Below are positions 1 to 52,849 of a stretch of DNA of 52,849 nucleotides, piece after piece. This stretch comes from Leptolyngbya sp. 'hensonii' (lineage in GTDB: Bacteria; Cyanobacteriota; Cyanobacteriia; GCF-001939115). The stretch lies in NCBI RefSeq assembly GCF_001939115.1, contig NZ_MQTZ01000028.1, positions 82,501 through 135,349 of the forward strand, in the 5' to 3' direction. How positions within the stretch are numbered: the first letter of the stretch is position 1; each line of letters begins with the position of its first letter. Under the pieces are notes generated by a model. The model saw only the letters and a program-made list of their open reading frames with translations, had not been told where the DNA came from and made no database searches. The position numbers and the translations under genes are program-made.

Positions 1-524
1 TTACCAGTCTGGTGAATTGCTCCCACTACCCCCGATCGTTGTAAATTTTCCACAGCTAAGGTAGTGGGGGCAAAATGGAATTGCGTCAATTGAGAAATCA
101 GCCGCCGGTTTGCCTCTTCTGGATAAGGGTTAAATAGATCGTCTGTACGCAAGCCCGCTTCTACATGGCCTATGGGAATTTTCTGATAAAACGCGGCTAA
201 GGCTGCAGCTAAAGCTGTTGTTGTGTCCCCTTGGACCAGAACAATCTGAGGTTGAATTTGAGCAAACAGGGTTTCTAGGCCTTGCAAGCTACGACAAGTA
301 ATGTCTGTCAGGGTTTGACCAGCCTGCATGATGGCTAAATCATGGTCTGCTTGCAAATTAAATAATTGCATGACTTGATCAACCATTTCTCGATGTTGAC
401 CGGTTAAGACAACTTGAGTGTCAAATTGAGGCGATTGTCGAAATAGGCGAATTACAGGGGCCATTTTGATGGCTTCCGGACGAGTGCCCACTATCAAACA
501 AACACGTACAGTCAATGGAGGCAT
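1..524 (-). CDS. wecB: UDP-N-acetylglucosamine 2-epimerase, non-hydrolysing (3' end cut by window edge)
   Basis: Interconverts UDP-GlcNAc and UDP-ManNAc in the cytoplasm, supplying ManNAc-type sugars for surface polysaccharide. The first 174 codons are present, out of about 370-380 usual for the family. Visible signatures are GTRPEAIKMAP at residues 13-23 (nucleotide-binding loop), TGQH at 41-44, QGDTTT at 98-103, HVEAGLRT at 120-127 and the PYPEE..NR motif near 133-140, all diagnostic of the WecB/MnaA fold. The start ATG at 524 gives a normal N-terminus directly ahead of the first strand. It is transcribed away from the pilT-like gene, and the two share a 476-bp divergent spacer. Nothing looks damaged; the gene simply runs off the window. 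Confidence 0.95.
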   Translation of the reverse strand, partial: MPPLTVRVCLIVGTRPEAIKMAPVIRLFRQSPQFDTQVVLTGQHREMVDQVMQLFNLQADHDLAIMQAGQTLTDITCRSLQGLETLFAQIQPQIVLVQGDTTTALAAALAAFYQKIPIGHVEAGLRTDDLFNPYPEEANRRLISQLTQFHFAPTTLAVENLQRSGVVGAIHQTG

Positions 525-1000
525 GGGAAATTAAATCAGCTTTCATATAAATGAGCCATATCTACCATACAGGCTAATGGCTTTATCCCGAGGGCTGCTA
601 CGAAGCCTCTACCTATTGCTTGAGAGCGCATTGGTATCCCTGGATAGCATCTTGAGAATTCTGGTTGCTATCTGTTGAGCACTAGTTTGGGTGCATTGAA
701 TGCTTGGGAAAACTTATCGGGAGAGCAATCACCAGGTTAGGCTGGAATGAGGTCGATGTATTGTGCTGGTCAAACGCCACCAGTCCAACTTGAAGTGAAG
801 GCTGGTCAGGACTTCTTTTATGAAGATGTGCCATCTCACAAAAATTTATAGTTAATTTAGATCAGAGAATCGTTGGTTTACTTTAAGCTACAGAGAACCT
901 TGAGAATAGGTTCCTATACTTATTGGGTTGGTTAACTTGATCTTGTGTCTGCGTTAATCCGTTCCTCCGCATCTCCCCAGCCTGCATAGAGAGTTAGCAT
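525..1000. other. Divergent intergenic spacer between wecB and pilT-like gene
   Basis: This 476-bp stretch separates two divergently transcribed genes and must hold both promoters. I see AT-rich tracts (about 838-870 and 915-945) but no convincing -35/-10 pair, no RNA gene and no repeat. A 33-codon ATG frame at 577-678 has no ribosome binding site and no recognisable product, so it is not called. Confidence 0.5.
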
Positions 1001-2347
1001 ATGACAGAACCACAGCGCCCCCCCGTTCCTCCTCCGCCTGCGTCTGCTCCTCGCGTTCCGCCGCCGCCACCCATGCGGCCTCCTGCTGGTGCTGGTGCTG
1101 AGGCAACTCAGCGGATGCCTTCTCCGGCTGAGGCAACTCAGCGGATGCCTTCTCCACCTATGCCAGCTGCAGCACCGCCTCAGAATGTCGCTGCACCGGC
1201 ACCAGTATCAGCACCGCCAGCACCGAGTCACCGTCCCAGTGCCCCTCCTGGTATATCAACTTCTGCTAGAACTACACCTAGTTCTGGCTCCCCTACGTTA
1301 GAGCAGCTAGTCCGAGAAGCTTACGAAAAAGGCTATTCAGACGTCCATTTGGGCGTTGGTGAGGTGCCCCGCTTCCGAAATCGGGGTGAAATTGATCCGA
1401 CAAACTATCCAGTCACGGATGAAGTGACCTTTATGAGTTGGCTGCGCGAGATTCTAAGAGAAGAGGAACTGAAAAAATTTCAGGATACCCTGGACTTTGA
1501 TGGTGCTGCGCAGTATGACTTTGCTCGGATCCGGATCAATATTTTTGATTCTCTGCGGGGACCCTCTATGGTCTTGCGGTTGATTCCGATGAAGATTCTG
1601 ACGATGGAAGAGCTCAACCTGCCAGAGGTGTTCAGGGATATTTGCCACTATCACAAGGGGTTGATTCTTGTAACGGGTCCGACTGGTTCTGGTAAGTCAA
1701 CGACTATGGCAGCCATGATTGACTACATCAATAAAGAGATGCCGAAAAACATCATTTCTATTGAGGATCCAGTTGAATTTGTGCATCAAAGCCGCCGATC
1801 GCTGATTAAGCAGCGGGAAGTTGGTATTCACACCATGAAGTTTGATAATGCTCTGAAAGCTTCTCTGCGGGAAGACCCAGATATTATTCTGATTGGGGAA
1901 ATGCGGGACCGGGAAACGGTTAATACAGCATTGAAAGCAGCTCAAACCGGTCACCTTGTTTTTGGAACCTTGCACACCAACAGTGCTGTTAAAACCATTG
2001 AACGGATTTTGAACCTTTATAACCCTGAAGAGCAAGGACCCATGCGGATTCAAATTGCTGAATCTCTGGTTGCGGTCATTGCCCAGGCTTTGGTACGAAC
2101 TACGGATGGAAAACGCGCGGCCATTCACGAAATCATGATTAATACAGATGCCATTCGAGACTGGATTAAGAGAGGTGAAGTGGATGAAATTGAGGCGATT
2201 ATTCCCAAGTCAAACTTCGATGGTATGGTGACAATGAACCAATCCCTCTACAGGCTTTATGAGGCGGGCCGCATTACTGAAGAAACGGCCCTGGATGCAT
2301 CACCTAAACCAAATGAGATGGCGCAAACCTTGCGTGGTCGTGTTTAA
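1001..2347 (+). CDS. pilT: PilT-family type IV pilus retraction ATPase with proline-rich N-terminus (PilT2-like)
   Basis: Hexameric secretion-type ATPase acting at the cytoplasmic base of the type IV pilus, where it powers pilin depolymerisation, motility and phototaxis. Residues 1-98 are a low-complexity Pro/Ala-rich extension. The PilT core follows: N-terminal domain about 99-215, Walker A GPTGSGKST at 226-234, Asp box IEDPVEF near 254-260, Walker B DPDIILIGE at 292-300 and His box TGHLVFGTLHT at 316-326. The C-terminal AIRDWIKRGE matches the AIRNLIRE-type motif that separates PilT from PilB. At 448 residues it is longer than classical PilT (about 345-370) because of the extension, as in the cyanobacterial PilT2 group; that assignment is from memory of the family. 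The extension contains a perfect tandem duplication (1097-1155). A hairpin and a KaiB-domain gene follow downstream. Confidence 0.93.
   Translation: MTEPQRPPVPPPPASAPRVPPPPPMRPPAGAGAEATQRMPSPAEATQRMPSPPMPAAAPPQNVAAPAPVSAPPAPSHRPSAPPGISTSARTTPSSGSPTLEQLVREAYEKGYSDVHLGVGEVPRFRNRGEIDPTNYPVTDEVTFMSWLREILREEELKKFQDTLDFDGAAQYDFARIRINIFDSLRGPSMVLRLIPMKILTMEELNLPEVFRDICHYHKGLILVTGPTGSGKSTTMAAMIDYINKEMPKNIISIEDPVEFVHQSRRSLIKQREVGIHTMKFDNALKASLREDPDIILIGEMRDRETVNTALKAAQTGHLVFGTLHTNSAVKTIERILNLYNPEEQGPMRIQIAESLVAVIAQALVRTTDGKRAAIHEIMINTDAIRDWIKRGEVDEIEAIIPKSNFDGMVTMNQSLYRLYEAGRITEETALDASPKPNEMAQTLRGRV
1097..1155 (+). repeat. 30-bp in-frame tandem duplication in pilT-like gene
   Basis: A 29-nt sequence at 1097-1125 is repeated exactly at 1127-1155 (period 30 bp). 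It encodes two copies of an AEATQRMPSP unit (residues about 33-52) in the proline-rich N-terminal extension. Because the period is a multiple of three the frame is kept. Perfect identity implies a recent slippage or duplication event. Confidence 0.9.
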
Positions 2348-2368
2348 GGAGACTGTTGACCTTGCTGT

Positions 2369-2390
2369 CCCCCCTGGAAAAACAGGGGGG
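2369..2390 (+). terminator. Intercistronic hairpin after pilT-like gene
   Basis: A perfect 8-bp stem, CCCCCCTG (2369-2376) and CAGGGGGG (2383-2390), closes a GAAAAA loop, 21 bp after the pilT-like stop codon. There is no T-run after it, so it is not a classical intrinsic terminator. It could act as an RNA stability element or partial attenuator between pilT and the KaiB-domain gene. Confidence 0.55.
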
Positions 2391-2443
2391 CTGATGGAAT
2401 GGAATTATCCGTAGCGAAAGCTTAGAGAGGAAAAATTCGGGAA

Positions 2444-3262
2444 GTGTCCTTGTCTTTGCCTCCAACTTTTAAGGGAATTGCCCTCTTTACACCGGGAGCA
2501 GATTTAGTTTACTGCATTGATCCCAACAAACAGAATCGCTGGCATCTTCAACTCTGTGCGGCACTTCAAGAATTTTTGGGTCTTCCTGAACCCCCCCATT
2601 TTTTGATTCCTTGCTATACAGCGACCCTTGACCTTTGGCTGAATCCCAGAACTCAGCAAATCGAAGTGTTTGCTGAAGCTTACCCCTTGGTGTTGCGCCA
2701 TCAGACCCTCTTAAATGCGGTCTTTGGCACGGACAACCTGACCTGGAAGGCTGCAGAGAGAATGGAGGGGGCCTGTGACCCTGTCGTTCTGTCTACCTAC
2801 CGAGCTCAATTTCCTCAATTATGGGAGGAGCATGATCTGATCCTGCGGATTGATCAACTTAACCGTGAGATTTCATCAGTCTGGCTACAGCGATCGCCCC
2901 CCAATCACACCAGTCTGGATGTGCAGCTTTTAAAGTATCCCTTCGAGCCCAGATCTGGTAGTGCCGAAACAGCAGGATTAGCTCAGGGAAATTCAGCTCA
3001 GGGGTACGTTTTAAGGTTGTTTGTCTCTGGTCATCATCCTGGGACTGAAAAGGCTCTGCAGCGGTTGCATCAGGTGCTTGAACGATCGCTTCAGTTACCC
3101 TACACCCTGAAAGTGATTGATGTCCTGAAGTATCCAGAACTGGCTGAAGTCGATCAAGTTTCTGCAACCCCCACTTTAGTAAGAGCCTGGCCTTTACCAG
3201 TCCGCCGTCTGGTTGGTGAGTTAGATAATTTGGACAGAGTTCTCCAGGTTATTGGTTCATAA
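2444..3262 (+). CDS. Protein with C-terminal KaiB-like thioredoxin-fold domain
   Basis: The 272-residue product has an N-terminal region of about 186 residues that I do not recognise. The C-terminal domain is clearly KaiB-like (residues 187-272): it opens with YVLRLFVSG, continues with the YTLKVIDVLKYPELAE segment and ends with ATPTLVRAWP.PVRRLVGEL, matching the KaiB/SasA sensor-domain consensus. KaiB proper binds KaiC and SasA in the circadian clock. Whether this long version does is unknown. The start is a GTG at 2444 preceded by AGAGAGG; no better in-frame ATG lies near. It follows the pilT-like gene by 96 bp on the same strand and overlaps the convergent lipoprotein gene by 14 bp. The N-terminal half lacks a kinase or receiver signature, so it is not SasA. 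Confidence 0.8.
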   Translation: MSLSLPPTFKGIALFTPGADLVYCIDPNKQNRWHLQLCAALQEFLGLPEPPHFLIPCYTATLDLWLNPRTQQIEVFAEAYPLVLRHQTLLNAVFGTDNLTWKAAERMEGACDPVVLSTYRAQFPQLWEEHDLILRIDQLNREISSVWLQRSPPNHTSLDVQLLKYPFEPRSGSAETAGLAQGNSAQGYVLRLFVSGHHPGTEKALQRLHQVLERSLQLPYTLKVIDVLKYPELAEVDQVSATPTLVRAWPLPVRRLVGELDNLDRVLQVIGS

Positions 3263-5105
3263 AAGGACTGGGCACGATTGTCCTGGCTTCATCTTCTGAT
3301 TCGTGCTCAGGTGAGTCTTCTATCACAGTCAATGTTGTCTCAGGAGAGGGCGTTTCTTCTTCGTGGGCTGTAGACGGTGCTATTGGGGATGGCATGGCTG
3401 GATCCAGGTTGATGCCGGGAGAAGCAGGGGAGCGGCGGAAGCGATTAAGCATGGGATCAACCTTGACTGCTTTCAGCTTTTCCCTCAGCCCTGTTAGGGT
3501 GGCCTCCACAGATTGATTGGGTCTGGCTGCCTCAGGGGTTGGCCTGGGTTCCATCAAGGCAGGCTCGGCTGGCTCAATTTCTGAGGGTTCTGGGGAGATG
3601 GTAGGAATTGGGGTGGGAGTTGGTGTGGATTGACGAAATCGATTCAGGACGTTGTCAACTTTGACGGTTTTCAGCTTGTCCTTTAGGCCTGTAAGAGCTG
3701 CCTCAACAGACCGACTGGGCTGGGTTGCTGCAGGCTTTGGGGTAGGAGTTGAGCCAACCGCAGTAGACTCTGTAGTCTCGGTGTCTGGGGTGTCTGGAGA
3801 GATTTCAGGCGTAGGACTGGGAGTGGTGGTGAATTGGCGAAACCGATTCAGGAATCTGTCGGGTTTTTGTGGTTGCGCGGAGGATGGGGACCGTTCTTCT
3901 TCCCCTAAAGCGGGAAGCTCTCCCGGATGAGCTGTGCTAGGGGCAACCGACGGTGAAACTTCAGCAGGCATCATGATGGGTTGAGGAGATGGGAAGGAAA
4001 CCTCTTCGGCCTGAGTCGGAATGGAAACGGCTGCTCTGGGGGTCACCTCTGGAGCAGATGTTGGGACGGGGGTTGGAACTGGAGAGGGAGTTGGAACTGG
4101 AGAGGGGGTTGGTGTGGGTTCAGGGGTTGGTGTGGGTTCAGGGGGGGCAATATAATCAGGATCGACAATCCCTCTCGTCTGAAGGACAGATAGCTCGTTC
4201 CGGAGGAGTTTAGACAAGGGATCTTGTCCATTGGGCTCGTAATGAATGACCTGTACCGTGCTGTTAAACACATTTTTGATCACTTGCCCCTGATCATTCA
4301 GAACCTCCAACTGAACCCAGTTTTTACCTGGCTTGAACCCCTTGAGATATAAGGGCTGCCAGCGATCGATGAGGAAACTGTCCCCATTAATGGTGCAGCG
4401 GATTTTCCAGTCAGGAACATCGTCTGTAGAATCTGCCCTGGCTACCAGATGAATTGGAGCATTGGCGAGGTAGAAATCTAACAGGATGGGTTCTGCGCCA
4501 TAAGTTCCGATCGGTTGCCCATAGGTAAGTAGGGGGAGCCCTGGATCAGGGATTTGTTCCTGGGTTTTAGCGTAGATGTGAAAGGTGACTTGAGCATAAG
4601 CCCCTTCGTTTTTGAAGCTTTCATCCCAGGGGTGGGCCGCAACGACACGCAGAGTATGGCTTCCTGGAGCTAAGTGTTCCATGAGTAAAGGCTCATCAAC
4701 TTGATAAACCGTTTTGTACAGTTGGTGATCTAGAAAGACCTGTAGATGGGGACCTAATTTGAGCTGTTTATCTTGGAACAAAGGGAGGTCGCGGGACTGG
4801 AGGCGTACCGTAATACTGTCTTCTGACAGAACTTGATCGGGACGGGGGCTTAAAATCTTGACCTGGGGCTGATAGGTTTCCAGGTTCTGGCGCAGTTCCT
4901 GCAGAACTTTCGGTGGTGCAACTTCAGCAATTTTGGCTGAGACCCGATTAATCGTCTGCCGACTTCGAGATGGAGTCTCAGAATTGAACCCTCCAGAGGA
5001 GTTAGATCCACTGGAACAGGCCAGCAGGCTCAGCATTAGACCTACTGCCAGCACAGATAAAATCAGATGTTTTAAGACAAACCACTGCCGTTTGATCGAA
5101 TACAC
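3249..5105 (-). CDS. Proline-rich repeat lipoprotein of unknown function
   Basis: The 618-residue protein starts with a lipoprotein signal: a positively charged start, a hydrophobic stretch and an LLAC lipobox with Cys near residue 30, so it is probably lipidated and anchored in an envelope membrane. Residues about 75-310 form a globular part with beta-rich, Ig-like segments (for example SITVRLQSRDLPLF and GSHTLRVVAAHPW). From about 320 on it is Pro/Thr/Glu-rich. Three copies of an LNRFR-containing module occur in the C-terminal half, two preceded by SVEA.LTGL..KLK.VKVD. The start is a GTG at 5105; no alternative puts the signal peptide in a better position. I do not recognise a family function. 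It converges on the KaiB-domain gene. Confidence 0.8.
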   Translation of the reverse strand: MYSIKRQWFVLKHLILSVLAVGLMLSLLACSSGSNSSGGFNSETPSRSRQTINRVSAKIAEVAPPKVLQELRQNLETYQPQVKILSPRPDQVLSEDSITVRLQSRDLPLFQDKQLKLGPHLQVFLDHQLYKTVYQVDEPLLMEHLAPGSHTLRVVAAHPWDESFKNEGAYAQVTFHIYAKTQEQIPDPGLPLLTYGQPIGTYGAEPILLDFYLANAPIHLVARADSTDDVPDWKIRCTINGDSFLIDRWQPLYLKGFKPGKNWVQLEVLNDQGQVIKNVFNSTVQVIHYEPNGQDPLSKLLRNELSVLQTRGIVDPDYIAPPEPTPTPEPTPTPSPVPTPSPVPTPVPTSAPEVTPRAAVSIPTQAEEVSFPSPQPIMMPAEVSPSVAPSTAHPGELPALGEEERSPSSAQPQKPDRFLNRFRQFTTTPSPTPEISPDTPDTETTESTAVGSTPTPKPAATQPSRSVEAALTGLKDKLKTVKVDNVLNRFRQSTPTPTPIPTISPEPSEIEPAEPALMEPRPTPEAARPNQSVEATLTGLREKLKAVKVDPMLNRFRRSPASPGINLDPAMPSPIAPSTAHEEETPSPETTLTVIEDSPEHESEDEARTIVPSPFMNQ

Positions 5106-5446
5106 GCAGCAAACACTCCTGAGAAATCAGCCCCTCGAGGTAACTATAGCCGACTGGGTCTACCAACTTCATATCTGCCCCAGGGGCAAATCCTTCATCT
5201 TTAGACATTACAACGGGATACGGACCATTGAAATTTGTAAATGCGTTCTATACAGCATCTTGATTTCTAATTGTGAATTGGCCGCAATTATAGGTATAGT
5301 CTGGCTTTACTCAGTTTGAATTATTATTAAGTGCTACAAAAGACGATGTGACGAACGACTTATAATTCACGTTGAAACTCTCCCCAGATGAATTTCTGGG
5401 GTGGATTAATCCTCGTTCCTTCCTTGTCTAAGAGAGGAGAGTCTCA
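5106..5446 (+). promoter_or_regulatory. psaAB upstream region with two candidate promoters
   Basis: A 341-bp spacer lies between the divergent lipoprotein gene and psaA. A perfect TATAAT at 5361-5366 would give a leader of about 75 nt; it has no recognisable -35 box, which is common for light-regulated cyanobacterial genes. A second candidate is TTGTGA at 5271-5276 with TATAGT at 5295-5300 (18-bp spacing). Light control of psaAB through such multiple promoters is known in cyanobacteria; I found no clear HLR1/RpaB tandem repeat here. Start sites are inferred, not shown. Confidence 0.5.
5382..5401 (+). promoter_or_regulatory. Hairpin in psaA 5' leader
   Basis: CCCCAGA (5382-5388) and TCTGGGG (5395-5401) form a perfect 7-bp stem with a 6-nt loop, between the proximal -10 box and the ribosome binding site GAGGAG (about 5435-5440). 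It would sit near the 5' end of the proximal psaA transcript and could affect message stability or translation. Confidence 0.55.
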
Positions 5447-7708
5447 ATGGCAGTTAGTCCACAGGAGCGAGAGTCAAAGGCAAGAGTTGTCGTCGATAAC
5501 GACCCCGTTTCCACTTCCTTCGAGAAGTGGGCACAGCCTGGTCACTTCGACCGTACCCTTGCCCGAGGCCCCAAAACCACCACCTGGATTTGGAACCTCC
5601 ACGCTCTCGCCCATGATTTTGATAGTCATACTAGTGACCTGGAAGATGTGTCTCGCAAAATCTTCAGCGCACACTTCGGCCACCTGGCTGTTGTGTTTGT
5701 CTGGTTGAGCGGCATGTATTTCCACGGTGCTCGTTTTTCAAACTATGAGGCCTGGTTGGCTAATCCGCTTGCAGTTAAGCCCAGCGCTCAAGTGGTATGG
5801 CCAATTGTTGGGCAAGAAATTTTGAATGCAGATGTTGGCGGCGGCTTCCATGGAATTCAGATCACCTCTGGATTCTTCTATCTCTGGCGGGCTGCTGGAT
5901 ATACAAATACATTTCAGCTTTACTGCACCGCGATTGGCGGTCTGGTAATGGCTGCTCTAATGCTGTTTGCTGGCTGGTTCCACTACCACAAGCGGGCTCC
6001 AAAGCTGGAGTGGTTCCAGAATGCTGAGTCAATGCTCAACCACCATCTGGCTGGTCTGTTTGGTCTGGGCTCCTTGGCCTGGGCTGGTCACCAAATCCAT
6101 GTGTCGTTGCCGATCAACGCCATGCTGGATGCTGGTACCCCTGCTAACCAGATTCCTTTGCCCCATGAGTTCATCCTGAACTCCAGCTTGATGGCGAAAA
6201 TCTACCCCAGCTTTGCTGAGGGCCTGACACCATTCTTCACGCTGGACTGGGGTAAGTATGCAGATTTCCTGACCTTCAAAGGGGGTCTGAATCCAGTTAC
6301 AGGTGGCTTGTGGTTGACCGATACGGCTCACCATCACTTGGCGATCGCCGTCATGTTCATCGTTGCTGGCCACATGTACCGTACGAACTGGGGTATCGGT
6401 CATAGCATCAAGGAAATGCTGGAAGCCCACAAGGATCCCGTCATGATCTCGGGTGAGGGGCACAAGGGTCTCTATGAAGTGCTTACCACTTCCTGGCATG
6501 CCCAACTGGCCATTAACCTGGCGATCGGGGGTTCTGTGACCATCATCACGGCCCAGCACATGTATGCGATGCCACCTTATCCATACATTGCTACTGACTA
6601 CGCAACTCAGCTCTCCATCTTTACCCACCACATGTGGATCGGCGGCTTCATGATCGTCGGTGGAGCTGCTCATGGTGCCATCTTTATGGTGCGTGACTAT
6701 GATCCGGTTGTGAATCAGAACAACGTTCTAGACAGTATGCTTCGGCATCGGGATGCGATCATTTCCCATCTGAACTGGGTTTGTATTTTCCTTGGCTTCC
6801 ATAGCTTCGGACTTTACATTCACAACGACACGATGCGAGCTCTGGGTCGTCCCCAAGACATGTTCTCTGATTCTGCAATTCAGCTGCAGCCTATCTTTGC
6901 CCAGTGGGTTCAGCATCTGCATACCCTGGCACCCGGTGGTACTGCCCCTCAGGCTTTGGCTCCGACCAGCCTTGCCTTTGGTGGTGATCTGGTTGCCATT
7001 GGTGGCAAAGTGGCCATGATGCCGATCACCCTCGGTACGGCTGACTTCCTGGTTCACCATATTCATGCCTTCACCATCCATGTGACGGTATTGATTCTGC
7101 TGAAGGGTGTTCTGTTCGCCCGTAGTTCTCGTCTGGTGCCTGATAAAGCTAACCTTGGCTTTGGCTTCCCTTGCGATGGCCCAGGTCGGGGTGGTACCTG
7201 TCAGGTTTCTGGTTGGGACCACGTTTTCCTCGGTCTGTTCTGGATGTACAACTCGATCTCAGTTGTGATTTTCCACTTCAGTTGGAAGATGCAATCTGAT
7301 GTTTGGGGTTCTGTATCACCCGACGGAACTGTTTCCCACATTACTAACGGCAATTTTGCCGAAAGTGCGTTGACCATCAATGGTTGGTTGCGTGATTTCC
7401 TGTGGGCGCAAGCTTCTCAGGTGATTGGCTCCTACGGTTCAGCTCTGTCTGCTTATGGCTTGCTGTTCCTAGGTGCGCACTTTGTGTGGGCGTTCAGCCT
7501 GATGTTCCTGTTTAGTGGTCGCGGCTACTGGCAAGAACTGATTGAGTCTATTGTTTGGGCTCATAACAAGCTGAAGGTAGCGCCTTCTATCCAGCCTCGC
7601 GCTCTGAGCATTATTCAGGGTCGTGCTGTTGGGGTGGCTCACTACCTACTGGGAGGAATTGTGACCACTTGGTCGTTCTTCCTGGCTCGCATTATTTCAG
7701 TAGGATAA
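5447..7708 (+). CDS. psaA: Photosystem I P700 chlorophyll a apoprotein A1
   Basis: One of the two large thylakoid-membrane subunits of the PSI reaction centre. With PsaB it binds P700, the A0/A1 electron acceptors, antenna chlorophylls and the inter-subunit [4Fe-4S] centre FX. The length of 753 residues is normal. Multiple hydrophobic helices carry His ligands, and the FX loop [19 protein letters not shown] (near residues 574-592) contains both cluster Cys residues. The N-terminus is typical ([21 protein letters not shown]), and the start ATG has an optimal GAGGAG site. psaB follows after 24 bp, so the two are co-transcribed and end at one terminator. Confidence 0.99.
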
Positions 7709-7732
7709 GGGCGAGGAGGATTCTGTAACCCT

Positions 7733-9961
7733 ATGGCAACTAAATTCCCTAAGTTTAGCCAGGACCTCGCTCAAGATCCGACAACTCGTCGGATCTGGTA
7801 CGGGATCGCCACGGCTCACGACTTTGAAAGCCACGATGGCATGACCGAAGAGAATCTGTATCAGAAGATCTTCGCGACTCATTTCGGCCACGTTGCAATC
7901 ATCTTCCTGTGGGCATCCGGCCTCCTGTTCCATGTCGCCTGGCAAGGTAACTTCGAGCAGTGGACCAAAGATCCGCTGAACGTTCGTCCCATCGCTCACG
8001 CGATTTGGGATCCCCACTTCGGTAAGCCTGCGATCGATGCCTTCACCCAAGGCGGTGCTTCCGGGCCGGTTGATATTGCCTACTCTGGTGTCTACCATTG
8101 GTGGTACACCATCGGGATGCGTGCTAACAGTGACCTCTATATGGGTGCTGTCTTCCTGCTCATCCTGTCGGCAATCTTCCTGTTTGCTGGCTGGCTGCAC
8201 CTGCAACCCAAGTTCCGTCCCAGCCTGGCCTGGTTTAAGAATGCTGAATCTCGCCTGAACCATCACCTGGCAGGTCTGTTCGGTGTTAGCTCCCTGGCTT
8301 GGGCCGGTCACCTGATTCACGTTGCGATTCCCGAATCTCGCGGGCAGCATGTGGGTTGGGACAACTTCCTGAGCACCATGCCTCATCCTGCCGGTTTGGC
8401 TCCGTTCTTTACCGGTAACTGGGGTGTCTATGCTCAGAGCCCTGATACTGCAAGCCATGTTTTCGGTACCTCTCAGGGTGCTGGAACGGCAATCCTGACC
8501 TTCCTAGGTGGGTTCCATCCTCAAACCGAGTCTCTCTGGTTGACGGATATGGCTCACCACCACCTGGCGATCGCGGTGTTGTTCATCGTTGCTGGCCACA
8601 TGTACAAGACCAACTTTGGGATTGGACATAGCATCAAGGAAATTCAGGAAGCCCATAATCCACCCAAGGGCACGCCTTTCGGTGGCATGATTGGCGACGG
8701 TCATAAAGGCATTTATGACACCTACAACAACTCGTTGCACTTCCAGTTGGGTTGGCACCTGGCTTGCCTGGGTGTTGTGACCTCCTTGGTGGCGCAGCAC
8801 ATGTACTCGATGCCTTCCTATGCCTTCATTGCGAAGGATTTCACGACCCAGGCTGCGCTGTACACCCATCACCAGTACATTGCTGGATTCCTGATGGTTG
8901 GTGCGTTTGCTCACGGTGCTATCTTCTTCGTTCGGGATTACGATCCAGAAGCGAATAAGAATAACGTTCTGGCCCGGATGCTGGAGCACAAAGAGGCTCT
9001 TATCTCTCACCTGAGCTGGGTTTCCCTCTTCCTGGGCTTCCATACCCTGGGTCTGTACGTCCACAACGATGTTGTGGTTGCTTTCGGAACTCCCGAGAAG
9101 CAGATCCTGATTGAACCCGTGTTTGCTCAGTTTATCCAGGCTGCCCACGGCAAGCTGCTGTATGGCTTCGACACCCTGTTGTCTAATCCTGACAGTATTG
9201 CCAGCACCGCTTGGCCCAACCATGGTGATGTCTGGTTGCCAGGTTGGCTGGATGCGATTAACAGTGGTGCAAACTCACTGTTCCTGACGGTTGGCCCTGG
9301 CGACTTCTTGATTCACCATGCGATCGCCCTGGGTCTCCATACCACCACTTTGATTCTGGTCAAGGGTGCGTTGGATGCTCGCGGTTCAAAGCTGATGCCG
9401 GATAAGAAAGATTTCGGCTACAGCTTCCCCTGCGATGGCCCTGGCCGTGGCGGTACCTGCGATATCTCCGCTTGGGATGCGTCCTACCTGGCCACCTTCT
9501 GGATGCTGAATACCATTGGTTGGGTAACCTTCTACTGGCACTGGAAGCATCTGGGTATTTGGCAGGGTAACGTTGCTCAGTTCAATGAGTCCTCGACTTA
9601 TATCATGGGCTGGCTGCGGGACTATCTCTGGTTGAACTCGGCTCAGCTGATTAATGGGTACAATCCCTACGGCATGAACAATCTGGCTGTTTGGGCCTGG
9701 ATGTTCCTCTTTGGGCATCTGATCTGGGCGACTGGATTCATGTTCCTGATTAGCTGGCGTGGTTACTGGCAAGAGTTGATCGAGACCCTGGTTTGGGCTC
9801 ACGAGAACACTCCGCTGGCCAACCTGGTCCGCTGGAAAGACAAGCCTGTTGCTCTGTCTATTGTTCAGGCTCGTCTCGTCGGTCTCACCCACTTCGCGGT
9901 TGGTTACATTGTGACCTATGCGGCATTCCTGATTGCTTCAACAGCAAGTAAGTTCGGTTGA
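7733..9961 (+). CDS. psaB: Photosystem I P700 chlorophyll a apoprotein A2
   Basis: Partner of PsaA in the PSI heterodimer in the thylakoid membrane; it binds half of P700 and contributes two Cys to the FX [4Fe-4S] cluster. The 742-residue length fits. The N-terminus [20 protein letters not shown] is the hallmark of PsaB, and the FX loop [19 protein letters not shown] is intact. The gene begins 24 bp after psaA, preceded by GCGAGGAGG-type sequence. It is followed 30 bp after its stop by a strong intrinsic terminator. No frameshift or unusual composition is seen. Confidence 0.99.
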
Positions 9962-9990
9962 TCTAACATCGGCAGTTAGTTAGCCAAACA

Positions 9991-10024
9991 AAAATCCCCT
10001 ATCTTCGGGTAGGGGATTTTTTTT
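9991..10024 (+). terminator. Intrinsic terminator of psaAB with UUCG tetraloop
   Basis: AAAATCCCCTA (9991-10001) pairs perfectly with TAGGGGATTTT (10010-10020). Inside, a T-G wobble and a C-G pair close a TTCG tetraloop (10004-10007). A run of eight T (10017-10024) follows. The A-run on the left makes it potentially bidirectional, so it may also stop transcription arriving from the convergent minus-strand gene that ends at 10034. Confidence 0.95.
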
Positions 10025-10033
10025 ATGGTTTCT

Positions 10034-11671
10034 TCAAATATGGCAGCCTAGAACCTGGGATTTCTGGGTAAAGAGCAGGTTCTCCCGGTAATCGACAGGA
10101 CAATCGATGACTGTGGGAATGGGTTGGAGGAGTGCTTCTTTGAGGATGGGAACCAGATCGGTTGCTGCTTCTACCCGATAGCCCTTTAAGCCCATACTTT
10201 CTGCCAGTTTGACAAAATCTGGGTTGCCGAATTTGATGAAGTTAGATTCCCCGAAGTGGTTTTGCTGCTTCCATTCGATCAGGCCATAGCCCCCATCGTT
10301 GAAGATAATCGTGACGAAGGGAGTGCCAACCCGCAATGCGGTTTCCAATTCCTGACAGTTCATCATAAAACCCCCATCCCCAGTCACAGCCACCACTTTG
10401 CGATCGGGATAGACCAGTTTGGCGGCAATTGCCCCTGGAATGGCAATTCCCATGGCAGCAAAGCCGTTGGAAATAATACAGGTGTTGGGTTGATTACAGT
10501 GGTAGTGTCGAGCCATCCACATCTTGTGGGCTCCAACGTCACTAATCGCGATGTCTGCTGGCCCCATGATCTGGCGCAAATCATAAATCATCTTTTGGGG
10601 TTTGACGGGGAAGCCTGCGTCATTGGCATAGTATTCAAAGTCAGCCTGAAGAGAGGCTTTGACTTCAGTCACATAGGGGTCTGCCTTGTCCGGTCGCCGA
10701 ACTCGGCTGAGAATCTCCTGCAGGGAATCGGAAATATCACCAGTGACTTCTGAAAGGGTGGTGTAGCAACTGTCAACCTCTGCTGGGCTGGCGGCAATGT
10801 GGAGGATGGGAATGGTTCCTTCTGGATTCCAGCGTTTAGGCGAATACTCAATGAAATCGTAGCCGATCGCAATCACCAAATCGGCCCGCTCGAACAGGCA
10901 ACTGATATAGTCCCGTTGCTGTAGCCCGATCGTCCACATAGAGAGGGGATGGGTATAAGGGATGATTCCTTTACCCATAAATGTATTGGCCACAGGAATC
11001 TGGAGCTGGGTGGCGAAATTCGTTACCGCTTCGCTGGCGTGGGCTCGAATCGCCCCATTGCCGACCAGAATAATCGGGTGTTGGGCATTAGAAATGGCAG
11101 CGGCGGCAGTTTCAATACTGGAGAAGGAGGCGAAAACCTTTTCTAGTTGGCCTGTACTCAGGGCTTCGCCAGGGGCTTCCATGGCCGCAATGTTTTCCGG
11201 TAAGTCGATATGAACGGCTCCGGGCTTTTCGCTCTGGGCCAGCTTGAAAGCTTTCCGCACAATCTCTGGTGTGATGCTGGGGCGGACAATCTGGGCATTC
11301 CACTTGGTGACTGGTGCGAACATGGCGACCAGATCCAGGTATTGGTGAGAGTCCAGGTGCATGCGATCGGTCCCCACCTGACCCGTAATGGCCACTAAAG
11401 GTGCGCCATCCAGGTTGGCATCGGCCACGCCAGTCATGAGGTTTGTGGCCCCTGGCCCCAGGGTAGAGAGACAGACGCCAGCTTGCCCGGTCAGCCGACC
11501 ATACACATCTGCCATGAAGGCTGCTCCCTGTTCGTGGCGGGTGGTAATGAACTGAATGGAAGAGTTTTTCAGGGCCTGCAGCACCTCCAGGTTTTCCTCG
11601 CCGGGTAAGCCAAACACGTAACGAACGCCCTCTTTTTCCAGACATTGGACTAACAACTCGGCGGTGTTCAT
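10034..11671 (-). CDS. ThDP-dependent 2-oxoglutarate decarboxylase (acetolactate-synthase-like)
   Basis: The 545-residue protein has the three-domain ThDP fold of acetolactate synthases. The catalytic Glu lies in RHEQGAAFMAD (E47), a central nucleotide-binding-like domain follows, and the C-terminal ThDP/Mg motif is GDGGFMMN. General annotation would be acetolactate synthase. The gene beside it encodes a succinic semialdehyde dehydrogenase, and this pair matches the cyanobacterial 2-oxoglutarate decarboxylase/SSADH pair characterised in Synechococcus sp. PCC 7002 (A2770/A2771), which replaces 2-oxoglutarate dehydrogenase in the TCA cycle. I therefore infer decarboxylation of 2-oxoglutarate to succinic semialdehyde. 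No regulatory acetolactate synthase subunit is nearby. It is downstream of the dehydrogenase by 74 bp, probably in one operon. Confidence 0.85.
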   Translation of the reverse strand: MNTAELLVQCLEKEGVRYVFGLPGEENLEVLQALKNSSIQFITTRHEQGAAFMADVYGRLTGQAGVCLSTLGPGATNLMTGVADANLDGAPLVAITGQVGTDRMHLDSHQYLDLVAMFAPVTKWNAQIVRPSITPEIVRKAFKLAQSEKPGAVHIDLPENIAAMEAPGEALSTGQLEKVFASFSSIETAAAAISNAQHPIILVGNGAIRAHASEAVTNFATQLQIPVANTFMGKGIIPYTHPLSMWTIGLQQRDYISCLFERADLVIAIGYDFIEYSPKRWNPEGTIPILHIAASPAEVDSCYTTLSEVTGDISDSLQEILSRVRRPDKADPYVTEVKASLQADFEYYANDAGFPVKPQKMIYDLRQIMGPADIAISDVGAHKMWMARHYHCNQPNTCIISNGFAAMGIAIPGAIAAKLVYPDRKVVAVTGDGGFMMNCQELETALRVGTPFVTIIFNDGGYGLIEWKQQNHFGESNFIKFGNPDFVKLAESMGLKGYRVEAATDLVPILKEALLQPIPTVIDCPVDYRENLLFTQKSQVLGCHI

Positions 11672-11745
11672 GGATTTTCTCCTAAACCTTGCATGGTGTG
11701 CTGCAGATGGGATTGGCCTGGATAGAAGCTTGATTGATCACGCTT

Positions 11746-13137
11746 CTATCGGATCCAAACCGTTTTAATGTTGACGAATTCGTGGATGCCCTGGATGCCC
11801 AACTCGCGCCCGTAACCAGAGCGTTTGATCCCCCCGAAAGGCAAGCGAGGGTCAGATTTGACGATGCCGTTGATGAAAACAGCACCGGCTTCCAGTTCGC
11901 TGACCAGCCGATCGCACTCTTCCGGATCTTGAGTCCAACCGCTGGCCCCCAGACCGAAAGAGGTGCTGTTGGCCAGGTCGATCGCCTCATCCAGGGTTTT
12001 GACTCGGAACAGGAGCGCTACAGGGCCAAAAAATTCCTCCTGGTAGGCTGGACTGCCTACAGGAAAGTCAGTCAGGATGGTGGGGGGATAGAAATTGCCC
12101 CGTTGCAGGGGGAGATCCAACGTAGCCCGGATGGCCCCCGGATTCCCTCCGGTTAATACCCGTGCGCCCTGCCGGATGCAGGTTTGCACCTGACGATCCA
12201 GGTCATTCAAAATGGTGGGAGTGGCCAGAGGCCCGATGTGGGTATCCAGGCGCATGGGATCTCCCAGTTTCAGGGCTTTAAATTTTTCCACCAGGCGCTG
12301 GGCAAAAGCATCGAAGAGGGTATCCACGACAATAAACCGCTTGGCGGCAATGCAGGATTGGCCGTTGCCGAGCATGCGAGTGGTAGTGGCAGCAGTGGTC
12401 GTCGATTCCAGATCAGCGCTCTCCATGACAATAAAGGGATCGCTGCCCCCTAATTCGAGTACGGTTTTCTTCAGATGTTTACCTGCGTTTGCGGCCAGAC
12501 TGGCTCCAGCAGGCTCGCTACCGGTCAGAGTTGCGGCTTTTATCCGATCGTCAGCGACCAGATCAGCCACCTGGTCAGCTCCAATCAGCAGGGTCTGGAA
12601 AACGCCAGCAGAAAACCCAGCCTGCAGAAAAATACGTTCGATCGCCAGCGCACATTGGGGCACATTGGAGGCATGTTTCAACAGGCCCACATTCCCTGCC
12701 ATCAGGGCGGGTGCGGCAAAGCGGAATACCTGCCAGAAAGGGAAGTTCCAGGGCATGACAGCCAGAATGGCTCCCAGCGGCTGATAGCGAATGAAACTGG
12801 ACCCAGCATCTGTGGCGACAGGAACATCAGCCAGAAACTCTGGAGCCTGATCCGCATAGTAGCGACAGACCAGGGCACATTTTTCGACTTCGGCGATCGC
12901 TGCGGTCAGTGGTTTACCCATTTCCAGGGTGATCAGCTGACCCAGAGGCTCGCGCTTCTCTTCCAGGATCTTGGCGGCCCGGTGCATCCAGGCCGATCGT
13001 TGGGAGAGGGAAGTATGGCGGTATGACTCAAAAATGTATTGTGCAAGTTCCAGTTTCGATTCGATTTCGGCACCGGTTAACGCCTGGAAAACTTTAACTG
13101 TGACGCCGGTTGCCGGGTTAATGGTGGCGATGCTCAT
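11746..13137 (-). CDS. gabD: Succinic semialdehyde dehydrogenase (ALDH superfamily)
   Basis: Oxidises succinic semialdehyde to succinate with NAD(P)+. It is a 463-residue ALDH with the oxyanion Asn in MPWNFPFWQ (N131), general-base Glu in LELGGSDPF (E228) and nucleophile Cys in GNGQSCIAAKRF (C262). The C-terminal PFGGIKRSGYGRELG motif is intact. The length matches the short SSADH form (about 455-465) found next to 2-oxoglutarate decarboxylase in cyanobacteria. It is the first gene of a probable two-gene operon, and the downstream enzyme would supply its substrate. Cofactor preference cannot be read reliably from the sequence. Together the two enzymes complete an oxidative route from 2-oxoglutarate to succinate. 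Confidence 0.92.
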   Translation of the reverse strand: MSIATINPATGVTVKVFQALTGAEIESKLELAQYIFESYRHTSLSQRSAWMHRAAKILEEKREPLGQLITLEMGKPLTAAIAEVEKCALVCRYYADQAPEFLADVPVATDAGSSFIRYQPLGAILAVMPWNFPFWQVFRFAAPALMAGNVGLLKHASNVPQCALAIERIFLQAGFSAGVFQTLLIGADQVADLVADDRIKAATLTGSEPAGASLAANAGKHLKKTVLELGGSDPFIVMESADLESTTTAATTTRMLGNGQSCIAAKRFIVVDTLFDAFAQRLVEKFKALKLGDPMRLDTHIGPLATPTILNDLDRQVQTCIRQGARVLTGGNPGAIRATLDLPLQRGNFYPPTILTDFPVGSPAYQEEFFGPVALLFRVKTLDEAIDLANSTSFGLGASGWTQDPEECDRLVSELEAGAVFINGIVKSDPRLPFGGIKRSGYGRELGIQGIHEFVNIKTVWIR

Positions 13138-13942
13138 CGCAGGATGACTCCAAGTAATAGGGTGCAGGCTTCCCGTTAAGTTGCGAGTGACACTATAAGG
13201 CTGGGATCTGGACGGAGAAGAGAATCGATCACGGGGCTGTAGCCCGGGAGTGCAAATCGATATTCATAAGGTAACGGTAAGTGGAGGCTGAGACCTTTCC
13301 TTTTTATAAAAGCGTCAGCTTTTGCTGGCTGCTGTTTTCTAGGTTATGGCTGTTTTCTAGGCTATGTTTAATTTAATTGTGCCCAGCTCTTGATCCACAG
13401 GTATCAGGGGTTGCCCCTTAGCATGGCGTTATTTTTAAGAGCCAAGCTCAAAAAAGAAAATTAAATTTACTTTGGGGGGCATGGGAATGACAGCAATCCT
13501 GAGACAGGTAGAGCGGATGTTGCTTCTGAACTCTGGTTCTCTCAAGACCCCTCCAGCAGTCTGTGAAATGCTGCTTTTACCATTAATCGTTGGGGAATCC
13601 CGATCACGAATTGCTAAGATTTGAATGCTGGAAAATAAATGATTCTCCCGATTAAATCAATCGAGTCTATCTTTGATACTTTTTGATCCTGAAACTAGGG
13701 GTTGTTCAGTGATGAACCTCAACCCTTAAAGGATTCTATTTCATCCCCAGTAATGTAGAGTCACTGCTTTTAATCCTGCCAATATCAACAGATTTTTTCG
13801 CCGTCTTGTCAGGTATAGGTTAGCCTATAGCCAGAATTCCTGAAATAGCCAGAATGCTTAATCTGGTTTATGTTGATTTGCCAGAATTCGAATCAGTTTG
13901 TGTTAAAAAGTTGAGCAACTATTTCCTATGTGGTGAGAGGAG
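13138..13942. other. Long noncoding spacer between divergent genes
   Basis: An 805-bp, comparatively AT-rich stretch. It contains an 18-bp imperfect tandem duplication (13331-13366), a small inverted repeat TATAGG/CCTATA (13814-13829) and three copies of GCCAGAAT at 13830, 13848 and 13880 ahead of the downstream gene. A 47-codon frame at 13481-13624 begins soon after GGGGGG but has no recognisable product; I do not call it. Promoters for the minus-strand TCA-bypass operon and the plus-strand envelope gene must lie here. Confidence 0.5.
13331..13366 (+). repeat. 18-bp tandem duplication
   Basis: Two adjacent copies of an 18-bp unit (13331-13348 and 13349-13366) differ at one base. They lie in the noncoding spacer upstream of the SSADH gene. 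No coding potential is apparent; the repeat probably arose by slippage. Confidence 0.85.
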
Positions 13943-15373
13943 ATGCAGAGCATGGTATCTAAAAGGCATCAAGTGTTAATCAATCAGGCATATGGCTGCC
14001 ACTCACATCAACAATTAAAGCGAATCAGTCCGATCCTTGGCATTGGGTTGATGATCTTGAATGCTGCCGGTTCTGCCAGTTCCCAAACCACGGCATTGCC
14101 GCAGGACTCTGCAGGCTCCTCTTCCAGGGGTGTTGTGAATCGAGACTACAACCGCCTGGGCAGTATTTTGGCTGGTCAAATTAATCAGCTTGGCGGGAAC
14201 ATTGCCTTAAGAGAAGCGAGCCTAGGTGTTCGCTCGGCCCCCCAAACTACTCCGGCAGCACCAGTTTCCACTCGTGTTGCTGTTGTTACCCCTGCCGCTT
14301 CGAGCGGGGTGAATCGGGACTATAACAGCCTGGGCAGTGTTGTGGCGGCTCGGATTAATCAACTGGGTGGCAGTGTTGCCTTAACTGAGTCGATCGTAAT
14401 TAGCTCGAATTCCAGCACCATGCAGCCTTCTGCCCAAGGCGTGGAGTTTTCCAGATTCTCCTCAGGTCCATTAAATTCTGAAATTACCGGATTAACGAAT
14501 CTTGGATTGGGCCATTCCCTTTCGGGGCGGTCTGAGCCCAGTTCTTCTCGGTCGGCGGTGATTCTGGCTCAGGTGATCCCAGCCAGTGTGGAGAATGCCA
14601 AATCCCTGGAACTCATTGCCCAGGCTCCTACAGCCAGCCCTGAAGACATCCAGAAACGGCTGTTGGACTATCAAAGGCTGACAAACTTTGGAGATATTTT
14701 CCGTGGGTCGCCAGCGATCACCCTCTCTAACCCCTCTGGGTTCGGAGCGGATGACAACACCCTGTTTGCCTCTGCTACGTTTCAATCCCGAACCCGGTCT
14801 ACCAATAAAACGGACGGAGCCCTGGGTTTTGGAGTGGGGGTATTGAATTCTGTGGAGACGGTAGGGGTAGAGGCCAGTTATACCATTGCCAGTTTTGGGA
14901 CCAGTCGTTCATTTGGTGCAGGCGGCTTCAATTTGAAGGTGCACCGACAGTTTGAAAATGATTTCGCGATCGCCCTGGGTTGGAACGGTGTGATCACGAT
15001 CGACGATCCCTTTGGGGATTTCAAGGATAGTGTGTATGGTGTGGTGACAAAGGTTTTCCGAACCCAGGAGAGTCTTAATGATCCCCTCAGTCGGGTAGCT
15101 GTTTCCTTTGGGGTTGGCAGTGGCCAGTTCCGTTCGGAGGCAGATATTCGTAATCGGGTCAACACCGCTGGCATTTTTGGTAGTGTCGCGGTGCGAGTGG
15201 TGGATCAGGCCAGTGCGATCGTGGAATGGACGGGACAGGATCTGGCGATCGGATTTTCCTTTGTGCCGCTGAAAGATATTTACTGGACCATTACCCCGGC
15301 GGTTCGTGATATTACGGGAGCAGGGGATGGGGCGCGCTTTGTGTTAGGAACCAGTATTGGAATCCAGTTTTAG
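13943..15373 (+). CDS. Exported envelope protein with duplicated N-terminal motif and beta-rich C-terminus
   Basis: I do not recognise a named family. The 476-residue protein begins with a long basic N-region and a hydrophobic stretch (about residues 28-48, ILGIGLMILNAAGSASSQ), consistent with a signal peptide. A motif NRDY..LGS..A..INQLGG..AL occurs twice (about residues 69-93 and 125-149). From about residue 225 the sequence is rich in alternating hydrophobic strands (ALGFGVGVLNSVETVGVEAS, AIVEWTGQDLAIGFSF) and ends in Phe, as outer-membrane barrels often do. A small exported protein gene follows 36 bp downstream; both contain a similar (I/V)AQAP..SPE segment. An alternative start is ATG 13952. 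Confidence 0.7.
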   Translation: MQSMVSKRHQVLINQAYGCHSHQQLKRISPILGIGLMILNAAGSASSQTTALPQDSAGSSSRGVVNRDYNRLGSILAGQINQLGGNIALREASLGVRSAPQTTPAAPVSTRVAVVTPAASSGVNRDYNSLGSVVAARINQLGGSVALTESIVISSNSSTMQPSAQGVEFSRFSSGPLNSEITGLTNLGLGHSLSGRSEPSSSRSAVILAQVIPASVENAKSLELIAQAPTASPEDIQKRLLDYQRLTNFGDIFRGSPAITLSNPSGFGADDNTLFASATFQSRTRSTNKTDGALGFGVGVLNSVETVGVEASYTIASFGTSRSFGAGGFNLKVHRQFENDFAIALGWNGVITIDDPFGDFKDSVYGVVTKVFRTQESLNDPLSRVAVSFGVGSGQFRSEADIRNRVNTAGIFGSVAVRVVDQASAIVEWTGQDLAIGFSFVPLKDIYWTITPAVRDITGAGDGARFVLGTSIGIQF

Positions 15374-15409
15374 TTGTTCATCTTGACGTTAGCCGTAGAG
15401 TGGAAAGCC

Positions 15410-15988
15410 ATGCGTAAACTATTCCTCTTGAGTCTCGGGCTCTGGGTTCTGGGTGGGGTGTCGTTGACTGCTCCAGCCTTGGCCCAGGTGAGTAATGGGT
15501 CGGATGTGAGTGGGACCAACGTGAACAATGGTCCTGCGATTTTTGGGTCCAGTAATGCTGGGGGTAGCTTGTCCGATGTGTTAGCGGCTGCAGGGGCAAC
15601 GGCCAATGCGGCGGATGGGTTGTTGGGAGGGCCATCGGCCAGTTATCCTACGACTGAAGATCGGGTTGCCAGGACTAAGCAATTGGTGGCTCAGGCACCG
15701 CCCCTCAGTCCAGAGACCCGAGATGCGCTGGTGAAACTGCGAGACTATTTGCGCAGCTTGAGTTCTGAGCCCCGGCCCAATCTGAGGGCGATGGATAATA
15801 AGGTCCGACCTGCTGTAACCACACTGGCTAAGGATGTGGCTGCTGCTGATGCCGCCTGTAAGGCTCAGGGTGGTTCTGCCTGTGAGACTTATAACGATCT
15901 GGCCAGCCGCACAATTGTGTTTCTAGATGCTCTGGATGCCCTGGATGGGGCCTTAAAAGCCAGTCTGCCCATCGCCCGTACTTTCTAG
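15410..15988 (+). CDS. Small exported protein of unknown function
   Basis: The 192-residue product starts with a clear Sec signal peptide (MRKLFLLSLGLWVLGG followed by cleavage after ALA, about residue 25). I chose ATG 15410 over the in-frame TTG at 15374 because it places the signal peptide at the N-terminus. The mature part is Gly/Asn/Ser-rich up to about 75, then helical and charged with two Cys close together (about residues 154 and 160) that could form a disulfide in the periplasm. No family is recognised. It lies directly after the barrel-like gene, probably in the same transcript, and 29 bp ahead of the first Wzm gene. Confidence 0.75.
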   Translation: MRKLFLLSLGLWVLGGVSLTAPALAQVSNGSDVSGTNVNNGPAIFGSSNAGGSLSDVLAAAGATANAADGLLGGPSASYPTTEDRVARTKQLVAQAPPLSPETRDALVKLRDYLRSLSSEPRPNLRAMDNKVRPAVTTLAKDVAAADAACKAQGGSACETYNDLASRTIVFLDALDALDGALKASLPIARTF

Positions 15989-16017
15989 CCCTTTCAGCCG
16001 CTCTTTTCAACCTGCCC

Positions 16018-16851
16018 ATGAATGGCTTTCAGCAATCTGAATTAATTATTGAGGCGGGGCGGACAGAAAAGCAGTACTGGCGTGACTTGTGGCGCTACCG
16101 GGAGCTGTTTTATTTTCTGGCCTGGCGAGATATTCTGGTGCGTTATAAGCAGACGACGATCGGGGTCGCCTGGGCATTGTTGCGTCCCTTTTTAACGATG
16201 ATCGTGTTTACGATTGTCTTTGGCAAATTGGCAAAATTGCCTTCAGAGGGGGTTCCCTATCCAATTCTGGTTTTTGCTGCCATGTTGCCCTGGCAGTTCT
16301 TTTCGAATGCCCTGGGAGCCTGTAGCGAAAGTCTGGTCAGTAATGCTAACCTGATTGCCAAAATCTACTTTCCCCGCCTGATCATCCCGGCCAGTTCCGT
16401 GATCGTCAGTTTTGTGGATTTCCTCATCTCTGGCATTATTCTGCTGGCGTTAATGGCCTGGTACAATTTCGTCCCCCATTGGCGCATTGTCACCCTGCCG
16501 ATTTTCATTGGCATTGCTTTTGTAGCCGCGATCGGGACTGGCCTTTGGCTAGCGGCGCTGAACGTTAAGTATCGAGACTTTCGTTATATCGTGCCCTTTA
16601 TCATTCAGTTTGGTCTTTATATTTCGCCAGTGGGATTCAGCAGTAGCATTGTGCCGGAGCGCTGGCGCTTGTTATACTCCCTGAACCCGATGGTGGGGGT
16701 GATTGATGGGTTTCGCTGGGCCATTCTGGGTGGGGAATCCAGGCTGTACTGGCCAGGATTTCTGCTCTCTACCCTGCTAGTTTTCTTTTTCTTTATCAGT
16801 GGAATTTGGTACTTTCGCAGGACAGAACGCACTTTTGCCGACGTAATTTAA
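16018..16851 (+). CDS. wzm: ABC-2 polysaccharide exporter permease, copy 1
   Basis: Inner-membrane permease that moves lipid-linked O-antigen-type polysaccharide to the periplasm together with its ATPase. The 277-residue length and about six membrane segments fit Wzm. The family signature lies at the N-terminus (RDLWRYRELFYFLAWRDI then VRYKQTTIGVAW) and near the C-terminus (YISPVGFSSSIVPERWR followed by LNPMVGVIDGFRWAI). The Wzt ATPase gene follows 14 bp downstream, confirming the pair. A close paralogue lies at 23067-23903, so the locus has two exporters. Confidence 0.93.
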   Translation: MNGFQQSELIIEAGRTEKQYWRDLWRYRELFYFLAWRDILVRYKQTTIGVAWALLRPFLTMIVFTIVFGKLAKLPSEGVPYPILVFAAMLPWQFFSNALGACSESLVSNANLIAKIYFPRLIIPASSVIVSFVDFLISGIILLALMAWYNFVPHWRIVTLPIFIGIAFVAAIGTGLWLAALNVKYRDFRYIVPFIIQFGLYISPVGFSSSIVPERWRLLYSLNPMVGVIDGFRWAILGGESRLYWPGFLLSTLLVFFFFISGIWYFRRTERTFADVI

Positions 16852-16865
16852 ATAGGTCTGAGAAT

Positions 16866-18134
16866 GTGTCTGATACGCTGATTCGAGTTGAAAACCTGGG
16901 CAAGCGCTACATCATTGGGCATCAACAGCGAGAACCCTACAGGACCCTACGCGATACCCTGGCTCATCAGTTTCGCGCCTTAAATCGAGTCTTCCTGCAG
17001 GCCTTTGGGGACAAGCCTCCCGTATCCCGCTATGAAGAGTTCTGGGCCTTAAAAAATATTTCGTTTGAAATTCAGCGGGGCGATCGGGTGGGGATTATTG
17101 GCCGGAATGGGGCCGGTAAATCTACCCTCCTGAAGATCCTCAGCCGAATCACTGAACCCACGATCGGGCGAGTTGGCTTGCGGGGCCGTGTGGCTAGTTT
17201 GTTGGAGGTGGGCACCGGGTTTCACCCAGAGCTAACGGGACGGGAAAATATTTACCTGAACGGGGCCATCCTGGGCATGGGCAAGACGGAGATCTCCCGT
17301 AAGTTTGATGAGATTGTGGCCTTTGCTGAGGTGGAGCGGTTTCTCGATACGCCGGTCAAACGGTACTCTTCTGGGATGTACGTGCGTCTGGCCTTTGCGG
17401 TCGCAGCCCATCTGGAACCAGAGATCTTAATTGTGGATGAAGTGCTGGCGGTCGGGGATATGGCCTTTCAGAGTAAGTGCCTCGGCAAGATGGAATCGGT
17501 GGCCACCCAGGAAGGCCGGACGGTGCTCTTTGTCAGCCACAATATGCAGGCTGTTTCCCAACTGACCAATCGCTGTATCGTACTGGCAGAAGGACGGCAG
17601 AAGTTTGATGGCCGGACCGAGCAGGCCGTGATGACCTACCTTCTGGCTCAGCGGTCCAGCGTAGAAGAGCCCGCAACCTACCAAGCTCCGGTTGAGAAGG
17701 AGAGCAACTATGTGGCTTGGGCCAGGGTTTGTACCTCCGAGCCTCAGGGATTGCATTGTTGGGGAGAAGCGATCGTCTTTGAGTTTGGCCTGGAAATCAA
17801 CTACCCCCAGGAGAGCTTGTGCTTTTCATTTCAGGTGGTGAATGCCCATCAACAGCCTGTGATTCACCAGTGGATTTTTGATTCGGACATGCCTTTTGGG
17901 CGGCAGGCAGGTCTGGTGGTTTTGAAGTGTTGTATTCCCAAGCTCAGGTTGTATATGGGCAACTATGATGTCACAACCTGGTTCTCTGAGAGGCGCGGAG
18001 GCGTGATGACCGAGAGCTTAACCAACATTTGTGCGTTTCAAGTGACGATGGAAGGGGTCGCCAGGCAGGAATATGAGTGGCAAATGAATACCTGCGTTTA
18101 TTTGGAGGATTCGAACTGGGTGATTGGTGGATAG
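16866..18134 (+). CDS. wzt: ABC polysaccharide exporter ATPase with C-terminal glycan-binding-type domain, copy 1
   Basis: ATPase partner of the preceding Wzm. Residues 1-245 are the nucleotide-binding domain: Walker A GRNGAGKST, the signature YSSGMYVRLAFAVA and Walker B ILIVDEVLAVGD. Residues about 275-422 form a separate beta-rich Wzt-C type domain, which in characterised O-antigen exporters recognises the modified non-reducing end of the glycan. The start is GTG 16866 (protein begins MSDTLIRVENLGKRY); the overlapping upstream extension into the permease gene is rejected because it adds no conserved residues. The C-terminal domain differs strongly from that of copy 2, suggesting different cargo. 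Confidence 0.92.
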   Translation: MSDTLIRVENLGKRYIIGHQQREPYRTLRDTLAHQFRALNRVFLQAFGDKPPVSRYEEFWALKNISFEIQRGDRVGIIGRNGAGKSTLLKILSRITEPTIGRVGLRGRVASLLEVGTGFHPELTGRENIYLNGAILGMGKTEISRKFDEIVAFAEVERFLDTPVKRYSSGMYVRLAFAVAAHLEPEILIVDEVLAVGDMAFQSKCLGKMESVATQEGRTVLFVSHNMQAVSQLTNRCIVLAEGRQKFDGRTEQAVMTYLLAQRSSVEEPATYQAPVEKESNYVAWARVCTSEPQGLHCWGEAIVFEFGLEINYPQESLCFSFQVVNAHQQPVIHQWIFDSDMPFGRQAGLVVLKCCIPKLRLYMGNYDVTTWFSERRGGVMTESLTNICAFQVTMEGVARQEYEWQMNTCVYLEDSNWVIGG

Positions 18135-18183
18135 AAATGATCCTGATTGTGAAGGGTAACGAAAATTTTTCTGTGCTAAAGAT

Positions 18184-18957
18184 ATGGTCATTAAGAGCTT
18201 AATTAAAACCTCACTGAGACGGTTAAACCTGCAGCTAAGTCGAGTGGATGCTGTGCAGCCGCCTATCCATCCGGAATTTCCGCCTGATTTCAGCGCTGCA
18301 GAAATCCAGATGATTCAAACGGCTCGACCCTACACCATGACTAGCCTGGAAAGAATGTATGCCCTAATTCAGGCCGTCAAATATATCAGCCAGCATCAAA
18401 TAGAAGGTGAGATTGTGGAGTGTGGGGTGTGGCGAGGAGGCAGCATGATGCTGATTGCGAATACCCTCAGTGCAATGCAGGATCAAACTCGAAATCTCTA
18501 CTTGTTTGATACGTTTTCTGGCATGGCCAAGCCCTCCGATAAAGATGTGAGCTATGAAGGGTTATCTGCACTAGAGATCTTTACCGAGAATCATGGTAAC
18601 GATTCAGGATCTGCTTGGTGTTATGCCTCTTTAGAAGAAGTGAAACAAATCCTGAGTCAGACCCATTACGATCAGCAGAAAATTCATTTTGTTCCCGGTA
18701 AGGTGGAGGAAACGATTCCGCAGCAGGCCCCCGAGAAGATCGCCCTTTTGAGATTAGATACAGACTGGTACGAGTCTACCCGGCATGAGTTGATTCATCT
18801 CTTTCCCCGCCTTTCAACCCATGGGGTAATTATTATTGATGATTACGGATTTTGGCAGGGAGCAAGGTTGGCTGTTGATGAGTATCTGGAGCAGAATAAC
18901 CTCAAGATACTTTTGAATCGAATTGATGATACCGGTAGGATTGCGGTCAAGCTCTAA
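18184..18957 (+). CDS. TylF/MycF-type sugar O-methyltransferase
   Basis: SAM- and metal-dependent O-methyltransferase of the macrocin methyltransferase family, which methylates sugar hydroxyls. The 257-residue protein carries EIVECGVWRGGSMM (SAM loop), LFDTFSGM, LRLDTDWYESTRHEL and IIIDDYGFWQGARLAVDEY, including the Asp residues that bind Mg in MycF/TylF. It lies 49 bp after the Wzt gene. Terminal methylation commonly caps chains recognised by Wzt-C domains, so a role in finishing the exported glycan is plausible but inferred. The acceptor sugar is unknown. Confidence 0.88.
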   Translation: MVIKSLIKTSLRRLNLQLSRVDAVQPPIHPEFPPDFSAAEIQMIQTARPYTMTSLERMYALIQAVKYISQHQIEGEIVECGVWRGGSMMLIANTLSAMQDQTRNLYLFDTFSGMAKPSDKDVSYEGLSALEIFTENHGNDSGSAWCYASLEEVKQILSQTHYDQQKIHFVPGKVEETIPQQAPEKIALLRLDTDWYESTRHELIHLFPRLSTHGVIIIDDYGFWQGARLAVDEYLEQNNLKILLNRIDDTGRIAVKL

Positions 18958-18964
18958 ATCTGCA

Positions 18965-19912
18965 ATGGAAGCAACTCCCATCACAGAATTCTTAAAAAGC
19001 CCCCTGACTGGCAGGACCAATATCCTATTGGAAACAACTCTGGATTGTCAGAAAATTATCCAGGCTTATCAACAGGATTATGGGGACGCGATCGCCCTAG
19101 CGCCATATTTTTCTGACTTAGATCAAGTCAAGATCTATCGATGTCTAGATACGGGATATCGATTCTATTATCCGTTTGAACTGGCTGCTGATAGTGACTT
19201 TTATGCCAGGTTACAAACCTCAGGCTCCTATTACAGCCTCAGGCTGGAACATCAGATTGCTACGCAATTTTTCCGACCTTCGGAATCGGTTTTAGAAATT
19301 GGTTGCGGGATTGGTTTATTCCTGCAACAGTTGCAGCAGAAGGGACTGATCTGTACTGGTTTAGAGTTGAATCAGCAGGCTGTCCAAACCGCCTGTGCTC
19401 AAGGCTTGCATGTGATCAATCAGGAGATTGGTGAACATGCAGAGAACCATGCAGAGAGTTATGATATCGTCTGTTTTTTTCAGGTTCTGGAGCACATTCC
19501 CCAGGTACGACCGTTCATCCAGGCTGCCCTGGCTGTCTTGAAACCGGGAGGAAAATTAATTGTGGGCGTTCCCAATAACAATCCATTCCTGTTTGAACAT
19601 GATTGTTATCATGCTTTAAATTTGCCTCCCCATCACATGGGCTTGTGGGATACCCAATCCTTGACCAGCCTGCAAGATGTGTTTAATCTTCAACTGGATC
19701 ACCTGCTGGTTGAACCGCTCCAGTTTCAGGATTATGACCATTATTTCAGGCTGCAAGCCGAGCATTTGGCAGCACAATCCTGGTTTCTGGGACAAATCAG
19801 CAAGTTTGTCTGGCTGCAGTTGCGGCCTACCCGCATCCGCCTGTGGTTGCAAGCCGTGATGGGTCGATCGCGAGAGGGGCGCAATTTATTAGCGGTTTAT
19901 ACCAAAACCTAG
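18965..19912 (+). CDS. Class I SAM-dependent methyltransferase
   Basis: A 315-residue protein with a Methyltransf_23-like core: VLEIGCGIGLFLQQL (SAM motif I, about residues 120-134), a Leu-Glu acidic residue after strand 2 (TGLELNQQ), and FFQVLEHIP then LKPGGKLIVGVPN (post-motifs). An N-terminal region of about 90 residues contains a short Cys-containing segment (YRCLDTGYRFYYP) but no full zinc motif. ATG 18965 follows the previous stop by 7 bp and is preferred to the upstream overlap start. Substrate unknown; the context suggests sugar or glycan modification. Confidence 0.85.
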   Translation: MEATPITEFLKSPLTGRTNILLETTLDCQKIIQAYQQDYGDAIALAPYFSDLDQVKIYRCLDTGYRFYYPFELAADSDFYARLQTSGSYYSLRLEHQIATQFFRPSESVLEIGCGIGLFLQQLQQKGLICTGLELNQQAVQTACAQGLHVINQEIGEHAENHAESYDIVCFFQVLEHIPQVRPFIQAALAVLKPGGKLIVGVPNNNPFLFEHDCYHALNLPPHHMGLWDTQSLTSLQDVFNLQLDHLLVEPLQFQDYDHYFRLQAEHLAAQSWFLGQISKFVWLQLRPTRIRLWLQAVMGRSREGRNLLAVYTKT

Positions 19913-19956
19913 TTTTGCCTGACTATTCTGCCTGACTATGTTGTTTTACCCGGTGC

Positions 19957-20715
19957 ATGCTGATGGTGACTGAAACCTATCCGAGTCGGCCTGATGTCCT
20001 GGAGAGGCAGGTTTACCAGCCCCAGTCTCCTCAAGAGGCGTTTATTGTTCCCCTGGTTAAGCATCATGTGGAGCAGGCGTTGGCGATCTGTGGACCAGCC
20101 TCCACACCCGTTGCCTGCGTTCTGGATGTGGGATGTGGTCGTCAGCCTTTTCGATCGTTGCTGGAAGGGATGGGCTATACCTATCTGAGCCTGGACGCCC
20201 AGCAAAATCCAGAGGGGACGGTGGATGTGGTGGGTGACATCGATCGCCCCCTACCGACCCAGTTAACCCGTGCCCAGCCCTTTGACCTGATTTTCTGCAC
20301 CGAGGTGATGGAGCATGTGGCGAACTGGACCATGGCGTTTGACAACTTTGCCCAACTGCTCCCACCGGGAGGGCGGCTCCTGATCACCTGCCCTTTCTTC
20401 TACCCCTTGCATGAGGAGCCCTACGATTTCTGGCGGCCTACTGTTCATGCCCTGCATTACTTTGGTCGTCAGAGCGGATTTAAAGTGCTGCATCAGGTGC
20501 AGGCGGGCGATGGCTGGGATATCCTGGGAACCCTGATCAGTGCCTGTTCCAACGCACCCGTTCGGGCAACCTGGGGCGATCGCCTGCTCAGCCGCCTGGT
20601 AACCCATGGTCGAAACCTGCTTTTCCGCTTACTGGTCAGCCAGCGCCTGCAAACTTCGGTGCGTTTGGTGGGGCCGTTCTATCAGGCCAATGTAATGGTG
20701 TTTGAGAAATTGTGA
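19957..20715 (+). CDS. Class I SAM-dependent methyltransferase
   Basis: A 252-residue methyltransferase: VLDVGCGRQPFRSLL (SAM motif I), LSLDAQQNPEGTVDVVGDID (acidic loop), FCTEVMEHV and LPPGGRLLITCPF. It matches the Methyltransf_11 type found in surface polysaccharide clusters. The stop overlaps the GTG start of the next glycosyltransferase as GTGA, which indicates translational coupling. Acceptor unknown. An in-frame ATG at 19963 is an alternative start. Confidence 0.85.
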   Translation: MLMVTETYPSRPDVLERQVYQPQSPQEAFIVPLVKHHVEQALAICGPASTPVACVLDVGCGRQPFRSLLEGMGYTYLSLDAQQNPEGTVDVVGDIDRPLPTQLTRAQPFDLIFCTEVMEHVANWTMAFDNFAQLLPPGGRLLITCPFFYPLHEEPYDFWRPTVHALHYFGRQSGFKVLHQVQAGDGWDILGTLISACSNAPVRATWGDRLLSRLVTHGRNLLFRLLVSQRLQTSVRLVGPFYQANVMVFEKL

Positions 20716-21821
20716 GGATTTGTTTCATTGCCGCCAACGAGTATGCCCCCTGGGGTGGAAGCGAGGAACTCTGGTTTCGGAGTGCCCTGCGTCTGGCCCA
20801 GCAGGGATTTGCTGTCACCGTTGGGGTGAAAGCCTGGAAGCCTGAAGCAAGCCAGATTGCTGCCCTAGAAGCTGCCAACTGCCAGGTGGTCCGACGCCGA
20901 TCGCCCACCACCCTGCCCCAGCGGCTGCTGTCCCGACTGCAACGCTGGCAGGGCCATGATCCCCTGCTGGATGACCACAGGCCCGATCTGGCTGTGATTT
21001 CCCAGGGGAATAATCTGGATGGTTGGGGCTGGATGGAAGCCTGTCAGGGGCGGCAAATTCCCTATGGGGTGATCTCCCAGGCGGCAGCGGAGAACTTCTG
21101 GCCACCGGATGACCTGGCTGTGAAACTGGCTGCCCTGTATCAAGCAGCCCGCAAGTGCTTTTTTGTCTCCCAGGCCAATCTCAAGCTGACCCTCAAGCAA
21201 CTCGCGATCGACCTGCCCCAAGCCCAGGTGGTGGCGAATCCCTTCAATGTACCCTTTACCACCCAATTGCCCTGGCCCCAGCCGAAGGAACCGTTGCAAC
21301 TGGCCTGTGTGGCCCGATTAGATCCGGTGGCTAAGGGTCAGGATTTGTTGTTTGAGGTGCTGCGAACTCAAAAGTGGCGCGATCGTCCCCTGCAGATTTC
21401 CCTCTTTGGCAATGGGTCCAATCGGCAAACCCTGGAACAGCTACAGCAACTCTGGCAGGTGGACGCCATCCAGTTTGGGGGCTTTGTGCCGGATGTGGTT
21501 TCCATTTGGAAGACCCACCATGCCCTGATGTTACCTTCCCGCTATGAAGGCTTGCCTCTCAGCCTGGTGGAAGCCATGCTCTGTGGCCGTCCTGCGATCG
21601 CGACGGATGTGGCGGGCATTGGGGAACTGGTCGAGGACAATCGGACGGGCTTTCTGGCTGTGGCTCCCACCGTCGCCTGTCTGGATGAAGCCCTGGAGCG
21701 GGCCTGGCAACGCCGTCACGACTGGTACGAGATGGGACAAGCCGCAGCAGTAGCCGTGCGACGGCAGATTCCTGCAGATCCGGTGGCTGTGTTTGTGGAA
21801 GAACTGAAAAGTTTGCTATGA
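20712..21821 (+). CDS. Glycosyltransferase, GT4 family (GT-B fold)
   Basis: The 369-residue protein has the two Rossmann domains of GT-B enzymes. The N-terminal acceptor half starts MRICFIAANEYAPWGGSEE. The C-terminal donor half carries LACVARLDPVAKGQDLL, LFGNGS, FVPDV and the retaining-enzyme motif PSRYEGLPLSLVEAMLCGRP (E.......E). It probably adds one sugar to the lipid-linked glycan at the cytoplasmic face. It starts at GTG 20712 within the stop of the preceding methyltransferase. Donor and linkage cannot be inferred. Confidence 0.9.
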   Translation: MRICFIAANEYAPWGGSEELWFRSALRLAQQGFAVTVGVKAWKPEASQIAALEAANCQVVRRRSPTTLPQRLLSRLQRWQGHDPLLDDHRPDLAVISQGNNLDGWGWMEACQGRQIPYGVISQAAAENFWPPDDLAVKLAALYQAARKCFFVSQANLKLTLKQLAIDLPQAQVVANPFNVPFTTQLPWPQPKEPLQLACVARLDPVAKGQDLLFEVLRTQKWRDRPLQISLFGNGSNRQTLEQLQQLWQVDAIQFGGFVPDVVSIWKTHHALMLPSRYEGLPLSLVEAMLCGRPAIATDVAGIGELVEDNRTGFLAVAPTVACLDEALERAWQRRHDWYEMGQAAAVAVRRQIPADPVAVFVEELKSLL

Positions 21822-21855
21822 CATAAACGCAATCCACGGATGCGACGTTAACCCT

Positions 21856-23070
21856 ATGCAGGTGCTCCATATCAGTCAATCAGATATTGCAGGTGGGGCC
21901 GCGATCGCGGCTTACCGGCTGCATCAGGGACTGCTGACCCAAGATTGTGAGTCCCGCATGCTGGTGGGGGTGGCGCGGACGGTCGATCGGCGCATCATTG
22001 CCCTGCCGCGACGGCGCTGGCTGGAGAATCAGCTTTTCCGGCTCACCTGGCCCCTGAGTCTGAGTCAGTTACACTGCATCAGCAGCTTTGATATTCCCCG
22101 GCATCCCTGCTTCCAGGAGGCCGCGATCCTGAACCTGCACAATTTGCATGATGGCTATTTCAATTACCTGGCCTTGCCAGCCCTGACCCAAGCCAAACCG
22201 ACAGTGTTCACCCTGCATGACATGTGGAGTTTCACAGGACATTGTGGCTATAGCTACGACTGCGATCGCTGGCAGCGGGGTTGTGGGGCCTGTCCTGACC
22301 TGCAGGTGCCTCCAGCCCTCTCCAGAGACACCACCTGGTTGGAATGGCACCTGAAGCAATGGGCGTATCAGCGATCGAAGATGACGATCGTCACCCCCAG
22401 TCACTGGTTAGCAGATCAGGCTCGTCGCAGTTTGCTCCAGTCTTTTCCGGTTCAGACGATTCCCTACGGACTGGATACGACCGCCTACCAGCCCCTCGAC
22501 CCAGTTCAATGTCGGGCTTTGCTGGGAATCTCGCCAGGGCAGCGGGTGCTGATGTTTGCAGCCGCCAGTTTGGGCGATCGGCGCAAAGGGGCTGACTTAC
22601 TCCTGCAAGCCTTACAACAGCTACCTGCAAGTTTAAAAACTGACCTCTTATTGCTGGTCCTGGGGGAACAGGGAGAAGCCCTAGCGGAGCAGGCAGGCTT
22701 GCCGACCTTGCATCTGGGTTACATTAGCCACGATCGAATCAAAGCCATCTGTTACTCCGCTGCAGATCTGTTCGTGTTTCCCACCAGAGCGGATAATCTG
22801 CCCCTGGTGGTGCTGGAAAGCATGGCCTGCGGCACGCCCATCGTCTCCTTTCAGGTGGGAGGGGTGCCGGAAATGGTTCGTCCTGGCATCACGGGCTATC
22901 TGGCCCCCCCTGAAAATGCGACCGCCCTTGGCCAGGGAATCGTGCAATTACTGGAGGATGAGCGTTTACGGCTACAGCTTGGGCAGAATTGTCGATCGGT
23001 GGCTCTGGCCGAGTATGCCTTAGAATTGCAAGCGCAACGATACCTGAGTCTTTATCAGGAGCTTCTATGA
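21856..23070 (+). CDS. Glycosyltransferase, GT4 family (WcaC-like)
   Basis: A 404-residue GT-B enzyme. The N-terminal GGAAIAAYRLHQGL and TLHDMWSFTGHCGYS followed by a Cys-rich stretch (CDRWQRGCGACPDL) are typical of the colanic-acid WcaC-like subgroup. The donor-site motif is FPTRADNLPLVVLESMACGTP (given without its first residue it fits E.......E spacing around NLPLVVLE). The gene follows the previous glycosyltransferase by 34 bp and overlaps the second permease as ATGA at 23067. Sugar specificity unknown. Confidence 0.9.
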   Translation: MQVLHISQSDIAGGAAIAAYRLHQGLLTQDCESRMLVGVARTVDRRIIALPRRRWLENQLFRLTWPLSLSQLHCISSFDIPRHPCFQEAAILNLHNLHDGYFNYLALPALTQAKPTVFTLHDMWSFTGHCGYSYDCDRWQRGCGACPDLQVPPALSRDTTWLEWHLKQWAYQRSKMTIVTPSHWLADQARRSLLQSFPVQTIPYGLDTTAYQPLDPVQCRALLGISPGQRVLMFAAASLGDRRKGADLLLQALQQLPASLKTDLLLLVLGEQGEALAEQAGLPTLHLGYISHDRIKAICYSAADLFVFPTRADNLPLVVLESMACGTPIVSFQVGGVPEMVRPGITGYLAPPENATALGQGIVQLLEDERLRLQLGQNCRSVALAEYALELQAQRYLSLYQELL

Positions 23071-23903
23071 AACAGGCCCGATCGACCCTGGTGATTGAAC
23101 CCGGTTATATCAACCGTCGCTATCTGCGGGATCTGTGGCGACAGCGGGAATTGTTACTGTTCCTGGGCTGGCGCGATATTATGGTGCGCTATAAGCAGAC
23201 GGCGGTGGGCATGGCCTGGGTGATGATCCGGCCCCTGGTGACGATGGTGGCCTTTACCCTGGTATTTGGCAAGCTGGCTGGTCTGGAGGCCCGATCGCCG
23301 GGAGTGCCCTATCCTTTGCTGGTGTTCTCGGCGATGTTGCCCTGGCAACTGTTCGCTGATGCGGTGGGCCGGATCAGTGTCAGTTTGGTGAGCAATGCCC
23401 ATATTATTTCCAAGGTGTATTTTCCCCGCCTGATTATTCCCCTAAGTGCCCTGTTTGTCTGTTTGATTGATTTTCTAGTGGCAGGGCTGATTTTGCTGGC
23501 CATGATGGTGATCTATCACGTGGTACCGGGCTGGCAGATGTTGGCCCTGCCCCTGCTGGTACTGCTGGTGGGGGCTACAGCCCTGGCTCTGGGCCTGTGG
23601 TTGGCGGCCCTGAGCACCCGCTATCGGGATCTAACCCAGCTCACCCCCCTGATTCTGCAGTTTGGCCTGTATGTCTCGCCGGTGGGATTCAGTAGTGCCA
23701 TCGTACCGGAACAATGGCGTTGGCTCTACGGGTTGAACCCTCTGGTGGGGGCGATCGAGGGCTTTCGCTGGGCGATTCTGGGGCAACCCATGTTAGTCTA
23801 TTGGCCCAGTGTCGGGGTGTCTCTGGCATTAGTGCTGTTGGTCCTGCTCAGTGGGCTCTGGTATTTGCGGCGGATTGAGCGGAGTTTAATTGATGTGATT
23901 TGA
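23067..23903 (+). CDS. wzm: ABC-2 polysaccharide exporter permease, copy 2
   Basis: Second Wzm-type permease, 278 residues from ATG 23067, which overlaps the preceding stop as ATGA. It is clearly paralogous to copy 1: RDLWRQRELLLFLGWRDI, VRYKQTAVGMAW, YVSPVGFSSAIVPEQWR and LNPLVGAIEGFRWAI correspond segment by segment. About six membrane spans are predicted by eye. The longer upstream frame inside the glycosyltransferase gene is rejected. Its ATPase follows after 12 bp. Confidence 0.93.
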   Translation: MKQARSTLVIEPGYINRRYLRDLWRQRELLLFLGWRDIMVRYKQTAVGMAWVMIRPLVTMVAFTLVFGKLAGLEARSPGVPYPLLVFSAMLPWQLFADAVGRISVSLVSNAHIISKVYFPRLIIPLSALFVCLIDFLVAGLILLAMMVIYHVVPGWQMLALPLLVLLVGATALALGLWLAALSTRYRDLTQLTPLILQFGLYVSPVGFSSAIVPEQWRWLYGLNPLVGAIEGFRWAILGQPMLVYWPSVGVSLALVLLVLLSGLWYLRRIERSLIDVI

Positions 23904-23915
23904 TGAGCCCTCTCC

Positions 23916-25256
23916 ATGTCTGAAGTCGTTATCTGTGCGGAAAACCTGGGCAAGCAGTACTTTCTCAGACGGCAACATCGGTCCCACGATCGCTTGCGGG
24001 ATGCGATCGTGGCCGGGGTCAGGAGCCTGTGGGCACCCCGAACGGCGGCGATCGCTCCCGAAGAATTTTGGGCCTTGCAAGATATTTCCTTCGAAGTCCG
24101 TCAGGGGGAAGTGATTGGCATCATCGGTGGCAATGGGGCTGGGAAATCCACGTTGCTGAAGATTCTGAGCCAGATTATTGAGCCTACGACGGGGCGGGTG
24201 ACGGTAACCGGGCGGGTCGCCAGTTTGCTGGAAGTGGGGACGGGTTTCCATCCCGATCTGAGTGGGCGGGAGAACGTGTTCCTGAATGGGGCGATTCTGG
24301 GCATGGGGCGATCGGAAATTCAGCGGAAGTTCGATGAGATTGTTGAGTTTGCAGGAGTCAGCCGCTTCATTGATACGCCCGTGAAGCATTATTCCTCTGG
24401 CATGTATGTTCGGCTGGCGTTTGCAGTCGCTGCTCACCTGGAACCGGATTTATTGATTGTGGATGAAGTGCTGGCGGTGGGGGATGCGGCCTTTCAGCAG
24501 AAATGTCTGGGCAAAATGGGGGAAATCTCCCAGGATGAGGGCAAAACGGTCCTCTTTGTCAGTCACAGTATGGGAGCGGTGGAGGCCCTTTGCTCCAAGG
24601 CGCTGCTTTTGAGTGGGGGTAAAATTCAGGTCTATGGGGACTGCCACGACGTGGTGTTGTCTTACCTGGAGCCGATTTACCAGAACAAAAATCGCGAGCA
24701 TCGGTTTTCGGACTGTGTGCGGCGGGGGAACGGTAAGGTTCTGATCACCTCCTTCCACCTGGAATCTCCCGAAGGTCGGACGATCGAGGCAGTGAAATCG
24801 GGTGATCCGGTGGTCTTTGCCTTTGGGTTTCGCAATGTCAGCGCCCATGCTGATGAACCCTGCTCCTTTGGGTTCAGCATCCATGTCTCGGCCCACATGG
24901 GCCAGGAAATGGGGTTGCACTATGGGTGTCTGTCCAGTTATGCCAGTCATTTTTCCCAGATTTACTTCCGGGACTTGCCCCCAGAGGGAGTGGTCCGCTG
25001 TCTATTTTCCGAGTTAACCCTGGCTCCCAATGATTACCTGATCGCCTGCTATATTCTGGTGGGGGATGAAGAAGCGGACAGACCCCAGTTTCCGGTGCCG
25101 ATTACCGTGATTCCTGGAGATTTTTACCGTACTGGGCAGGTGGCCGAAAAAGAAGTTTGGGGACCGAATTTGATCAAAGGAGAATGGCAGATGACATCCG
25201 TTGCCAGGACTCCAGGGTCGCTCACCCCTACTTCTGGGGCAGGAACAGAGTGCTAG
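23916..25256 (+). CDS. wzt: ABC polysaccharide exporter ATPase with C-terminal glycan-binding-type domain, copy 2
   Basis: A 446-residue Wzt. The nucleotide-binding domain (about 1-245) has GGNGAGKST, YSSGMYVRLAFAVA and LLIVDEVLAVGD, nearly identical to copy 1. The C-terminal domain (about 265-425) is beta-rich and of the Wzt-C type but diverged from copy 1, containing VRRGNGKVLITSFHLES and PNDYLIACYILVGDEEAD. The last 15-20 residues are low complexity. By analogy with E. coli O8/O9a Wzt this domain would read a terminal modification on its own glycan. It is followed by the CDP-sugar block. Confidence 0.92.
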   Translation: MSEVVICAENLGKQYFLRRQHRSHDRLRDAIVAGVRSLWAPRTAAIAPEEFWALQDISFEVRQGEVIGIIGGNGAGKSTLLKILSQIIEPTTGRVTVTGRVASLLEVGTGFHPDLSGRENVFLNGAILGMGRSEIQRKFDEIVEFAGVSRFIDTPVKHYSSGMYVRLAFAVAAHLEPDLLIVDEVLAVGDAAFQQKCLGKMGEISQDEGKTVLFVSHSMGAVEALCSKALLLSGGKIQVYGDCHDVVLSYLEPIYQNKNREHRFSDCVRRGNGKVLITSFHLESPEGRTIEAVKSGDPVVFAFGFRNVSAHADEPCSFGFSIHVSAHMGQEMGLHYGCLSSYASHFSQIYFRDLPPEGVVRCLFSELTLAPNDYLIACYILVGDEEADRPQFPVPITVIPGDFYRTGQVAEKEVWGPNLIKGEWQMTSVARTPGSLTPTSGAGTEC

Positions 25257-25350
25257 CGCGGTTGCCCGTCCTATCCTGTGCGGTTTCCAGATTCATAAGA
25301 ATTTATCCTTGTTGCGGCTGAGAGTGCTACAACTGCTGAGAGTATTTCAG

Positions 25351-26418
25351 ATGTCTGTGCGATCCCCCACGGCATTGATGATAGAGAACATGGATAGTCA
25401 ACCCCTCGTCAGCGTTTTGATTCCAACGTACAATCGCTGTCAGTTACTCACTAAGGCCATCAGGAGCGCTCAGATTCAGTCTTATGAGGCTCTGGAGATC
25501 ATTGTCAGTGACAATGCCTCTCAGGATGAAACGCCAGCGCTGATCCGCCCGATCGCGGCTGCCGATGCACGAGTCCGCTATTTTCGCTTTGATCAGGGGG
25601 TAGAGCCAGCCCAAAACTGGCGGAACTGCCTGCACCTGGCGACGGGCAAGTACTGTTTTATCCTCTGTGATGATGATTTTCTGCTGGATCTGGATTACGT
25701 AAAAAATAGCGTGGCCCTGCTGGAGAAACATCAGGCCGGATTGCTGGTGACGGATTGTATTTTAGGGACCCATATCCAGGATTACATCTACAATCAGGCG
25801 ACGAATCTGAGGTTGCCGGAGCACATTCCAGGGCGGGAATTTTTCCTCAAATTTTGGGAAGGCTCCTACAGCCCTCCCGTCATCAGTGGGTTGTTTCACC
25901 GGGAACTGGCGATCGCCTGTGATGCCTTCACCGTCGGTGGCACAGCCCTGATGGACATTGAATTGTGGTTAAAGCTGATGTTGTTGACGGATGTGGTCTA
26001 CAACCCATTTCCCAGTGTGCTCTACTATCAGCACGGGGCCAACTGGTTGTTTTCCATGTCCCTGGACGATCGGCGGATCGACATTCAATTTATTGACCGG
26101 GTATTTGAATTTGCCCAGGCCCGATCGGCGTTTCCTTTAGAGGTCTTACTGCCCTGGCGAGCCCGCATGTATCAGTACTACATTCATGTCCATATCCTGA
26201 ATGAGTGCTTGCGGGTGGGGATTCCAGAGGCAGAATTTGCTGCTTTTGGGGCAGCGGTGGGCGCTCCGGTGGGGATTTCCTACCGGGCCTGTCAACTGGC
26301 CTATCGCAGTCGGCAGTCCCGATACTGGCAGTTGATTTCGGATGGACTGGGCCAAGCCTGGCGGATTCCCTGGATTGTCCAGCTCTACAAATTTGCAAAA
26401 GACAAGATCAAGCTATGA
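25351..26418 (+). CDS. Glycosyltransferase, GT2 family (GT-A fold)
   Basis: A GT2 enzyme of about 355 residues: LVSVLIPTYNR (nucleotide-binding strand), IIVSDNASQDET and the metal-binding ILCDDDFLLDLDYV (DDD). It resembles the RfbV/abequosyltransferase-type branch, which often uses dideoxyhexose donors; that specificity is inference from the neighbouring CDP-sugar genes. The start is uncertain: ATG 25351, 25378 or 25390 are all in frame, none with a strong ribosome binding site, and the frame extends further upstream without conserved residues. It overlaps rfbF by ATGA. Confidence 0.87.
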   Translation: MSVRSPTALMIENMDSQPLVSVLIPTYNRCQLLTKAIRSAQIQSYEALEIIVSDNASQDETPALIRPIAAADARVRYFRFDQGVEPAQNWRNCLHLATGKYCFILCDDDFLLDLDYVKNSVALLEKHQAGLLVTDCILGTHIQDYIYNQATNLRLPEHIPGREFFLKFWEGSYSPPVISGLFHRELAIACDAFTVGGTALMDIELWLKLMLLTDVVYNPFPSVLYYQHGANWLFSMSLDDRRIDIQFIDRVFEFAQARSAFPLEVLLPWRARMYQYYIHVHILNECLRVGIPEAEFAAFGAAVGAPVGISYRACQLAYRSRQSRYWQLISDGLGQAWRIPWIVQLYKFAKDKIKL

Positions 26419-27191
26419 AAGTTGTTATCCTGGCTGGTGGATTAGGGACTCGCCTGCAAGAAGAAACCACCGTGAAGCCAAAACCGATGGTGGAAGTCGG
26501 AGGACATCCCATTCTCTGGCACATTATGCATATCTATGCGGCGGCGGGATTTAAAGAGTTTCTGATTGCCCTAGGTTACAAAGGGGAGGTGATCAAGCAC
26601 TACTTTTTGAACTACTACTATGCCCGCAATGATGTCAGTATTCATCTGGGCCAGGGAGATGTTCAAGTCCATAACCCTGGCCGGGAAGACTGGCTGGTGC
26701 ATCTGGTGGATACGGGGGCGACGACGAATACGGGGGGTCGCCTCAAGCGATTGAAGTCCTGGGTCAGTGACGGTACGTTTCTGATGACCTATGGGGATGG
26801 GGTAGCTAATCTGAACGTGAAGGATGTGTTAGAGTTTCATCGTCATCACGGCAAACTCGCTACAGTGACGGCTGTGCGTCCACCGGCCCGGTTTGGGGGC
26901 CTGAGTTTTGCTGGGGATCTGGTGAAGGAATTTGTGGAGAAACCGCAAATTGGGGAGGGTTGGATCAATGGCGGTTTTTTTGTCCTCGAACCCCAAGTGC
27001 TGGACTATATCGATGGCGACCACACCCTGTTTGAACAGGAGCCCCTGGAGCGGTTGGCCCAGGATAATCAACTGGTGGCCTTTCGTCATGGTGACTTCTG
27101 GCAATGTATGGATACCCTGCGGGATGTGAAGATGCTGGAAGCCCTCTGGCAGGAACAAAAAGCCCCCTGGAAAATCTGGCAAGACGGCTGA
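26415..27191 (+). CDS. rfbF: Glucose-1-phosphate cytidylyltransferase
   Basis: Makes CDP-glucose from CTP and glucose-1-phosphate, the first step toward CDP-6-deoxy and CDP-3,6-dideoxy sugars. The 258-residue length matches characterised RfbF/DdhA. Signatures: ILAGGLGTRLQEETTVKPKP (nucleotide loop and the KPKP motif), MTYGDGVANLN (metal-binding Asp) and GWINGGFFVLEP. ATG 26415 overlaps the glycosyltransferase stop; the next gene starts at 27191 as TGATG, so translation is coupled on both sides. Confidence 0.96.
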   Translation: MKVVILAGGLGTRLQEETTVKPKPMVEVGGHPILWHIMHIYAAAGFKEFLIALGYKGEVIKHYFLNYYYARNDVSIHLGQGDVQVHNPGREDWLVHLVDTGATTNTGGRLKRLKSWVSDGTFLMTYGDGVANLNVKDVLEFHRHHGKLATVTAVRPPARFGGLSFAGDLVKEFVEKPQIGEGWINGGFFVLEPQVLDYIDGDHTLFEQEPLERLAQDNQLVAFRHGDFWQCMDTLRDVKMLEALWQEQKAPWKIWQDG

Positions 27192-28225
27192 TGGAATATG
27201 GAGTAACAGGCATGACGATACAATTCTGGCAGCAACGGCGGGTACTGGTGACAGGGGCAACCGGAGTGGTAGGGGCCTGGCTGGTCAAGGATTTGCTGGC
27301 CCAGGGAGCCTATGTGGTGGCCCTGGTCAGAGATGCCGATCCCCAATCTGAATTTTTTCGCAGTGGCGATTTTCGATCAGTCTCGATCGTCAGCGGCTGT
27401 CTGGAAGACTTCGCCACCCTGGAACGGGCGGTGAATGAACATGAGGTGGATACGGTGTTCCATCTGGCGGCCCAGACGATCGTCGGCACCGCCCATCGCT
27501 CCCCCGTCCCCACCTTTGAGGCCAATATTCGCGGCACCTACTATCTGCTAGAAGCCTGTCGCATCCATCGGGTGCAGCGGGTGGTGATTGCCTCCAGTGA
27601 CAAAGCCTATGGCCCCCAGCTCCAGTTGCCCTATCGGGAAGACATGCCCCTGCAGGGGCGTCATCCCTACGAAGTCTCCAAGAGTTGCGCCGACCTGATT
27701 GCCCAGTCTTACTACCACACCTATGGCTTACCCGTGGCGATCGCCCGCTGCGGTAATGTTTACGGGGGAGGAGATCTGAACTGGAGCCGGATTGTGCCCG
27801 GAACCATCCGATCGTTGCTGCACCAGGAAGCTCCCTTGATCCGCAGTGATGGGACTTTCGTGCGGGACTATCTCTACGTCAAGGATGTGGTGCAGGGCTA
27901 TCAGCGTCTAGCCGAATGCCTGGAGGATGAGCGGGTCGCTGGAGAGGGCTTTAACTTCAGCCAGGAAGCCCCCCTGACCGTGCTGCAACTGGTGGATACC
28001 CTGCGCTCCCTGATGCATTGTGAGGCGATTCTGCCCCTGGTGCAGGCGAATGCTCGTGGGGAAATCCACTCCCAGCATCTGTCGGCCTTGAAAGCCCGGA
28101 CTTTGCTGGAATGGCAGCCTCGATTTTCCCTAGAGGAGGGGCTGCGGGAAACGATTGATTGGTACCGCCAGTTTTTTGCCCTACCCGCCAGAACTCCTGA
28201 TCGAACCCTATACCCTGTTCTCTGA
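27191..28225 (+). CDS. rfbG: CDP-glucose 4,6-dehydratase
   Basis: Short-chain dehydrogenase-type enzyme converting CDP-glucose to CDP-4-keto-6-deoxyglucose with bound NAD+. The 344-residue protein shows [14 protein letters not shown] (NAD-binding), HLAAQTIVG, IASSDKAYG and the RfbG-specific RCGNVYGGGDLNWSRIVPGT, with the catalytic YEVSK (Y...K). Start at ATG 27191 (TGATG overlap with rfbF); ATG 27212 is an alternative closer to the conserved FW..R.VLVTG. It stands between rfbF and an epimerase-like cupin. Confidence 0.95.
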   Translation: MEYGVTGMTIQFWQQRRVLVTGATGVVGAWLVKDLLAQGAYVVALVRDADPQSEFFRSGDFRSVSIVSGCLEDFATLERAVNEHEVDTVFHLAAQTIVGTAHRSPVPTFEANIRGTYYLLEACRIHRVQRVVIASSDKAYGPQLQLPYREDMPLQGRHPYEVSKSCADLIAQSYYHTYGLPVAIARCGNVYGGGDLNWSRIVPGTIRSLLHQEAPLIRSDGTFVRDYLYVKDVVQGYQRLAECLEDERVAGEGFNFSQEAPLTVLQLVDTLRSLMHCEAILPLVQANARGEIHSQHLSALKARTLLEWQPRFSLEEGLRETIDWYRQFFALPARTPDRTLYPVL

Positions 28226-28236
28226 ATCCATACCCC

Positions 28237-28686
28237 ATGATTGACGGTGTTGCCATTTACCCCCTGAAGAAAATCCCGGATGAACGGGGCACGATTTTTC
28301 ACATGCTGCGCTGTGATGCGCCCCACTTTGAGGGGTTCGGCGAAATTTATTTTTCCAAGGTCTATCCGGGGGCAGTGAAAGGCTGGCATCTACACCAACA
28401 GATGGTTCTGAACTATGCTGTGGTGACAGGCATGATCAAGCTGGCGCTCTATGACGATCGTCCCGATTCCCCTACTGAGGGAGAATTGCAGGAACTGTTT
28501 ATCGGAGAAGACCATTATGTGCTGGTGCGAATTCCGGCCAGGGTCTGGAATGGCTTTAAGGGAATTGGAACTGAGCCTGCGATCGTGGCCAACTGTGCCA
28601 CCCTGCCCCACGATCCCACCGAGATCGTCCGCCTGGATCCCCTGAATAACCATATTCCCTACGACTGGAGTTTGAAACACCGATGA
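28237..28686 (+). CDS. RmlC-like sugar 3,5-epimerase family cupin
   Basis: A 149-residue cupin related to dTDP-4-keto-6-deoxyhexose 3,5-epimerases (RmlC) but shorter than RmlC itself (about 180). KIPDERGTIFHMLR, FSKVYPGAVKGWHLH (catalytic-type His) and IPARVWNGFKGIG match the family. Given rfbF/rfbG upstream, the likely substrate is CDP-4-keto-6-deoxyglucose or a 3-deoxy derivative, yielding an L- or otherwise epimerised sugar; the nucleotide carrier is inferred. It could also be a ketoisomerase of the FdtA-like cupin group. It overlaps the next gene as ATGA. Confidence 0.82.
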   Translation: MIDGVAIYPLKKIPDERGTIFHMLRCDAPHFEGFGEIYFSKVYPGAVKGWHLHQQMVLNYAVVTGMIKLALYDDRPDSPTEGELQELFIGEDHYVLVRIPARVWNGFKGIGTEPAIVANCATLPHDPTEIVRLDPLNNHIPYDWSLKHR

Positions 28687-29561
28687 ATACCCATGTGATT
28701 ATTGGTGCCTCTGGTCAGGTGGGAGAACATCTGATGACGGTTCTTACTGCCAATGGGGTGCGGGTAATGGGAACCTCCTACAGTTATGCTGTCCCGGATT
28801 TGCCCCGGTTGGATATTCGCGATCGGGCCGCCGTGGATGCCTTTCTGGAGCAGACTCGCCCGGATGTGGTCTATCTGCCTGCTTCCCTCACCAATGTGGA
28901 CTACTGCGAACTGCATCCTGATGAGGGCTATGCTACCAATGTCCTTGGGGTGCAGCATGTGGTGACGGGGGCCGATCGCCTGGGAGCCTTAGTGGTGTAC
29001 TTCTCGTCGGATTACATCTTTGATGGGGAGGCTGGTCCTTACCGGGAAACCGATCCGGCCCATCCCCTCTGCGTCTATGGGATGCAGAAGTTGATAGCTG
29101 AGCATTATGTGGCCCTCCATTGCCGCAGTTCCCTGATTATTCGCACCACGGGCGTCTATGGTTGGGAGCGGCAGGGTAAGAATTTTGTCTCGCGCCTGAT
29201 TACCAATCTGCGGGCTGGCCAGACGGCGCGGGTGCCGATCGATCAAATTGGCAGCCCCACCTATGCCCCCAATCTGGCGGCTGCTGTCACGGAACTGGTT
29301 TTGACTGGAGAAACGGGCGTTTATCACGTCAGTGGCGACACCTGTGCCAGTCGCTATGACTTTGCCTGTGAGGCTGCCAGGGTTTTTGGCCTCGATCCTG
29401 GCCAGATCCAGGGGGTCAGCACCGCTGAATTAGGACAGGCGGCGAAGCGACCCCTGCGGGGCGGCCTGGTGGTAGATAAGGCAGCCGCAGCGGTTCACGT
29501 TTCTCTCCTGGGCTATCCGGCAGGGTTACGGGAGATGCGGGCAGAAAAGGAGTTTAATTGA
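28683..29561 (+). CDS. RmlD-like NDP-4-keto-6-deoxyhexose reductase (SDR)
   Basis: A 292-residue extended SDR of the RmlD branch: VIIGASGQVGEHLM (NAD(P)-binding), DIRDRAAVDAFLEQTRPDVV, FSSDYIFDGEAGPYRETD, YGMQKLIAE (Y...K) and RTTGVYGW. RmlD reduces the 4-keto group of dTDP-L-sugars; here the CDP-sugar neighbours suggest a CDP-linked substrate made by the adjacent epimerase. It overlaps the preceding gene (ATGA) and the next one (TTGA). A dTDP route would need RmlA and RmlB, which are not in the window. Confidence 0.85.
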   Translation: MNTHVIIGASGQVGEHLMTVLTANGVRVMGTSYSYAVPDLPRLDIRDRAAVDAFLEQTRPDVVYLPASLTNVDYCELHPDEGYATNVLGVQHVVTGADRLGALVVYFSSDYIFDGEAGPYRETDPAHPLCVYGMQKLIAEHYVALHCRSSLIIRTTGVYGWERQGKNFVSRLITNLRAGQTARVPIDQIGSPTYAPNLAAAVTELVLTGETGVYHVSGDTCASRYDFACEAARVFGLDPGQIQGVSTAELGQAAKRPLRGGLVVDKAAAAVHVSLLGYPAGLREMRAEKEFN

Positions 29562-30514
29562 GGGATCTGGTGGACGCCTGGACTGGGGAATGGGGTAGCC
29601 GGTTGAGACAGCAGCGGGTTCTGGTGACAGGGGCCACTGGCTTTGTTGGAGGGCACCTGTGCGATCGGTTGTTGGAACTGGGGGCAGAAGTCCACGGGCT
29701 GGCTCGGCAAGCTGGGATGGGGGATGCCACCAGCGGCTGGCAGCCCTGGTCGGTGGACCTGCGCGATCGGGAGGCGGTCCGGCAGGCCCTACATCAGATC
29801 CGGCCTCAGATTGTCTATCATCTGGCAGGTCTGGTGACGGCCCGTCAGGATGTGGCTTTGGTGTTGCCGATGCTGGAGCATAATCTGTTGGGGACGATTC
29901 ACCTGCTGCTGGCGGCGACAGAAATCGGTTGTGATCGGCTGATTCTGGCTGGTTCCTCGGAGGAGCCTGATATCACCATGCCTATTCCCACCTCTCCCTA
30001 TGCGGCGGCTAAGGCTACAGCCTCCCTCTATGGTCAGATGTTCCAGAAGCTGTATGGGGTGCCGGTGACGATCGTGAAACTCTTTATGACCTACGGTCCC
30101 CGCCAGGAGGCAGCCAAGCTCATTCCTTATACCATCTTGTCATTGCTGCGGGGAGAGCCGCCGCATCTCAGTAGTGGTCAGCGGATCTGCGATCTGCTTT
30201 ACATTCGGGATCTGGTCCAGGGGTTGCTGCAAGTTGGCATCCAGCCTGATCTGGTCGGGCAGACGGTGCATCTGGGCACAGGCCAGGGCACACCCCTGCG
30301 GGAGGTGGTGGATCGGCTGGTTCAAATCAGTGGAACTTCTGTGCAACCTTTATTTGGGGCGATTCCCGATCGTTTGGGAGAACATCCCCAGATCGCCGAT
30401 CTCCAGACAACTCGCCAGATCCTGGACTGGGAGCCTCAATGGACCTTATCCCAGGGCTTGACAGAGACCGTAGCATGGTATCGATTACAGGAGGACATTG
30501 CCCATGGACGCTGA
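29558..30514 (+). CDS. NAD-dependent sugar epimerase/dehydratase, possible CDP-paratose synthase
   Basis: A 318-residue extended [57 protein letters not shown] (Y...K) and [14 protein letters not shown]. The start is TTG 29558, inside the previous stop, with a good AGGAG upstream; GTG 29570 is an alternative. Its position between rfbG and rfbH/rfbE is where the 4-keto reductase RfbS/Prt (CDP-paratose synthase) would be expected, and that is my preferred but unproven role. A 4-epimerase is the other option. It overlaps rfbH by 11 bp. Confidence 0.78.
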
Positions 30515-31841
30515 GGAATTGCGACAGGATATTCTGCAGCGGGTGGCGGCTTACCATGCCGCTGCCTTCCCAGCCCGATCGTTCGTTCCCGGTCAGACTC
30601 CCATTCCCGTGTCGGGTCGAGTGTTTGACCAGACCGATCTGATCTACCTGGCCGAAGCCTGTCTGGACTTTTGGTTGACCACAGGCCGGTTTGCCGCCCA
30701 ATTTGAGCAGGAGTTTGCCCAAGGGCTGGGGGTCCGCCATGCCCTCCTCTGTAACTCCGGATCGTCTGCCAACCTGCTGGCCTTGTCGGCCCTGACTTCG
30801 CCAGAGCTGGGCGATCGGCAACTGCGATCGGGGGATGAAGTGATTACCGTGGCGGCTGGGTTCCCGACCACCCTGAATCCTATTTTGCAGAATGGGCTGG
30901 TGCCGGTGTTCCTGGATATTGAACTGGCAACCCATAACATCGATGTCCAGAGACTGGAGGAAGCCATTTCCCCCCGCACCCGCGCTATCATGCTGGCCCA
31001 CACCTTAGGCAATCCCTTCAATCTGGAGGCTGTCCAGCAGGTGGTCCAACGGCATAACCTGTGGCTGATTGAAGACAACTGTGATGCCCTGGGCTCGACC
31101 TATAACGGCCAGTTGACGGGCACCTTTGGTGATCTGGCAACGGTCAGTTTCTACCCGGCCCACCACATCACCATGGGTGAAGGGGGCTGTGTCCTGACGA
31201 ACCAGCCTCGCCTCAAGGTGCTGGTGGAGTCTTTTCGGGATTGGGGCCGGAGTTGCTGGTGTGCGCCGGGGAAGGACGACACCTGTGGCAAACGGTTTGG
31301 CTGGCAGTTAGGGGACTTACCGGCTGGCTATGACCACAAGTACACCTACTCCCACATTGGCTATAACCTGAAGCTGACGGACATGCAGGCGGCGATCGGC
31401 GTTGCGCAGCTCCAAAAACTGCCCGGATTTATTGCTACCCGGCGGTACAACTGGCAACGGTTGTCTGCTGGCCTGCAACCCCTGTCAGACTGGCTCATCC
31501 TCCCCCAGCCGACCCCTAACAGTGACCCCAGTTGGTTCGGATTTCTGATTACGGTGCGGCCAGAGGCTCCCTTCAGCCGGAATGACTTGGTGCGCCATCT
31601 GGAAAGTCACAAGATTGGCACCCGCCTTCTCTTCGGTGGAAATCTGATCCGTCAACCGGCCTATCGTCAGATGCCCCATCGGGTGGTCGGAGAGCTGAAA
31701 CAGACGGACCTGGTGATGAATCAGTCTTTCTGGATTGGGGTTTATCCGGGACTGACAGAACCCATGCTTGACTATATGGTGGACACCCTCACCTCGTTTG
31801 TGCGACAGTCTACGGGAATCACAGTGGGAGCGTCTTCATGA
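30504..31841 (+). CDS. rfbH: CDP-4-keto-6-deoxyglucose 3-dehydrase (E1)
   Basis: PMP-dependent [2Fe-2S] enzyme of the DegT/DnrJ/EryC1 fold that removes the C3 hydroxyl from CDP-4-keto-6-deoxyglucose, committing the pathway to 3,6-dideoxyhexoses. From ATG 30504 (AGGAGG 9 bp upstream) the protein has 445 residues. The usual PLP lysine is replaced by His220 in [14 protein letters not shown], the hallmark of E1. Cys193, Cys251, Cys253 and Cys261 ([25 protein letters not shown]) are the iron-sulfur ligands known for this family. The reaction needs an electron-transfer partner (E3, RfbI/DdhD), which is not encoded here. Confidence 0.96.
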
Positions 31842-32884
31842 GCTGGCTGATTACAGGGGGCTGCGGGTTTGTCGGGTCCAATCTGGCCCACGATCTGCTG
31901 AGTTCCGGGGAAACGGTGGTTGTTCTGGATAACTTGAGTCGTCAGGGTTCTCCGGAAAATCTGACCTGGTTGCGGTCCCAGCATGGTCGGGACTGGCAAT
32001 TTGTGCAAGCGGATATCCGCGATCGCGATCGGGTGGCGGACTTGGTGCGGGAATTGCGACCCCAGGCGATCGCCCATCTGGCAGGTCAGGTGGCCATGAC
32101 CACCAGCATTCAGGACCCGCGCCTGGATTTTGAGGTGAATGCCCTGGGGACTTTGAATGTGCTGGAGGCTGTGCGCCTCTACTCCAGTGAGACGATCGTC
32201 CTCTATTCCTCCACCAATAAGGTCTATGGGTCTCTCGAAGAATTGACCTATGGGGAGACTGAGACTCGCTACACCCTGCCTGACTATCCCCATGGGTTGG
32301 CTGAAACCCTGCAACTGGATGGTTGTTCTCCCTACGGCTGTTCTAAGCTGGCTGCCGATCAGTATGTGCGGGATTATCACCGGGTTTATGGCATTCCCAC
32401 GGTGGTGTTTCGCCACTCTTCCATGTACGGCGGACGGCAGTTCGCCACCTACGATCAGGGCTGGATTGGCTGGTTTTGTCTCCAGGCCCTAGCCATGTCC
32501 GATTCTCAGATTCCCCCCTTTACGATTTCGGGCAATGGGAAGCAGGTGCGGGATGTGTTGCATGCCCAGGACTTAATTCGGGCTTATCGGCTGGCAGTGA
32601 CCCAGATCGATCGCTGTGCGGGTGAAATCTACAACTTGGGCGGGGGCATGGCCAACTCCCTCTCCCTGTTGGAACTGTTTGCCATTTTGACGGAACTGAC
32701 AGGCTATCCCCTGCGTTTCCGCTCTCTGGACTGGCGACATGGCGATCAGAAGGTATTTGTGGCAGATCTGGCAAAAGTTAACCAGCATTTGGGCTGGAGT
32801 CCGACGGTGAGTAAGCAGGATGGGCTCCGGATGATGCTGGATTGGACAGAGGAGGTGCAGGCCCGTGTCCCAACCCTTAGTTAG
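31838..32884 (+). CDS. rfbE: CDP-paratose 2-epimerase (CDP-tyvelose epimerase)
   Basis: Extended SDR that converts CDP-paratose to CDP-tyvelose by epimerising C2. The 348-residue protein carries the family-specific segments [79 protein letters not shown] and [18 protein letters not shown], all typical of Salmonella/Yersinia RfbE/Tyv. It overlaps rfbH (ATGA) and the next glycosyltransferase (20 bp). Together with rfbF, rfbG and rfbH it supports a tyvelose-containing glycan. Confidence 0.93.
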
Positions 32885-33983
32885 TATTGGCATTCCGGTT
32901 TATAACCGGGAGAAACTGGTGCGGCAGGCGATCGAAAGCGCCTTGGCCCAGACCTATTCCAACCTGGAAATCATCGTGGTGGATAACTGTAGTACGGATA
33001 ATACCCATGGGGTGATCCAGGAATACAGCCGGATGGACCATCGGGTTCGCTGCTATCGCAATGAACAAAATCTCGGTCCGGTGCCCAATTGGTATCGTTG
33101 TCTGGAACTGAGTCAGGGAGAATACTTCAAGATTCTGTTTTCTGATGACTGGTTGGAGCCGACGGCGATCGCGACCTTGACGGAACCGTTTCACCACCAT
33201 CCCCAGATTGCCTTCACCTACTCCACGGCGATTCACCATTATGCCTGCCCCCTGGATGGTCAGATGGAACGGCTGCTGTTCCGGCATTCGCCCGGCGGGT
33301 TACTCTCCTCTTTTGATTTCCTCTGGGAATCGGCCCTCTATGATCTGGCGGTGATTCCGGTGACCCCCTCAGCGGCCCTGTTTCGTCGTCAGGATGCGCT
33401 GTCAGCGTTTACGCTGCACATTCCCTGTCGTCTGGAGTTTGACTGTAACCGCCGAGGGATGGGCAATGATGCCATGCTTTTCTGGAAACCCTGTGCCCGC
33501 TATCCAGAGCATTACCACATTCTTGACCCCTTGGTGCATTTTGCCGAAGGGGCTGAAGGGGAGGCCAGCTTCACCATGTCCATGATTCGTTCGGGGCAAC
33601 TGGCCACGGAGCGAGTCTGTTACCAGTCGGCCTTTGGTCACTTCCTGGCCACAACACCTCTACCCGGATCCACCAGGCAGATCTTGCAGGCCGGGATGTT
33701 CTGGCAACGGGTGCCTGCTGACCTGGCGCACCTGGAGGCGTTCCTGGCGGAGTTCGCCCTCTGTTTTCCACCAGAGTACCCCTGGTGGGAGTTTGACCTG
33801 CAGGGCGATCGCATTCGGGAGTTGCTCGATCGCCACAGTCCGGATATGCTGCGGGCGATCCTGGCCCAGTTGCCATTCCATCCCACCACGACATTACGCA
33901 GGATACCGTTAGAACTGGCGGCCCTGAAAGCCAGAGTTCGAGGGCGGTTGTCCAGGGTCAAAGGCCGATTCCGTCATCAGTAA
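32865..33983 (+). CDS. Glycosyltransferase, GT2 family (GT-A fold)
   Basis: A 372-residue GT2: [27 protein letters not shown] and the metal-binding [13 protein letters not shown] (SDD). It is related to the GT2 at 25351 (shared P..NW..CL segment), and both flank the CDP-sugar genes, making them candidate dideoxyhexosyltransferases. It starts at GTG 32865 with a strong AGGAGG site inside the 3' end of rfbE. The last 40 residues are basic and Arg-rich, possibly membrane-surface binding. Its end overlaps the convergent SIMPL gene by 7 bp. Confidence 0.88.
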
Positions 33984-34714
33984 CTAATTTGCAGCGTGAC
34001 GGTGGCTTCGACCTGTTGTTCCCCAGCAATGATCGGAGTAGAAGCGGTGGGAGCGGTTTTGGCAAATTGCAAATCGGCTATAGGCACAGGTGGGGGGGTA
34101 TTGGCCCCATTTACTTGAATATTGACCACATCTTTCCGGGTCAACTTCAGCACACTCAGCACCGCATCTGCCTGCTGTTGTGCATCTTCCGTCGCTTCCC
34201 GCAGGGCCTGCTTCTGGGCTGCTGCGATCTCAGGCTCAGCGGCGACCAGAGTAATACTGTCAATCCGAGTTGCACCTGCCTTCACTGCATCATCCAGTAA
34301 GGAGCCAGCTTGATTGGGATTGATCCGAAAGCTGACAATATTGCTGGCGGTATAACCCGATAGGCGCTGCACATTGTCGGTGTAGGTGTAGACAGGGCTC
34401 AAGCGGACTTCGCTGGTCTCCAACTTGCCCACATTCCGCGATCTCAACAGAGTCACAACTGCCGCCGATCGTCGGGCCACTTCCTGCTGCACCTCGGCTG
34501 CTGTTTTTCCCTGAATTTCTACCCCTAGACGAATCTGGGCGATAGTGGCAGCGATACTTTCCTCCCCGCGTCCGGTCACGGTGATGGTTCGTAGGAGGCG
34601 CTCCTGGGCTAGAACGGACGTACTGAGGCTGAGGCCCAGCAGGCAGGCCAGGGAAACTGTTCCGAGAAACTTGAGAACGTCCAGATTTTGATGGGACTTT
34701 AACGCTAACTTCAT
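33977..34714 (-). CDS. SIMPL-domain (DUF541) periplasmic protein
   Basis: A 245-residue protein with an N-terminal signal peptide (FLGTVSLACLLGLSLSTSVLA, cleaved before QERLL) and a SIMPL/DUF541 domain: RTITVTGRGEESIAATIAQI, the QEVARRSAAVVTLLRS helix, and RIDSITLVAAEPEIAAAQKQ. Proteins of this family are oligomeric periplasmic or outer-membrane-associated factors of largely unknown role. The start is ATG 34714 with GAGGAGA upstream; the longer frame to 34816 would bury the signal peptide. Divergent from the inverse autotransporter gene, convergent with the glycosyltransferase. Confidence 0.88.
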   Translation of the reverse strand: MKLALKSHQNLDVLKFLGTVSLACLLGLSLSTSVLAQERLLRTITVTGRGEESIAATIAQIRLGVEIQGKTAAEVQQEVARRSAAVVTLLRSRNVGKLETSEVRLSPVYTYTDNVQRLSGYTASNIVSFRINPNQAGSLLDDAVKAGATRIDSITLVAAEPEIAAAQKQALREATEDAQQQADAVLSVLKLTRKDVVNIQVNGANTPPPVPIADLQFAKTAPTASTPIIAGEQQVEATVTLQISY

Positions 34715-35119
34715 GCTGATAATCTCCTCACAATTAAATCTAAGCGATGGGTCATCATGCCCTTGTCGGTGAGGGATAGGGGGGACTCCCATATTCCTGC
34801 CTGATTCCAATGACATTTGCTATAGGTCTAATCTAAACAGTTTGTAGTGGGTTAAAAGAGGACGTTACCGTTTTAGCAACTGCATCTTTCTCGGGGCGAC
34901 AAAATTTTATTGCCCTCATGCTTCCTGATGGTTTTCTGGGCAAATACTTGTCACTCCAAATCAGCAAGTGTTAAATTGCGGCAATCTATTGATAATTTGT
35001 ACTAACAATGGTTTTGAAAATTGCTAAAGAACTGATGGGGTGACAAGTTTAGAGACTTTTAAAAAATATTGAAACACGTCAAGTTCTGTAGGAAATCTGT
35101 GAGGAGGGTGAGCATTGAT
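34715..35119. other. Divergent spacer between SIMPL gene and inverse-autotransporter gene
   Basis: A 405-bp AT-rich spacer. Apart from ribosome binding sites at both ends (GAGGAGA near 34723-34729 on the minus strand and GAGGAGGG at 35101-35108 on the plus strand) I see no gene, RNA or repeat. Confidence 0.5.
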
Positions 35120-37897
35120 ATGACGATCACAAGAGATGGAAGCCGTAATTTTAACTTGCGTGCAAGCCGTAATTTTTTCTCGGAAGTCAAATTGTCAGCC
35201 TTTGGCATGCGCTATCTGGGTTTGCTTGTGCTTGGAATTTTGTCCGCACCAGCGATCGCGCAAACGCCACTTTCCAAGACCAGTCCACCGTACATAGGGG
35301 CAACGACGGCTGGGGCTCAGGCTATAGGTTCGGTCAAGATGACGTCTTCCCTGGCCCTGCGAGAACTCTCCTCGGCGGTGACCCAGGCCACAGGGAAAGG
35401 AACACAGGTTCTGACGCAACAGGTCAGTGCCCAGGATCGGCAGATTGGACCGGAGGACAAGACCGTTCCCGGTCAGTATGATCTTCTGAATCTAACGGTG
35501 AATACTGGCTCACAGGCAACCCTGGACGGGCCAGTATCCAATGCTCAGACGGAATTTCTGCCAGCGCTCACTTTTGCAGTGGGCTATGGGAGTGGTCTGG
35601 TGACCACAGCACCCGGCGCGGCGGAACTGCTGGCTGTCAATGGGCCAACTCTTCCGGATGCTGATGCGGCGGCTCAAGCTGCTATCCTGGCCCAGGCCGA
35701 CTCTGCTGCAGCGCCTACGATCGAGTATCAGCCGCGACTGGGAGCCCGTTACACCAGTGAAGGATCGGGCTATGAGCAGGGCGTTACTAGCTTTGAAGGC
35801 TTTATTCCGATCGCCCAGAGTGCAGGGGAAAGCTTGACCTTTGTCGATGGTCGGCTCTTGCTACAGAATAATTCGGCTCTGGGGGCTAATGTTGTTCTCG
35901 GTCAACGGCTTTACTCCGCTTCAGAAGATCGGATCTATGGGTTCTATGTGGCCTATGACAACCGGGATACGGGTAGGAGCACCTTCAATCAGTTGGGGGT
36001 AGGGGTGGAGACCCTGGCTGAAGGTTTTGATGCTCGGGTGAACGCCTACTTCCCGATCGGAACGACCCGGAATCAGGTTGGTAGTTCGGTGTCAGGCGTT
36101 CGTTTTGTGGGGAATAATCTGGCTCTAACCAGTTCCCGTCAGTTTGAATCGGCGGCCACGGTGGTGGATGCTGAGGTGGGGACGGAAATCTTTCCGATCG
36201 GTGAAGAGGGAACGGTGCGGGGCTATCTGGGCGGATATTATCTCAATGCGCCGGGCAGTCCTGATACCTATGGCGGCAAGGTGCGGGTGGAAGCATTGCC
36301 AACCGATTTTCTCAATCTGGGGCTGATTGTGCAGACGGATGGCCTGTTTGATACTCGGGTCATTTTCAGTGTGGGAGCAACCTTCCCTGGAACGCGACCT
36401 TCCAGTAATGGCCCGATCTCACGGGTTTTGAATCGTATGGCTGGTCCGGTAGCCCGCCAGACCGCAATTGTCGTGGCTGACCCCTCGCGTCGGGGGCAGA
36501 CTGAAAGTGGAACGGACAGTCTGGCGGTTAATGCTCGTACAGGGCAGCTTTACACCTTCCTGCATGTGTCGTCGGGAGCTGGGGGGACTGGAACGGCGGA
36601 GCAGCCCTTTAGTACGGTGCAGCAAGCCTTGAATGCAGCTGGGGCCGGGGGCACAGATGTGATTTATGTGCGGGGCAGTGGCAATGAAGCCCTGGCTAAC
36701 CTCAATCTTCCTGGTGGGACCAGTCTGCTATTCAATAATGTGCAGCAGTTGACCCCTGACCCGATCGCGAACCTCAATAACCAGCGGGCCTTGCTGCCGT
36801 TGTTTGATTCCACCGCCAAATATACGCTGACGATTAATGGGCCGATTACCCTGGCCGGTAATAATTCTCTGTTGGCAGGCATCACGGCGACTCAGACGAT
36901 CACGGTCAGTGGTCAGAACAACACGTTGAGTCAGGTGACGGTGAATAACCCGGCGGGCATTGGGATCAATGTGACAGGGAACAACACCACCATTTCTCAA
37001 TCGACGGTGAATAATGCTGGCGGGGTTGGGATTCAGGCGGCTAATGTGAATGGTCTGACCCTGCAGGGCAATACGGTGACGAACAGCGGTGGGCGAGGGG
37101 TGAGCCTGAATCAGGTGACTGGCCAGGTGACGATCACAAACAACAATGTGAACGGGACAGGCGGGGTTCAGAACAGTGCCCTGGTGATTGAGAACAACTC
37201 CGGGAACGTCAATGCCACCATTACGGGGAACCAACTCCAGAACTCCACCAATAATGGTGCGGCGGTGGATCTGTCGGGAACGGCCACAGGGACGTTTAAT
37301 GTCTCGAACAACACGGTCAGTGGAAACCAGTTCAATGGCATTCTCTTCCAGTTGAGTAATAATGCACAGGCTACGGGAACCATTGCGAACAATATCCTCA
37401 ATAACAATGGCAACAACGCGATTCTGGCCAGAACGCTCAACGCCTCCCAGGGAACAGTCAATATTTTGAATAACACGGTGACGAACACGACTAACCGGGG
37501 AATTGTGGTGGAATCGGCGAATACCTCCCAGATTCAGGCCCTGATTCAGGGAAATACGGTGACGGGGAGTGGGATCGTGGGTCTGTTCCTGCGAGCAGGG
37601 GATACTTCTACGACGCTGGCTGCAGTTCGCCTGAATACATTGACCGGCAATTTTGGTGGGGGTGTTCCCGGCGCTACGGGGGATTTGGCGGCTGAAACGC
37701 TGATCCCGGCGGGTGCGGGCTCCCGGCTCTGTATCTCCAGGGGGGGGAATACGATCGGGCTGTTCACCCTCAATAATCGGGTAGGGAACACGCTGCAGTT
37801 GGAAACAGCTTCCCCTGCAGATGCGATTACCAGTCCAGTGAATAACGGCGGCACGGTGATCACACCAGTGGCCACAGGATTCTGTGGAATTCCCTAA
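35120..37897 (+). CDS. Inverse-autotransporter-like surface protein with beta-helix passenger
   Basis: The 925-residue product (ATG 35120, GAGGAGGG upstream) has a signal peptide with a long N-region, cleaved after APAIA near residue 47. Residues about 200-440 are beta-strand-rich with the layout of intimin/invasin-type inverse autotransporter barrels (ARYTSEGSGYEQG; FEGFIPIAQ; GFYVAYDNRD; GYLGGYYLN; IFSVGATFPG). From about 500 on the protein contains GTAEQPFSTVQQALNAA, the usual opening of a right-handed parallel beta-helix, then many Asn-rich NN.V/GN.V turns typical of pectate-lyase-like coils. It probably anchors in the outer membrane and displays the helix outside. Ligand unknown. The in-frame TTG at 35069 is less likely. 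Confidence 0.78.
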   Translation: MTITRDGSRNFNLRASRNFFSEVKLSAFGMRYLGLLVLGILSAPAIAQTPLSKTSPPYIGATTAGAQAIGSVKMTSSLALRELSSAVTQATGKGTQVLTQQVSAQDRQIGPEDKTVPGQYDLLNLTVNTGSQATLDGPVSNAQTEFLPALTFAVGYGSGLVTTAPGAAELLAVNGPTLPDADAAAQAAILAQADSAAAPTIEYQPRLGARYTSEGSGYEQGVTSFEGFIPIAQSAGESLTFVDGRLLLQNNSALGANVVLGQRLYSASEDRIYGFYVAYDNRDTGRSTFNQLGVGVETLAEGFDARVNAYFPIGTTRNQVGSSVSGVRFVGNNLALTSSRQFESAATVVDAEVGTEIFPIGEEGTVRGYLGGYYLNAPGSPDTYGGKVRVEALPTDFLNLGLIVQTDGLFDTRVIFSVGATFPGTRPSSNGPISRVLNRMAGPVARQTAIVVADPSRRGQTESGTDSLAVNARTGQLYTFLHVSSGAGGTGTAEQPFSTVQQALNAAGAGGTDVIYVRGSGNEALANLNLPGGTSLLFNNVQQLTPDPIANLNNQRALLPLFDSTAKYTLTINGPITLAGNNSLLAGITATQTITVSGQNNTLSQVTVNNPAGIGINVTGNNTTISQSTVNNAGGVGIQAANVNGLTLQGNTVTNSGGRGVSLNQVTGQVTITNNNVNGTGGVQNSALVIENNSGNVNATITGNQLQNSTNNGAAVDLSGTATGTFNVSNNTVSGNQFNGILFQLSNNAQATGTIANNILNNNGNNAILARTLNASQGTVNILNNTVTNTTNRGIVVESANTSQIQALIQGNTVTGSGIVGLFLRAGDTSTTLAAVRLNTLTGNFGGGVPGATGDLAAETLIPAGAGSRLCISRGGNTIGLFTLNNRVGNTLQLETASPADAITSPVNNGGTVITPVATGFCGIP

Positions 37898-37965
37898 CGG
37901 TAGGCTATGGATCACCGGGGTAGAGCAATGGTGAGACCCGTGGTCCAGGCCAGAGGCAAGGCTCC

Positions 37966-39852
37966 ATGAGTGGCATTGTGGGTATCCTGAGCCTGAACGG
38001 GGCTCCGATCGCCCCCCCTCTGCTCCAGGCAATGGTTGAGGCTCTGGCCTATCGAGGGCCAGATGCCCAATCTTGTTGGAGTCAAAGTCGAATTGGGCTG
38101 GGGCATACCCTGTTGCGGACCACGCCTGAAGCGGCGGAGCAATATCCCCTCACCCTGGATGGTCAGGTGTGGATGGTGGCGGATGCGCGGATTGATGGCC
38201 GATCGGATCTGATCCGTCGGTTGCAAGCAGCGGGGCAACAGGTGCCTGCGGGGGTTCCGGATGGGGAGCTGATTCTGCGAGCCTATCAAGTTTGGCAACA
38301 GGATTGCCTATCCTACTTGCTGGGAGATTTTGCTTTTGCCATTTGGGATCAGCCTCGCCAGCGATTGTTTTGTGCCAGGGACCATTTTGGGGTGAAGCCC
38401 TTTTACTACGCCTGTAGCCAGGAGTGGTTGATTGTTAGTAATACGCTCAACTGCATTCGAGTACATCCGGCAGTGAGTTCGACTTTTTATGAACCGGCGA
38501 TCGCTGACTTCCTCCTCTCTGGCACCCTGCAGGACCCGGCCACCACCATCTTTGCGGACATTCGGCGGCTTCCAGCGGCCCATGGACTGACCTGGTCGGA
38601 GGGGCAGCTTACCGTACAGCCCTACTGGACGTTGCCACGGGAGGGTTACCTTCGCTATCGCCATCCCATGGATTACGTGGAGCAGTTTCGAGAATTGCTG
38701 GAGCAGGCGGTGAGCGATCGGCTTCGCACGGATCGGGTGGGCCTGTTGATGAGTGGGGGACTGGATTCCTCCTCGATCGCGGCGGTGGCCAAACAGATGC
38801 TTTCCCAGCAGTCTGCTGAGTTTGATCTGCGGGCCTATACGGCGGTTTACGATCAGCTGATTCCCGATCAGGAGCGCTACTATGCCAGTCTGGTGGCGGC
38901 GGCTCTCCAGATCCCAATTCAGTATCAGGTGGGAGAAGCCTATCCCCTCTTCCACCGCTGGGATCAGCCCGAACTTTTCCAGCCGGAACCCCTGCTCAGC
39001 CCGACCCTGGCCCTGACGATCGACCAGTATCGTCAGGTTGCAGCCCACAGCCGGGTGGCTCTGTCTGGGCATGGGGGGGATCCGGTCTTTTTCCCTTCCG
39101 GCACGTATTTTCTGGATCAGTTGCGGGCTGGCCAGATAGGCTCTTTAGTGACTGAAATTGGTCAGTATGTTACCTTGATGGGACGCTTTCCGCCCCTAGG
39201 GATTCGGACGCAACTGCGTCGCTGGCTGGGACCAGCAGGGGAGCCTGCTTTCCCCTATCCAGACTGGCTCCATCCTGACTTTGAAGCGCGGTTGCAACTC
39301 CGGGAGCGCTGGCGAAGTTTAGTCACGCCTGCTACTGGAGAGAAGTCCATTCGCGCTGATGCCTATCGGCTGTTGACAGAGGTGAGTTGGAGTTTTCTGT
39401 TTGAGAGTTTTGATCCTGATCGGACGGGTGTTCCTCTGGAGGTGCGTCATCCTTACTTCGATTTACGGTTGATGGAGTATCTATTGTCCATTCCACCGAT
39501 TCCCTGGTTTATTCACAAGGCGCTGCTGCGGATTGCCATGGGAGAGCTGTTGCCAGAGACCATCTGTAAGCGACCCAAAACCCATTTGGCGGGTGACCCG
39601 ATCGCCGTAATGCTGGAACGCTCCATAGGCCAGAACCTCCCCTCCCTGGAGTTGCCAGCGATTTTAGCGGAATATCTCGACCGAGATCGATTACCCCGTG
39701 TTACTGTAGGCGGAAAGAGTATAGGTCATTGGTGGGTGGATCTTCGTCCTTTAAGTCTCACCCAATGGATTGTCCAACAAAGATCTGTCCAACCAAGATC
39801 AGGGTATACAGGGAGAATTGGATCATTCAGTGATCAAATGTTAGAACATTGA
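37966..39852 (+). CDS. Asparagine-synthase-like lasso cyclase (C protein)
   Basis: The 628-residue protein has an N-terminal glutamine-amidotransferase-like domain and a C-terminal AsnB synthetase domain. True AsnB begins Met-Cys; here the protein begins MSGIVGIL, so the catalytic Cys2 is Ser and glutamine cannot be hydrolysed. The ATP pyrophosphatase loop SGGLDSSSIAA and the later SGHGGDPVF are intact. This combination is characteristic of lasso cyclases, which adenylate an Asp/Glu side chain of the precursor and join it to the new N-terminus. A lasso-type precursor follows 253 bp downstream. The last 25 residues are low complexity and overlap an AT-rich repeat. It could be another amide-forming AsnB relative, but the neighbours favour lasso. 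Confidence 0.88.
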   Translation: MSGIVGILSLNGAPIAPPLLQAMVEALAYRGPDAQSCWSQSRIGLGHTLLRTTPEAAEQYPLTLDGQVWMVADARIDGRSDLIRRLQAAGQQVPAGVPDGELILRAYQVWQQDCLSYLLGDFAFAIWDQPRQRLFCARDHFGVKPFYYACSQEWLIVSNTLNCIRVHPAVSSTFYEPAIADFLLSGTLQDPATTIFADIRRLPAAHGLTWSEGQLTVQPYWTLPREGYLRYRHPMDYVEQFRELLEQAVSDRLRTDRVGLLMSGGLDSSSIAAVAKQMLSQQSAEFDLRAYTAVYDQLIPDQERYYASLVAAALQIPIQYQVGEAYPLFHRWDQPELFQPEPLLSPTLALTIDQYRQVAAHSRVALSGHGGDPVFFPSGTYFLDQLRAGQIGSLVTEIGQYVTLMGRFPPLGIRTQLRRWLGPAGEPAFPYPDWLHPDFEARLQLRERWRSLVTPATGEKSIRADAYRLLTEVSWSFLFESFDPDRTGVPLEVRHPYFDLRLMEYLLSIPPIPWFIHKALLRIAMGELLPETICKRPKTHLAGDPIAVMLERSIGQNLPSLELPAILAEYLDRDRLPRVTVGGKSIGHWWVDLRPLSLTQWIVQQRSVQPRSGYTGRIGSFSDQMLEH

Positions 39853-40025
39853 GTGACAAAATATTAAAGGAGCCCGGATTAAATCATAAGTTATTAGACT
39901 GTAGGGCATTAACCTGATAGAACAGTAACTTTAAAGGAAGGATTAACTTTAATAAATCCTTGCAAGATTGAATCGCGGATTGTCAAAATCTGGATTATTA
40001 GAACATTAGATCACAGAATATTAAA
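39841..40025 (+). repeat. Degenerate 28-bp direct repeat pair upstream of RiPP precursor
   Basis: Copies at 39841-39868 (covering the cyclase stop) and 39998-40025 share about 23 of 28 positions, with the common core TTAGAACATT and AATATTAAA; they are 157 bp apart. The intervening DNA is AT-rich with further TTAGA/GTAG fragments. This could be a regulatory repeat or slippage debris. Confidence 0.6.
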
Positions 40026-40105
40026 CAATGGGGCGTTAGATTGATCGTAGGTCAATTCATTGCAAGACAGTAGATTGTAGATAACCGAGGAGACGTGCAG
40101 TGCTA

Positions 40106-40273
40106 ATGAAGGACATATCTCTCAAGCGGAACTATCAAAGCCCTAAATTATTGGTCTATGGTAGCATTCGTGAATTGACCCAAACCAGTTCGAAGTTTGG
40201 TGGATTGCAAGATACCTGCACTTCTAATCCATTTAAGAGTCAGGCGGGTGGTCCTCCGGCTTGTCCTCCTTAA
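40106..40273 (+). CDS. Lasso-type RiPP precursor peptide
   Basis: A 55-residue ORF. The leader has the lasso motif Y10..P13.L15...G19.....T25, the element bound by lasso recognition domains, and reads YQSPKLLVYGSIRELTQ. After the leader the only acidic residue is Asp36. Ring closure needs Asp/Glu at position 7-9, so the core must start at residue 28, 29 or 30; with Thr27 at the usual -2 site it starts at Ser29, giving an 8-residue ring (29-36) and a 19-residue tail ending in Pro55. Cys38 and Cys53 could form a disulfide. ATG 40106 has GAGGAGA 12 bp upstream; an in-frame GTG at 40100 has better spacing and may be the true start. Neighbours (cyclase, kinase, exporter) support the call. Mature structure is inferred. 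Confidence 0.87.
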   Translation: MKDISLKRNYQSPKLLVYGSIRELTQTSSKFGGLQDTCTSNPFKSQAGGPPACPP

Positions 40274-40309
40274 GATTGATGCGTATCTGGAGAATCAGAT
40301 AACGTTATT

Positions 40310-41248
40310 GTGGTGTTTTGTTATTCGGTCTATGGCCTGTACCTGCAATCCAATCAGCCTGTGCCCGGTCTGGAAGCAGTGCCAGGGGTTCCCAGGGTGG
40401 ATGTGCGGGTGGAGTTGGCACAAAACGCAACAATGGCGATCGAGGCTGTAGAGTTTGCATCCCCGATCAACCAGAATTCTTGGCGATTTAATTACCCCGA
40501 CGGCACAAAATTTATTGTGGATGCAGAAGGCACCGCTATCTGGGCCACCTGGATCAACCCGATGACGCTGGAGGATACCGCTACTTATCTTCTGGGTCCA
40601 ATTTTGGGTTTTCTGCTGCGGTTGCGGGGCGTGATCTGTTTACATGCCAGCGCGGTGGTTATGGGGCAGGGGGTGGCAGTGTTCGTCGGCCCCGCTGGAG
40701 CTGGTAAGTCAACCACGGCGGCTCTCTTTGCCCACCAGGGCGATCCAATTCTTTCCGATGATGTGGTGGCACTCCTGCCTCAGGAAGAGGCTTTTTGGGT
40801 GCAACCGGCCTATCCTTATTTGCGACTCTGGCCCTCTTCCGTGCAGTTGCTTTATGGGGCACCGGATGTGCTACCGCCTTTAACGCCTAACTGGGAGAAG
40901 TGTTATCTGGCCTTGACGCAGACGGACTATCGATTCCAGCAAGATCCTTTGCCCCTGCGTGTGATTTACCTCTTGAGGCCCAGACGGGATGACCTGATGG
41001 CCCCAGAGATTCAACCCGTTGCGGCTGCGGCTGCATTGGTGGATCTGATTGCCAATACCTATGGCAATAGCTTACTCGATAAGCCGATGCGAGCCATGGA
41101 ATTTCAGGGTCTGAGTCGCCTGGTGACCCAGATTCCGGTACGATGCCTGACGGCCCAGGCCGATCCACCTGACCTGTTTCAACTGTGTGATGCAGTCCGG
41201 GCTGATGTGGCTAGCCTGTCTGCTCCAGGATTTAATGTTGAAAGTTGA
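40310..41248 (+). CDS. HPr-kinase-like protein of RiPP cluster
   Basis: A 312-residue protein. LHASAVVM precedes the P-loop GPAGAGKSTTAAL, followed by ILSDDVVAL; this order is that of the HprK C-terminal domain. Small HprK-like kinases occur in paeninodin-type lasso clusters, where they phosphorylate the C-terminal Ser of the precursor. Here the precursor ends in Pro-Pro, so that role does not fit directly and another Ser/Thr or another target must be considered. The start is GTG 40310 (or GTG 40313), 36 bp after the precursor. The gene sits between the precursor and a methyltransferase. Confidence 0.85.
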   Translation: MVFCYSVYGLYLQSNQPVPGLEAVPGVPRVDVRVELAQNATMAIEAVEFASPINQNSWRFNYPDGTKFIVDAEGTAIWATWINPMTLEDTATYLLGPILGFLLRLRGVICLHASAVVMGQGVAVFVGPAGAGKSTTAALFAHQGDPILSDDVVALLPQEEAFWVQPAYPYLRLWPSSVQLLYGAPDVLPPLTPNWEKCYLALTQTDYRFQQDPLPLRVIYLLRPRRDDLMAPEIQPVAAAAALVDLIANTYGNSLLDKPMRAMEFQGLSRLVTQIPVRCLTAQADPPDLFQLCDAVRADVASLSAPGFNVES

Positions 41249-41260
41249 AATGTGAGCTGA

Positions 41261-42403
41261 ATGTATACCATCGCAGGTTACGGGGAAATGATCGCAGACG
41301 AGGGGCGTATGGGCCCTTACGTTCAGGCGTTGCGCCAAACAGTGAAACCGGGATCTGTGGTGCTGGATCTGGGGGCGGGCACCGGCATCTTTGCCTTTCT
41401 GGCCTGCCAAATGGGAGCCGAGCGGGTGTATGCGATCGAGCCAGGGGCCTGTATTCAGGTTGCCCGCCAGATGGCGCAAGCCAATGGCTATGCCGATCGG
41501 ATTGAGTTTATCCAGCAGCTCTCCACGGAGGTGACTCTGCCCCAGCCCGTGGATGTGATTATTTCCGACCTGCGGGGAATTCTGCCTCTATTTCAAACCC
41601 ACATTCCGGCCCTAGCCGATGCCCGTCATCGGTTTCTAGCTCCGGGTGGGGTGCTGATTCCGCAGCAGGACAGGCTCTGGGGTGCGATCGTCACCGCTCC
41701 TGAAGTCTATGACCCGCTGGTGCAGCCCTGGGAGAATCGCTACGGGCTGGACATGAACGCGGCCCGTCAGGTGATCACCCATGCCTGGTACAAGGCGAAC
41801 CTGAACGGGACGCATTGCCTGACGGAGCCCCAGCTTTGGGGAGAACTGGATTACCGGAACCTGGAACAGCCTGATCTGGCTGGCCCCTTAACCTGGACCC
41901 TGACCCGCTCTGGTACGGCCCATGGTCTTTGCCTCTGGTTTGAAACGACCCTGCTGGAAGGGATTGGCTTTTCCAATGCCCCGGATCAGCCGCCCCTGCT
42001 CTATGGTCAAGCTTTCTTTCCCTGGCCAACACCGGTGCAACTGGCGATCGGCGATCGGGTAGAGGTGACCCTGCGGGCGAACCTGGTCCGCAATGACTAC
42101 ATCTGGCGCTGGCAGACGCAGGTGCTGGCGCAGGAGACGGTAACCGCTCAGTTCAATCAGTCCACCTTCCAGAGCCATCCCCTGGCTCTGGCGGAATTGC
42201 ACCTGCAGGCCGACTCCCATCAGCCTGCCCTCAGCCTGAAGGGGCAGGTGATGCACCATATTCTGGGCTGGATGGATGGGGACACGGCCCTGGGAGAGAT
42301 CACCCAAAAGGCCCTGGTTGCCTTTCCAGATTATTTTGCCGCCTGGCAGGACGCCTTTGATCTTGTCGCCCAGGTCTCCCGTCTGTATAGTCGCCCAGCA
42401 TGA
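41261..42403 (+). CDS. PRMT-like SAM-dependent methyltransferase with C-terminal helical domain
   Basis: A 380-residue protein with the PRMT-type layout: an N-terminal helix, SAM motif VLDLGAGTGIFAFLACQMGA (34-53), VYAIEP (56-61), a Rossmann core and a C-terminal beta-barrel-like part. In true arginine methyltransferases two Glu form the double-E loop (SE.........E); here they are Asp103 and Gln112 (ISDLRGILPLFQ), so arginine methylation is doubtful. The last 60 residues (SLKGQVMHHILGWMDGDTAL and following) resemble a small winged-helix/PqqD-like domain, by eye only. It sits between the kinase-like gene and the exporter (ATGA overlap), suggesting that it modifies the precursor or a cluster product. 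Confidence 0.83.
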   Translation: MYTIAGYGEMIADEGRMGPYVQALRQTVKPGSVVLDLGAGTGIFAFLACQMGAERVYAIEPGACIQVARQMAQANGYADRIEFIQQLSTEVTLPQPVDVIISDLRGILPLFQTHIPALADARHRFLAPGGVLIPQQDRLWGAIVTAPEVYDPLVQPWENRYGLDMNAARQVITHAWYKANLNGTHCLTEPQLWGELDYRNLEQPDLAGPLTWTLTRSGTAHGLCLWFETTLLEGIGFSNAPDQPPLLYGQAFFPWPTPVQLAIGDRVEVTLRANLVRNDYIWRWQTQVLAQETVTAQFNQSTFQSHPLALAELHLQADSHQPALSLKGQVMHHILGWMDGDTALGEITQKALVAFPDYFAAWQDAFDLVAQVSRLYSRPA

Positions 42404-44220
42404 GCAATCTTCGTAGTTTCCTGGCCGATAAATTTCAGGCCGTCCTGGCTCAACTGCCCTATTTGCCTCGATCGTTTGCGCTGGTTTGGGCTGCCGCACC
42501 TGCCTGGACGGTTTGCTGGGCCGTGCTCCTGGTGATGCAGGGGCTGCTGCCCGTTGCCATTACCTACCTGAGCCGGATTCTGGTGAATAGCCTGGTGAGT
42601 ACGTTGCAAACCAGGCTGGGTTTGCAACAGACCCTGTTCCTCGTGGCCCTGATGGCCAGTTTAATGTTGCTGGCCGAACTGATGCGGGGGCTGGTTACCT
42701 GGGTGCGGACAGCCCAGGGAGAACTGGTGCGGGACCATATCAGCAATCTGGTGCATCAGCAGGCAGCCCGGGTGGATTTTGCCTTTTATGAATCGGCGGA
42801 GTATTACGATCGCCTCTACCGGGCGCAAAATGATGCCCGGCTGCGCCCCCTGACCCTGCTGGAGAATGGGGGCAGTCTGCTGCAGAATGCCATTACCCTG
42901 ATCGGGCTGGTGCTGGTGCTGTTGCCTTTTGGTCTCTGGCTGCCGATTGTTCTGCTGGTGAGTACTCTGCCTGCGTTTTATGTGGTGCTGCGTTATAGCG
43001 TTAAGCAGCATCGCTGGTGGGTGCGGTCTACCCCGGATGAGCGCCGGAGCTGGTATTACAACTGGCTGTTGACCGATCGATCTAATGCGGCTGAATTGCG
43101 GATTTTTGATCTGGGGGATCATTTCCAAACCACCTATCGGCAGGTTCGGGAAAAACTGCGGCTGGAGCGGTTGCAACTGGCCCGAAACCAGAGCCTGGCT
43201 GAGCTGGGATCTCGGGCTCTGGCCCTGTTGCTGATGGGGGTAACCCTGGCCTGGATGGTCTGGCGGGCGCTGCAGGGCAAAGCTACCCTTGGGGATCTGG
43301 CCCTGTTCTACCAGGCGTTCAGCCAGGGGCAGGAGGTGATGCGCTCCCTGTTACAGAATCTGGGGCAGCTCTACACCAACAGTCTTTTTCTCAGCAGTTT
43401 ATTTGAATTTCTCACCCTGGACCCCCAGGTGGCAGAGCCTGACCAGCCTCGTCCATTGCCCTTGCCCCTGCAGGAGGGGATTCGGTTTCGGGATGTCACT
43501 TTCTCCTATCCGGGGAGTGATCGGCTGACCCTGCAGAATTTTAACTTGTTGTTTCCCGCCAGGAAAATCATTGCTATCGTCGGCAACAATGGCGCTGGGA
43601 AGAGTACCCTGATTAAACTGATCTGTCGCCTTTACGACCCGCAAAAGGGGGCGATCGAGCTAGATGGAATCGATCTGCGGCAGTTTGCCCTCAAAGATTT
43701 GCGTCAAATCATTACAGTCTTATTCCAGGAACCGGTTGAGTACAGTACAACTGCGGCAGAAAACATTGCACTGAGTTCTCTCATGGCGGAACCGAACCGG
43801 TCTGATATTGTGTTGGCGGCAGAAGCAGCCGGAGCGGATGAGCCCATCGTCCGACTGCCAGAAGGATACGACACCCTGTTGGGCAAGTGGTTTGGCGGCG
43901 CTGATCTGAGCACGGGCGAATGGCAGCGGCTGGCTCTGGCCAGGGCCTTTCTGCGGCAGTCGCCGATCGTCATTCTGGACGAGCCGACCAGTGCGATGGA
44001 TTCCTGGGCTGAGGCGGACTGGCTGGATCGCTTTCGTGCGCTGGTTGCTGGCCGGATGGCGATCGTCATTACCCACCGTTTTACGACGGCCATGCGGGCG
44101 GACATGATTCATGTCATGGTGGCAGGCCAGGTGATTGAGTCGGGTCGCCATGAAGACTTGCTGGCTCTGGAGGGTCACTATGCCCAGTCCTGGAAAATGC
44201 AGATGCAGGAAATCAAATGA
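42400..44220 (+). CDS. ABC transporter with fused membrane and ATPase domains, probable RiPP exporter
   Basis: A 606-residue half-transporter: about six membrane segments (residues 25-320) and an ATPase domain with GNNGAGKST, an LSTGEWQRLALARAF signature and IVILDEPTSAMD. No N-terminal C39 peptidase domain is present, so it does not cleave a double-Gly leader. It corresponds to the D protein of lasso clusters, exporting the mature peptide and giving self-protection. It starts at ATG 42400 in the stop of the methyltransferase gene and overlaps the next gene by ATGA. Substrate assignment rests on context. Confidence 0.88.
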   Translation: MSNLRSFLADKFQAVLAQLPYLPRSFALVWAAAPAWTVCWAVLLVMQGLLPVAITYLSRILVNSLVSTLQTRLGLQQTLFLVALMASLMLLAELMRGLVTWVRTAQGELVRDHISNLVHQQAARVDFAFYESAEYYDRLYRAQNDARLRPLTLLENGGSLLQNAITLIGLVLVLLPFGLWLPIVLLVSTLPAFYVVLRYSVKQHRWWVRSTPDERRSWYYNWLLTDRSNAAELRIFDLGDHFQTTYRQVREKLRLERLQLARNQSLAELGSRALALLLMGVTLAWMVWRALQGKATLGDLALFYQAFSQGQEVMRSLLQNLGQLYTNSLFLSSLFEFLTLDPQVAEPDQPRPLPLPLQEGIRFRDVTFSYPGSDRLTLQNFNLLFPARKIIAIVGNNGAGKSTLIKLICRLYDPQKGAIELDGIDLRQFALKDLRQIITVLFQEPVEYSTTAAENIALSSLMAEPNRSDIVLAAEAAGADEPIVRLPEGYDTLLGKWFGGADLSTGEWQRLALARAFLRQSPIVILDEPTSAMDSWAEADWLDRFRALVAGRMAIVITHRFTTAMRADMIHVMVAGQVIESGRHEDLLALEGHYAQSWKMQMQEIK

Positions 44221-45398
44221 TGATGGACGTGTTACCGGCAGCAATTACCTCTGAGGATTCCACCCGGCAGTGGGTGATTCGTTGCCTGCAGGGACGATTG
44301 GCCCCGCAAACCCTGGCCGCCACCCGCTACCTGCTGGCCCAGTCCAATCTGGATTGGAATCGGTTTCTGCAACTGGCCCAGGGAGAAGCGGTGGCCCCCC
44401 TGCTGTTTCAAGCCCTGCGGGGGCAGGCGATCGTCCCTGCCTGGGTGGAGGCTCAATTGGAGGCAGCCTATTACCGGAATGCCTGCCGCAATGCTCTCCT
44501 GCTGCATGAACTGGCTGCTGTTTTGCAGGCCCTGGCTAGGGTGGGGATTGAGGTGATTGTGCTGAAAGGGGTAGCCCTGGCGGAGCTGGTGTATCGGGAT
44601 ATTGGGGTGCGACCCATGAGCGATCTGGACCTGTTGATCCGATCGACCGATGTGGGCCGCGCCCGACACATCCTGGCAGACCTGGGTTACACTCCCCTGG
44701 ACCTGGAGATGCAGGCCGGATATACAGAAGAATTCCGCAATGAGGCCACTTTTGGCAAGCAGGGGCTAACGGAGATTTGTATTGATCTCCACTGGCGGCT
44801 GTTTAGCCCACTCTATTACCAGCGACGGTTGACGGCTGATTGGTTCTGGCAGACCCGGTTGCCGATTCAGATTAATCAGGTGACGGCCTTTGCCTTTGGC
44901 CCAGAAGCCCAATTACTGCATCTGTGCGCCCACCTCTCCCTGCACCACCAGGGAGAGGGGTTACTCTGGCAGCACGATATTGCTGAAGTCCTGCTTTATT
45001 ACCGACAGCAAATTGATTGGACTGTGCTGTTGCAGCAGGCCCGGACTTTTGACCTGGTGCTTTCGCTGCAACAGGTGCTGCTATCGGTGACCCAGAACTG
45101 GGATCTGACCCTGCCACCGGAGGTCTGGCAGGGGTTGCAGGATCTCAGTCCCTCCCCCAGGGAGGTGAGTGTGCTGGGCTGGCTGCGGGCTCCTCATCTG
45201 AGAAGTAGCCTGCGCTGTTTCCTGGCCGACTTATCGGTTGCAGCGGGCTGGCGTGAACGATTGCACCTGATGTGGAATATGCTGTTTCCCACGCGGGCTT
45301 ATATGCAACGCCGCTATCAGATTACCCATCCGCTGCTGATTCCTCTCTACTATACCTATCGGGTGCTGCTGGGCCTGCGGCGAGAATCCAGAGAGTGA
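44217..45398 (+). CDS. Nucleotidyltransferase-fold protein of RiPP cluster (NTP_transf_5-like)
   Basis: The 393-residue protein contains IEVIVLKGVALAELVY and RPMSDLDLLIR, the motif pair of the uncharacterised nucleotidyltransferase family that recurs beside HprK-like kinases in lasso clusters. DLD supplies the metal-binding Asp residues. The C-terminal part is helical (ALLLHELAAVL and similar). Its reaction is unknown; nucleotidylation or glycosylation-linked tailoring of the peptide has been suggested for relatives, but this is not shown. It starts at ATG 44217 in the exporter stop. It is the last gene of the plus-strand cluster and ends 5 bp from the convergent gene. Confidence 0.83.
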   Translation: MMMDVLPAAITSEDSTRQWVIRCLQGRLAPQTLAATRYLLAQSNLDWNRFLQLAQGEAVAPLLFQALRGQAIVPAWVEAQLEAAYYRNACRNALLLHELAAVLQALARVGIEVIVLKGVALAELVYRDIGVRPMSDLDLLIRSTDVGRARHILADLGYTPLDLEMQAGYTEEFRNEATFGKQGLTEICIDLHWRLFSPLYYQRRLTADWFWQTRLPIQINQVTAFAFGPEAQLLHLCAHLSLHHQGEGLLWQHDIAEVLLYYRQQIDWTVLLQQARTFDLVLSLQQVLLSVTQNWDLTLPPEVWQGLQDLSPSPREVSVLGWLRAPHLRSSLRCFLADLSVAAGWRERLHLMWNMLFPTRAYMQRRYQITHPLLIPLYYTYRVLLGLRRESRE

Positions 45399-45403
45399 TG
45401 GCC

Positions 45404-46747
45404 CTATCGGGGAAAGCAGCGGCCAAAGGCGAGGAGCAAGCGTAAGGGACCCTGTAGACGGATCTGGCGGCGCAGGATGGCCCCCACGATCGGGTAGTCC
45501 CTGGTCAGAAATTTCAGCCAAACTCGACTGTCTGCTGTGATCTTGAGATTGGCCCTGCCCACATGACCGGTTTCTACCTGCAGGGTCTGGTCACGGATGA
45601 CGATCGTGGCTTGGCAGGGTTCTGCTCCGATAAAGGTGAAATGGTAAGTGGCATCCAAGCCCTTTGCCTGCTGCCGTTGAAACGTGAGGGGCATGCCCTG
45701 CAGAAATCCCTGAATGGAGGAGACCTGCAGGCTATTCCCTACAGATCTGATTTGCTTGTGGGGAAACCGGCGCGTCACATGGGCTGCGGCATCAGAACCG
45801 GGCACGACATAAATCGGCTCTACTTTCTCCTGCAGGGGTTTGACCACGTCTTGCAGGAAGGCTTTCCGCTGGGTCAAAAAGGGGCCAATCACATCCTCCC
45901 CAGCGGGACAAACGGCCATGCAGTAGGCGGCTTTGTAGTTGGCACCATAGGAGAGACTTTGCCACTGGGAGGCGGATTCGGCAGCCGTGACGCGCTGGCG
46001 ATAATCTCCCTTGCTGCTGCTGGTGACGATCGTTTCTACCCAATCCGTGAAGCCCCCCATGAACTCCCGATAGTTGTGGGTGTAGCAGGCTGAGAAATCA
46101 AAGTGACCGTCGCTGCCGATCGCCCCGACAGGGCAGACCGAGACACAGAGTCGGCATTCCAGGCAGGGGTTGTAGTCGATCGGCTGCTGATGGGTGGTGA
46201 CGGGCGCATCGATCAGGATTGTTCCCAGCAGGATGAAGTTGCCGAATTTGGGGTGAATCACGTTGCGATGAATCCCCATCTGTCCCAATCCGGCGGCGAC
46301 GGCGATCGGCTTGTGGGACACCAGCCAGATCTTCCCCGGAAACCGACCCATCTCCATAGGAAAGCCCATGGCAGGATTCAAGCCCCGAATGCCTTGCTGC
46401 TCCAATGCGGCTACAATCCGACGGGCAATGTGATTCACCTCGTCGCCAGCACTGTGAAATTCGACGTTGGCCACCGATCGGGCCGGACTGCGTACATTTT
46501 CCCGGTTCATGCGACAGACAAAACTGATTAGGGTCTGGGTAGGCGGAAAAGCAGTGAGAATCTGGGGACGCTGATCGGCCAGTTCCGGGCGATCGATCTC
46601 GACGAAGCCCACATCATCGGCTCCGGCTTCCAGGCACAACTGCCGCAGCCCCTCGGCTTCGATCGGGCGGACAGGGCTGGGGGGCGATCCGTCTGCCTCC
46701 CGTTTGCGCCATTGCTGAACAGTTGGGTGGTGATCAAACTTGGGCAT
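45404..46747 (-). CDS. QueG-like 4Fe-4S protein with C-terminal SCP2-like domain
   Basis: The 447-residue protein has an epoxyqueuosine-reductase/reductive-dehalogenase-like N-terminal part (about 30-190; AGLGQMGIHRNVIHPKFG), a ferredoxin-type 4Fe-4S motif CLECRLCVSVCP (about 194-205) with a second Cys group near YCMAVCP, and a C-terminal sterol-carrier-protein-2-like segment (about 345-447; TYHFTFIGAEPCQATIVIRD). It is not canonical QueG (about 310-380 residues without an SCP2 tail). Function unknown; reductive chemistry on a hydrophobic or cofactor-like substrate is a guess. The gene follows the MarR gene and has an operator-like palindrome 48 bp upstream of its start. Confidence 0.8.
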   Translation of the reverse strand: MPKFDHHPTVQQWRKREADGSPPSPVRPIEAEGLRQLCLEAGADDVGFVEIDRPELADQRPQILTAFPPTQTLISFVCRMNRENVRSPARSVANVEFHSAGDEVNHIARRIVAALEQQGIRGLNPAMGFPMEMGRFPGKIWLVSHKPIAVAAGLGQMGIHRNVIHPKFGNFILLGTILIDAPVTTHQQPIDYNPCLECRLCVSVCPVGAIGSDGHFDFSACYTHNYREFMGGFTDWVETIVTSSSKGDYRQRVTAAESASQWQSLSYGANYKAAYCMAVCPAGEDVIGPFLTQRKAFLQDVVKPLQEKVEPIYVVPGSDAAAHVTRRFPHKQIRSVGNSLQVSSIQGFLQGMPLTFQRQQAKGLDATYHFTFIGAEPCQATIVIRDQTLQVETGHVGRANLKITADSRVWLKFLTRDYPIVGAILRRQIRLQGPLRLLLAFGRCFPR

Positions 46748-46794
46748 ACAGGACTCCTGTGGGATAGGTGGGATCAGAGATCGGCGGCCTCAAA

Positions 46795-46815
46795 AAGTGT
46801 ATATACACGTATTTG
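46795..46815. promoter_or_regulatory. Probable MarR operator upstream of QueG-like gene
   Basis: The site AAGTGTATATACACGTATTTG contains the perfect 12-bp palindrome GTGTATATACAC. It matches 19 of 21 bases with the site upstream of the marR gene and lies in the 76-bp spacer between marR and the QueG-like gene. A MarR-family dimer would bind such an inverted repeat. Confidence 0.75.
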
Positions 46816-46823
46816 AGAAAAAA

Positions 46824-47288
46824 TTAAATGGCCCGGAAGAGGGCTGTCGTATCTTTCAAATGAGAGAGTAATATAGACCAGCGCTCCTGCCCCAGTTTTC
46901 CGATCAGGTGGGTCTGGGCAGTTTCCCAGAGGGGAATGGCTTGGGCCAGGGCGACCTGTCCAGTCTCAGTCAGGTTGACGATTCGAGTCCGTTGATCGGG
47001 GCCGGGTTCAATCTGGATGAAGTCATCTCGCTCCAGAGGCTTGAGATTGCGGGTTAGGGTGGTTCGGTCCATGGCCAGAACCTGGGCCAGATCGCTGATG
47101 GTGCCAGAACCAGAAATGGCGATCGCCACCAGAATGGTAAACTGCGTCACCAGCAACCCACTGGGCTCCAACTCCTGGTCAAAGAATTGGGTAACTGCCC
47201 GTGAGGCTTTGCGTAGATTAAAGCAGGTACAGGAAGTGCCAATCTCCTCTAGTTGAGCCAGATTGAGGGGAACCGTGGTCTCATGCAT
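46824..47288 (-). CDS. MarR-family transcriptional regulator
   Basis: A 154-residue winged-helix dimer-type regulator. FNLRKASRAVTQFFDQEL forms the N-terminal dimerisation helix, LAQVLAMDRTTLTRNLKPLE is the DNA-recognition helix-turn-helix and VNLTETGQVALAQA the wing region. MarR proteins usually repress adjacent genes and release DNA on binding a small ligand or on oxidation. Two matching palindromes flank the gene: one 7 bp upstream of its start codon, the other in front of the QueG-like gene, so autoregulation and control of that gene are likely. Start ATG 47288. Cys residues near the N-terminus (SCTCFNL) could sense redox, which is speculative. Confidence 0.9.
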   Translation of the reverse strand: MHETTVPLNLAQLEEIGTSCTCFNLRKASRAVTQFFDQELEPSGLLVTQFTILVAIAISGSGTISDLAQVLAMDRTTLTRNLKPLERDDFIQIEPGPDQRTRIVNLTETGQVALAQAIPLWETAQTHLIGKLGQERWSILLSHLKDTTALFRAI

Positions 47289-47294
47289 AGGGAT

Positions 47295-47315
47295 AAGTGT
47301 ATATGCACTTATTTG
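47295..47315. promoter_or_regulatory. Probable MarR autoregulatory operator
   Basis: The site AAGTGTATATGCACTTATTTG is the second copy of the palindrome, ending 7 bp from the marR start codon. The extended half-sites TAAGTG and CACTTA are inverted copies of each other. Its position would block the promoter or ribosome binding site of marR. Confidence 0.78.
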
Positions 47316-47372
47316 GGGTTGTCAAGTAGGGTCTGTAATTTTTGGCAATGCTCTGGCGGCAATGCGGCCCCT

Positions 47373-48047
47373 CTAGGCAAAGTCTGTGATGGGGTCGTGG
47401 CGCTGGTAGGTCAGGAGCCTTCCCCGATAGGTCGTGCCATCGGGGTTGGTGTTCTGGAGGGTCTCCTCAGCACAAAGGTAGCCCCGATCGCCCATCTCTC
47501 GGCTGAATTTGCGATGATGCTTGCGGCCCGGATCCACAATAATCACCTCCATTTGGGCATTAGCGTGGCATTCGATGAAGGCTGCCAGGAGTTGGGGATG
47601 ATCTCGCTCATACAAAATATCGCTGCCGATAATCAGATCAAACTTGCCCAGCAGGGGGTTGGCTTTGGCCCAGTCACTGAGTTGAAAAGGCAGTGGAGGG
47701 AGGTGGTTGAGGGCAATATTCTCTAAAAGAAAGACCTCCACCATAGGGTTGTAGTCGCTGACGATGATGTCGCCTCCGCGCTGATGCACAACCATACTGG
47801 CCAGGGCGATGCCAGAGCCAATCTCCAGGATTTTCTTGCCCGCGATCGGGAACCAGCTCATGGTGTCTGCCAGCATACGTCCCGAAGGCCAGATGACCCC
47901 AAAATAGGGCCAGAGAGCGGCAGAAATGCCATCTTTTTCAGGGGCTCGATCGGCCTCTGGATACTGATATTGATTGGCCAGGGTGCGAATTTCGAAAATC
48001 GCGTTTCCGACCTGAATGGTCTCAAACTTGACCTGATAATTGGGCAT
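47373..48047 (-). CDS. Class I methyltransferase (METTL21/lysine-methyltransferase-like)
   Basis: A 224-residue SAM enzyme: KILEIGSGIALASMVVHQRG (SAM motif I), IIVSDYNPMVEVFLLENIALN and FDLIIGSDILYERDHPQLL. The DILYE-type post-motif and the N-terminal ALWPYFGVIWPSGRMLAD are typical of the METTL16-family/PF10294 protein lysine (or histidine) methyltransferases. The target protein is unknown. The gene lies 84 bp downstream of the marR promoter on the opposite side (transcribed toward it), with its own start ATG at 48047. No operon partner is evident. Confidence 0.85.
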   Translation of the reverse strand: MPNYQVKFETIQVGNAIFEIRTLANQYQYPEADRAPEKDGISAALWPYFGVIWPSGRMLADTMSWFPIAGKKILEIGSGIALASMVVHQRGGDIIVSDYNPMVEVFLLENIALNHLPPLPFQLSDWAKANPLLGKFDLIIGSDILYERDHPQLLAAFIECHANAQMEVIIVDPGRKHHRKFSREMGDRGYLCAEETLQNTNPDGTTYRGRLLTYQRHDPITDFA

Positions 48048-48350
48048 GTAAAAAAGGGGCAGCTATGCCAAAGTAGGCCCAGCATTTGGGAAATGATCAA
48101 ATCTGGGAGGCACTACTTATCTGGGATAAGCCCATGCGTTGGCCAAAAAGGCACATTTCTTAGTAACGAGGTATGTGAATCATAGGGGTAGGGGTTGGTT
48201 CCAGTCAAACGGCTGAAGCCACAACCCGCTTTAATTGCCAGCCTGAAACCATAACAAGCAAAGCTTTAGGGTATTTGTGTCAGTCTATCAGTGGGGGCAC
48301 AGTACAGTGTGCCCCGGTTAATGTTGGCATTGAGTGCGAGGTTCTAGTTC
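48048..48350. other. Noncoding spacer with one perfect hairpin
   Basis: A 303-bp spacer downstream of the small hydrophilic gene and upstream of the methyltransferase gene. The only structure seen is a perfect hairpin, GGGGCACA (48294-48301) and TGTGCCCC (48308-48315) with loop GTACAG. It has no T-run on either side; it may end the minus-strand transcript from 48351. Confidence 0.55.
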
Positions 48351-48689
48351 CTAAATAATTCCAGAACCATGACCTCGCTGATCATCTTCCAGGGTTAACT
48401 GCCCCTTTTTATCTTCATTCACATCCTTGAGTTCTTCGATTCGTTCTGCTTTTTTGGCCATTTCCTTTTCTTGTAAATCACCCGGTACTTCGTAGTACAT
48501 TTCGGGTTCAACAGCAAAGTTATTCAGTAATCCTTCTCGATCTACGGTATAGCCACCCGCAGTATCCAGGCTTTCTTCATGATCGGGTAGCTGCTTATAG
48601 GAATCTCCTTCCCGTTCCTTGCGGGCAGCTACTTCGGCGGACACAATGCCACGATCGTAGGTATCGTCAGCAACTCTTGAATTGCTCAT
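48351..48689 (-). CDS. Small hydrophilic protein of unknown function
   Basis: A 112-residue protein, strongly charged (many Glu, Asp, Lys), without signal peptide or membrane segment and without Cys. It contains YTVDREGLLNNFAVEPEMYY in the middle and a lysine/glutamate-rich helix near the C-terminus. ATG 48689 (start MSNSRVADD) with GGAGAC upstream is preferred to 48716. The composition suggests a disordered or stress-associated protein; I recognise no family. Monocistronic between two noncoding stretches. Confidence 0.65.
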   Translation of the reverse strand: MSNSRVADDTYDRGIVSAEVAARKEREGDSYKQLPDHEESLDTAGGYTVDREGLLNNFAVEPEMYYEVPGDLQEKEMAKKAERIEELKDVNEDKKGQLTLEDDQRGHGSGII

Positions 48690-49366
48690 AATGGTGTCTC
48701 CAAAGACAACTTTCATCTTTAAGAATCAACGAAAGTGGGAGAATAAGCTTCTGTCTTTGGGAGCAAGCAAAGGGTATAGCGGGAGGGATTAAAATTCAGG
48801 GTCAATGCATCTTAATCAGGGGTTGAGTTGTGCCGTGTCTCTGTCAAGAGTTGCAATCAGAATTTTTGGAAACCCGTTACCAGTTAGGATTGTGGAGAGC
48901 ATCCCAGTTTTGCAAGGTTGCCCACCCAAGGGGAAGCCGCTGCGCGTCTACATCCCCCAGCCCCTTCTCCCAAAGAGGGAGAAGGGGAGCCAGATTCAAA
49001 GTCCCTCTCCCGTTCTGGGAGAGGGATTTAGGGAGAGGGCTACAAAAGTGGGATGCACTCGGATTGTGTCGAGTTCCACTAGTGCTTCACCCAACTTGAT
49101 CGTGCGACAAGCTTAAGATATTGGTTTCGCTTTGCAGGGGGCCAGCCCCCTACACTCCCGTTTGAGGACACCGCGCCTCCTCCAAACCTCCTCCGCAAAA
49201 AAGGTTGAGGCTTAACAGCTCGTCGGGATGCTTACGCGCCCGGCGCGGATAGTCTGATGCTCCCCAGGTGGGTAGCCAAGCATTCCAGTGATGGTTGATC
49301 CAACAAAGGGAACTGGATGCACTACGACGTAGCTATGGTATTGCTTCAAAACCTTGGCCAGCCCAA
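48690..49366. other. Noncoding region with interspersed-repeat sequences
   Basis: A 677-bp spacer. The central part (about 48920-49260) carries stacked inverted repeats of the kind scattered through many cyanobacterial genomes: CCCCTTCTCCC/GGGAGAAGGGG (48961-48987), CCCTCTCCC/GGGAGAGGG (49003-49025), AGGGGGC/GCCCCCT (49136-49151) and a GC-rich palindrome near 49240. Open frames across it have repeat-like translations and are not genes. Confidence 0.75.
48961..49038. repeat. Cyanobacterial interspersed hairpin repeat
   Basis: Two perfect hairpins in series (11-bp arms 48961-48971/48977-48987 and 9-bp arms 49003-49011/49017-49025), followed by a further GGGAGAGGG at 49031-49039. The style is that of short miniature repeats dispersed in filamentous cyanobacteria, recognised from memory. 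Copy number in this genome is not known. Confidence 0.7.
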
Positions 49367-49738
49367 TTATTGTAAGGAATGTAGACCAAACATATTGCCT
49401 TCGGTGTCGATCGCCAGGGAGATGAAACCATACTCGCCAATGGACATTTTCTTTTTCTCAATCTGTCCGCCAAATTCTGGCACCCGACTTTCCTCAATGG
49501 CACAATCCTCACAACTGAAATAAATCAGGGTGCTGTTGCCACCGGAGGGGAAGCCCTGCATTTTGACCAGGGCTCCGCCTGCTCCAACATGGTTCATGTC
49601 CATGGGAAAGCCCCATATTTCTATGTCTGGGCTGTTGAGTTTTTCCAGTTTGACTTGAAAGACGGATTCGTAAAACTGCTTGGCCCGATCGAGGTCTTGG
49701 ACATAGATTTCGAACCAGGTGACGGGATTGGGTTTCAT
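49367..49738 (-). CDS. VOC-family (glyoxalase/dioxygenase-fold) protein
   Basis: A 123-residue single-domain VOC protein with two beta-alpha-beta-beta-beta halves: PVTWFEIYVQDLDRAKQFYE at the start and GFISLAIDTEGNMFGLHSLQ at the end. The terminal DTEGN.FGL segment is the family hallmark. Metal ligands cannot be fixed by eye. It may act in small-molecule binding or detoxification; no specific substrate is inferred. It is upstream of nothing on its strand within 600 bp and follows another VOC gene by 105 bp. Confidence 0.88.
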   Translation of the reverse strand: MKPNPVTWFEIYVQDLDRAKQFYESVFQVKLEKLNSPDIEIWGFPMDMNHVGAGGALVKMQGFPSGGNSTLIYFSCEDCAIEESRVPEFGGQIEKKKMSIGEYGFISLAIDTEGNMFGLHSLQ

Positions 49739-49843
49739 GGTGGTTCTCCTTGTGGTTTTCTTGCACTAATTAACAGCAATTGAGAGGCAGACGGTTCTCA
49801 CTACACCAATCTCATCGGATTGATGAACCGCACGATGCAACGC

Positions 49844-50248
49844 TCATCCAACAGTTAAATCAAAGTGGGGATTCCAGGCAACTTCCCAGAGATAGCCATC
49901 TGGATCGGTAAAGTAGCCGGAATAGCCGCCCCAGTCCGTGTCTTGGCCGGGTTTCACGATCGTGGCTCCGGCAGCTTTTGCTTGCTGCAGCACCCGTTCC
50001 ACCTCCGCCGGGGACTTGACGTTGTGGGCCAGGGAGAAGCCCCGAAAGCCGCTTCCTGTTGCAGGCACCTGGGCATCGGCGGCCAGACTTTCGTAGGGGT
50101 AAAGGGAGAGCCAGGCTCCTTTCAGGTTGAAAAAAGTGATGCCCTCAAAATTGTCCAGGGCGGGTAAGCCCAACCCTTCCCGGTAGAAAGCAGTGGACCG
50201 GGCTAGGTTGGATACGCCCAGGGTGATCAGGCTAATGTAGGGGTCCAT
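49844..50248 (-). CDS. VOC-family protein (glyoxalase-like)
   Basis: A 134-residue VOC protein: ITLGVSNLARSTAFYREGLG opens the first module and GYFTDPDGYLWEVAWNP closes the second, with the conserved DPDG.LWE containing the metal-ligand-type Glu. Related to lactoylglutathione-lyase-like and antibiotic-resistance VOC proteins, but specificity is unknown. It is followed by a second VOC gene and preceded by a GFA-type gene 23 bp upstream, so the three may form a small detoxification-type operon. Confidence 0.9.
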   Translation of the reverse strand: MDPYISLITLGVSNLARSTAFYREGLGLPALDNFEGITFFNLKGAWLSLYPYESLAADAQVPATGSGFRGFSLAHNVKSPAEVERVLQQAKAAGATIVKPGQDTDWGGYSGYFTDPDGYLWEVAWNPHFDLTVG

Positions 50249-50271
50249 GAGGGTTTTCCTCGATCGAAGGA

Positions 50272-50634
50272 TTAAAAACTGCGGCCATCGACTGGAATCA
50301 CGGTCAGGGTCGATCGGTCAATGTCCTCCAGGCAGCGCACATTCACCGCCGCTTTCGCCCCGCCAGAGGGGTCGGTGCCATAGCCAAAGGGAGCGCAACC
50401 ACATTGGGAACAGAAGTGGTGATGGATGACATGTTTATTGAAGGTGTAGGTCGCTAACTTTTCGTCAGAGGTGGTGCGTCGGAGCTGGTCCCGATCGACA
50501 AACCAGAGTAAATAGCCTTTCCGACTGCAGTGGGAGCAGTTGCACTCCATCACCTGCTCTAGATTACCTTCCACTTCAAACCTGATCTGCCCACAATGGC
50601 AACTGCCCTGATACAGCATGCTGGGTTCCTCCAT
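50272..50634 (-). CDS. GFA-family zinc protein (CENP-V/GFA domain)
   Basis: A 120-residue protein of the glutathione-dependent formaldehyde-activating (GFA) family. Zinc-binding Cys motifs are CHCG (about 12-15), CNCSHC (about 31-36) and CSQCGCAPF (about 75-83), in the usual order. Family members bind structural and catalytic zinc, and some act on S-hydroxymethyl-glutathione, though most are uncharacterised. Start ATG 50634; ATG 50619 (MLYQGSCHCG) is an alternative. It leads the minus-strand trio with two VOC genes. Confidence 0.9.
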   Translation of the reverse strand: MEEPSMLYQGSCHCGQIRFEVEGNLEQVMECNCSHCSRKGYLLWFVDRDQLRRTTSDEKLATYTFNKHVIHHHFCSQCGCAPFGYGTDPSGGAKAAVNVRCLEDIDRSTLTVIPVDGRSF

Positions 50635-50764
50635 GGAGTTGACCTTAATAGTATATCTGTATTATTAATTCCTGGCAACCGTTCAGGGGAGAGGTTCCTC
50701 CCATCCCGGCCATCAGGGTAGCAGCGGCTCCTGGCGAATGGGTGCGCGGCCATCTGAAAAATGC

Positions 50765-50831
50765 GATACCCTTTACAGGGAGAGCATACGCCACTGGTGG
50801 GGGTTGGTTGGTCTGATACCCTTTACAGGGA
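50765..50831 (+). repeat. 17-bp direct repeat with 50-bp period upstream of pcrA
   Basis: GATACCCTTTACAGGGA occurs at 50765-50781 and identically at 50815-50831. Each copy contains the inverted repeat CCCT/AGGG around TTAC. The second copy ends 27 bp before the preferred pcrA start. It may be an operator pair or a mobile repeat remnant. Confidence 0.75.
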
Positions 50832-50858
50832 AGGTTTATGTTCCCCTAGGGAGCCGGT

Positions 50859-52849
50859 ATGTCTGTATCCCCCGGCAAGACTATCATGCAAACGACTGAC
50901 TTCCTCAATCTGCTCAATTCTTCTCAGCGTCAGGCTGTGGAGCACTTCTGTGGTCCCTTGCTGGTGGTGGCAGGGGCTGGTTCCGGCAAGACTAGAGCCC
51001 TGACGTATCGGATTGCCCACCTGATTTTGCATCATCAGGTGCAGCCGGAACATATCCTGGCGGTCACCTTTACGAATAAAGCAGCCCGGGAAATGAAGGA
51101 GCGGATCGATCGCCTCTTTGCGGAACGGGAAGCCCAGCACAGCTATGGCAAATCCTTTGATCTGTTGAATCCTTACGAACAGACCAAATTACGATCGCAG
51201 GTCTACAAAACCATCACCAAAGACCTCTGGATTGGCACCTTTCACAGCCTCTTCTCCCGGATTCTCCGGTTTGATATTGAGAAATTCCAGGATGATCAGG
51301 GCCGTCGCTGGAATCGTAACTTCTCCATTTTTGATGAATCGGACACCCAGAGCCTGGTTAAGGATATTGTCACCAATCAGTTGAATCTGGATGACAAGAA
51401 ATTTGAGCCCCGATCGGTGCGCTATGCCATCAGTAATGCCAAGAACCAGGGCCAGACGCCTCAGGATTTTGAGCAGGCTCAGTCTGGTTTACGGGGACGC
51501 ACCATCGCGGATGTATACCGGCGCTATCAGGCGGCTCTGGTGCAGAACAATGCCCTGGACTTTGACGATCTGATCTGGATTCCGGTGCAACTGTTTCGTC
51601 AGAACGAAGCGGTCCTGAACTACTGGCATCGCCGCTTCCACCACATTCTGGTGGATGAGTATCAGGATACTAACCGCACTCAGTACGACCTGATCAGTCT
51701 GCTGGTGACGAATGGGGTCAGTTCCCACATCTTTCAGGACTGGCAGAATCGTTCCATTTTTGTGGTCGGGGATGCGGATCAATCCATCTATTCGTTCCGA
51801 ATGGCGGATTTCACTATTTTGATGGGGTTCCAGCAGGATTTTGGGGATGGTCTGCCTGATGATGATACCCGCACGATGGTCAAGTTAGAGGAGAACTACC
51901 GATCGACGGAAAATATTCTGCAACTGGCTAACCACCTGATCGAGAACAACACGGAACGAATCGACAAGGTGCTGAAGCCGACTCGTGGTGCCGGGGAAGC
52001 CGTATTTTGCCATCGCGCTGATGATGAAACGGATGAAGCCGAATTTGTAGTGAATCAGATTCGGACGCTGGTCCGGCGACACCCGGAACTGCACTGGGGA
52101 AAATTCGCTATTCTATACCGGACCAATGCCCAGTCTCGGGCATTGGAGGAAAATCTGGTGCTCCATCAGGTGCCTTATAAGGTGGTGGGGGGTCTGCGGT
52201 TCTACGATCGCAAGGAAATTAAAGATGTCCTGGCATACCTGAAAGCGATCGTGAATCCTGCCGATACGGTCAGCCTGAAACGGGTGATTAACACCCCCCG
52301 TCGGGGCATTGGCAAGGCCACGATCGACAACCTGGAAGCAGCGGCCCAGGAACTGGGGGTGCCCCTGTGGGAAATCCTGGGGGATGACACGTCCGCCAAA
52401 ACCATGGCAGGTCGATCGGCCAAGTCTGTGATTGGCTTTGCGGGACTGATCCGCACTTGGCAGGGCCAAATTGATGCCCTGCCCCCGTCTCAGGTGGTCC
52501 AGGGCGTGCTGGAAGACTCCGGTTACCTGCAGGATCTGAAGCTCCAGGGCACTGATGAAGCGGCCGATCGACTGCAGAACGTACAGGAACTCTACAATGC
52601 GGTGCTGCAATTTGAAGAGGAGAACTCGGGGGGGACGCTGGTTGATTTTCTGGCTAGCGCCTCCCTGGCTTCGGATCTGGACAACCTGGAGGAAGAATCT
52701 ACCCGTGTCTCCCTGATGACATTGCACTCCTCTAAGGGGTTGGAGTTTCCGGTAGTGTTTCTGGTGGGGTTAGAGCAGGGGCTGTTTCCCAATTATCGCT
52801 CCCTGGAGGATCCGGCGGCTTTGGAAGAGGAGCGGCGGCTCTGTTATGT
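50859..52849 (+). CDS. pcrA: UvrD/PcrA-family superfamily 1 DNA helicase (3' end cut by window edge)
   Basis: An ATP-dependent 3'-5' helicase of DNA repair and replication-conflict resolution. At least 660 residues are present, out of about 770-790 for the family. Visible motifs: LNSSQRQAV (Q motif), VVAGAGSGKTRALTYR (Walker A), TFTNKAAREMKER (Ia), ILVDEYQDTN (Walker B), VVGDADQSIYSFR (III), LEENYRST (IV) and VSLMTLHSSKGLEFPVVFL (V). The start ATG 50859 has GGGAG 5 bp upstream; ATG 50886 is also in frame but lacks a good site. The open frame continues past the window end; nothing is broken. Confidence 0.96.
   Translation, partial: MSVSPGKTIMQTTDFLNLLNSSQRQAVEHFCGPLLVVAGAGSGKTRALTYRIAHLILHHQVQPEHILAVTFTNKAAREMKERIDRLFAEREAQHSYGKSFDLLNPYEQTKLRSQVYKTITKDLWIGTFHSLFSRILRFDIEKFQDDQGRRWNRNFSIFDESDTQSLVKDIVTNQLNLDDKKFEPRSVRYAISNAKNQGQTPQDFEQAQSGLRGRTIADVYRRYQAALVQNNALDFDDLIWIPVQLFRQNEAVLNYWHRRFHHILVDEYQDTNRTQYDLISLLVTNGVSSHIFQDWQNRSIFVVGDADQSIYSFRMADFTILMGFQQDFGDGLPDDDTRTMVKLEENYRSTENILQLANHLIENNTERIDKVLKPTRGAGEAVFCHRADDETDEAEFVVNQIRTLVRRHPELHWGKFAILYRTNAQSRALEENLVLHQVPYKVVGGLRFYDRKEIKDVLAYLKAIVNPADTVSLKRVINTPRRGIGKATIDNLEAAAQELGVPLWEILGDDTSAKTMAGRSAKSVIGFAGLIRTWQGQIDALPPSQVVQGVLEDSGYLQDLKLQGTDEAADRLQNVQELYNAVLQFEEENSGGTLVDFLASASLASDLDNLEEESTRVSLMTLHSSKGLEFPVVFLVGLEQGLFPNYRSLEDPAALEEERRLCY

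Follow-up and report, generated by a model that had tools for sequence, protein, structure and literature searches.

A lasso peptide cluster of Leptolyngbya sp. 'hensonii' and its probable partner, a B1-B2 pair on another contig

The genome of Leptolyngbya sp. 'hensonii' holds one lasso-type cyclase, one lasso leader and one B1-B2 pair, with the pair located on a different contig from the other two. Judging from the sequences, these genes very probably form a single lasso peptide pathway encoded at two places, in which the B1 and B2 proteins of contig C60 would act in trans on the cluster of the window (the whole stretch of 52,849 nucleotides that was analysed, G000:C28:82501-135349). As a lasso pathway the system is normal, though unusual in layout, and this split recurs in several lineages. 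The missing B1 and B2, pointed out in an earlier sequence-only reading of this DNA, are justified as an observation and ordinary in mechanism; the noteworthy features are a split that recurs, an enzyme of PRMT fold and an acceptor at position +10 of the core.

The cluster in the window

The six open reading frames of the cluster (37966-45398) are all open, co-directional on the plus strand and tightly packed (Table 1). The sequence-only reading had placed a cyclase, a precursor, an HprK-like kinase, a PRMT-like methyltransferase, an ABC exporter and a nucleotidyltransferase side by side, and both the ORF calls with their translations and the family matches bear this out. A scan for promoters and terminators returned matches below chance expectation.

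Table 1. Features of the window cluster (window coordinates) and of the B1-B2 pair on contig C60
Feature	Position	Strand	Basis
Lasso macrolactam cyclase, asparagine-synthetase-like, 628 aa	37966..39852	+	best NCBIfam match NF033535
Precursor peptide MLMKDISLKRNYQSPKLLVYGSIRELTQ / TSSKFGGLQDTCTSNPFKSQAGGPPACPP	40100..40273	+	lasso leader NF033521
Leader; Y-Q-S-P as B1-binding motif, Thr at -2	40100..40183	+	pattern Y..P.L...G....T of relatives
Core peptide, as set by the Thr(-2) rule	40184..40270	+	acceptor census; K/R-S/T common to relatives
HprK-like lasso kinase	40310..41248	+	His-Lys-Asp-Asp set conserved
PRMT-fold SAM methyltransferase, C-terminal three-helix tail (residues 326-376)	41261..42403	+	sequence, fold, AlphaFold model
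MsbA-type ABC exporter	42400..44220	+	family searches
NTP_transf_5 nucleotidyltransferase-like protein	44217..45398	+	PF14907 E=2.3e-56
B1 (RRE)	about C60:31932-32213	minus	PqqD E=1e-16
B2 (leader peptidase)	about C60:31526-31954	minus	PF13471 E=4e-24; NF033537

The cyclase scores 388.6 bits against its lasso cyclase family, below the cut-off of 525. Its N-terminus, MSGIVGIL, is devoid of the Cys2 of true glutamine-hydrolysing enzymes, and the ATP motif SGGLDSS is kept, with S263, G264, G265, D267 and S268 present in 98-100% of 85 relatives. The nearest relatives, 50-52% identical, come from intact lasso clusters. Two further asparagine-synthetase-like genes of the genome start with MCGI and retain the glutaminase Cys2; neither was seen to have lasso genes as neighbours.

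The precursor starts at a GTG (40100) or an ATG (40106), with a GAGGAG at 40088. It passes the cut-off of the leader domain NF033521 (19.6 for a cut-off of 19) and stays below that of NF033528 (28.3 bits for a cut-off of 33). The YxxP leader and the Thr at -2 are both present (YQSP...LTQ), and the stretch 40133-40201 is the sole NF033521 leader found genome-wide. The kinase is weakly related to HprK (TIGR04352, E=1e-8). Its H109, K130, D147 and D148, in the numbering of the aligned stretch, are conserved in 94-100% of 74 relatives, and this His-Lys-Asp-Asp set is needed in lasso kinases, as established by mutation (PMC9266682). Family searches found no peptidase domain in the ABC exporter.

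The B1-B2 pair on contig C60

Genome-wide searches with PF13471 and PF05402 gave no B2 or PqqD match in the window or in the rest of its contig, which confirms that the window encodes neither a B2 nor a stand-alone B1, as first read. The source assembly is a draft of 5.94 Mb in 77 contigs, 99.98% complete. A loss of both genes at a contig end was considered and rejected: the upstream end of the contig lies 120 kb from the cyclase, so their absence from it is not an artefact of this kind.

The same searches, which the sequence-only reading had proposed for a PF13471 peptidase and PqqD-like RRE proteins, detected exactly one B2 and one strong lasso-like B1, neighbours on C60. The matched segments are C60:31535-31855 for B2 and C60:31944-32144 for B1. 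Their frames overlap, the start of B2 lying within the end of B1, and an AGGAGG site is found ahead of the ATGATG of B1. B2 reaches 97 bits against the family "lasso peptide biosynthesis B2" (NF033537, cut-off 33), and no variation occurs at its Cys79 or its His113 among 64 homologues. The model of B1 is confident and exhibits the full beta3-alpha3 RRE fold; its best solved matches are TbiB1 (TM 0.77 to the structure with bound leader) and the lasso B1 of 6jx3, both leader-bound. With a GC content of 0.54, the pair is window-like. A hydantoinase gene lies upstream of B1 and pdxH starts a few bases past B2, and no cyclase, no precursor or leader motif and no kinase was identified in a 20 kb stretch covering ~9 kb on either side. 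Another PqqD match, at C11:1306-1494, was rejected as B1: it is far weaker (E=5e-9) and adjoins ATP-grasp and decarboxylase-like genes. The searches gave no second lasso system to which the C60 pair could belong, the only lasso-type cyclase and the only recognisable leader being those of the window. The sequences show the genes, their families and the conserved catalytic residues, and together the two loci provide the sole matching set found in this genome.

The relationships of B1 also point to the window cluster. C60 B1 is 74% identical to the B1 of two related loci, L089 and L092, and 63% to that of a third, L090; L089, L092 and L090 also hold the three nearest cyclases (620, 603 and 607 bits), with identities of 52, 51 and 50%. 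Across 70 loci, the scores of B1 are correlated with those of the cyclase (Spearman coefficient 0.72). The weakest link of the two-locus reading is the incongruence of C60 B2 with the cyclase. The correlation of B2 and cyclase scores is not significant (0.19, p=0.13); hence, judging by these scores, B2 may have been exchanged or have a different history. C60 B2 does not rank with the loci of B1, and its best matches include other cyanobacterial lasso subfamilies. In the B2 tree, C60 groups with other cyanobacterial clusters, its nearest partner being a long branch, and the B1 tree has too few columns to resolve.

This incongruence would fit a C60 pair that serves another, undetected pathway, with the window cluster using unrelated proteins, and a precursor without a standard leader would escape the leader search. 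However, the genome has a single lasso-type cyclase and a single recognisable leader, and B1 is congruent with the window cyclase, which makes such a pathway very improbable. B1 and B2 could also be dispensable, with no leader peptidase of its own needed for the product, as has been reported of pseudomycoidin made in a heterologous host. Pseudomycoidin likewise has a kinase and a nucleotidyltransferase and, according to the title of the original report (Zyubko 2019, cited in PMC9266682), was made efficiently in vivo without leader and leader peptidase. Against this stand the retention of a B1-B2 pair whose catalytic residues are conserved and the presence of B2 in nearly all relatives checked, and dispensability is here extremely unlikely. 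Action of the C60 pair in trans is the most likely reading because the pair is the only one, its B1 is congruent with the cyclase, and the relatives include splits with B2 elsewhere in the genome. The sequence-only reading had offered supply from elsewhere as one of two options, and this option is supported by the existence of the pair and the lack of a competing second lasso system.

Related loci, the methyltransferase and the core peptide

A search of 390 cyanobacterial genomes with the methyltransferase detected it, beyond weak similarity, in about eleven. A lasso kinase is present at nearly all of these loci, and most also possess the exporter, the nucleotidyltransferase, B1, B2 and the cyclase. 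The enzyme is a regular member of the loci of this subfamily and not the unusual addition for which it had been taken. The cyclase pair A1, used to scan genome contigs, yielded 80 loci, and the usual order in the relatives is B1-B2-cyclase-precursor-kinase-methyltransferase-(ABC)-NT. B1 and B2 are both nearby in 34 of the 49 evaluable subfamily loci; six are without B2, one without B1 and eight without both, so that 15/49, with the window counted in, are without B1, B2 or both.

Ten of the loci without B2 were searched further, and nine of them have a B2 elsewhere in the genome. On one complete chromosome of 4,724,791 bases (G046), B1 lies by the cyclase and B2 is found 930 kb off, beside a second B1 and a nucleotidyltransferase. 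ESFC-1 has a lone B2 3.7 Mb from the cluster, and Spirulina CS-785/01 an orphan B1-B2 within a 146 kb contig, apart from the cyclase. In a MAG of Ca. Korobacter, B1-B2 is likewise an orphan pair, ~360 kb from the cyclase and apparently on the same contig. Supply in trans is not claimed for every genome, since some remote B2 genes adjoin a cyclase of their own (L202, L208 and L209). In the split Spirulina genome, the methyltransferase contains an internal stop.

Relative to the commonest order, the split layout looks derived. The window cluster might then be a decaying remnant, left without a product after a rearrangement split off B1 and B2, and both the unusual ten-residue core extension past the K-S motif and the internal stop in Spirulina would be in agreement with decay. 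Nevertheless, all six ORFs of the window cluster and the two on C60 are open, the catalytic motifs are intact where checked, and several lineages show the split; a remnant is therefore improbable.

By sequence, the methyltransferase matches PRMT2/PRMT6 (E=1.6e-30 for PRMT2), with 49.6 bits for PRMT_C and a SAM-binding domain. Its AlphaFold model (pLDDT 93.5) has the PRMT fold, a SAM domain plus a beta-barrel, with Foldseek matches to PRMT2/6/8 (E down to 4e-29). In PRMTs, a loop with two glutamates binds arginine, and the THW loop is likewise a PRMT feature. Here, the double-Glu loop reads SDLRGILPLFQ, with D103 and Q112 at the Glu positions. Among 30 relatives, the first of these positions is D in 25 and the second is mixed (Q, E, G and others). 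As the two glutamates are not kept and THW is replaced by LLY, arginine methylation is, on sequence grounds, unlikely.

The second option of the sequence-only reading was that a PqqD-like tail of this enzyme takes over the RRE role of B1. A helical stretch of the tail, MDG..sL.eIA..l...FP, resembles the helical half of PqqD, and in hhalign the tail lies slightly above ten listed column-shuffled controls in its comparison with B1, over 27 columns only. The hhalign probability is, however, 5%, and no Pfam PqqD match occurs in the methyltransferase at E<0.1. Comparison of the predicted C-terminus with RREs, a check proposed at the time, did not find an RRE fold: the confident model has three helices (326-337, 344-354 and 362-376) and no beta-sheet before them. 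An RRE is defined by its beta3-alpha3 order (PMC12710340); hence, a sheetless tail at 5% against B1 is most unlikely to stand in for it. Moreover, many relatives carry B1 plus the same tail, and a real B1 exists in this genome. On fold and on co-occurrence with B1, the tail was rejected as an RRE, a role in which it is barely credible.

The sole acidic residue of the core is Asp10 (40211-40213), the putative acceptor, at +10 by the Thr(-2) rule and at +9 if the cut falls one residue later. The core contains two Cys and ends with ACPP. For the 29 residues with lactam and disulfide, the calculated monoisotopic mass is 2859.296, to which a phosphate would add 79.966 and a methyl 14.016; a core that begins with Ser2 would have 2758.248. 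Its K-S motif is formed by K18 and S19 (Ser19 at 40238-40240), and Ser19 is the likely kinase site. A K/R-S/T close to the C-terminus is common to the subfamily precursors, whereas the ten residues that follow K18-S19 here, QAGGPPACPP, are absent from the precursors of relatives.

In a census of ring acceptors over 63 subfamily precursors, numbered relative to Thr(-2), the earliest acidic residue from position 7 onwards is residue 9 in 36 precursors, residue 8 in 15 and residue 10 in nine. The +10 acceptor occurs in nine of the ~22 loci with the methyltransferase and in none of the ~41 without it (Fisher p=2e-5, a value uncorrected for relatedness and for a contrast picked after seeing the data). 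Genomes from the phylum of locus L103 added two more +10 cases, one of which is located beyond the methyltransferase gene. Cut one residue later, the +10 precursors would give ordinary 9-residue rings, with Ser first in 5/9. Natural lasso rings are described as having 7-9 residues, and in the literature searched the only ten-residue ring reported is that of a fuscanodin/fusilassin analogue made in vitro (PMC8498205). A rather doubtful possibility is that the methyltransferase-linked precursors are natural 10-residue-ring lassos, with B1 and B2 often uncoupled and a PRMT-fold enzyme devoid of arginine specificity hitting a new site.

Proposed pathway and comparison with known systems

From these elements, we infer the joint action of the two loci, the order of the steps and the product. 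B1 would bind the YxxP leader, the kinase would phosphorylate a Ser/Thr towards the C-terminal end of the core, probably the Ser of K18-S19, and the methyltransferase would add a methyl group. B2 would cleave after Thr(-2)-x(-1), and the cyclase would adenylate the acceptor Asp and then close the ring. The nucleotidyltransferase-like protein may decorate the phosphate, by analogy with pseudomycoidin (PMC9266682), and the ABC protein would export the product.

Mining rules that want precursor, B1, B2 and cyclase to be adjacent would discard, as incomplete, the window cluster and about a third of the evaluable subfamily loci. The split suggests that a cluster can be served by B1 and B2 in trans. 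This has a bearing on heterologous expression: a refactored operon must, in that case, include the distant pair. Furthermore, the methyltransferase is a recurrent, uncharacterised tailoring enzyme of PRMT fold, and the subfamily includes precursors with an acceptor Asp outside the known ring sizes. Lasso clusters with kinase, methyltransferase and nucleotidyltransferase occur in cyanobacteria and Acidobacteria and are, as far as found, uncharacterised. In the open-access literature, where absence is weak evidence, no paper was found on lasso B1/B2 encoded in trans, nor any on a PRMT-like methyltransferase of lasso clusters.

The closest clusters are those of Argonema antarcticum (L092), Phormidium LEGE 05292 (L090) and an uncultured cyanobacterium (L089), with the same cyclase (50-52%), leader, kinase, PRMT-like methyltransferase and nucleotidyltransferase in the same order. 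In these three, B1-B2 lies directly upstream of the cyclase, whereas here it is on another contig. The resemblance of the kinase and nucleotidyltransferase to paeninodin-type clusters, also noted in the sequence-only reading, holds. Paeninodin and pseudomycoidin (PadeK/ThcoK, PsmN) share with the present system an HprK-like kinase with the H-K-D-D set, an NTP transferase, B1 and B2 as separate proteins and an MsbA-like exporter. There, the last residue of the precursor is a Ser and is phosphorylated; here, the K-S motif is internal, with ten residues between its Ser and the ...ACPP end of the core. The window cluster, moreover, has the extra PRMT-fold methyltransferase, and its B1/B2 lie outside it.

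Other SAM-dependent methyltransferases of lasso clusters are StspM/LasF, which act on the C-terminal carboxyl, and LihM, of PIMT type (aspartimide). In comparison, the window enzyme has a PRMT fold with a beta-barrel and a three-helix tail. Maturation enzymes encoded away from their cluster have precedents: the PAD of citrulassin lies outside its cluster. Unclustered lanthipeptide proteases (PMC8960859) are RiPP maturation enzymes in the same situation. In contrast with both, it is the lasso recognition protein and the leader peptidase that are displaced here.

Ring size and C-terminal end of the core

Counted from the canonical leader cut, the acceptor Asp of the window precursor lies at position +10 (window 40184-40213). 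The same position is found at loci L047, L089, L091, L092, L095, L101, L103, L124, L220 and L228, and only in methyltransferase-linked precursors. Unless the cut falls one residue later, this acceptor would close 10-residue rings. The C-terminal extension of the window core, QAGGPPACPP, is not present in relatives; the core including this extension holds two cysteines, which may form a disulfide. Upstream, the gap between the end of the beta-helix protein gene and the cyclase is 68 bases.

Additional genes in G046 and the source genome

In G046, a relative with one complete chromosome, the stretch beside the second HprK-like kinase looks phytanoyl-CoA dioxygenase-like by eye, possibly a hydroxylase. 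The trio of nucleotidyltransferase-like protein (NTase), leader peptidase (B2) and leader-binding protein (B1) comes on top of the cyclase-adjoining B1. The PqqD-like gene on contig C11 of the source genome (G000) is a second, unrelated one. It is followed by ATP-grasp-like, PLP decarboxylase-like and large membrane protein genes (assigned by eye, PqqD alone being tested); this run may form a further operon for the modification of peptides or amino acids.

Features of the window and of the compared loci
Feature	Location	Remark
Protein with parallel beta-helix repeats	window 35069-37897	942 residues
C-terminal extension	window 40241-40270	ten residues, 3' of K-S motif
Second HprK-like kinase and adjoining stretch	L047:10523-13624	G046 cluster
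NTase-B2-B1 trio	L087:8872-10450	G046:C1 near 3.207 Mb; without cyclase
Second PqqD-like gene and the genes after it	L012:1228-6077	G000:C11
Methyltransferase homologue	L046:9795-10757	G314, Spirulina CS-785/01; internal stop
B1-B2, kinase and NTase	L204	8.1 kb contig; no cyclase within stretch
B1-B2 and kinase	L207	10.2 kb contig; no cyclase within stretch

Scattered and partial clusters

The Spirulina methyltransferase homologue stands on a contig separate from both the cyclase and B1-B2, possibly as a decayed, scattered version. The genomes of L204 and L207 have a cyclase locus without B2, and these two loci are partial clusters whose genes may have moved as a group.

Follow-up and report, generated by a model that had tools for sequence, protein, structure and literature searches.

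A lasso-type precursor from a little-studied cyanobacterial clade, with a possible 10-residue ring and unlinked leader-processing genes

Results

Precursor, cyclase and neighbouring genes

The window analysed here, a 52,849-nucleotide stretch of a contig from Leptolyngbya sp. 'hensonii', carries an operon-like series of genes in the order cyclase (C), precursor (A), kinase (K), methyltransferase (M), ABC exporter (D) and NTP_transf_5 nucleotidyltransferase (N) (Table 1). The precursor ORF translates to MKDISLKRNYQSPKLLVYGSIRELTQTSSKFGGLQDTCTSNPFKSQAGGPPACPP. The GTG upstream of its ATG may be the true start, which would make the leader two residues longer with nothing else altered.

Table 1. 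Features of the precursor locus (positions in the window)
Feature	Description	Position	Strand	Basis
C	Lasso (isopeptide-bond) cyclase, 628 aa, Asn-synthetase fold, SGGLDS loop	37966..39852	+	NF033535, PF00733, GATase
Shine-Dalgarno	GAGGAG, 7 nt before GTG 40100, 13 nt before ATG 40106	40087..40092	+	Sequence
A	Lasso precursor of 55 aa, or 57 aa from GTG 40100	40106..40273	+	Sequence and homology
Leader motif of A	Y10..P13..L15...G19.....T25, positions -17 to -2	40133..40180	+	Register invariant in family
Predicted ring segment	Thr27-Asp36 (TSSKFGGLQD), 10 residues	40184..40213	+	Homology register and PMC10368454; closure predicted
Tail	Cys38 and Cys53 (core 12 and 27), possible tail-tail disulfide	40217..40264	+	Sequence; disulfide predicted
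K	HPr-kinase-like peptide kinase	40310..41248	+	Alignment; PDB HPrK match 2.7e-8
M	PRMT-fold methyltransferase without double-E loop	41261..42403	+	Profile and structure matches, loop comparison
D	ABC exporter, permease and ATPase, no peptidase domain reported	42400..44220	+	Domain matches
N	NTP_transf_5 nucleotidyltransferase	44217..45398	+	PF14907 2.3e-56

The leader of A holds the complete lasso pattern YxxPxL...G.....T. The window has one copy of this pattern, compared with 0.08 per dinucleotide shuffle (60 shuffles), and with cyclase and kinase genes alongside, the match lies far beyond chance. A scores above the cut-off of the NCBIfam model lasso_leader_L3 (19.6 bits against 19) and gives the genome's single match to NF033521. 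Against the family models NF033528 (lasso_cyano) and NF033535 (lass_lactam_cya), leader and cyclase both match under the curated cut-offs (28.3 bits against 33 for A; 388 against 525 for C), and the window belongs to a sister clade of these families, mostly with unlinked B1/B2 genes. A sequence-only reading of this DNA had described a 55-residue ORF with a full lasso leader motif, Asp36 as the sole acidic residue after the leader, and a Pro-rich C-terminus with Cys38 and Cys53; the ORF, Y10-P13-L15-G19, the single acid, both cysteines and PPACPP in the tail were all found as described. The ORF is a real, lasso-type precursor, which we file as a variant instead of a plain member because Asp36 falls at core position 10 in the family register, outside 7-9.

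C begins MSG, hence without the glutaminase Cys, as taken here for a lasso cyclase gene, while both other NF033535 matches in this genome have the MCG start of true Asn synthetases. The C2 and C49 Asn-synthetase homologues, considered as alternative cyclases, were rejected on their MCG start and different neighbours.

Leader register and core start

YxxPxL is reported always at leader positions -17 to -12 (PMC10368454), so that with Y10 at -17, Thr27 becomes core residue 1. The same register emerged from 72 related precursors gathered from loci of A's family: a motif search that did not require Thr gave 84 matches, 72 of them with Thr at Y+15 and the other 12 unrelated ORFs by eye, and the invariant leader Thr corresponds to Thr25, not Thr27, which again makes Thr27 core residue 1 and Asp36 core position 10. 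Gln26 fits the -1 position, where Gln is the commonest residue (40/72 precursors).

Y10-P13-G19-T25 align gap-free in all seven clade members, whose cores begin TSSKFGGLQD (window), NSSVGSGPD (G016), TSTTFVGSD (G168), ATNQGTAFD (G008), ASAVDGEAGD (G313), GTSDRKGRKD (G046) and SNAIGGRVD (Acidobacteria). The last was the one relative returned by a precursor scan of genome contigs, from an Acidobacteria MAG; a precursor search of plasmids gave no match, and the taxonomic order of G016 is represented by one genome only. The TSS, NSS and TST starts of the window, G016 and G168 can be aligned from the first core residue, sharing Gly at 7, with the Asp at core 10, 9 and 9, respectively; the window peptide therefore has one extra residue inside its predicted ring relative to its NSS/TST neighbours.

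This register displaces the core start of the sequence-only reading, in which cleavage after Ser28 would leave Thr27 at -2 and a 27-residue core with an 8-residue Ser29-Asp36 ring. That proposal keeps ring size inside the known 7-9, can use Thr27 as a second Thr two residues before Ser29, and has precedent in Ser1 lasso cores such as lariocidin and moomysin (PMC12427821), which also make its description of Ser-start cores as uncommon a mild overstatement. We nonetheless hold it distinctly unlikely, as it would make the leader after YxxPxL two residues longer than in the 71 other precursors and move the motif off its published position. In the alignment of homologues that it had proposed as a check, Ser29 falls opposite the third core residue of the relatives and not the first. 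All close relatives retain the Asp, with spacing shifted by one residue, and the pair of tail Cys is shared with the closest relative alone (G016, locus L044). A slip of cleavage by one residue would put Thr27 at -1 and give a 9-residue Ser28-Asp36 ring, matching most of the clade in size. Although position 9 is the commonest acceptor place (26/66) and alignment on the Asp yields a Ser28 start, we hold this unlikely, since Gln would then occupy -2, a position otherwise invariably Thr in the family. Cleavage at Gly32-Gly33 is unlikely given an exporter with no reported C39 peptidase domain. The sequence-only reading thus identified A correctly as a lasso-type precursor but misplaced its core start; A belongs to a cyanobacterial clade that has been little studied.

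Position of the ring acceptor

With Thr at -2, A has no Asp or Glu at core 7-9, and would have one only if cleavage were atypical. Among 66 precursors, 46 carry Asp or Glu at 7-9, four have an acid at 10 with none at 7-9, seven have their first such acid at 11-15, and nine show no acid in positions 7-15, one of which has Asp6; the same classes number 50, 4, 9 and 9 among the 72 precursors. The four with an acid at 10 come from four genomes (window, G046, G086 copy 2 and G251). In G086 the Asp10 copy (AFGQQPNVAD) lies between paralogues with Asp9 (SFGTPGAND and AFGNPAIND) and retains their x-Phe-Gly start, which speaks for an extended ring rather than a displaced start.

Counted against a 10-residue ring are the close relatives of A, where Asp stands mostly at 9; a sequencing error in the window is also conceivable. 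Published lasso rings have 7-9 residues, and larger ones are judged too flexible to hold the tail (review, PMC12427821); no lasso ring above nine residues was found in the literature searched, a weak negative from mostly open papers. Given the published range and the review's view of larger rings, we put ring size 10 for A slightly below an even chance. The same flexibility argument (a large ring would hold the tail poorly; PMC12427821) speaks for a product that is no lasso at all, either an unthreaded, branched-cyclic macrolactam or a linear phosphorylated or methylated peptide, as do some cyanobacterial lasso-leader precursors without an acid and with no cyclase in the stretch examined. The window locus, however, still has a cyclase gene next to A, whose single candidate acceptor is an Asp, and we consider such a product unlikely.

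If an acceptor at position 10 is real (11-15 or missing in other cyanobacterial precursors), the 7-9 rule, which underlies ideas of lasso tail retention and precursor recognition, is too narrow, and mining by ring size would misplace cores, with A as an instance.

Other loci hold precursors with unusual cores. Trp-leader precursors at L034, L042, L058, L060, L065 and L141 have their conserved Asp 11-15 residues beyond the Thr register (e.g. NDINFNKKIGTGD), so that, judging by their sequences, cleavage or ring size would have to differ from the textbook.

Leader-processing genes lie elsewhere in the genome

B1/B2 protease genes, which are usually (though not by strict definition) linked to A and C, were not found near these genes in the window. 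The genome's only PF13471 (B2) match adjoins its best PqqD (B1) match on contig C60 with no precursor or cyclase beside them, so that a B1 RRE and a B2 protease with a visible Cys/His/Asp pattern are both present. A second PqqD, on contig C11, was rejected as the B1 of A, since it adjoins ATP-grasp-like and decarboxylase-like genes.

The same split was seen in five genomes of five families: besides the window genome, the B1-B2 pair is on other contigs in G016, G008 and G313, and in G046, a complete chromosome in a single 4.72 Mb contig, it is 0.93 Mb away. Linked B genes occur in G038, G086, G172, G282, G213, G318 and others. The cyclase tree joins the window, the four other split genomes, G168a and the Acidobacteria locus in one group supported at 100/100. 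In the B2 tree those split genomes cluster with Acidobacteria and G251c (97/94). The window clade stands apart from other cyanobacterial lineages in both trees, which agree broadly, with weak resolution inside groups and some long branches. At the Acidobacteria locus a B2-like gene directly precedes C, so not every member of the clade shows the split.

Local absence of B1/B2 could also mean a decaying locus, with lasso genes left behind after the cluster's B1/B2 loss. This is highly improbable, as all genes are intact, five genomes of five families share the split, and the B2 clade is largely congruent. That A encodes a natural lasso-type peptide with a 10-residue Thr1-Asp10 macrolactam, and that its leader-processing genes are stably unlinked across several cyanobacterial families, is a joint claim we regard as possible but somewhat doubtful. 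The literature searched held nothing on point about unlinked lasso B genes (a weak negative), and cluster-based mining can call loci with such a split arrangement incomplete.

Another observation concerned the B2 proteins themselves: those of the window clade retain a VLND-type Asp, whereas most of the other cyanobacterial clade show VIG there and seem, from sequence, to be missing the expected catalytic Asp.

Tailoring enzymes and proposed pathway

K retains the catalytic H112, GxxGxGKS and SDD in the alignment. BsfK needs the same residue types and phosphorylates core Ser3 (PMC10368454), which corresponds to Ser29 of the window peptide. Paeninodin-type kinases act on a C-terminal Ser, which the core of A lacks. 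M matches PRMT2 structures at about 1e-30 and has SDLRG..FQ where the PRMT double-E loop has SEWMG..FE, such that both glutamates are absent and M is not classed as a true PRMT. Because the core has no Arg, a core arginine is excluded as its substrate. M adjoins K in most genomes with a strong M match. For N, phosphoglycosylated lasso clusters also carry a nucleotidyltransferase, with pseudomycoidin as precedent (PMC8498205).

The best explanation, to which we give an even chance, is a lasso precursor of a cyanobacterial clade with a two-part pathway and a 10-residue ring. B1 (leader-binding) and B2 (cysteine protease) from a distant locus, with the C60 pair as candidate, would bind YxxPxL and cleave after Thr25-Gln26 to release the 29-residue core TSSKFGGLQDTCTSNPFKSQAGGPPACPP; C would link the Thr27 amine to the Asp36 side chain, giving a presumably threaded 10-residue macrolactam, after which a Cys38-Cys53 disulfide may fix the tail in place. 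K probably phosphorylates a core hydroxyl, the best candidate being Ser29, at BsfK's site, while M and N would tailor the product and D, judging by its domains, would export it. The genes, leader register, sole acceptor and split genes are directly observed, and from these we infer cleavage, ring, threading, disulfide and modifications.

PRMT-fold methyltransferases beside an HPrK-like kinase recur in lasso-type clusters (window 41261-42403; L152-L160), and these enzymes fall into two types by loop sequence: SDLRG..LF, which lacks a double-E, and SVFTGNFLLEEDL. On PRMT-type lasso tailoring the literature searched gave nothing on point, a weak negative.

Comparison with known systems and related loci

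The bsf cluster of Bradymonas sediminis (BsfA/K/B1/B2, PMC10368454) resembles the window in its YxxPxL leader, separate B1 and B2, Ser at core 3 and HPrK-like kinase, whose catalytic residues are of the same types. It differs in having Ile at -2 and a Gly1-Asp8 ring where the window has Thr at -2, Thr1 and Asp10, and, of the two, only the window has a PRMT-like enzyme and unlinked B1/B2. Paeninodin and pseudomycoidin clusters (PMC8498205) likewise carry a kinase and nucleotidyltransferase beside the lasso core genes, but there a C-terminal Ser is phosphorylated, whereas the window core ends in Pro. In metanodin (PMC12670498), residue 1 was assigned from Thr at -2 as Asn, not Gly/Ala/Ser/Cys, and G016 also starts with Asn; metanodin has a ring of the size expected for a lasso and is gammaproteobacterial, unlike the cyanobacterial window. 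LP2006, a class IV lasso (PMC12427821), has both Cys in the tail, as A does, with a shorter tail, Gly1 and an ordinary ring.

Related loci added some minor observations. L128, L129, L134 and L135, from Nostocales-like and other cyanobacteria, combine a complete lasso leader with B1, B2, kinase and exporter genes but show no cyclase in the stretch examined, and their cores (QVGGSGGFGTT..) have no ring-region acid; L128 and L134 have glycosyltransferase-like and NAD-epimerase-like neighbours, and the four are possibly acyclic, glycosylated relatives of lasso peptides. At L044, in the closest relative, the precursor has a Pro-rich Cys tail like that of A (PPCPT), and the gene after the kinase (L044:10576-11226) resembles, on visual inspection, a 2OG-Fe(II) hydroxylase.

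Follow-up and report, generated by a model that had tools for sequence, protein, structure and literature searches.

A PRMT-fold methyltransferase with a degenerate double-E loop in lasso-peptide clusters, and a candidate target in the precursor tail

A gene of Leptolyngbya sp. 'hensonii' encodes a methyltransferase, here called M, that has the fold and SAM site of PRMT enzymes, the protein arginine methyltransferases known from animals, and a remodelled substrate pocket. Relatives of this enzyme are found alongside lasso-peptide genes in eight or more bacterial phyla. It is very probable that M has been reused for lasso-peptide tailoring. We propose, with a probability of about 0.5, that M is a SAM-dependent peptide N-methyltransferase whose target is the tail lysine (or arginine) of the lasso precursor. 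In this proposal M would be an active enzyme that takes the linear precursor as its substrate and prefers Lys over Arg. M is real, conserved and undescribed within the literature and families that were searched: no family in the searched libraries and no retrieved paper describes a lasso-linked PRMT with a degenerate loop, and no paper joining lasso peptides with PRMT was found in the searched literature, a search that most subscription journals lay outside.

The window is the whole stretch of DNA that was analysed, 52,849 nucleotides of contig NZ_MQTZ01000028.1. It contains a lasso operon (37966-45398) with the gene order C-A-K-M-D-N, in which genes overlap or nearly touch. The features of the operon are as follows.

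37966..39852, + strand: lasso cyclase C, asparagine-synthetase type (NF033535, 5.8e-116; Pfam Asn_synthase, 2.1e-32)
40100..40273, + strand: lasso precursor A, 57 aa from the GTG at 40100 (NF033528 lasso_cyano, 1.3e-6; NF033521 leader, 6.9e-4)
40190..40270, + strand: predicted core SKFGGLQDTCTSNPFKSQAGGPPACPP with a putative Ser1-Asp8 ring (sequence)
40235..40240, + strand: codons of Lys16-Ser17, the proposed [K/R][T/S] target motif (motif association)
40310..41248, + strand: HprK-like lasso kinase K (TIGR04352, 1e-8, below the cut-off)
41261..42403, + strand: PRMT-fold methyltransferase M, ATG start, 380 aa (Pfam PRMT_C, 5.5e-13)
41564..41602, + strand: degenerate double-E loop of M, residues 102-114, SDLRGILPLFQTH (alignment)
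41996..42004, + strand: THW loop position of M, here L246-L247-Y248 (alignment)
42212..42400, + strand: three-helix PqqD-like tail of M, residues 318-380 (predicted structure, Pfam, fold comparison)
42400..44220, + strand: ABC exporter D (Pfam ABC_tran, 1.7e-29)
44217..45398, + strand: nucleotidyltransferase-like protein N, NTP_transf_5 (PF14907, 2.3e-56)

The sequence-only reading of this DNA had placed M in a RiPP cluster with lasso genes, and the matches of the cyclase, precursor, kinase, exporter and nucleotidyltransferase confirm the lasso context. The M open reading frame is a real gene, and many syntenic clusters hold a one-to-one homologue of it; its stop overlaps the start of D by 4 bp, as D overlaps N. 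The precursor also has an in-frame ATG at 40106. Its predicted core contains two Cys and no Arg, and the Ser1/Asp8 register agrees with the core SVLQQNSD at a homologous locus (L014). Lys16-Ser17 is 12 residues away from the C-terminus, a greater distance than most homologues show. In the kinase, His112, Lys133, Asp150 and Asp151 are invariant across 13 homologues and correspond to the His-Lys-Asp-Asp catalytic set known from lasso kinases, whose substrate is the linear precursor and whose target is a C-terminal Ser (PMC9266682). Upstream of the operon lies a large repetitive open reading frame (35069-37897, 942 aa, listed with a TTG start) with many Asn/Thr-rich repeats, probably a surface protein.

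The lasso cluster of the window lacks B1 (PqqD-type RRE) and B2 (protease), one or both of which are present in most homologous M clusters. One adjacent B1/B2 pair was detected in the genome, on contig C60 (L023, 7524-8328), and no lasso cyclase was found among the open reading frames surrounding it. Because this pair sits on another contig, maturation of the window's lasso peptide would need B1 and B2 in trans, and it seems to work in this way.

We scanned genomes for homologues of M with a five-sequence alignment as the query, which returned 80 loci, and profiles built from these loci were used to map homologues of C, K, D, N, B1 and B2 around M. In a maximum-likelihood tree of 89 sequences, 58 sequences form a clade (support 100/99) that we call SDLRG; the label is defined by Asp at the position of the first catalytic glutamate (Glu1), which all 58 carry, and the tree independently gives the same 58 rows as a clade. 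Conserved co-occurrence with lasso genes is borne out by 40 of the 58, which have at least two lasso genes nearby. The others comprise a Chloroflexi clade of ten, three M of the Spirulina type encoded alone, and five short or other cases. The lasso-linked members span cyanobacteria, Acidobacteria, Proteobacteria, Chloroflexi, Gemmatimonadota, Myxococcota, Actinomycetota and Spirochaetota, and a kinase was found in nearly all M loci. A kinase search in Gammaproteobacteria found M beside the kinase in one of ten kinase genomes, the query genome G740 (L047). Two relatives inspected from a plasmid search (Pantoea and Tropicibacter) were both in non-lasso contexts. On the Pantoea dispersa plasmid (L262, 5238-10456), the PRMT-like gene is annotated as a ribosomal L11 methyltransferase and lies in a small operon whose other genes encode an iron-containing redox enzyme, a Rieske protein, an MFS transporter and an ATP-grasp protein.

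Twelve further sequences form the SVFTG clade (100/100), which has Val or Ala at Glu1 and retains Glu2 and HW. With support that is not strong (83/88), this clade joins sequences that keep both glutamates (Glu-Glu) and not the SDLRG clade, suggesting that Glu1 was lost on two separate occasions. SVFTG constitutes a second lasso-linked PRMT subtype (L073, L074, L079, L081, L083, L086, L088, L089, L095, L097, L098), and several of its precursors end in ...RRPCL, ...RHPCG or ...KKPC, others having no basic residue. Outside the tree, kinase or lasso loci L209, L214 and L223 carry other variants of the double-E loop (CDHVG, TDGAG and SDQMG).

M certainly has a PRMT fold, with a SAM domain and a barrel. 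The AlphaFold2 model, built with 52 homologues, has a pLDDT of 96.2, and its best matches among solved structures are PRMTs: PRMT8 (Z 35.2, rmsd 1.9 A over 302 residues) and PRMT1 (also Z 35). By sequence, M matched solved structures of PRMT2, PRMT6, PRMT1 and PRMT8, from 1.6e-30. The SAM motifs are intact, with VLDLGAGTG as motif I and E60 as the acidic post-I residue, so that the fold and motifs are those the sequence-only reading had recognised. Across the SDLRG clade, 57 of the 58 rows retain R16, D36, G38 and G42, and the remaining row has a gap there; G40 is present in 53 of 57 rows and position 60 is E or D.

The substrate side of the pocket has diverged. The PRMT2 loop SEWMGTCLLFE aligns on SDLRGILPLFQ of M (S102 to Q112), which deviates from the pattern SExMGxxLxxE and places Asp103 at Glu1 and Gln112 at Glu2, the assignment made from the letters alone. 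Two further changes add to that assignment: the Met of the PRMT loop is Arg105, and the THW position reads LLY in M and (V/I/L)Y over the clade. The YFxxY motif of type I enzymes is missing from the N-terminus, which reads MYTIAGYGEM. Asp103 is invariant (58/58) and Arg105 nearly so (53/58); the Glu2 position is free, with G in 24 sequences, Q in 16, E in 8 and other residues in the rest. An invariant Asp103 speaks for re-use rather than decay.

A candidate substrate is suggested by the precursor tails. Precursors were located with a leader pattern that ignores the C-terminus, and the final lists were picked by eye. The control set consisted of cyanobacterial, acidobacterial and gammaproteobacterial loci that have the kinase without an SDLRG-type M, two of its precursors having been added by the gammaproteobacterial kinase search. 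The motif [K/R][T/S] occurs within the last 7 residues at 26 of 37 SDLRG-M loci against 0 of 27 control loci (Fisher 1.7e-9, a value that overstates the evidence since the loci share descent). Within the last 12 residues, the setting at which the precursor of the window counts as positive, the figures are 27/37 and 2/27. Shuffled tails gave 4.1 expected occurrences against 28 observed among 41 peptides, a number never reached in 5000 shuffles, and shared descent again makes such p-values too small. Of these 41 tails, 25 have Lys only and two Arg only. The association has exceptions: the motif is missing from the last 7 residues at 11 of the 37 loci, the last 8 residues lack any basic side chain at several of them (L036, L064, L070, L212, L080), and an acidobacterial locus is the one clear counter-example to the link, its precursor ending in ...GPKTRGSGTA in a genome without M (L210, genome G488). 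Moreover, M and the kinase subtype vary together, so that [K/R][T/S] could be a motif of the kinase.

Two further groups of loci bear on the tail. M is encoded on its own in Spirulina sp. CS-785/01, Spirulina sp. CCY15215 and cyanobacterium SBLK. A kinase alignment used as the query gave a strong match in all three genomes, in regions that hold C-A-K without M and whose precursors end in ...MDVVPNKTN, ...MNAVPNKTN and ...APVTPNKTN. Since M lies elsewhere in these genomes, it is tied to the motif independently of gene neighbourhood. The Arg-rich protein encoded beside the lone M of these three Spirulina-like genomes was dropped as evidence: it is a DUF3172 protein in the two tested, its Arg content is modest, and we take its presence to be a coincidence. 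The second group consists of three acidobacterial loci (L207, L208, L213) whose lasso-cluster PRMT retains both glutamates (SETIGNYGAEE) and has the same kind of tail. In all five precursors of this lineage, the last 8 residues contain Arg and no Lys (...NRLSR, ...RASR, ...NRFSR, ...NASR, ...NRVSR). The pairing of Glu-Glu with Arg and of SDLRG with Lys, drawn from one Glu-Glu lineage in three genomes, fits a pocket of M that reads the basic residue.

From knowledge of these families and the association above, we propose the following chemistry. The guanidinium pocket of PRMTs would have been rebuilt in M by the change of Glu1 to Asp103, the loss of Glu2, the replacement of Met by Arg105 and that of THW by (L/V/I)Y. 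M would then methylate a side-chain nitrogen of the basic tail residue, usually Lys and sometimes Arg, on the linear precursor, and before or after this step the HprK-like kinase K would phosphorylate the adjoining Ser or Thr. In the window, Lys16-Ser17 would be the joint target of both enzymes. Leader removal and ring closure by B1/B2 and C would follow, and D would export the mature lasso peptide as the last step.

The ten M of the Chloroflexi clade (L046, L049, L050, L053, L054, L056, L057, L058, L059, L065) all lie directly downstream of a gene for a small Arg-rich membrane protein. The N-terminus of this neighbour is rich in Arg (15-18 per 30 residues), and the protein also has a hydrophobic segment and, at its C-terminus, a SHOCT domain, which comes from a domain search on one of the ten. 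One genome of this clade (G390) gave no match to the lasso kinase. As the group is nested within the SDLRG clade (support 100/100, within a branch at 98/89), its position in the tree marks it as a derived lineage that appears to have left lasso clusters. Its neighbour supports a basic side chain as the substrate, here Arg, and being Arg-rich rather than Lys-rich it weakens the case for Lys specificity. The earlier idea of a repurposed PRMT that tailors a peptide is supported by the tail-motif association; this type of enzyme is not exclusive to lasso clusters, outside which the Chloroflexi clade lies.

Less probable, yet the best placed of the alternatives, is that M tailors the lasso peptide elsewhere, at the C-terminal carboxylate, a phosphate made by the kinase or a ring residue, with the kinase reading [K/R][T/S] and Arg105 binding an anionic group. 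Lasso C-terminal O-methyltransferases do exist (LasF/StspM; PMC9266682, PMC8498205), an Arg conserved in 53 of 58 sequences is odd for a cation pocket, and the kinase accompanies M nearly everywhere. However, the distance from motif to C-terminus varies (NKT, DKTA, NKTGYNM, FKS...12), unlike what a carboxylate target would lead one to expect, and kinases without M show the motif in 0 of 27 loci. In addition, enzymes of the StspM type come from a different fold family (PMC9266682), and the nested Chloroflexi clade adjoins an Arg-rich protein.

It is rather unlikely that M is a true arginine methyltransferase whose substrate is an Arg of the leader or some other protein of the cell, with an indirect link to lasso peptides. 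Such a role would suit the PRMT fold, the poly-Arg proteins beside the Chloroflexi clade and the Arg residues of the window's leader (KRNYQ, IREL). However, the arginine-gripping glutamates and the His of THW are gone in the SDLRG clade, the window core offers no Arg, and this reading would leave the close association with lasso clusters and with the tail motif unexplained. Finally, it is very improbable that M is catalytically dead and serves as a scaffold, or as a prozyme like TbPRMT1-PRO: loss of double-E and THW does mark that dead trypanosome protein (PMC12925635) and M otherwise retains the fold, but the family preserves the SAM motifs (D36, G38 and G42 wherever a row has letters), Asp103 is a new invariant residue, and the search for an active PRMT partner found none, the genome of the window giving a single match to M.

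The C-terminal tail of M had been read as possibly RRE-like. What stands is a three-helix PqqD-like domain, similar to the helical part of PqqD (Z 6.4 over 51 residues) and of lasso B1 (Z 5.2); many unrelated folds score nearly as high. Pfam PqqD matches 13 of 45 M tails (best 3e-4), and a profile of the tail showed no significant match to a lasso B1 profile (3.9%). A full RRE is a winged helix with a leader-binding beta-sheet; the predicted tail consists of helices only and so falls short of a complete RRE, and together with the profile comparison this led us to reject a full RRE. The Pfam and fold matches leave a weak link to PqqD. Moreover, 7 of 40 lasso-linked SDLRG sequences have no full tail in the alignment (two of them, L072 and L082, are incomplete sequences), and the tail is dispensable.

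A broader scenario is possible but tentative: a PRMT inside lasso clusters may have been rebuilt into a peptide lysine N-methyltransferase by losing its double-E/THW grip, with Glu-Glu lineages modifying Arg tails, a derived clade moving to a poly-Arg membrane protein, and the kinase adding a phosphate to yield a methyl-Lys/phospho-Thr tail. If our proposal is true, lasso peptides would gain Lys/Arg side-chain methylation as a tailoring step, and the substrate choice of PRMTs could be tested on small peptides, since the Glu/Glu, Asp/x and Val/Glu loops of natural enzymes would each have their own predicted substrate. An SDLRG-type PRMT beside a lasso kinase also provides a handle for genome mining. 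The lasso modifications listed in a 2022 review are disulfide formation, phosphorylation, C-terminal methylation, acetylation, hydroxylation, epimerisation, citrullination and succinimide formation (PMC9266682); Lys/Arg side-chain methylation is absent from that list.

M can be compared with several known systems. PqqD and the lasso B1 RRE (3g2b, 6jx3) resemble the tail of M in their helical half; unlike them, this tail has no beta-sheet and is absent in some lasso-linked M. The lasso clusters of paeninodin and pseudomycoidin share the HprK-like kinase with the window, and that of pseudomycoidin also the nucleotidyltransferase N, but the review describes no M for them and their kinase target is a C-terminal Ser (PMC9266682). 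PIMT-type enzymes (cellulonodin-2, lihuanodin; aspartimide) are, like M, lasso-tailoring methyltransferases; PIMT homologues act on Asp (PMC9266682), whereas M matches PRMT and not PIMT models. StspM/LasF are likewise SAM-dependent methyltransferases of lasso clusters and probably, like M, use the linear precursor; unlike M, they target the C-terminal carboxylate and were modelled on mitomycin 7-O-methyltransferase (PMC9266682), a distinction that we draw from their description. The prozyme TbPRMT1-PRO, described together with the PRMT motifs as an inactive protein without double-E and THW (6dnz, PMC12925635), resembles M in its PRMT fold and these losses, and the chains of the enzyme-prozyme complex match M by sequence and structure; M differs in retaining the SAM motifs and in having its own invariant Asp103 and, in most members, Arg105. 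With the type I enzymes PRMT1, PRMT2, PRMT6 and PRMT8, M shares the Rossmann SAM domain, the PRMT_C barrel, motifs I, post-I, II and III and the N-terminal Arg (R16). In contrast to these enzymes, M has no double-E loop, THW or recognisable YFxxY, carries an additional three-helix tail, and is bacterial and linked to lasso peptides.
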